Shown here one piece after another: positions 1-22,544 of a stretch of 22,544 nucleotides of DNA. The notes beneath the pieces were generated by a model. It saw nothing but the letters and a program-made list of their open reading frames with translations, searched no databases and was not told the origin of the DNA. The DNA comes from a virus. The translations under genes and the position numbers were made by a program. The stretch is taken from the IMG/VR virus record IMGVR_UViG_3300003886_000069, positions 1-22,544 of that record; one strand, 5' to 3'. Numbering within the stretch: the first letter of the stretch is position 1; each line of letters opens with the position of its first letter.

Positions 1-540
1 ATTGGCGGTCTTGCAGAATCTGCTACAGGGGCTTTGCGATCATTGCTTGATGCAGCAGGGTTCGCTAATACGAAGGGAGGGTATAAAACACGAGATGCAA
101 GGATAACCGGTGGGGATAGCCCTATAGGAATGGGCGAATGGCGCGAGGTTGATACAACAGCAGATGACCTTAAATCAGCCTTCTATGCACTCCCATATGA
201 CGAACCAAGCAAGACCATGTTTGAACTGCTGGGTATGCTCGATGACCTTGGGAGGCGGTTTGCTTCTACCACAGAGGCAATGGTTGGTGAAGCAAGTAAC
301 AATGGCCCTGTTGGAACTACCCTTGCATTGATCGAACAGGGGTCAAAGGTCTCATCTGCAATTCATAAAAGGCTGCATCACTCAACAGCACATGAATTTA
401 ACTTACTTGCAGAACTGAATGGTGAATACCTGCCAGATGATTATCCGTACTCAGTTCCAGGTAAAGATTTATATATTCTGAGCAAGGACTTTGACGACAG
501 GGTCGATGTTATCCCGATTTCAGATCCAAACAGCATTTGA
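1..540 (+). CDS. Portal protein, internal part (5' truncated; ends at in-frame TGA)
   Basis: The frame is open from the first base, so the gene begins upstream. The portal forms the dodecameric DNA-entry ring at one capsid vertex and docks terminase and the adaptor. Recognisable portal features, in order, are a GEWREV segment, LPYDEPSKTMFELLG, GPVGTTLALIEQGSKV followed by an IHKRLH helix, and an EFNLLAELNGEYLP segment ahead of a DDYPYSVPG loop. The TGA at 538-540 stops the frame in the middle of a normally continuous C-terminal domain. The same frame then continues with portal-like sequence (IDPNSI, stop, ISRAQGVKQLAAESPELYD). This may be a real nonsense change, a split gene, readthrough, or a sequence error. 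Portal identity rests on recalled family motifs and on the downstream head genes. Confidence 0.8.
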   Translation: MGGLAESATGALRSLLDAAGFANTKGGYKTRDARITGGDSPIGMGEWREVDTTADDLKSAFYALPYDEPSKTMFELLGMLDDLGRRFASTTEAMVGEASNNGPVGTTLALIEQGSKVSSAIHKRLHHSTAHEFNLLAELNGEYLPDDYPYSVPGKDLYILSKDFDDRVDVIPISDPNSI

Positions 541-1185
541 ATAAGCAGGGCTCAGGGCGTTAAGCAGTTAGCCGCAGAAAGCCCTGAACTCTATGATAAA
601 CGCGCCGTCGATAAGACCATGTTAAGGGCAATGAGAGTGACAAATATCGAAGAAATCATGCCTGAAAAAACACCCCCTCCGCCGCTTGACCCGGTAACAG
701 AGTCTTCATTAATTATAAAGGGAGACCCTGTTCTCGCCTATGTAGAACAAGACCATGAAGCGCATATTGCAGTGCATACAGCAATATTTAGCACACTTCA
801 GAAAGACGAACAGGAATTACTTGCACCACAGCACTTTGCACATATAGCAGAACATAAATCATTCGATGTAAAGATCCATTTTGAAGAACTTATTGGCGCA
901 CAGATAACCCCTGAGAATGCTGATCAGGCTACGCAGGCAGCAGCGCAGGTCGCGCAGATATATGAAGGGGAACGTCAGACGAATGAATTCGATCAGGTTG
1001 ATGCAGAGGAAAAGCGTAAAAATGCAGCAGCGATGGGCAGCATAAAGAGAAAAGACCTTGAATCTTCGGCAAAAGTAAAACGTGCAGACGATGAGGCAAC
1101 GGCTGATATTGAAAGACAGGCCGGGAAAGAAATTATTAAATCAATTGGTGAGGCATCAGCCGCACTTGGACTGGATAAAAAATAG
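541..1185 (+). pseudogene. Portal protein, C-terminal part downstream of the in-frame stop
   Basis: This stretch is in the same frame as the upstream portal fragment. Residues encoded from 541 (SRAQGVKQLAAESPELYD, then a MLRAMRV helix) and the DPVTES, PVLAYVEQDHEAH and HFAHIAEHK segments match the C-terminal helical domain of the same portal family. The tail is charged and Ala/Glu/Lys-rich and probably alpha-helical. The first in-frame ATG is at 619 and has no Shine-Dalgarno sequence (GATAAGACC precedes it), so independent translation would be weak and would lose about 26 conserved residues. If it is expressed separately, the product is 188 residues (619-1185). It is marked as a broken gene for that reason; a two-part portal or stop readthrough remains possible. 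Confidence 0.7.
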
Positions 1186-1210
1186 TGCTTATTAACTACT
1201 GGAGGATGTA

Positions 1211-1489
1211 ATGACAGAATTACCTGTTAAACGACCATCGGTCGGAAGGATTGTATGGTTCTGGCCTAAGGCTGGAATGACTCAACCACATGCAGCCATA
1301 ATCACTCACGTCTGGAATGATACCCTGGTAAACCTGTCTGCATTTGACAGTGACGGAAATCAGTATAGTCAGAGGTCTGTTTTTATATTTAATGGTGACC
1401 CAGGGGAGTACAGGCCGCAGTCATTCTTCTGTGAATGGCCTGAAGTCAGATCACCAGAAAACATTGTGGAGGAACGCCGTGTCGGATGA
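1211..1489 (+). CDS. Small conserved phage protein, unknown function (92 aa)
   Basis: The ATG at 1211 follows a good ribosome site (TGGAGGA about 7 nt upstream). The protein has a compact beta-rich look: PSVGRIVWFWP near the N-terminus, then PHAAIITHVW, VNLSAF and a D-x-DGN turn. I recall similar PSVGRIV...HAAIV..VW small proteins near portal genes of other phages, possibly with an SH3-like fold, but no role is known to me. It lies between the portal and the GroES-like gene, so a minor head-assembly role is plausible. The next gene starts inside its last codons, which suggests translational coupling. Confidence 0.6.
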   Translation: MTELPVKRPSVGRIVWFWPKAGMTQPHAAIITHVWNDTLVNLSAFDSDGNQYSQRSVFIFNGDPGEYRPQSFFCEWPEVRSPENIVEERRVG

Positions 1490-1700
1490 TATTTATGGTT
1501 CATATCTAATTAAAATGGACAAGGAGATAGAGGTTATTGAGAATTACATATTAAAGGGCAAATGTGTTGATCATCCTGAGTACCTCGCAAGGATATCTGA
1601 AAAACACGCCTATATGAGAGCGAGGGATAATTTTACGCGATCAATTAAAGACTATGAGAGCGATGATAAACAAACATCGGAGGACGATGAAGATGGCTGA
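1479..1700 (+). CDS. Small helical protein, unknown function (73 aa)
   Basis: I chose the GTG at 1479 because GTGGAGG sits 6-7 nt upstream. The in-frame ATG at 1344 lies deep inside the previous gene and has no ribosome site. The product is charged and predicted helical (KMDKEIEVIENYILKG, then an ARISEKHAYMRARD helix) with a very acidic tail. It overlaps the preceding gene by 11 nt and the following GroES-like gene by 8 nt. I do not recognise a family. Its position suggests a small head-morphogenesis accessory protein. Confidence 0.6.
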   Translation: MSDDIYGSYLIKMDKEIEVIENYILKGKCVDHPEYLARISEKHAYMRARDNFTRSIKDYESDDKQTSEDDEDG

Positions 1701-2091
1701 AGCACTACGAGAAAGTTACGAAGATTATTCTATTGACATACCAGAACCGGTAGGCTGGACGGTGCTGGTAAGACCCTATAAGGCTGAAGCCATGTCATCA
1801 GGCGGAATAGCCCTGCCCGAAGCCTCTCAGCAGGCGAACAGGTACCTAAATTCTGTTGGTCAGGTTATTAGTATGGGTAGTTTGTGTTACACAGATGATC
1901 GATTCAGTGTTGGTGACAGGGCCCCTGTTGCTTTCTGTAAGGTCGGTGATTATGTGCAGTATGGGCAGAACATTGGACATAGATTCAATGTGTATGACTC
2001 AAAAGGCGAACTCATTGAGTTCATTTTGTTAAATGACGACAACATTAAAACAGTTGTTGATAACCCGGGCGTTATACGTGCATACGTCTGA
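1693..2091 (+). CDS. GroES-like co-chaperonin (cpn10 fold)
   Basis: Cpn10 proteins cap the GroEL chamber, and phage versions (T4 gp31 is the known example) help fold the capsid protein. The sequence shows the cpn10 pattern: GWTVLVRPYKAEA at residues 21-33, a mobile-loop-like SSGGIALPE at 35-43 whose IAL corresponds to the hydrophobic tripeptide that contacts GroEL (IVL in E. coli GroES), then GQVISMG, a VGD turn, VGDYVQYGQNIG and a C-terminal EFILLNDDNIKTVV strand. At 132 aa it is longer than bacterial GroES (about 97), with an N-terminal extension and a C-terminal tail. The ATG at 1693 is 9 nt from GGAGG; the ATG at 1687 is too close. It lies between portal and scaffold, pointing to capsid assembly. 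Confidence 0.85.
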   Translation: MAEALRESYEDYSIDIPEPVGWTVLVRPYKAEAMSSGGIALPEASQQANRYLNSVGQVISMGSLCYTDDRFSVGDRAPVAFCKVGDYVQYGQNIGHRFNVYDSKGELIEFILLNDDNIKTVVDNPGVIRAYV

Positions 2092-2101
2092 GGGGGAAGT
2101 A

Positions 2102-2932
2102 ATGATTGATAATGAAGAACTGGAAGATGTCCTTGATACTGAGGATGAGATCGATAATGACATTGAAGAAGAGGAACTTGATGACTCACCTGAAGAAGGC
2201 AAAAAAGGGCTTGAAGGTGATGAAGTCGAAGAAGGGGAAGAACCAAAAGAAGAGGATCCAGAGGACGAAGAGACCTATGGCAAGAAAGTCCTTAAACGCA
2301 TAGGGCGAGAGGTCAAGAAAACAAAACTTATTGAGAGGGAGCGCGATATTGCTCGCAGTGAACTTAATAAATCACTTCGAGAACATGCAGAGCTTAGGAT
2401 TAAGTTTAATGAGTCAGAGAAAAAACGCCTTGAATATAAGGTTGAACATCTCAAGAAATCAGCGACTGCTGCACTTGATGATGGAGAGACTGAAGAGTAT
2501 ATAACCCTTAATGACGAGATGCTTGATGCAAAGGTTAGCCTCTCAAGGGTTGAAGATGAAGTTATTGAAGTGCCTGAAACAGAAGTTGAGGAAAGTGGCA
2601 TGGCCCCTGCCGCAGAAAGCTGGCTAAGTAAAAATAGATCATGGACAGATTCAGATCCTGCAAAATTCTCCAGAGCAAAGCGTTTATCAAGGGTATTGCG
2701 GAGTGAGGGATATGATGTTAGAGATCAAGAAATGTATGATGAACTTGACAGGCGGTTAAACAAAAAACCTGAAAGGCGAACACAGACATCGCATATTCCT
2801 AATTCAAGTGCGGCAAGGAATGAACAAAAAAAGGACGGCATGACCAGTGAAGATAAGAAGCTCATGCGCAAGTTCCACTTAAACCCAGATAAGGCATCCG
2901 ATAGAAAGGCATGGCTTGAAGGCAAATCATAG
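2102..2932 (+). CDS. Probable capsid scaffolding protein
   Basis: The ATG at 2102 follows GAGGGGGAAG. The 276-aa product starts with about 60 residues dominated by Glu/Asp, continues with a long heptad-like charged helix (KKTKLIERERDIARSEL to about residue 150), then has a WLSKNRSWTDSDPAKFSRA segment and a basic C-terminus (KKLMRKFHLNPDKASDRK). An acidic N-terminus, central coiled coil and basic helical tail directly before decoration and capsid genes is the usual scaffold design; the basic tail typically binds capsid subunits. No sequence motif proves it, so the call rests on composition and position. It probably multimerises and leaves the procapsid before DNA packaging. Confidence 0.7.
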   Translation: MIDNEELEDVLDTEDEIDNDIEEEELDDSPEEGKKGLEGDEVEEGEEPKEEDPEDEETYGKKVLKRIGREVKKTKLIERERDIARSELNKSLREHAELRIKFNESEKKRLEYKVEHLKKSATAALDDGETEEYITLNDEMLDAKVSLSRVEDEVIEVPETEVEESGMAPAAESWLSKNRSWTDSDPAKFSRAKRLSRVLRSEGYDVRDQEMYDELDRRLNKKPERRTQTSHIPNSSAARNEQKKDGMTSEDKKLMRKFHLNPDKASDRKAWLEGKS

Positions 2933-2942
2933 GAGAAATACC

Positions 2943-3509
2943 ATGACAAGAAAATATATAAAACGGGATAATACAATTAATACGGAATCAAAACCTGAAG
3001 AAATTAACCGGGAAAGCACTGAACAGATCAGGACAAGGGTTTCGAGAGAACAGGAAACTTGGGATAATATAGATATTCATGCTAGTATGGACGAAATCGG
3101 CGAGAATGAAGGGCCACTCCCTTATATTAAACCGAGGCCTGGCTTTGTACAGCGCTGGATCAGAACCAAAATTGGTGGTGAAGATGATCCGGAGAATATA
3201 TCAAAGTCAAGCAATCAACACTGGCGTCGTAGAGACCCATCTACAATTCCAGTGGGTTTTTCAGCCCCAACCATCTATGTAGGTGGAATAGGAAATGCAA
3301 TTGGCATATCAGGCATGATTCTGATGGAAAGGCCAGTTGAGATTAACGACAAATACAAAAGTCGAGTGATAGACAGGACCAAAGCACAGATGAGGTCTGT
3401 CGAAGAATCGCTATATAATGTTCATTCTGTGGGTGACGGATTTAATACTCCAAAAAGTGTTGGATCAAGCACAAGTGTCACTACTGGAGAAATGCCAGTT
3501 GACGACTAA
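2943..3509 (+). CDS. Conserved head-module protein, unknown function (188 aa)
   Basis: The ATG at 2943 has AGGAGA about 6 nt upstream. The N-terminal 50 residues are charged and likely disordered. A central PYIKPRPGFVQRWIRTKIGGEDD segment is the most conserved-looking part, followed by W-R-R-RDPSTIPVGF, a Gly-rich VGGIGNAIGISGMILMERP segment, and a helical then Ser/Thr-rich tail. I recall proteins with a PGF.QRW.RT motif in the same place, between scaffold and capsid, in other environmental phages, but know no function for them. It could be a minor capsid or assembly factor. Confidence 0.6.
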   Translation: MTRKYIKRDNTINTESKPEEINRESTEQIRTRVSREQETWDNIDIHASMDEIGENEGPLPYIKPRPGFVQRWIRTKIGGEDDPENISKSSNQHWRRRDPSTIPVGFSAPTIYVGGIGNAIGISGMILMERPVEINDKYKSRVIDRTKAQMRSVEESLYNVHSVGDGFNTPKSVGSSTSVTTGEMPVDD

Positions 3510-3521
3510 TATATTAATCTT

Positions 3522-3533
3522 GCCCGAGAGGGC
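3522..3533 (+). other. Stem-loop with GAGA tetraloop ahead of decoration gene
   Basis: GCCC-GAGA-GGGC forms a perfect 4-bp stem closed by a GNRA-type tetraloop, in the 44-nt gap between the 188-aa protein and the decoration-like protein. No T-run follows, so it is not a standard terminator. It could protect or mark a processed 5' end of the mRNA for the decoration and capsid genes. The stem is short and may have no role. Confidence 0.3.
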
Positions 3534-3553
3534 TTCCTATAGAGGGTAATAAG

Positions 3554-4081
3554 ATGAATCTAAACGGACCGAATGGGTTTCGCCCAGTTCGCGCCAATGA
3601 CGGAACCATCAGAATGGAGGAACGGACTATTGCATCAGGTTATGCAACAGGCCTCTTCTTCGGTGATCCAGTCAAATCTGCCGCCGCCGGCGGTGGGATT
3701 GTTGAAGCATCACTTGCAGCAGATACCAATTTGGGTATGTTCGCAGGTTGTAGTTTCGATGATGACGCCGGGAGACCTAAATTTTCACGGTACTGGCCTG
3801 CTGGTCAGGTTGCTACAAACATCAAATGTTGGGTTTACACCGATTCTGATCTGAGATTTCTCGTTCAGACTACAACGGTGGCTGCTGCAAATATTGGGCA
3901 GACCTGCGATATGGTAACTGGCGCTGGCGATCCAGCAACCGGAAATTCTGGTACACAAATTGATGGTGGCAGTTATGGCGTGGGACTTGCTTTCAAAGTT
4001 GTTGCACTATCCCCTGCTCCTGATAACGCATATGGTCAATACGGCAATGTTGAAGTCGTAATGGCTCTATCTGAACTTTAA
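3554..4081 (+). CDS. Capsid decoration-like protein
   Basis: This 175-aa, Gly/Ala/Thr-rich, beta-strand-rich protein sits immediately before the capsid gene, where small decoration (capsid-stabilising) proteins are usually encoded. It opens with NGPNGFRPVRANDGTIRM and has ATGLFFGDPVKS, a pattern of many phage head decoration proteins (GFRPVR.. near the N-terminus, then a LF.GD.VK strand), and later GMFAGCSF and YGQYGNVEVVMALSEL. The ribosome site is weak (GAGGGTAATAAG). It probably assembles as trimers on the mature capsid surface. A head-fibre base is an alternative. Confidence 0.6.
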   Translation: MNLNGPNGFRPVRANDGTIRMEERTIASGYATGLFFGDPVKSAAAGGGIVEASLAADTNLGMFAGCSFDDDAGRPKFSRYWPAGQVATNIKCWVYTDSDLRFLVQTTTVAAANIGQTCDMVTGAGDPATGNSGTQIDGGSYGVGLAFKVVALSPAPDNAYGQYGNVEVVMALSEL

Positions 4082-4093
4082 GGAGATACAGCC

Positions 4094-5068
4094 ATGATGA
4101 ATAGAGCAAGTTTCCCAAAAGGTCTTGAAGAAGGTATTAACACCTTTTTTGGGATGGAATATAAACAACACCCTGAAGAATGGCGTGGTTGCTACGAGAT
4201 CGAAGGTTCTGACAAGGCCTACGAAGAAGAGGTAATCATGACAGGTTTTGGTGCCGCACAGGTTAAGTCTGAAGGCGGAACCATTGCATACGACATGGGG
4301 CAGGAGGGATGGTCTGCACGTTATGTGCATGATACTGTCGCCCTTGCATTCGGCATTAGCGAAGAGGCCATTGAAGATAACCTGTACGTCAAACTTGCCC
4401 AAAGGTATGGTCGCGCACTCGCAAGAGCAATGCAGCATACTAAGGAAATCAAGGGTGCAGCAACTTTCAACAATGCGTTCGATGTACTCTTTCCTGGCGG
4501 TGATGGCAAGCCACTGTTGGCACCAGATCACCCGCTTATCGGTGGGGGTACTTTCAGCAACATTCTTGCAATACCTGGAGATTTTTCTGAGACGACTATT
4601 GAGCAGATACTCATTCAGATCCGTAAGACTGTCGATGACCGCAATGTACCGATTGCACTACGTCCAACCGGACTTATACTCCCTCCAGAAACGGAGTGGG
4701 ATGCAATCAGGCTGCTGAAGTCTGAATACCGTGTTGGTACCTCAGATAACGACATCAATGCAGTCAATTCAAAGGGTGTATTCAGTGAGCCGAACATAAT
4801 TACAAGGCTTACTGATTCCAACGCCTGGTTCGTCAAAACAGATGCACCAGATGGCCTGAAGCACTTTAATCGTGTTTCAATCCAGCGCGGAACTCAGGGT
4901 GATTTTGAGACCGGGAATGTCCGGTATAAAAGTCGCGAGAGATATTCTTTCGGTTACTCTGATGCTCGTACACTAGCAGTAGCACAGCAAGTAATAGCAC
5001 CATTAGGTGGAGGTCGCTGTAAAAGGCGGCCTTTTTTATTGCCTGTATATTTAATAACCTATCGATAA
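4094..5068 (+). CDS. Major capsid protein (HK97-fold, Mu gpT-like type)
   Basis: The ATG at 4094 (a second ATG at 4097) follows AAGGAGATACAGCC. The 324-aa product shows the capsid family signature: EEVIMTGFGAAQVKSEGG (N-arm), ISEEAIEDNLY, the KEIKGAATFNNAF helix, GDGKPLLAPDHP, RPTGLILPPE, GTSDNDINAVN, then AWFVKTD and GDFETGNVRYKSRERYSFGY near the C-terminus. These fit the HK97-fold subunits of many environmental phages. The last 17-20 residues (CKRRPFLLPVYLITYR) are unlike the family and are encoded across and beyond a strong terminator hairpin (5009-5037). The true stop may therefore lie earlier and have been lost by a base change or indel. Confidence 0.85.
   Translation: MMNRASFPKGLEEGINTFFGMEYKQHPEEWRGCYEIEGSDKAYEEEVIMTGFGAAQVKSEGGTIAYDMGQEGWSARYVHDTVALAFGISEEAIEDNLYVKLAQRYGRALARAMQHTKEIKGAATFNNAFDVLFPGGDGKPLLAPDHPLIGGGTFSNILAIPGDFSETTIEQILIQIRKTVDDRNVPIALRPTGLILPPETEWDAIRLLKSEYRVGTSDNDINAVNSKGVFSEPNIITRLTDSNAWFVKTDAPDGLKHFNRVSIQRGTQGDFETGNVRYKSRERYSFGYSDARTLAVAQQVIAPLGGGRCKRRPFLLPVYLITYR
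5009..5037 (+). terminator. Rho-independent terminator after (and inside the frame of) the capsid gene
   Basis: AGGTCGC at 5011-5017 pairs with GCGGCCT at 5026-5032 (one G-U pair, extendable outward by two G-U pairs) around the loop TGTAAAAG. Six Ts follow at 5032-5037. It matches the intrinsic terminator pattern and sits where transcription of the abundantly expressed head genes would be expected to drop. Confidence 0.8.
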
Positions 5069-5158
5069 TTAGTTGGCAGGATAAACTGTTAATATCATAA
5101 GCCGGGCATGCTATAGAAAATGGACTTGGAATAAAGAATAATGTAGCCACATATTTAA

Positions 5159-5187
5159 TTGAACCATTCACAAATATTTGTTATTCT
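5159..5187 (+). promoter_or_regulatory. Possible sigma70-type promoter
   Basis: TTGAAC (5159-5164) and TATTCT (5182-5187) each match the -35 and -10 consensus at 4 of 6 positions with an ideal 17-nt spacer, in an AT-rich stretch after the capsid terminator. Start of transcription would be near 5194. A promoter is needed here if the 5009-5037 terminator is efficient. The match is moderate and the region is AT-rich, so chance is possible. Confidence 0.35.
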
Positions 5188-5193
5188 CTTTGT

Positions 5194-5272
5194 TATATGA
5201 GTCAATAAGTTAGTACAGCCCCTGACTCTAAGCTGGTAGGAAACCTTAATAGGGGGATTATCAGCTTTTTTT
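5194..5272 (+). ncRNA. Candidate structured small RNA or leader RNA
   Basis: From the predicted start near 5194 to the T-run at 5266-5272 the RNA would be about 80 nt with two hairpins. GAGTCA (5199-5204) pairs with TGACTC (5223-5228), and AAGCTGGTA (5230-5238) pairs with TATCAGCTT (5259-5267). The second hairpin ends in seven Ts and carries a G-rich loop (5252-5256). No ORF with a ribosome site occupies the region. A terminator this far from any upstream gene suggests it ends its own short transcript, or attenuates the 5344 operon. I recognise no RNA family. Confidence 0.35.
5230..5272 (+). terminator. Possible intrinsic terminator or attenuator in the 5069-5343 intergenic region
   Basis: AAGCTGGTA (5230-5238) and TATCAGCTT (5259-5267) form nine pairs with one G-U pair, a 20-nt loop, and seven consecutive Ts (5266-5272). 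The loop contains GGGGG (5252-5256), which could instead pair with CTCCCC at 5279-5284. That would give an alternative structure, as in attenuators. The large loop lowers confidence. Confidence 0.45.
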
Positions 5273-5284
5273 GTGTACTCCCCA

Positions 5285-5343
5285 TAACCAATATATATCG
5301 GGCAGCGACCCGAGTTGACTCCCTGATGGGAAGGAAAGGTGAA
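5285..5343 (+). promoter_or_regulatory. Leader with small hairpin and strong ribosome site for the 5344 gene
   Basis: TCGGG-CAGCGA-CCCGA (about 5297-5313) forms a 5-bp hairpin. Then GGGAAGGAAAGG (up to 5338) gives a purine-rich ribosome site 5 nt before the ATG at 5344. This ribosome site decides the start: the in-frame ATG at 5326 lies upstream of it. Confidence 0.4.
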
Positions 5344-5712
5344 ATGGGTATATCACATTTTTCAAATTTAGAATCTGGCGGCACACTTGAAGCAAAAGGC
5401 GAACTAATTACAGCAGTTCAGGAACTGATAGCTTCAGGCGCTGCAACTCCAGGAGTTCAATCACTCGAACTAAACCATGCAACGGTCATTATCAATGCAA
5501 CAATGGCAAGGCCAACAGTAGGTCTATTTATTGTTAAGGACACGTCCGCTGCAGGCGTACTAGCGCATAACCTTGTGCTGACTACAGGGACATTCGATGG
5601 CACCAACACCACTGTAACATTTAATGCCCCAGATGATGCGCTTGTTGTTTACTTTGATAGTGCCGGGAACGGGTCTATTATTGCAAATATTGGCCTAGCT
5701 GTATTGAGTTAA
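5344..5712 (+). CDS. Small beta-rich virion-type protein (122 aa)
   Basis: The N-terminal half is a short helix (GELITAVQELIASGAA). The rest is beta-rich: VQSLELNHATVIINATMARP, GLFIVKDTSAAG, TTGTFDGTNTTVTFNAPDD and ALVVYFDSAGNGSIIANIG. I recall similar proteins (VQSLELNH near the middle, ALV..FDSAG.G.I..N.G at the end) directly after capsid genes in other phages. No function is known to me; a small structural or head-closure role is likely. It is the first gene after the capsid terminator and so probably heads the next transcript. Confidence 0.6.
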   Translation: MGISHFSNLESGGTLEAKGELITAVQELIASGAATPGVQSLELNHATVIINATMARPTVGLFIVKDTSAAGVLAHNLVLTTGTFDGTNTTVTFNAPDDALVVYFDSAGNGSIIANIGLAVLS

Positions 5713-5716
5713 TCAA

Positions 5717-6457
5717 ATGGTTGTCTCTGATTTAATAACTCGCGTCAGGGAAGATTATCTAGACGATACGCTTGGTGTGAATAACAATGATTCACTGGTA
5801 TCTGAAGCTGCCCTTATCCGTTTTGCTGATGAGGCGCAGGATCAGGCATGTCGCCGTGGTGATATGATTTATGATGAATCAGATGCAACAATAAGGCAGA
5901 TACAGCTTATTGACGGGGTAAGGGGCTACAAACTAAACCAGAAAATCACAGTTCTTGAGCGAGTTTTGATCGACAATGTTGGCCTTAAACACACGACAGA
6001 ATCTGGCATGGATAGCAACGTACCTGGATGGCGGGCAGCAGCAAAGGGCCCCCCTACACATTACTACATAAGACAAAGGACGTTATATGTTGACCCTGTT
6101 CCGGATGTTTCAGCTGCGGCAAAAACGCTTGATCTTAGTGTTTACAGGAAGCCAAAGACGGCACTTACAGCTATTGGCGATTCATTCGAGATATTTGAAG
6201 AGGCTCAGGATGACCTTGTATATTGGATGCTATACCGCGTTTATAATCTGAGAGATGAAGACCTCAACGATCCAACGGCAGCTAAAATGTATTACAGGCT
6301 GTTTGAAAAATCCTATGGCGAAGAAGTCCCTCTTCGCACCCGGATACATCAGTTTGAAAATCCAAGATTATTACAGAACTATCTAAACGATAATTACTCA
6401 ATTTCCAGTATAAGCCCAAGACATGATGATGATTTTGATAGTCGTGGGTGGAGCTAA
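5717..6457 (+). CDS. Head-to-tail adaptor protein (SU10-type phage adaptor)
   Basis: This 246-aa protein starts with an N-terminal helix (SDLITRVREDYLDD) and a second long helix (ALIRFADEAQDQACRRGD). It has a beta core with GWRAAAKGPPTHYYIRQRTLYVDPVPD and SVYRKPKTALT, and a C-terminal helical hairpin (AQDDLVYWMLYRVYN, AAKMYYRLFEKSYGEE). This layout and the PTHYYI...L.V.P.P motif match adaptor proteins that form a ring under the portal and receive the tail (SU10/T7 gp11-like role). The ATG at 5717 is 5 nt after the upstream stop; its ribosome site is weak, suggesting coupled translation. The family call is by recalled motifs. Confidence 0.65.
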   Translation: MVVSDLITRVREDYLDDTLGVNNNDSLVSEAALIRFADEAQDQACRRGDMIYDESDATIRQIQLIDGVRGYKLNQKITVLERVLIDNVGLKHTTESGMDSNVPGWRAAAKGPPTHYYIRQRTLYVDPVPDVSAAAKTLDLSVYRKPKTALTAIGDSFEIFEEAQDDLVYWMLYRVYNLRDEDLNDPTAAKMYYRLFEKSYGEEVPLRTRIHQFENPRLLQNYLNDNYSISSISPRHDDDFDSRGWS

Positions 6458-6469
6458 AGGAGAAATATT

Positions 6470-6766
6470 ATGGCCGTTATACTATTAGACCAGGTAAATA
6501 AACCAACTGTATTATCAGCTGAGTTTGAGATTAAAAATGCACCTGGATCACTAACAGGCAGGAATTTATCTACTTCGATCCCACTTGAAAAAAGGACTGG
6601 GGCAGGCGATTACATCCCTACAAAAGACCCTGCCGGGCTTGGAGTCGTACTCTCTGCATTAACTGAGAATCCATTATCTATTAATACTCCAGGTAAATAT
6701 AGGATAACAGCTGCTTCGCTTGCTGCTGGTGAGATTGTATCAATGGATCAGTCAAAGGCAAATTAG
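6470..6766 (+). CDS. Small beta-rich protein, unknown function (98 aa)
   Basis: A strong ribosome site (AAAGGAGAAA) precedes the ATG at 6470, so it is likely well expressed. The sequence alternates beta strands (VILLDQVN, LSAEFEIKNAPG) with turns, and ends in NTPGKYRITAASLAAGEIVSMD, an Ig- or fibronectin-like strand pattern. I do not recognise a specific family. Its place after the adaptor suggests a minor virion component. Confidence 0.55.
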   Translation: MAVILLDQVNKPTVLSAEFEIKNAPGSLTGRNLSTSIPLEKRTGAGDYIPTKDPAGLGVVLSALTENPLSINTPGKYRITAASLAAGEIVSMDQSKAN

Positions 6767-6808
6767 TGATAACGCCATGTTAAGGTTTTGTGAGACAGGA
6801 GAACAAAG

Positions 6809-7264
6809 ATGTTTAGTGTAGACAATCCAGCGAACTTACTGGCACTTAAAACAGAGATCACTACAGATCCTATAGGCATGGGGTACGTCTTAGCGATCAA
6901 TGATGATGCAACATATCGCATTACTCGCAGACTGAACAAACCTAATCGTAACGTAGGTGGCGAGTCAATAGATAGAAAAATACGTGATTTGACGATACTT
7001 GAAGTCGCTGATGTCATTGTCCAGGCTGATTACGCAGGTCTTAATGCCTACGGCAAACAGTGGATACAGATGTTTATAAACCGGCCAACGGACGAGAGTA
7101 TCAGATCGTACAGGGTAAAACTAAGACAGCTATTTTCTCCTACCTCTGCGACATTTCTGGCAATAAAAGCGTTACTGCCAAAACCCGCATCACGTGCTGA
7201 GGTACTGTTTGGGTTAAACACAATCATCACTAATAGTGACGTAAACAAATCGAGGCAAAGCTAA
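6809..7264 (+). CDS. Conserved phage tail-module protein, unknown function (151 aa)
   Basis: AGGAGA lies just before the ATG at 6809. The N-terminus (LLALKTEITTDPIGMGYVLAINDDATYRI contains the pattern) follows a recurring phage motif: a helix, then TDP.G.GY, then a short helix and a Leu/Asn/Arg segment. The C-terminus (PASRAEVLFGLNTIITNSDV) also fits the SRAE.LFG.....DV ending of that family. The central part is helical (YAGLNAYGKQWIQMF). I know the pattern from tail-region genes of many phages but no experimentally defined role. It overlaps the next gene by one base (TAATG). Confidence 0.55.
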   Translation: MFSVDNPANLLALKTEITTDPIGMGYVLAINDDATYRITRRLNKPNRNVGGESIDRKIRDLTILEVADVIVQADYAGLNAYGKQWIQMFINRPTDESIRSYRVKLRQLFSPTSATFLAIKALLPKPASRAEVLFGLNTIITNSDVNKSRQS

Positions 7265-7704
7265 TGGCCGGAGAAACAATCAATCAACCGAGTGCCGCGT
7301 GGTACACGATACAAGCGGCCGCATCCACGCTTGATGCTGCCGTATCAGCCGGAGCAAGAACTGCAATTAATGCAACGGCACTTAGCGTTAATGAGCGCAA
7401 ATACCCGCTACTTGACTTTCGGCTTGATATGTCTGTCGGCACCCCTGTAGTGAATCAAACGGTAGACTTATACCGTAGACCGAAAATGGACGGGACAAAT
7501 GAGGCCCCAGCGGTAACTGCAACTTATCTACATAAATTTGTCGATAGCTTTGTCCTTAACGCTCTAGCTGGCCCCCAGTATTATTACATTGATAGCATTC
7601 CAAACCCTGATCCAAATGCTACTTATTATCTGGTAAATCAATCCGGTGCAACGCTAACAATAGCTCTTGCAGTAGCGTCACGAGGCTGGAATACCGCAGT
7701 CTGA
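7264..7704 (+). CDS. Beta-rich virion-type protein (146 aa)
   Basis: TAATG coupling with the previous gene sets the start at 7264. The protein has KYPLLDFRLDMSVGTP, then TVDLYRRPKMDGTNEAP and KFVDSFVLN, and ends with YYLVNQSGATLTI. I recall this arrangement (DF..A.......P....T.DLY.RP...DGTN..P.......Y.G.FV) in structural gene clusters of other phages, where it is annotated hypothetical. It is likely a beta-sandwich virion protein. Its TGA overlaps the next ATG (7704). Confidence 0.55.
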   Translation: MAGETINQPSAAWYTIQAAASTLDAAVSAGARTAINATALSVNERKYPLLDFRLDMSVGTPVVNQTVDLYRRPKMDGTNEAPAVTATYLHKFVDSFVLNALAGPQYYYIDSIPNPDPNATYYLVNQSGATLTIALAVASRGWNTAV

Positions 7705-8531
7705 TGGGCCAGGTAATAGTTGACAATATTGATTTACTCGAACCTAATCTTCGGATACCGGGTAAGCTTCCTATTGGGCATGTAAAAATAAATTGGGAAC
7801 ACCCGTTAGCTGACAAACTTGTATCTTTTGTTTTGTGTAGCACTGGGGTCGACATTGTAGGGAGCAGAAAAGGCACTATGGGTGGCGCGGTATCAGTTGG
7901 GAATATCGGCGTTAATAGAGCGGGGGTTTTTTCAACAAATGGTGATTTATGGTCTTTCCCAAGTACCGGTAAAACAGAACTTCTGGATGAAATTACTATT
8001 ATGGCTGGGGTTTCTATACCAGCAACTACATCAAGTGTAAAACTTGTATCAAAAGCAACAAGTGATGCATCAGCTAATCCGTATCGGCTTTCCTTTGATG
8101 CCCCGAGTAATGGCCTTTATTTCATTCGAGCTGGTACAGGTTATGGGGCATTTAAGCCAAGTTCTCTGTTAATTAGTCCCGGGGATACTGGAATTCTTGG
8201 GGTATCAACCAACGGGTCGACATGGACGAATCCATCTTTCTTTTTTAATGGGGCCTTCACGGGTGGAACGCAGCTTTTTACTGGGGCTAATGTCTCTGTC
8301 ACAGGAACTTCAGCGCCGCTAAAAATAGGTCAACACGACTCATCGGCTGGCCAGGATTATAAAATGACTTTTGTCGCAATATGGGGGCGGCGATTTGCTG
8401 AAAGAGATTTCAATGAATTTTATAGAGATATTTGCCAGGCTTTAATACCAAGTCTAGGCGCAGGATTAAGATTTATCGGAGCGAAGTCGTTAGCAGGGCC
8501 GTCTCTGTTCATGAGTGCATACGGCGCATGA
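7704..8531 (+). CDS. LamG/concanavalin-like lectin-fold virion protein
   Basis: This 275-aa protein begins with about 25 residues that could attach it to the virion, then NWEHPLADKLVSFVLCSTG, a phrase common at the start of phage LamG-type (jelly-roll) domains. Strands such as FSTNGDLWSFPSTG, EITIMAGVSIPATTSSVKLVSKA, SLLISPGDTGILGVSTNGS and LKIGQHDSSAGQDYKMTFVAIWGRRFA fill the typical LamG core. The terminal FNEFYRDICQALIP matches the usual C-terminal helix after the domain (F..FY.NPWQ.F.P). Such domains bind glycans, so a role in host-surface contact is a reasonable inference. Confidence 0.65.
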   Translation: MGQVIVDNIDLLEPNLRIPGKLPIGHVKINWEHPLADKLVSFVLCSTGVDIVGSRKGTMGGAVSVGNIGVNRAGVFSTNGDLWSFPSTGKTELLDEITIMAGVSIPATTSSVKLVSKATSDASANPYRLSFDAPSNGLYFIRAGTGYGAFKPSSLLISPGDTGILGVSTNGSTWTNPSFFFNGAFTGGTQLFTGANVSVTGTSAPLKIGQHDSSAGQDYKMTFVAIWGRRFAERDFNEFYRDICQALIPSLGAGLRFIGAKSLAGPSLFMSAYGA

Positions 8532-8677
8532 TGAAGGAAGTTAAATGCAGGTGTGGAAGAATGTTTTATATCGATACTGAAAAAGGGAATCCGGAGCAGG
8601 CTATATGTAAGCCGTGCGTTAAATTAATCAACCGGCGAATAGCCGAGAGGGAAAAGAATGTACAAGTCAATTCATGA
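8528..8677 (+). CDS. Tiny zinc-ribbon-like protein (49 aa)
   Basis: Two consecutive ATGs (8528, 8531) overlap the stop of the lectin-fold gene, and there is no separate ribosome site, so translation is probably coupled. The product has a CRCG knuckle near residues 6-9 and an ICKPC knuckle about 17 residues later. This Cys pairing fits a small zinc ribbon, with a basic C-terminal helix (INRRIAEREK). Mu Com is a known small zinc-binding regulator of similar size, but I see no specific similarity, so nucleic-acid binding is only a guess. Confidence 0.5.
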   Translation: MMKEVKCRCGRMFYIDTEKGNPEQAICKPCVKLINRRIAEREKNVQVNS

Positions 8678-8870
8678 GGTACCAAAAGCATGGAGGTCGC
8701 TCGACGGCTGGCCGCTATCGCTTGACCAGATCAACGAGATTGTTGGCCAGGCAAATGAGAGCAAGGCGGTTTTCGCTGTTGCGCTGGGTGAGGCAAAAGG
8801 AAGATTTAAAGAAACTCATACGGTCAAAGATGGCCTGTGGGTAGTGGGGGTGAGTAATGTTACTGAATAG
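8658..8870 (+). CDS. Small protein resembling ChaB-type phage proteins (70 aa)
   Basis: The ATG at 8658 follows GAGAGGGAAAAGA and overlaps the zinc-ribbon gene by 20 nt. MYKSIHEVPKAWR at the start, a middle helix (LSLDQINEIVGQANESKAVF) and EAKGRFKETHTVKDGLWV at the end recall small phage proteins annotated as ChaB-like (YKS...VP near the N-terminus, then F...H.V.DG.WV). The function of those is not established. It overlaps the start of the next virion gene at 8857. The family link is tentative. Confidence 0.5.
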   Translation: MYKSIHEVPKAWRSLDGWPLSLDQINEIVGQANESKAVFAVALGEAKGRFKETHTVKDGLWVVGVSNVTE

Positions 8871-9765
8871 TGCAGGTGTATCGGCCGCTGATCCGGTGCT
8901 AAAAGGGCTTGGGATAGACATGGTGTTCGGTGCATCCTCTATGGACGTTGCACTTATTAACGACGCAAACATTGATACCCTAACAGGTTTTCCAGGGACT
9001 AACTCAGTTAAAGCGTCTCTTTCACCAGCATCGACTGTTTTAATTTCAGGCTCTGCGGGTACATTTGACGACACTACAAATCAATACGGCATCGGTTCGA
9101 CTACCGGGCTAACCGCCGGTGATTATATTTACATGAGCCATGCCGCTATCACAGACGGTGAGTACGAGATTGCAACGGTAGTTAACGGGACCGATGTAAC
9201 CTTAGTTGGCACTCCTGGCGATACCGGCGGCAACCTAACAGCAATAGCGTTCCAGGTCGCATGGAATTACGGTACAACTACCGCGACGGCTCCGATCACA
9301 TCATCTGCCGGGGGCGCACAGAACTTTGTAAAATTCGATGCTCAGGATTCCCTAACGAACAAAACTCAACTAGAGAGTACATTTTATGTACGTGATGCTC
9401 CGGCGGGATCGGCGTATATTGAGCTTGAAGGAGGGAATTACACAGGGCAGACAGCGATAGATTTTTTACTCACACTGGTTATCCTGACTGGCTGGGCAAA
9501 TAACGGCGGGGTATCACATTTACAGCTCGCCAGTCACTCTGTACAGGCCGTAAATAACTTTACCTGGCAAACAGGTGGTGGTACTGGAGAAGTTACCCTG
9601 GTGACTGCGGAAGGAGGCCTTGCAGTAGCTGCTGGGGACGGGGCTAAGTACGGTAGGTTGTTATTAAAGTCAAAAGCAGGGGCAGCGACGACTATCGGGA
9701 TAGACTTTGATATCACGATAAACTCGACTGGCCCAGTCCTAACGCTAAGTTTATATGGCGCCTAA
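8857..9765 (+). CDS. Beta-rich virion protein, unknown function (302 aa)
   Basis: The ATG at 8857 lies inside the previous gene after GGGGGTGAG. The protein is Gly/Ala/Thr-rich with low Cys and Lys. It starts with a segment containing GIDMVFGASSMDVALIND (small-residue strands), a domain with GLTAGDYIYMSHAAITDGEYEIATV that looks like an OB/Ig-type barrel, and a C-terminal beta domain with YIELEGGNYTG and LTLVILTGWANNGG. Composition and placement indicate a structural protein of the tail or fibre system. I know no specific family. It overlaps the next gene by one base. Confidence 0.55.
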   Translation: MLLNSAGVSAADPVLKGLGIDMVFGASSMDVALINDANIDTLTGFPGTNSVKASLSPASTVLISGSAGTFDDTTNQYGIGSTTGLTAGDYIYMSHAAITDGEYEIATVVNGTDVTLVGTPGDTGGNLTAIAFQVAWNYGTTTATAPITSSAGGAQNFVKFDAQDSLTNKTQLESTFYVRDAPAGSAYIELEGGNYTGQTAIDFLLTLVILTGWANNGGVSHLQLASHSVQAVNNFTWQTGGGTGEVTLVTAEGGLAVAAGDGAKYGRLLLKSKAGAATTIGIDFDITINSTGPVLTLSLYGA

Positions 9766-10223
9766 TGACGATATTTAATCGTAATGGATTCGCCTCGCTC
9801 GTCATCGGACTGCAATCTGATGAGGGGTTGGGCATTCTTGACACTGATTATATTGAAGACTACAACGGAGTTGATGCTCAGGTTACGATCTATCACATAT
9901 CTACTACAACGTCGTGGCCTGTTGTTATGTCGTTAATCCCAACAAATTTACTTAGAGGCCAGATAGCATTGGCCGGACTACCTGATGGTAATTATGATGT
10001 TAGAGGAAGGGTAAAAGATGTATATGGTAACTATTCGATAATTTCTGCTTTCCTTAACCCAAACGGGAGTGAGGATATTTTAATAATAGGGTTCACAATA
10101 ATCAGTGGCGCTATTGTTGGGTGGATAACGGGGGCAATAAACGCCTATCCAAGGATTAGTGGTAGTGTTGTCACTCGCCCGAGAATCATAGGGATTATTA
10201 AAACCTACTCAGGGAACCTATAG
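9765..10223 (+). CDS. Fibronectin/Ig-like beta-sandwich protein (152 aa)
   Basis: The ATG at 9765 overlaps the previous stop (TAATG). Residues 1-100 look like a beta-sandwich: NGFASLVIGLQ, VDAQVTIYHIS, LLRGQIALAGLPDGNYDVRGRVKDVYGNY, where the LPDGNYDVR strand-turn-strand resembles fibronectin-type domains. A C-terminal hydrophobic/Gly segment (DILIIGFTIISGAIVGWITG) could be buried strands or a short membrane-like helix. It probably takes part in the same virion assembly as its neighbours; no defined function. Confidence 0.5.
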   Translation: MTIFNRNGFASLVIGLQSDEGLGILDTDYIEDYNGVDAQVTIYHISTTTSWPVVMSLIPTNLLRGQIALAGLPDGNYDVRGRVKDVYGNYSIISAFLNPNGSEDILIIGFTIISGAIVGWITGAINAYPRISGSVVTRPRIIGIIKTYSGNL

Positions 10224-10525
10224 TGCCGTCACTAAATAAAAACTCAGACAACATAGTTGAGGTAGATAAATTAACAGATCAACTAGGCGGCCAGTTAATA
10301 TCAGGAGCGACTGTAACTGTAACTGTAAAAGATACAGTGGGTAATGATTTATCTGGAGCAACCTGGTCGGTAGCCATGCCTGAAGTATCAGCAGGATTAT
10401 ATCGCGGTAACCTACCTGATACACTGGTACTGGACGGAAAGAAAATTGTTATAGCAACATTCGTAGCAGACGCAGGGGCAGCCCTACACAGAGAATGGTG
10501 TGTCGAATACATTGTGGTATGTTAG
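10223..10525 (+). CDS. Ig-like small virion protein (100 aa)
   Basis: GTG start at 10223, overlapping the upstream TAG, with AGGGA 8-10 nt before it. The pattern LNKNSDNIVEVDKLTD, then GATVTVTVKDTVGNDLSGA, GLYRGNLPDTLVLDGKK and a final W-C-V-E-Y strand matches a small Ig-like domain I recall in phage tail and fibre gene clusters (N.SDNVVEVDGL...G......VT.T..D..G..V.GA). These are likely structural linkers or baseplate-type domains. It is the last of the first surface-protein block before the lysis genes. Confidence 0.55.
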   Translation: MPSLNKNSDNIVEVDKLTDQLGGQLISGATVTVTVKDTVGNDLSGATWSVAMPEVSAGLYRGNLPDTLVLDGKKIVIATFVADAGAALHREWCVEYIVVC

Positions 10526-10542
10526 ACGGTGGTTTGTAACCA

Positions 10543-10761
10543 ATGGAATATGACAGATTCATTGATGAGATGGACAAGTTGCAGTTGCGACTCTTTTTAC
10601 GGCAATCATACGTCTATAACGTATCTCTACAGGATGAACGTGCAAGGTATGAAAAGATACTGACAGTTTTATATGACCGATGGCTAGAAGGGGATATGAC
10701 AGATAAAGACTGGATGCCACTAACAAGTTTATTTAAGTTTTTTGAGAAGATTGACTTATGA
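10543..10761 (+). CDS. Small helical protein, unknown function (72 aa)
   Basis: The ATG at 10543 follows ACGGTGG. The product is rich in aromatic and charged residues (RLFLRQSYVYNVSLQDERARYEKI contains the main helix, then VLYDRWLEGDM). No membrane segment or known motif is visible. The ATGA overlap with the next gene (10758-10761) suggests that the two are translated together and act in one process, probably near lysis. Confidence 0.5.
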   Translation: MEYDRFIDEMDKLQLRLFLRQSYVYNVSLQDERARYEKILTVLYDRWLEGDMTDKDWMPLTSLFKFFEKIDL

Positions 10762-11129
10762 CAGACAAAGAATTCCAGGACAGACTATTGAATGAGCTTA
10801 AGAGTATGGGTATAGGGCAGAGAAAATGGCACTCAGAGAAAGGAATCCCGATAGCAATTGTACTGATGTTTGCTGCGCAGCTAGTTTTAGCTGGGTGGTA
10901 CAGTAGTTCGGTTGCCAGCGATGTAAGGGGGAACTCAAAAGATATAGTTGAGATAAAAAAGACGAACCTTACCGGGAAAGATGCTAAATTATTGAGGCGC
11001 AGCATAGATCAAAACTCAAAAGACATTAACGAGACTAACGAACTGGTCAGGGATAACGGAAAAGCATTATACCGGCTGCAACGAACAATAGATCAATACA
11101 TAGGGACGCTAAATGAGAACAAAAGATAA
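10758..11129 (+). CDS. Membrane protein with periplasmic coiled coil (holin- or spanin-like candidate)
   Basis: This 123-aa protein has a basic cytoplasmic N-terminus (about 29 residues, RKWHSEKG), one transmembrane helix at about 30-48 (IPIAIVLMFAAQLVLAGW), and a long charged helical tail (VRGNSKDIVEIKKT, RRSIDQNSKDINE). It lies directly upstream of, and overlaps, the endolysin gene, where holins and inner-membrane spanins are encoded. One membrane span with a coiled-coil periplasmic tail fits an i-spanin topology. Phage membrane proteins of the KWHSKHGIPLA type are often only called hypothetical or holin, so the role is open. Confidence 0.5.
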   Translation: MTDKEFQDRLLNELKSMGIGQRKWHSEKGIPIAIVLMFAAQLVLAGWYSSSVASDVRGNSKDIVEIKKTNLTGKDAKLLRRSIDQNSKDINETNELVRDNGKALYRLQRTIDQYIGTLNENKR

Positions 11130-11463
11130 ATCCGTCAGCCTTGAGGGGATGAACCCGGCAATGTGGCCTATGGCTATGCGCGTCAATAGTGTTTACATAG
11201 AAGAGTTAGGTTATGAACTTACTATAACGTCAGGGAGCGAGGCATCAACAATACATAAAGTTGGTAGCTTTCATTACCCAGAGAACACACCTGATAAAAT
11301 GGGTAGAGCAACTGACTGTCGTACAAGATCAAGCAAATATACTACAACGCAATTACAGGGTAAAAGTAGAGACTCTATGCACAAAAAAGTCCAAGCTGCT
11401 GCCGGTAAGTATTTTCAAGTCATCGACGAAGGTGACCATTTCCACATCGAACTTGATAAATAG
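11113..11463 (+). CDS. M15-family zinc peptidase, probable endolysin
   Basis: M15 peptidases cut peptide cross-links of cell-wall peptidoglycan. The 116-aa product has ELTITSGSEAS, then GSFHY with His54, GRATDCR with Asp68, and DHFHIEL with His109/His111 at the C-terminus. This gives the His, Asp and His zinc-ligand order of the family (compare S-x-H-x-x-G-x-A-x-D and H-x-H). The gap between His54 and Asp68 is 14 residues rather than the usual 7 because of an inserted PENTPDKM-type loop. There is no signal peptide, so release needs a holin, for which the overlapping upstream membrane gene is the best candidate. D-Ala-D-Ala carboxypeptidase-like activity is an alternative to L-Ala-D-Glu cleavage. 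Confidence 0.75.
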   Translation: MRTKDKSVSLEGMNPAMWPMAMRVNSVYIEELGYELTITSGSEASTIHKVGSFHYPENTPDKMGRATDCRTRSSKYTTTQLQGKSRDSMHKKVQAAAGKYFQVIDEGDHFHIELDK

Positions 11464-11469
11464 GGGCCA

Positions 11470-11973
11470 TTATACTCCATGATTAATGTGGTACATATAT
11501 TTAATCTCAGCAGATTTTCTTGCGCACACTGCATCCCATTTTTTGGTAAAGAGGCCAAGGTGAAGGCGTTTGCTAGAAGCGTTTATATATGCCATCCATT
11601 TATTGCTGGCTTTATGCCATACAACACCCGTAATACCAGAAGTGTTAGTTCGAAGCATCGATCTATTCATTTGGTTCTGCTGGTGTGTGGCTTCGCACAA
11701 ATTATTAAATCTGTTATCATCTTTAGCGTGGTTTTCATGGTCTATTTGGTTTTCAGGCCATTCGCCTGTCATATACAACCAAACAAGCCTGTGGGCAAGA
11801 TAAAGCTTATAATTAACCCTGATTGTTATATACCCATCAGTGGTTTTGTATCCAGCAACATCGCCAATTTGTACCCCATTATTACTAGCAAGCCAAGTAA
11901 ACAAACCAGTTTCAGGGTCATATTGAAGGAGCTTTTTAAGCTGTTCCGGTGTGATATAATTCAACGTAGACAT
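11470..11973 (-). CDS. HNH homing endonuclease with AP2 DNA-binding domain
   Basis: The only minus-strand gene. ATG at 11973, with AAGGAG close upstream on that strand. The 167-aa product has an N-terminal helix (TPEQLKKLLQYDPETGLFTW), an HNH core with His61 (LAHRLVW), Asp78-His79 (QIDHENH), Asn87 (DDNRFNNL) and Asn91, and a C-terminal AP2-like domain from about 113 (SGITGVVWHKASNKWMAYI, then HLGLFTKKWDAVCARK). HNH_3 plus AP2 is a standard free-standing homing endonuclease of phages; it nicks or cuts phage DNA to spread its own gene. The usual NLR after the HNH has Cys93 in place of Arg. It converges with the endolysin (7 nt between stops) and lies antisense to late transcription. Confidence 0.9.
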   Translation of the reverse strand: MSTLNYITPEQLKKLLQYDPETGLFTWLASNNGVQIGDVAGYKTTDGYITIRVNYKLYLAHRLVWLYMTGEWPENQIDHENHAKDDNRFNNLCEATHQQNQMNRSMLRTNTSGITGVVWHKASNKWMAYINASSKRLHLGLFTKKWDAVCARKSAEIKYMYHINHGV

Positions 11974-12007
11974 TTTGCTCTCCTTAATAGAGTTAAGTGC
12001 TTAGAGG

Positions 12008-12031
12008 CGGCCTGCATCAACAGGCCGTTTT
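12008..12031 (+). terminator. Strong rho-independent terminator
   Basis: CGGCCTG (12008-12014) and CAGGCCG (12021-12027) form a perfect 7-bp, GC-rich stem around CATCAA, followed by TTTT at 12028-12031. It ends + strand transcription from the lysis genes after reading through the antisense HNH gene. No T-run exists on the minus side, so it acts in one direction. On the minus strand the same hairpin lies in the upstream region of the HNH gene. Confidence 0.8.
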
Positions 12032-12034
12032 GAC

Positions 12035-12043
12035 ATTCTACCA
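12035..12043 (-). promoter_or_regulatory. Possible extended -10 promoter for the HNH gene
   Basis: Read on the minus strand this is TGGTAGAAT: an extended -10 (TGn) followed by TAGAAT, 5 of 6 matches to TATAAT. No convincing -35 is visible. It lies about 60 nt upstream of the HNH start and would let that gene be expressed on its own. A transcript from here would carry the 12008-12027 hairpin near its 5' end. Confidence 0.3.
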
Positions 12044-12062
12044 TATAATTTAGGTGAGCATC

Positions 12063-12824
12063 ATGGGAAAAACAATTAAGACGTTTGGAATAGTAGGATT
12101 GGTGGCACTTGTGCTTGTTATCGCAGGCTGCAACTCCATGGGGACTGCATATAATACTGATGGGTCGATAGCCGAGAAAATACCACAGGACGTCGGTGTG
12201 GCTAGAGCCGTGGCCGAAGCAATCAAGAATTGCCCTGCGGTTAATCCGGCTTTATTTAAACCAGCTCAGTTTACACGTGATTGCAGTGCAGAAACTACGG
12301 CAGCAGGCAGTGCAGAGTGCTACAGAGCGATGCAGACAAACAGCACAAATAATGTAATTGGGCGTTTAGTCTCGACATTAAAAACTACAGAGTCATGTCA
12401 GTCTGCTGCCGCGAAAGTTGGTGTTGAATATATGCGTAAGGAAATGGTGCAGGCTAAAGAGATTAGGCGCGGCTCTACATCAGGGATATTAGGACTTACA
12501 TCTTACGGTATATCGAAAGAATTGGTCACTGGGTTTGTGGCAGGCACAGCAGCAGGCGATACGCGTATAGGGTCGGTTAATGTCAGCGGATCAAGTAATG
12601 GCGGAGCGGCCGGCGAAGGTACGGGCGGCAGAGGGACTACAACAATGGATACGAATATCGGTGCAGGGAACTCAATTAATACTCTAAGCGGTGACGCACA
12701 GATAAACCGTGCAGAGAAGCAGGTACTGGCCCCAGTCACAGGTGGCGGAGACTCAGCACCGGTACTTGACGATAGTGGTGATGGATCTGGAAATCAGGCG
12801 GGTATAAACCCATTTGGACAATAA
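12063..12824 (+). CDS. Phage-encoded lipoprotein
   Basis: The ATG at 12063 is 5 nt after AGGTGA; a GTG at 12054 would place that site inside the gene. Residues 1-23 form a lipoprotein signal: basic N-terminus (MGKTIKT), hydrophobic core (GIVGLVALVLV) and lipobox IAGC with acylated Cys23. Asn24 follows, not Asp, so sorting to the outer membrane is expected in Gram-negatives. Residues about 40-160 are helical with four more Cys and a conserved look (CPAVNPALFK, ECYRAMQ). The last 90 residues are Gly/Ser/Ala-rich and probably disordered. I know no exact family; outer-membrane spanin, superinfection exclusion or a surface role are options. Total 253 aa, long for an o-spanin. Confidence 0.75.
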   Translation: MGKTIKTFGIVGLVALVLVIAGCNSMGTAYNTDGSIAEKIPQDVGVARAVAEAIKNCPAVNPALFKPAQFTRDCSAETTAAGSAECYRAMQTNSTNNVIGRLVSTLKTTESCQSAAAKVGVEYMRKEMVQAKEIRRGSTSGILGLTSYGISKELVTGFVAGTAAGDTRIGSVNVSGSSNGGAAGEGTGGRGTTTMDTNIGAGNSINTLSGDAQINRAEKQVLAPVTGGGDSAPVLDDSGDGSGNQAGINPFGQ

Positions 12825-12840
12825 TACAGGAGCTTAAACT

Positions 12841-12987
12841 ATGAACACAATACAGAAGATACTTGAGACAGCAAAAAAATACATCAAGACGACAATTGTA
12901 GCGGCAGTCACTATCGGTACAGCAATTGTCGTATGGCTAAATGACCTGCTACCGGTCTTGAAAGGGCTATTGTCCTCGATTAAATAA
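12841..12987 (+). CDS. Small single-pass membrane protein (48 aa)
   Basis: A good ribosome site (ACAGGAGC) precedes the ATG at 12841. The product has a basic amphipathic N-terminus (KILETAKKYIKTT), one transmembrane stretch at about 18-36 (IVAAVTIGTAIVVWLNDLL) and a short basic tail. Its TAA overlaps the ATG of the DUF1353 gene (TAATG), so it is part of this operon. Size and topology fit a pinholin-like or accessory membrane protein, or a membrane partner of the neighbouring lipoprotein. No family recognised. Confidence 0.65.
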   Translation: MNTIQKILETAKKYIKTTIVAAVTIGTAIVVWLNDLLPVLKGLLSSIK

Positions 12988-13355
12988 TGTTTCTTACTGA
13001 CTTCAACGATAACCCCAAAGATGGCGGGAAAGGCGGCACGCTAGAAGAGCCGCTTGTGTACTATAGCGAGCGGTATGATACTACAATCACCGTTCCTGTG
13101 GGGTATTATTCTAACTACGGAACAGTCCCCTGGTGGGTTCCCCCTGGGGTTCTTCCGAGAGGCGCAGAATTTAGGCCCGCTTATGTTGTCCATGATTACT
13201 TATATGATACTCCAGATATCTTCCCTAAATACAAAGCAGATGTAATATTGCGAGATGCCATGCAAGAATTGAAACCTAACAGGCGTATACGTTCGTGGAT
13301 AGCTTGGGCCGGAGTTAGTTTAAATATCAAACGCTGGTTACGGTGGAAGAAATGA
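12987..13355 (+). CDS. DUF1353 family protein (122 aa)
   Basis: The ATG at 12987 overlaps the previous stop. The DUF1353 signature is clear: YDTTITVPVGYYSNYGTVPWW, then AYVVHDYLYD, a KADVILRDAMQEL helix and a C-terminal basic/aromatic tail (IKRWLRWKK). The family is common in phages, often near lysis or tail genes, and its biochemical role is not established. The conserved His-Asp pair and following Asp suggest a metal or catalytic site. The tail is rich in Trp, Arg and Lys and could touch membrane. It overlaps the nuclease gene by 4 nt (ATGA). Confidence 0.8.
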   Translation: MFLTDFNDNPKDGGKGGTLEEPLVYYSERYDTTITVPVGYYSNYGTVPWWVPPGVLPRGAEFRPAYVVHDYLYDTPDIFPKYKADVILRDAMQELKPNRRIRSWIAWAGVSLNIKRWLRWKK

Positions 13356-13801
13356 AACGCTGGCCTAGGATACTTGACTGGGTACTTATTTCTATCACAG
13401 CTTTTATCCTGATATTTGTTACGTTGCTGAACGATGCGAAGGCTTACGGGCCTTACAGTGCTGAATATATATTCAATTATGACGGCGATACGATAACCCT
13501 GGCCATTGAAATATGGCCCGATCTTGTGCAAGTAAAACGAATTAGGCTTGCTGGAGTTGATGCACCTGAGATCAAGGGTAAGTGTGAAATAGAAAAGGTA
13601 TTAGCAATTGATGCTAAGGCATATGTTGCGGATACTTTAAAGTCGGCTAAGTTAATAGTCGTTACAGTTTCAAAACTCGGTAAATACGGCAGGCCGATAT
13701 CAGCAGTTATTGCCGATGGAGTTGATTTATCGACTGGCCTTATTGAAATGGGGTTAGGGCGTGAATATGATGGTGGTAAACGTGAAAGTTGGTGTAATTA
13801 G
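13352..13801 (+). CDS. Exported staphylococcal-nuclease-like (thermonuclease) enzyme
   Basis: The ATG at 13352 has GGTGGAAG just upstream and overlaps the DUF1353 stop. Residues 1-31 form a signal peptide: MKRW, then a hydrophobic core (WVLISITAFILIFVTLL), then an AKA cleavage motif at 29-31; an uncleaved anchor is possible. The SNase fold follows: YDGDTITL (43-50), RIRLAGVDAPEI with Arg65, Asp70 and Glu73, and GKYGRPI with Arg114. These match the catalytic Arg35/Asp40/Glu43/Arg87 set of the S. aureus enzyme. Two Cys (78 and near the C-terminus) could form a disulfide. It should cut DNA or RNA in the periplasm with Ca2+. The SNase core is compact, and all key residues are present. Confidence 0.85.
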   Translation: MKRWPRILDWVLISITAFILIFVTLLNDAKAYGPYSAEYIFNYDGDTITLAIEIWPDLVQVKRIRLAGVDAPEIKGKCEIEKVLAIDAKAYVADTLKSAKLIVVTVSKLGKYGRPISAVIADGVDLSTGLIEMGLGREYDGGKRESWCN

Positions 13802-13873
13802 AATGTTAATATCGCAGCAACTGATATATCAAATAAGGTGTGCAGCAGAAAACCAGCAGCGGAGCTATTAACT

Positions 13874-15097
13874 ATGGTTGCTGTAAATAAAAATAGCGCA
13901 GAAGAGTCCACAGAAAGGGTATACAGGGGCTTTGCAGGGATTCGTGACAAAGAATCACCTCTAAGATCACAGAAGGATGGAGTGGTTGGCCTAAGAACAG
14001 CAAACAATATTGATATTGATGATAATTTTAAGATTAAGCCAGCCCCTGGATTTACTAATATTGATTCAACTGGCACGGATGATATCTATTATTCAAGTGC
14101 GTTAAAACGATGTTACATTATACGCAGTAGTAATCTGTATGAATATTTCAAGGACGGCACTTCAAACCTGATATACACAGGTATAGGGAATGCAGGAGAA
14201 TGGGAAGATATAAACGGAGTAACCTACTTCACTAATGGAGTAAAATTTCTAGTTATAAGCGGAGTTGATGTACGTGACTGGGGAATCCAAGTTCCTCAAG
14301 ATTTTACGGTAACTACAAGTGCCGGGTCGATGCCAACTGGTGACTATCAGATAACCGCTACATTCCGTGCAAGCGATGGCAGAGAGTCAGGGGCATTAGC
14401 CGCGACACTGATAACATGTGATGGATCGCTTGAACTAAGCAATATCCCTCTACTGGCCAATCATGAAACAGTTATCTATCTCACGCGTCTTGGCGGCGAT
14501 GTTTTGTATGAAGCACTTATTGCAACAGTTGATACTCTTACTATTACCGGAACGCCTGAGGAAGGCGCCGCAATCTCAACACTGCACTTATCTGGCCCAC
14601 CTGGTGGATTGTGTATAACTGAGCATGAAGGGCGCATTTGTCTTGGAGAATACTTCCCTGAGATAAACCTTTCTGCAATATGGAGAAGTGAACCCCTTGG
14701 GTATGAACTATTTGATAGGTACAGCGATAGTGTTATATTAGTAACAGGGAGAGTAAACATCCTTGGGTCATCCGGGGCTGCACTTATTATTGGTACAGAC
14801 GATGCGGTTTATACTTATGTCGATACCCCGACTCAGGAATATGGTTCTGGATTAGATGAGGTTTTGGAAGTTGGTTCAGTAGGCGGAACGATTGCAAAGG
14901 ACATTGATGGTAGACTATGGTTTTGGACTAAAAGGGGAGTGGCTACTGGAATGCCATTTAAGTTAATTACAGATGACTATTTTGCAGCACCACACGCTGA
15001 AAGCGGTGCTGGTGAGATTATTTACCATGGTGGATTCAGTAAATATAATGTCATTCTTACTGGTGCTACGAATCCAATTAATCAATATGAGAGGTAG
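13874..15097 (+). CDS. Large beta-rich virion protein (407 aa)
   Basis: I chose the ATG at 13874 because GGAG lies 9 nt upstream; the GTG at 13838 has no usable site. The protein has GLRTANNIDIDDNFKIKPAPGF near the N-terminus, EWEDINGVTYFTNGVK, GDYQITATFRASDGRESGA, RICLGEYFP and, towards the end, GRLWFWTKRGVATGMPF. This matches a recalled family of phage structural proteins (AVNVD....LR.R.G, then YFTNG, then W.T..GV..G) with many short strands, possibly a beta-propeller. A nozzle, stabilisation or tail-accessory role, such as that of P22 gp10, is possible but not shown. It leads the second virion module. Confidence 0.55.
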   Translation: MVAVNKNSAEESTERVYRGFAGIRDKESPLRSQKDGVVGLRTANNIDIDDNFKIKPAPGFTNIDSTGTDDIYYSSALKRCYIIRSSNLYEYFKDGTSNLIYTGIGNAGEWEDINGVTYFTNGVKFLVISGVDVRDWGIQVPQDFTVTTSAGSMPTGDYQITATFRASDGRESGALAATLITCDGSLELSNIPLLANHETVIYLTRLGGDVLYEALIATVDTLTITGTPEEGAAISTLHLSGPPGGLCITEHEGRICLGEYFPEINLSAIWRSEPLGYELFDRYSDSVILVTGRVNILGSSGAALIIGTDDAVYTYVDTPTQEYGSGLDEVLEVGSVGGTIAKDIDGRLWFWTKRGVATGMPFKLITDDYFAAPHAESGAGEIIYHGGFSKYNVILTGATNPINQYER

Positions 15098-15102
15098 ATA
15101 GA

Positions 15103-15564
15103 ATGTCACTTAAATTTAGTACAGGGCTACGAAACGGAATTATGAATGCAACCGGTGTTACTGAGGCACTAAACGACGGTATTATACATATTTACTCAGG
15201 CTCACAACCCACTTCGCCTGACGACGCTGTACAGGGGACTTTGCTTGGGAAGGTAACCCAGGATGCTGGCGCATGGGCGGCAGGTGCTGCAACAAACGGA
15301 TTGGGTTTTGACACACCTTCTAGCGGGACACTGTCTAAGGCTGCTGCTGAGAATTGGCAGTTTAATGGTGCCGCAGCCGGTACAGCTGGCTGGTTCAGGT
15401 TTATGGGCAATGCAGCCGATGCTCTCGGCAGTAGCACCACACTTCCAAGAATCGATGGTTCAATTGCTACTTATGGTGCAGACCTTAATCTTAGTAATGT
15501 ATCGATAACAGTTGGCGCACCAAACACAATTGACGTATTCCAACTAACTATGGCGGAGGCCTAA
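15103..15564 (+). CDS. Virion-type protein, first of a tandem paralogous pair (153 aa)
   Basis: It starts 6 nt after the previous stop. The N-terminus SLKFSTGLRNGIMN, IIHIYSGSQPTSPDDA, a central WAAGAATNGLGFDTPSSG, LSKAAAENWQFNG, GWFRFMGNAADALG, and PRIDGSIATYGADLNLSNVSI define a small beta-barrel/jelly-roll-like family I recall in phage structural clusters, often as one copy. Its closest relative here is the next gene. A part of the tail or host-contact apparatus is likely. No biochemical role is known to me. Confidence 0.6.
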   Translation: MSLKFSTGLRNGIMNATGVTEALNDGIIHIYSGSQPTSPDDAVQGTLLGKVTQDAGAWAAGAATNGLGFDTPSSGTLSKAAAENWQFNGAAAGTAGWFRFMGNAADALGSSTTLPRIDGSIATYGADLNLSNVSITVGAPNTIDVFQLTMAEA

Positions 15565-15565
15565 A

Positions 15566-16024
15566 ATGACTATTAAAGTATCAACTGGGCTTCGCACATC
15601 AATGCTCAATAAAACAGGCGAATCACTTGGGGCATCATTAGATGATGGACAAATCGATATATATGCAGGAGCTGTTCCAGCAGATGCAGATGCCTCTATC
15701 GGTGCAGCCACCTTGCTTGTAACCATCTCTGACAATTCACAGGCTATCGTAGCTGGGACAGGGTTAAACTTCGATACAGCCGCAGCAGGGGTATTGAGTA
15801 AGGCAGCGGCACAAACATGGTCTGGCGTTAATGCAGCAACTGGGGTTGCATCATTCTACCGGTTTGTACAGCAAGCTGATGGTGGTGCCAGTAGTACAAC
15901 CGATAAGCGAATCCAGGGGACTATATCAACTGTAGGAGCAGACTTAAACCTCTCAAGTACATCACTGGTCATCGCAGGAACGCAGAGTATAGACGCATTC
16001 TCAATCACTATGCCTACGCCATAA
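15566..16024 (+). CDS. Virion-type protein, second of a tandem paralogous pair (152 aa)
   Basis: GGAGGCCTAAA provides the ribosome site, inside the end of the previous gene. It aligns along its length with the preceding protein: TIKVSTGLRTSMLNKTG, DGQIDIYAGAVPADAD, LNFDTAAAGVLSKAAAQTW, ASFYRFVQQADGG, KRIQGTISTVGADLNLSSTSL and SIDAFSITMP all correspond in order. The copies have clearly diverged, so the duplication is old or the second copy came from a relative. Two non-identical subunits could form a hetero-oligomer or give two surface specificities. Confidence 0.6.
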   Translation: MTIKVSTGLRTSMLNKTGESLGASLDDGQIDIYAGAVPADADASIGAATLLVTISDNSQAIVAGTGLNFDTAAAGVLSKAAAQTWSGVNAATGVASFYRFVQQADGGASSTTDKRIQGTISTVGADLNLSSTSLVIAGTQSIDAFSITMPTP

Positions 16025-16027
16025 AAT

Positions 16028-18295
16028 GTGGAGGCAATTTACAGGATATTAACGGGTGATGAGGTACTGGCAGGGGAACTAATCCCCCTATCAGAAACGC
16101 AGAGGAAACTAATGCGCGCTGAAATGGCCATGACCGGCGTTTCAGTGTTATCCAGGTATTTTAAAGTACCTGATGGTTACATAGACATCCACATGACGGA
16201 CTATGCTACAAATGTCCGCATTCATGTAGAATCAGGTGGTGGGCTGTTCTATGATTTTATAGCTACAGACCATGTAACAAACAGAGGCGCCATTGCCTAT
16301 GATCCAGAACTATATAATGGGGGGGGCAAAGTAATAACAGTTGATGGCGTATCCATTGTTGTGTTCAATGATTCAAACACTGCAATTCAGGTTCATGGAG
16401 TAGAAGCAAAATTCAATGAACAAAAGGAAAATAAATTGCTCAAGTTTCCGCTTAATGATCCAGCACTTGCCCCGAGATTCGGAAAGAAGATCAATACACT
16501 TGGTGTAAAGGGCAGACTATCAAGTACAGGCCTTAATGGCGCGCCTACCAAAGCAAGTTCAAAATATCCTGCTGGTACTTCGATACTAACAAGGATGCAC
16601 ATGCCTTATATCTATAATGTACAGGCAGCACCTGAATATAAATGGTATGAAGAAACAGGAAAAATCCTTGTTGTCTCTGGTTTAAAGTGTTCTTCTGCAA
16701 ATACGATGGACTGGACTCAGGAGGCAATGGGCGACTTCCCATCAAGAAAACATGCAGACTCAGCAATTGATATCGGGGGCGATATCGATACGCAACTGTT
16801 TTCGAGTACCACAGCGGATGGCATAAATACTGAAGAAAATACCCTTGACTTTGAAATGGCCCATTCGTGCGTCCGTACAGTAGATGGGCTGCAGCTTTTC
16901 ATCGTTACTGATGTAAAAGGTGATTTATATGTCTATAAGACATCAGACCCATCATCAGCGCCAAACTATATAAAAGTTCAACCGCCATATCCGAGCTGGG
17001 TGTCCCCTTATACATATAATGCAAGGTGGACGTGGGACTTCAATAAGGACGGCACAAAGATGGTTGCTGTTCCATATAACTCAGAGATGAGCAATACAAT
17101 ATCTGTAGAGGATCATGAGTGGCTCCCTTCTGGCTGTGGCCCATATTTCACTGTGCCGCCTGAAAAATACACCATTGAGGATGCAGAGTATTTTAATCTT
17201 CAATACTACGCAAGCCATGGTCATAATGGGTATATCAGGAAGAACTCACCAGGCTATGTTGAGTTCCAGATAGATATCCAGGTAGTCGATGGTGACGTTT
17301 CAAAGGTAGACCTTGTCCTGCTGAGATCAGACTGGCACGGAGCCTCTGGTATTTATTATCTTGCAGCGGCCTATGAGTACAATACCGATGACCTAATCCT
17401 TCAGACAATTGAGGCATACACTGATGTCCCTCTAGTCGGAACCCCTATATCAGATAGTTACATGGATACATTTTGGACCGACATTTCTGGCGATGACTGG
17501 TACCAGTGGAAGTCACTCTATACAAGTTATCAGACTGAGCCAAAGATTGACGTAATATGGAAGTTGGTACGTGAAGGAACTGTTATCTCAAAAGAGACTT
17601 TACTGCGTGAATTTCCGCTAGCAAGAACCGGACACTTGTTCTATGGATTCACCGGGCAGTGTTCTGATGCTTTCAGGGGCAAAATGTACGATATTTATCT
17701 TCTTGCAAACACCGGCCAATTTGGACTTGAATACTTTAAATATTCACAGGCAATCGAAGCCTGTGATATGAAGTCTGCTACCTATGCTGTGCGGTCTTAT
17801 GACTATTACAGGAAAGGATATAAGATAATAAGCAATGGCTACACATTAAAAAGTGGCGGGGACACGGTAGACATGTCCAATCTACCCAGTTATGGGAATA
17901 AAGTAGTCCACCCTGAAATACTCGGATACTGGGCAAGCATACAAATAAAGAGTGATTTCTTCAATTTTATCGACACTCATCCAGATGGACATATGGCAAT
18001 GTGCATCCCGGATTACTATCAGGCAGATGCTCCAGTTGAGGCGTGGTGGGACGATATTGCAAATGTAGCCGTAGAACCACCAAATGAAATGATTGATTAT
18101 ATAAGATTAGCAGATGGTTCAGAAGGGACGCATAAGGACATGTTCAACGAAGCGTTTAAACAGAATAGAGACTACCAGTTCTATTATGATCCTATGTATC
18201 TTCCTGTCCCTGGCTGGCCAAACCTACCTAACGCAAAAGACACCCATAATGACAGAGGCTCGTTTGCTGTCTCAGGCATATGGAGGACATTCTAA
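16028..18295 (+). CDS. Large virion protein, unknown function (755 aa)
   Basis: The frame opens at GTG 16028, 4 nt after the previous stop; the next in-frame ATG is 16112 or nearby (LMRAEMAM segment), and a GGAGG lies inside the GTG-started N-terminus, so the start is uncertain. An N-terminal domain (residues 1-130; VPDGYIDIHMTDYATNVRIHVESGG) leads to a long middle rich in Tyr, Trp and Asp with beta-strand patterns (GLQLFIVTDVKGDLYVYKTSD, WTWDFNKDGTKMVAVPY), suggesting a repeat or propeller part. The C-terminus has YYDPMYLPVPGWPN and SGIWRTF. No family recognised. Length and composition fit a tail/fibre or enzyme-bearing virion component. It contains an 8-G tract at 16319-16326. Confidence 0.6.
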   Translation: MEAIYRILTGDEVLAGELIPLSETQRKLMRAEMAMTGVSVLSRYFKVPDGYIDIHMTDYATNVRIHVESGGGLFYDFIATDHVTNRGAIAYDPELYNGGGKVITVDGVSIVVFNDSNTAIQVHGVEAKFNEQKENKLLKFPLNDPALAPRFGKKINTLGVKGRLSSTGLNGAPTKASSKYPAGTSILTRMHMPYIYNVQAAPEYKWYEETGKILVVSGLKCSSANTMDWTQEAMGDFPSRKHADSAIDIGGDIDTQLFSSTTADGINTEENTLDFEMAHSCVRTVDGLQLFIVTDVKGDLYVYKTSDPSSAPNYIKVQPPYPSWVSPYTYNARWTWDFNKDGTKMVAVPYNSEMSNTISVEDHEWLPSGCGPYFTVPPEKYTIEDAEYFNLQYYASHGHNGYIRKNSPGYVEFQIDIQVVDGDVSKVDLVLLRSDWHGASGIYYLAAAYEYNTDDLILQTIEAYTDVPLVGTPISDSYMDTFWTDISGDDWYQWKSLYTSYQTEPKIDVIWKLVREGTVISKETLLREFPLARTGHLFYGFTGQCSDAFRGKMYDIYLLANTGQFGLEYFKYSQAIEACDMKSATYAVRSYDYYRKGYKIISNGYTLKSGGDTVDMSNLPSYGNKVVHPEILGYWASIQIKSDFFNFIDTHPDGHMAMCIPDYYQADAPVEAWWDDIANVAVEPPNEMIDYIRLADGSEGTHKDMFNEAFKQNRDYQFYYDPMYLPVPGWPNLPNAKDTHNDRGSFAVSGIWRTF

Positions 18296-18853
18296 GTGGC
18301 TGATAACAACATTGTTATACAGAAAATAGAATACCTGTACCCTCCTCAGTGGTGGCAGAACCATACAGGGGTTATTGAAACAACAGGATCTATTGAAGCT
18401 ATTGGTGGTTATAGTGACATAACAACCGGTTTTACTCCGTCCGGCGGGATAGCAACTGGATATTATACACCAGTGATAGGGTGGAAGGCTGATAGCACCT
18501 TCCCTTCTGATCCTCTTGATTTCGGTTTAGACCTTACCAGGATTTTCTCAGATCCAATAGAAACTACAATCATGCCAAGCAAGATAAGGCTTACCATTGA
18601 CGTTGTTGGTCCATTAGATATTACTGCCGGGGCAGATCCGAATATTACGGTTCAGAATATTGATGCTTTTAATAGCTTGCTGTTTACCCCTGTTGGCGGA
18701 GGATTGTCTCAAACTGAAATGTACTTTACATTAAGCATGACAGGGACTGGTGTTGATATTCAGACATATGTCTTTGAATATGATGTTGGGTTAAATGGTG
18801 CTGTCGCAGAGCCAACTCCTGACCTAAGCAGATTCCTGTTCTTTGCATTATAG
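18296..18853 (+). CDS. Beta-rich virion protein, unknown function (185 aa)
   Basis: A GTG start directly follows the previous TAA, so translation is probably coupled. The sequence has IEYLYPPQWWQNHTGVIETTG, GYSDITTGFTPSGG, a DFGLDLTRIFSDPIE segment, ITAGADPNITVQNID and GLSQTEMYFTLSMTGTGVDI. All point to a soluble beta-sandwich with few charges. It lies between the 755-aa and the repeat-rich protein and is likely part of the same particle structure. No family recognised. Confidence 0.5.
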   Translation: MADNNIVIQKIEYLYPPQWWQNHTGVIETTGSIEAIGGYSDITTGFTPSGGIATGYYTPVIGWKADSTFPSDPLDFGLDLTRIFSDPIETTIMPSKIRLTIDVVGPLDITAGADPNITVQNIDAFNSLLFTPVGGGLSQTEMYFTLSMTGTGVDIQTYVFEYDVGLNGAVAEPTPDLSRFLFFAL

Positions 18854-18862
18854 GGTAATCCA

Positions 18863-20653
18863 GTGGGAAATCTTCTAAAACTAGTAAAGGGCGTAACCTT
18901 CATTCAAGGGAGTGCCGGCCAGCCTGGAAACCCAGGTAGCCCAGCTATTCCTGCCGGATGCAAGACTGTAACGACAGAAACACTAAAAACATACCTTATA
19001 CAGACCTCCCCTGGTATTTCACCACCTGACTGTGTGGATGGGGCATTACTTGGTTTAGGTTGGGCTGTCGGTGCGACATGCCCACAACCACCTATTTACA
19101 CTATAGTTACAAGCAACCCTGCTGAATATGTATATTCAACGTCAACTGTCTGCTGGCCATATACCCCGCCAGTTCCACCAACGCCATTTACTCCACCAAC
19201 AGCATCACAGACAATAATTGATTACAATCTTGGGTGGAACGCCGGGGCCAATTCTATAGAGACTCTGTTCCAGGGGGCATTTACTTTTGGTGTGTCAATC
19301 GGGACTATTGGTGCGGTAGTAGGGCTCTCAAAAAACATATTTACATCTGGCTATCTGGATATTACCCACGGTTTTCATACAACCACAGGGAAATACAGAA
19401 TAATAGAGAGCGGAGTCGGTAAGACTGGATATATAAATTATACAGACGGGGCTGTTTTTAAGATAGAAGTTCTTGCCGAAAGCGTTATTTATTATGTTAA
19501 CAATGTCCCGGTATTTACTTCGACCACACCTGCTCCGTATGGAGGGTACTATCTTAAAGGGATAATGTGGTCTGGTAATGACCTGATAGTAGGCCCTGCT
19601 GTAAGTGTTTATGGGGTTGGCACCGGGTTAAATACGATGCTCCCTCTCGTATCATCAGGACTTGGTAGAAATGGCACAGATGCTTACAGTATAACCGACC
19701 TACCATTACTCACATCAGCCGGCACAGGTAGGACGTTCTCAATTGGAAATAATATACTACCTACACTTACGTCATATTCATATGCAGACTTTGAGGCAGT
19801 TGGTTATGGAGTCTTTAGTTATCTTAAATCTTCAGGGTATGGCGTTGGATCGGGTGGTGGTTATGGAAATTCAATAATAGGCCCACTTACATCGATTGGG
19901 TACTATTCAGGTTACCAGTATGGCATAGCCACGTTACAGCAGCTTCAATCGCTTGGCGAAGGCGGTTTAATATCAGCAGATTTTGTATCACTTAATTTTG
20001 CTATTTTTGCACCAAGAGAAGGTTATGCCCACGGCATTACTGGCGGCGTAGGAGACGGGACAGGACAATCTCTTCAGGCGCTTGAGTCTATAGCATCAAA
20101 CTATTCCTATGGTGAGAGCTTCACCACATTACAGGCGATAGGCGGGGTTGGTTATGACTTTGGCGGCGGAGGAATACTTACTCAATTTACACCAACTAAA
20201 GTTATTCTGACTGCATCAGGAACGCCAACAAGTTCAACTGAGTTGAGTGAACTAGCAAAAGAAATACCAAAGATAACCATAAGTGCATACTCAGGGGGCC
20301 AATTACAGAAGAACACGCCCTCAATAACCCTTAGCATACAGGGTTCAATCCCAGTTATTGGGAGACTTACAGAAAATATACCCCTTCCTACAATTGTCTC
20401 ATCAGGAAGGATAGGGAAGATTGGAGCAGTCCAGGGAATTATTCCAGGCATTAGACTATCAGCCTATGGCGGCGGGCAGCTAAGGTCAGCGACCCCATCG
20501 ATTAGTTTAGTCTCAACAGGAACTGGAGGAGGCGTTGGTACACTTGTAGGCGCAATTCCGAAACTTAGATTGGTTGGGCAAGGCAGGGTTGGTGGTGATA
20601 ACAGGTTAATTGGGACTTTACCATCTATTTCAATGGGTGGAGTGCAATACTGA
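18863..20653 (+). CDS. Repeat-rich tail/fibre-type protein (596 aa)
   Basis: The GTG at 18863 is the likely start; ribosome site weak (TAGGGTAA). Residues about 14-30 are a short collagen-like and Pro-rich stretch (GSAGQPGNPGSPAIPAG), followed by a Pro-rich linker and a beta domain (to about 250; WNAGANSIETLFQGAFTFG, YGGYYLKGIMWSG). The rest is imperfect repeats: LPLLTSAGTG, ILPTLTSY, GPLTSIGYY (250-430), then IPKITISAYSGGQL, TPSITLSIQG, IPGIRLSAYGGGQL, TPSISLVSTG, IPKLRLVGQG (about 465-590). Two SGGQL/GGGQL units are spaced by about 60 residues. This alternation of P-x-(I/L)-x-L-x-x-x-G strands is typical of phage tail-tip and receptor-contact proteins I recall. Receptor binding is an inference. 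Confidence 0.6.
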   Translation: MGNLLKLVKGVTFIQGSAGQPGNPGSPAIPAGCKTVTTETLKTYLIQTSPGISPPDCVDGALLGLGWAVGATCPQPPIYTIVTSNPAEYVYSTSTVCWPYTPPVPPTPFTPPTASQTIIDYNLGWNAGANSIETLFQGAFTFGVSIGTIGAVVGLSKNIFTSGYLDITHGFHTTTGKYRIIESGVGKTGYINYTDGAVFKIEVLAESVIYYVNNVPVFTSTTPAPYGGYYLKGIMWSGNDLIVGPAVSVYGVGTGLNTMLPLVSSGLGRNGTDAYSITDLPLLTSAGTGRTFSIGNNILPTLTSYSYADFEAVGYGVFSYLKSSGYGVGSGGGYGNSIIGPLTSIGYYSGYQYGIATLQQLQSLGEGGLISADFVSLNFAIFAPREGYAHGITGGVGDGTGQSLQALESIASNYSYGESFTTLQAIGGVGYDFGGGGILTQFTPTKVILTASGTPTSSTELSELAKEIPKITISAYSGGQLQKNTPSITLSIQGSIPVIGRLTENIPLPTIVSSGRIGKIGAVQGIIPGIRLSAYGGGQLRSATPSISLVSTGTGGGVGTLVGAIPKLRLVGQGRVGGDNRLIGTLPSISMGGVQY

Positions 20654-20658
20654 CAGGG

Positions 20659-21165
20659 ATGACACCAAGGATACTGTTGAGATCAACTGCTACTACGGTA
20701 ATCGCACAGGTAATAGAGGGGTATAATGTTAATCTAAAGAATGGATCTGTAACAAAACATGATTACATGCCAATAACCAAGATTGTACAGTGGGGTGAAG
20801 AATACTTTGGTATTGGTTCTGGTGGTGTGTATAAAATGGAAGGAACAACCGTTGATGGTGTGCCGCCAACATCAGAGATTAGTATATCAGGTATTGGTGA
20901 TGAGAGTGAAGTATTGAAGAAAATGCCAATAATTTATTTTAGATACAGGCAGTCTGGTGATGTTGTAGTAACAGTTATCCCAGACGAAGGCGACCCAAGA
21001 AGCTATACTCTATCTGCAAAAGTAGGTGATAAATTGTCAACAAGAAGGTGTAAAGTTGCCAGAGGGATAAAAGGTAGGAGCTGGGAGATAAAGGCGGTTG
21101 GGCCGTCTCTTGATATAGATGAAATCAGGATTCCACTGAAAGAACTGAAAAGGAGATTAGGGTAA
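20659..21165 (+). CDS. Conserved phage tail-type protein (168 aa)
   Basis: The ATG at 20659 follows TGACAGGG. Residues 1-80 form an LRSTATTVIAQVIEGYNV...GSVTKH region. The middle has FRYRQSGDVVVTVIPDEGDPRSYTLSAKVGD. The end has KVARGIKGRSWEIKAVGPSLDIDEIRIP, a pattern (KR......RG..GR.W......G....ID.I...P....RR) I recall in small proteins at the end of phage tail/virion clusters. The ORF ends with an ELKRRLG basic tail. It is probably a structural subunit binding to the coiled-coil protein that follows. The next ATG overlaps its TAA (TAATG). Confidence 0.55.
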   Translation: MTPRILLRSTATTVIAQVIEGYNVNLKNGSVTKHDYMPITKIVQWGEEYFGIGSGGVYKMEGTTVDGVPPTSEISISGIGDESEVLKKMPIIYFRYRQSGDVVVTVIPDEGDPRSYTLSAKVGDKLSTRRCKVARGIKGRSWEIKAVGPSLDIDEIRIPLKELKRRLG

Positions 21166-22544
21166 TGTCTGACCAGATAGAAGCAACCATTAATGGGATA
21201 ATTGATTCTGCGCAGAATTATGCCTCGTCAGCCGTGACAAATGCAGACGACGCGCTGTCAAGGGCAATGTCCGGGTTTATTACATTATCCAGCCCTCCGC
21301 CCATTAATATACCACCAATTAGCCCAACTAAGGCTGATGCCCCTGGCGCCCCTAACTACATTTATACTGCCCCTATAATTGGCAGCGCCCCAACTGCCCC
21401 AGCAATAAATGAAATATTTATACCTGATCTTTCTCCTCTTGGAGAACCCCCTGTTCTTGATCTAAGCACAATAGAGAGATTTGCGCCTACTCCCTTTACA
21501 GTTTCTGCTCCATCAAGGCCTGGTGGGATTGATGATCCACTTGATTCTGTGAGTAAACCAGACATACTGGCCCATGCAGCGCCTGTGCTTGACGATATCG
21601 TCGTTCCTGATGCTCCTGTAGTGCCAATGCCTGCAACCCCTGTGATTGCCGCTAACGCGCCAGGAAGTCTCCCTGGTTCAGTGATCAATTCAAATATAGG
21701 GATAGCTGTTGGCGAGAGCAGTTATGAACTTGAGCTAATGACAGATTCTGATGCGCCTGTCGTAGCTATATTTGACAAAGCCTATAATTCTGCTCTGCCT
21801 GTTATGAGACAGAATATAGACAGACAGGTTGAGACATTCATAGACAGGTTTGCCCCTGGTTCTACGCAGAGAATGGTAGAGCTTGAGGGACTGATTGATG
21901 TATACCTTGATATGAATCGAGAAAATAATACCGGTCTCCCTGATAAAGTAGAGCAGGCAATTTATGACAGGGCAAGGAGTAGGGCAAGAAAAACAGCCGT
22001 TGATGCGACAAAGCAGGCATTAAAAGAAACCGCTGCCAGAGGGTTTAAAATGCCATCAGGGGTTCTAATCGCTGCACTTGACAGGGCCCATCAGGACGAA
22101 TCCTCAAAAAACTCAGAGGTCGCACTAACAGTAATGGCGCAACAGGCAGACCTTGAGCAGAAGAATATCCAGTTTGCTATTACCACGGCGACGGCACTGA
22201 GAACTTCCGTTAGGCAGGCAGGAATTTCATATGCACAAAACCTTGTAGCAATTAACGGGCAGGCAACTGAATATGCAAATAAGATCGCAGATACACTGGT
22301 AAGCACTTATGAAGAGTACCGTAAGTATTATTCAATGCAACTAGAATATGTCCGTATTTTATCTGATCAGTACAAGCTTGAGATAAATGCCGCACTTGCC
22401 CAGGTAGATATTTATAAATCTGAACTTGAAGGGGTTAAGATTAAATCAGGTGTCCGCAAGGATGATGTTGAGCTATATAATTCACTAATACGTGCAGAGG
22501 AATCTAAAATACGCATGTATGCTGAAGAGCTTCGCGCACTAAGC
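21165..22544 (+). CDS. Proline-rich, coiled-coil virion protein (3' truncated)
   Basis: The ATG at 21165 overlaps the previous stop, with AGGAGATTAGGG upstream. 460 codons are open and the gene runs off the window. Residues about 1-40 are helical (SDQIEATINGIIDSAQN). Residues 45-190 are a Pro/Ala-rich array with a spaced -AP-/-PxxP- pattern (KADAPGAP, IGSAPTAP, LGEPPVLDL, RFAPTPFTVSAP, VPDAPVVPMPATP). From about 200 onwards it is long helical/heptad-like and Gln/Glu/Lys/Ala-rich (FIDRFAPGSTQRM, ARKTAVDATKQALKE, QQADLEQKNIQFA, AEESKIRMYAEELRA). I recall proteins of this design near tail ends of other phages without a defined function. It could be an internal/ejected or fibre-stalk protein. Confidence 0.55.
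   Translation, partial: MSDQIEATINGIIDSAQNYASSAVTNADDALSRAMSGFITLSSPPPINIPPISPTKADAPGAPNYIYTAPIIGSAPTAPAINEIFIPDLSPLGEPPVLDLSTIERFAPTPFTVSAPSRPGGIDDPLDSVSKPDILAHAAPVLDDIVVPDAPVVPMPATPVIAANAPGSLPGSVINSNIGIAVGESSYELELMTDSDAPVVAIFDKAYNSALPVMRQNIDRQVETFIDRFAPGSTQRMVELEGLIDVYLDMNRENNTGLPDKVEQAIYDRARSRARKTAVDATKQALKETAARGFKMPSGVLIAALDRAHQDESSKNSEVALTVMAQQADLEQKNIQFAITTATALRTSVRQAGISYAQNLVAINGQATEYANKIADTLVSTYEEYRKYYSMQLEYVRILSDQYKLEINAALAQVDIYKSELEGVKIKSGVRKDDVELYNSLIRAEESKIRMYAEELRALS

Follow-up and report, generated by a model that had tools for sequence, protein, structure and literature searches.

What would a phage gain from encoding, one behind the other, a lipoprotein, a minute membrane protein, a DUF1353 protein and a nuclease with a signal peptide? 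The question is raised by positions 12063-13801 of the viral fragment IMGVR_UViG_3300003886_000069 (22,544 nucleotides, 22.5 kb; hereafter the window), in which all four open reading frames are present (Table 1).

A four-gene cassette in the lysis region

The tight coupling that a first-pass annotation had seen in these genes is borne out. Sixteen bases separate the lipoprotein gene from that of the 48-aa membrane protein, and the last three genes overlap, through TAATG where the 48-aa gene meets DUF1353 and through ATGA at 13352 where DUF1353 meets the SNase gene. The product of the first gene 3′ of the cassette is a virion protein (head closure in PHROG), which suggests that the cassette is expressed late. 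A promoter scan returned sites no more numerous than in shuffled sequence, and an Rfam search gave no match.

Table 1 Features in and before the four-gene cassette, with window coordinates
Feature	Position	Strand	Basis
Single-pass membrane protein, coiled-coil-like tail, 123 aa; holin or inner-spanin candidate	10758..11129	+	54% identity to L020:2348-2722, same position
Endolysin candidate, M15-like, 116 aa, no signal peptide	11113..11463	+	71% identity to L020:2719-3069
HNH homing-type endonuclease (HNH_3 + AP2)	11470..11973	-	Pfam HNH_3 56.4 bits; PHROG_99 E 3.7e-68
Stable RNA hairpin, terminator-like	12004..12031	+	-17.2 kcal/mol, z -4.3
Lipoprotein, 253 aa	12063..12824	+	ATG start, SD AGGTGA, lipobox VIAG/CN
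48-aa single-pass membrane protein, holin-like or accessory	12841..12987	+	65% identity to L003:6725-6871
DUF1353 protein, predicted cytoplasmic phospholipase A2	12987..13355	+	Pfam PF07087
SNase-type DNase, predicted to be exported, Sec signal peptide predicted at residues 1-31	13352..13801	+	Pfam SNase, ATG start

Near the cassette lies a candidate endolysin gene, called from its position and from a motif recognized by eye (HxxxxxxD ... HxH); the protein has no match in Pfam or PHROG. The membrane protein encoded just before it reaches an Rz-like spanin profile of PHROG only at E 0.045. This protein and the 48-aa protein are the two holin candidates, neither of which matches a holin family in Pfam or PHROG, and within the window we identified no confirmed holin and no complete spanin pair.

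Between the endolysin candidate and the lipoprotein gene sits a minus-strand HNH_3/AP2 endonuclease gene, preceded in its own direction by the hairpin and unmentioned in the first-pass annotation. It is missing from the matching junction of a related phage locus, L020, and is probably a later insertion. The annotation had placed a strong terminator ahead of the cassette; the hairpin itself is genuine, but its stem is not followed by a clean U-run and it was not accepted in a terminator scan.

In L020 the endolysin and lipoprotein genes lie just a few bases apart. Because the endolysin gene directly precedes the lipoprotein gene there, and the window arrangement is only split by the HNH insertion, the cassette is part of the lysis region, and on gene order the four genes are an extension of it. 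The earlier view that they are not simply the lysis cassette is therefore unsupported, given also that many phages carry DUF1353 near lysis genes and that its product is probably a phospholipase A2, as described below. The window resembles a classical Gram-negative lysis cassette (holin, endolysin, Rz/Rz1) in its endolysin neighbourhood, its membrane proteins, its lipoprotein and its probable late expression. It differs in adding a predicted phospholipase and a predicted exported DNase, and in having holin and spanins as candidates only.

Three genes shared with other phages

Exactly one IMG/VR contig carries a close relative of the window lipoprotein, and the annotated phage collection holds no close relative either of this protein or of the window DUF1353 protein. 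The contig is 44 kb long, and the phage it comes from encodes a DNA polymerase of its own; the part of it studied here, L003, encodes the lipoprotein, the 48-aa protein and DUF1353 in the same order as the window, at 69%, 65% and 49% identity, and its last three genes are joined by the same kind of stop-start overlaps. Elsewhere in the 12.7 kb around this block the only matches to the window are two frames antisense to the lipoprotein gene, so the three genes have moved as a block between unrelated backgrounds.

L020 shares with the window the putative endolysin (71%), the membrane protein preceding it (54%) and a further gene upstream (39%). The endolysin is followed there by a diverged lipoprotein, a 58-aa ORF, a 40-aa relative of the 48-aa protein (L020:4039-4161), a DUF1353 protein (30%) and a PD-(D/E)XK-like nuclease. 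The conserved neighbourhood that the first-pass annotation had suggested looking for in other phages thus exists: the first three genes keep their order in L003 and, with greater divergence, in L020. The four genes are also co-conserved in the sense that the fourth slot of the relatives is again taken by an exported nuclease.

In comparison with L003, the ends of the lipoprotein gene, the 48-aa gene and the DUF1353 gene have dN/dS values well below 1, which marks all three as real genes. The lipoprotein combines a conserved N-terminus, a divergent centre and a conserved C-terminus rich in Gly, Ser and Thr. Its C-terminal 102 codons encode 97% identical amino acids in L003 (dN 0.018 vs dS 0.45), compared with 35% for the central 89 codons. 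At the DNA level the centre (12237-12515) is 44% identical to L003, vs 90% in the C-terminal third. This pattern would fit a hypervariable or recombined middle flanked by conserved ends. The protein has no match in Pfam, PHROG or NCBIfam, and none to known exclusion families (Cor and Llp type) or to spanins.

A predicted exported nuclease in an exchangeable slot

The window nuclease matches Pfam SNase (PF00565) at 33.6 bits (cut-off 21). Alignment to staphylococcal nuclease recovers its catalytic residues, DGDT, Arg63, Asp70, Glu73 and Arg114 (ATG numbering), so that the first-pass annotation was right to describe them as intact and to name Glu73 and Arg114. Its 31-residue leader, MKRWPRILDWVLISITAFILIFVTLLNDAKA, contains a long hydrophobic core and ends in an AxA site (AKA). 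Judged by reading the sequence, as were all signal peptides here, the nuclease is very probably exported; this agrees with the earlier proposal and with the exported nucleases in the fourth slot of the relatives.

The enzyme shares with staphylococcal nuclease (thermonuclease) its SNase fold family, its catalytic residues and a secreted form, predicted in our case, and differs from it in being phage-encoded within a lysis-linked operon. SNase matches in the annotated phage collection are mainly cyanophage enzymes, and those checked have no evident leaders. The nearest phage SNases by sequence (cyanophage PHROG_452, L004-L013) are unlike the window protein in having no evident signal peptide. 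The same holds for the SNase of cyanophage P-RSM6 (L018 3004-3459), whose gene lies directly before that of the terminase large subunit.

Where the window has an SNase, L003 and L020 encode an unrelated PD-(D/E)XK-like fold. The L003 protein, 134 aa long with a leader, belongs to a family with no match in Pfam, PHROG or NCBIfam. An AlphaFold model of this family from 49 sequences (pLDDT 96.1) has a core of helix, three strands, helix and strand, which is PD-(D/E)XK topology. The top PDB match of the model is FANCM/FAAP24, of the ERCC4-type nuclease fold (prob 0.90, E 0.067, not significant); XPF-ERCC1 and MUS81-EME1 follow, also with the PD-(D/E)XK fold and again with no significant E-value, and a PDB search by sequence gave chance matches only. 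Residues E47, D57, E66 and K72 are invariant in the family, and two cysteines are conserved in 164 of 165 exported homologues. A simple leader rule picks out 137 of 163 members, and a leader is visible by reading in most of the others.

The family matches 188 viral and 455 bacterial contigs; of the top 80 bacterial matches, those assigned to a named organism all belong to diderm groups. Its phage members often adjoin CI-type repressors or integrases, with S24-family matches accounting for 11 of 156 neighbours at 71 loci; in Dulem virus 31 and NrS-2 the homologue lies next to a CI-type repressor. Bacterial homologues are single genes among housekeeping genes. These neighbourhoods point to a general exported nuclease that is not specific to lysis. 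The Dulem virus 31 record (L014, PP511318.1) is classed as Microviridae, but it is 35.8 kb long with a CI repressor and an exonuclease, and its taxonomy looks wrong.

The leader of the window SNase gives local alignment scores of 47 against the L003 nuclease leader and 49 against that of L020, vs a maximum of 36 and a mean of 21 against 140 other leaders of the PD-(D/E)XK family, all of these being short, hydrophobic sequences. The L003 and L020 leaders score just 22 against each other, and such scores arise in about 8% of random leader pairs within the family, close relatives included. Since the highest scores of the SNase leader are those with L003 and L020, the comparison suggests that the leader was retained while the mature nuclease domain was exchanged, in either direction.

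DUF1353 as a probable phospholipase A2

The third protein matches DUF1353 (PF07087) at 54.6 bits (cut-off 22.5) and has no signal peptide. The founding member of the family, TtaP, is a biochemically demonstrated phospholipase A2 that acts through a His/Asp dyad and an Asp adjoining the His (H70, D71 and D85), and other DUF1353 proteins have been proposed as phospholipases too (PMC11525133). The window protein has H69, D70 and D85 at the matching positions. Among 50 aligned phage DUF1353 proteins (that of the window and 49 relatives), only H69, D70, Y73 and D85 (window numbering) are invariant, apart from the start. Its AlphaFold model (pLDDT 86.7) has as top PDB fold match the phospholipase A2 8k1w, at a level that is not significant (E 1.5, prob 0.44), and a PDB search by sequence found chance matches only. 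On its conserved residues, the protein is a probable phospholipase A2.

In PHROG_1158, and in many phage records of GenBank (for example L182 and L186), DUF1353 proteins carry the label "tail assembly chaperone" or "tail fiber assembly protein". We considered and rejected the chaperone label, which is probably wrong because DUF1353 adjoins lysis genes and its family includes a demonstrated phospholipase A2.

TtaP and the window protein have in common PF07087, their length class, the His-Asp...Asp residues, the missing signal peptide and a gene context with a phage-type muramidase. They differ in that TtaP is encoded in a bacterial toxin islet, and the window protein in a phage lysis region, alongside the lipoprotein, the small membrane protein and the predicted exported nuclease. 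The muramidase TtsA and the phospholipase TtaP of the Salmonella toxin islet (PMC11525133) resemble the endolysin-DUF1353 pair of phages, and by this analogy may be a captured lysis pair.

Several annotated phages place DUF1353 beside lysis genes. The order is endolysin-holin-(hypothetical)-Rz-Rz1-DUF1353 in IME207, endolysin-holin-spanin-DUF1353 in Sf11 and autolysin...DUF1353-holin in FNU4, and Carin1, DMCA and JD-Fnp3 encode an amidase or M15 protein two or three genes away; four other annotated phage DUF1353 records have no annotated lysis gene nearby. In metagenomic phages, lysis-family genes make up at least 20 of 104 DUF1353 neighbours vs none of 47 distant genes (Fisher p 3e-4), in Pfam tallies that count families and not independent events. 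DUF1353 and small lipoproteins adjoin endolysins in L069, L002 and L100. L002 also encodes, at 7573-10644, a portal-like protein of 1023 aa in which reading by eye suggested an insertion of intein/LAGLIDADG type.

An exported nuclease occurs near DUF1353 in the unrelated phages L003, L020, L069 and L249, and at a distance from it in L038 and L100. L069 encodes a lipoprotein, DUF1353, an exported PD-(D/E)XK protein and a lysozyme; L249 encodes a holin candidate, a lysozyme, one further protein, DUF1353 and an exported SNase. Direct adjacency of the two is a minority arrangement, present at 1 of 80 viral DUF1353 loci in one set. Bacteria carry DUF1353 in 31 of 398 and 12 of 297 genomes of two sets; none of the loci fetched from these genomes has an adjacent exported nuclease (0 of 40 bacterial loci, with flanks of only about 1.5 kb).

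Discussion

Gene order and predicted cell compartments suggest a division of labour across the envelope, and we give about even credence to a late extension of the lysis region, in which a phospholipase disrupts membranes after holin triggering and a DNase exported beforehand cuts DNA outside the cytoplasm. The lipoprotein would be targeted to the outer membrane and the 48-aa protein inserted into the inner one, and the DUF1353 phospholipase A2, having no signal peptide, would wait in the cytoplasm as the endolysin does. The nuclease would already have been sent to the periplasm via Sec, and the inner membrane would thereby separate it from replicating phage DNA. Once a holin opened the inner membrane, endolysin and phospholipase would reach the envelope. 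The phospholipase would hydrolyse membrane phospholipids, helping or replacing spanin-type disruption of the outer membrane, and the nuclease, on meeting host DNA and unpackaged DNA where the envelope is breached, would cut it and so ease virion release. What the sequence itself shows is which genes these are, their catalytic residues and order, their conservation together, the exchange of the nuclease and the setting among lysis genes; from this we infer the export, the activities of the enzymes, the timing and the purpose of the DNA cutting. A search of literature mostly from outside the subscription journals found no direct precedent for phage lysis cassettes that include a phospholipase, nor for a phage periplasmic nuclease serving exclusion.

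Several findings count against such a role in lysis: an exported nuclease rarely adjoins DUF1353, the PD-(D/E)XK family lies mostly outside lysis regions, the fold match of DUF1353 to a phospholipase A2 is not significant, the holin and spanin pair are unconfirmed, and deletion of TtaP causes no envelope phenotype (PMC11525133). The leading rival is superinfection exclusion, put forward in the first-pass annotation as a periplasmic barrier, with the lipoprotein, perhaps in an envelope altered by the phospholipase, hindering adsorption or entry of further phages and the periplasmic nuclease cutting their incoming DNA. The leader with its AxA site is in keeping with this, the conserved cysteine pair of the PD-(D/E)XK homologues would be compatible with a periplasmic disulphide, and the divergent lipoprotein centre would be in line with a partner-specific surface. 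That a nuclease can cut DNA during injection is proven by SNIPE (PMC13190303), an inner-membrane protein of bacteria that combines DUF4041 with a GIY-YIG domain on the cytoplasmic side. Like SNIPE, the window nuclease would be located in the envelope and able to act on DNA crossing the membrane; unlike SNIPE, it is an SNase (PD-(D/E)XK-like in the relatives), predicted to be periplasmic, and Pfam and PHROG searches found neither DUF4041 nor GIY-YIG domains in any of the four window proteins. Because the alternative nuclease is common beside repressors in temperate phages, exclusion keeps real weight. We nevertheless consider it rather unlikely here, since the cassette is flanked by endolysin and virion genes, which is a late position and one where exclusion would bring least benefit, DUF1353 is a lysis-neighbourhood gene and the lipoprotein matches no known exclusion family. 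Genome position and DUF1353 neighbourhoods thus make lysis-linked breakdown the likelier of the two, although release and exclusion are not mutually exclusive.

A plainer lysis set can also be imagined, with the lipoprotein as outer spanin or signal, the 48-aa protein as holin or antiholin, DUF1353 as membrane disrupter and the nuclease as a passenger with no part in release. The inner-spanin-like coiled-coil protein encoded before the endolysin, with its weak PHROG spanin match, would suit this set, as would the three loci that pair DUF1353 with small lipoproteins beside endolysins. Outer spanins are typically short and Pro-rich, however, unlike a Gly/Ser-rich lipoprotein of 253 aa, and a slot that stays filled by two different nuclease folds argues against a neutral passenger; we regard this explanation as improbable. 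Least credible of all is a scavenging nuclease that degrades extracellular or host DNA and feeds the nucleotides to the phage or infected cell. The solitary bacterial homologues of the alternative nuclease among housekeeping genes are compatible with nutrient use, but scavenging leaves the link to phospholipase and endolysin unexplained, and a late-infected cell close to lysis would gain little from it.

Returning to the extended lysis region, that relatives keep three genes and swap the nuclease suggests that membrane breakage and DNA cutting outside the cytoplasm matter to these phages. More generally, and tentatively, some phages of Gram-negative bacteria may end infection with an extended release system, in which holin, endolysin and spanins are joined by a phospholipase A2 and a periplasm-stored DNase, the DNase slot being modular, with unrelated folds exchanged behind a retained leader. 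In that case the muramidase-phospholipase pair of the Salmonella islet would probably also derive from the endolysin-DUF1353 pairing of phages. The comparison also points to a widespread exported PD-(D/E)XK-like family that has no name, and it offers a clean test of whether phage periplasmic DNases serve release or exclusion. If the proposal is true, phage DUF1353 proteins would have a function, and enzymatic phospholipid hydrolysis would join the known ways in which phages break the envelope.
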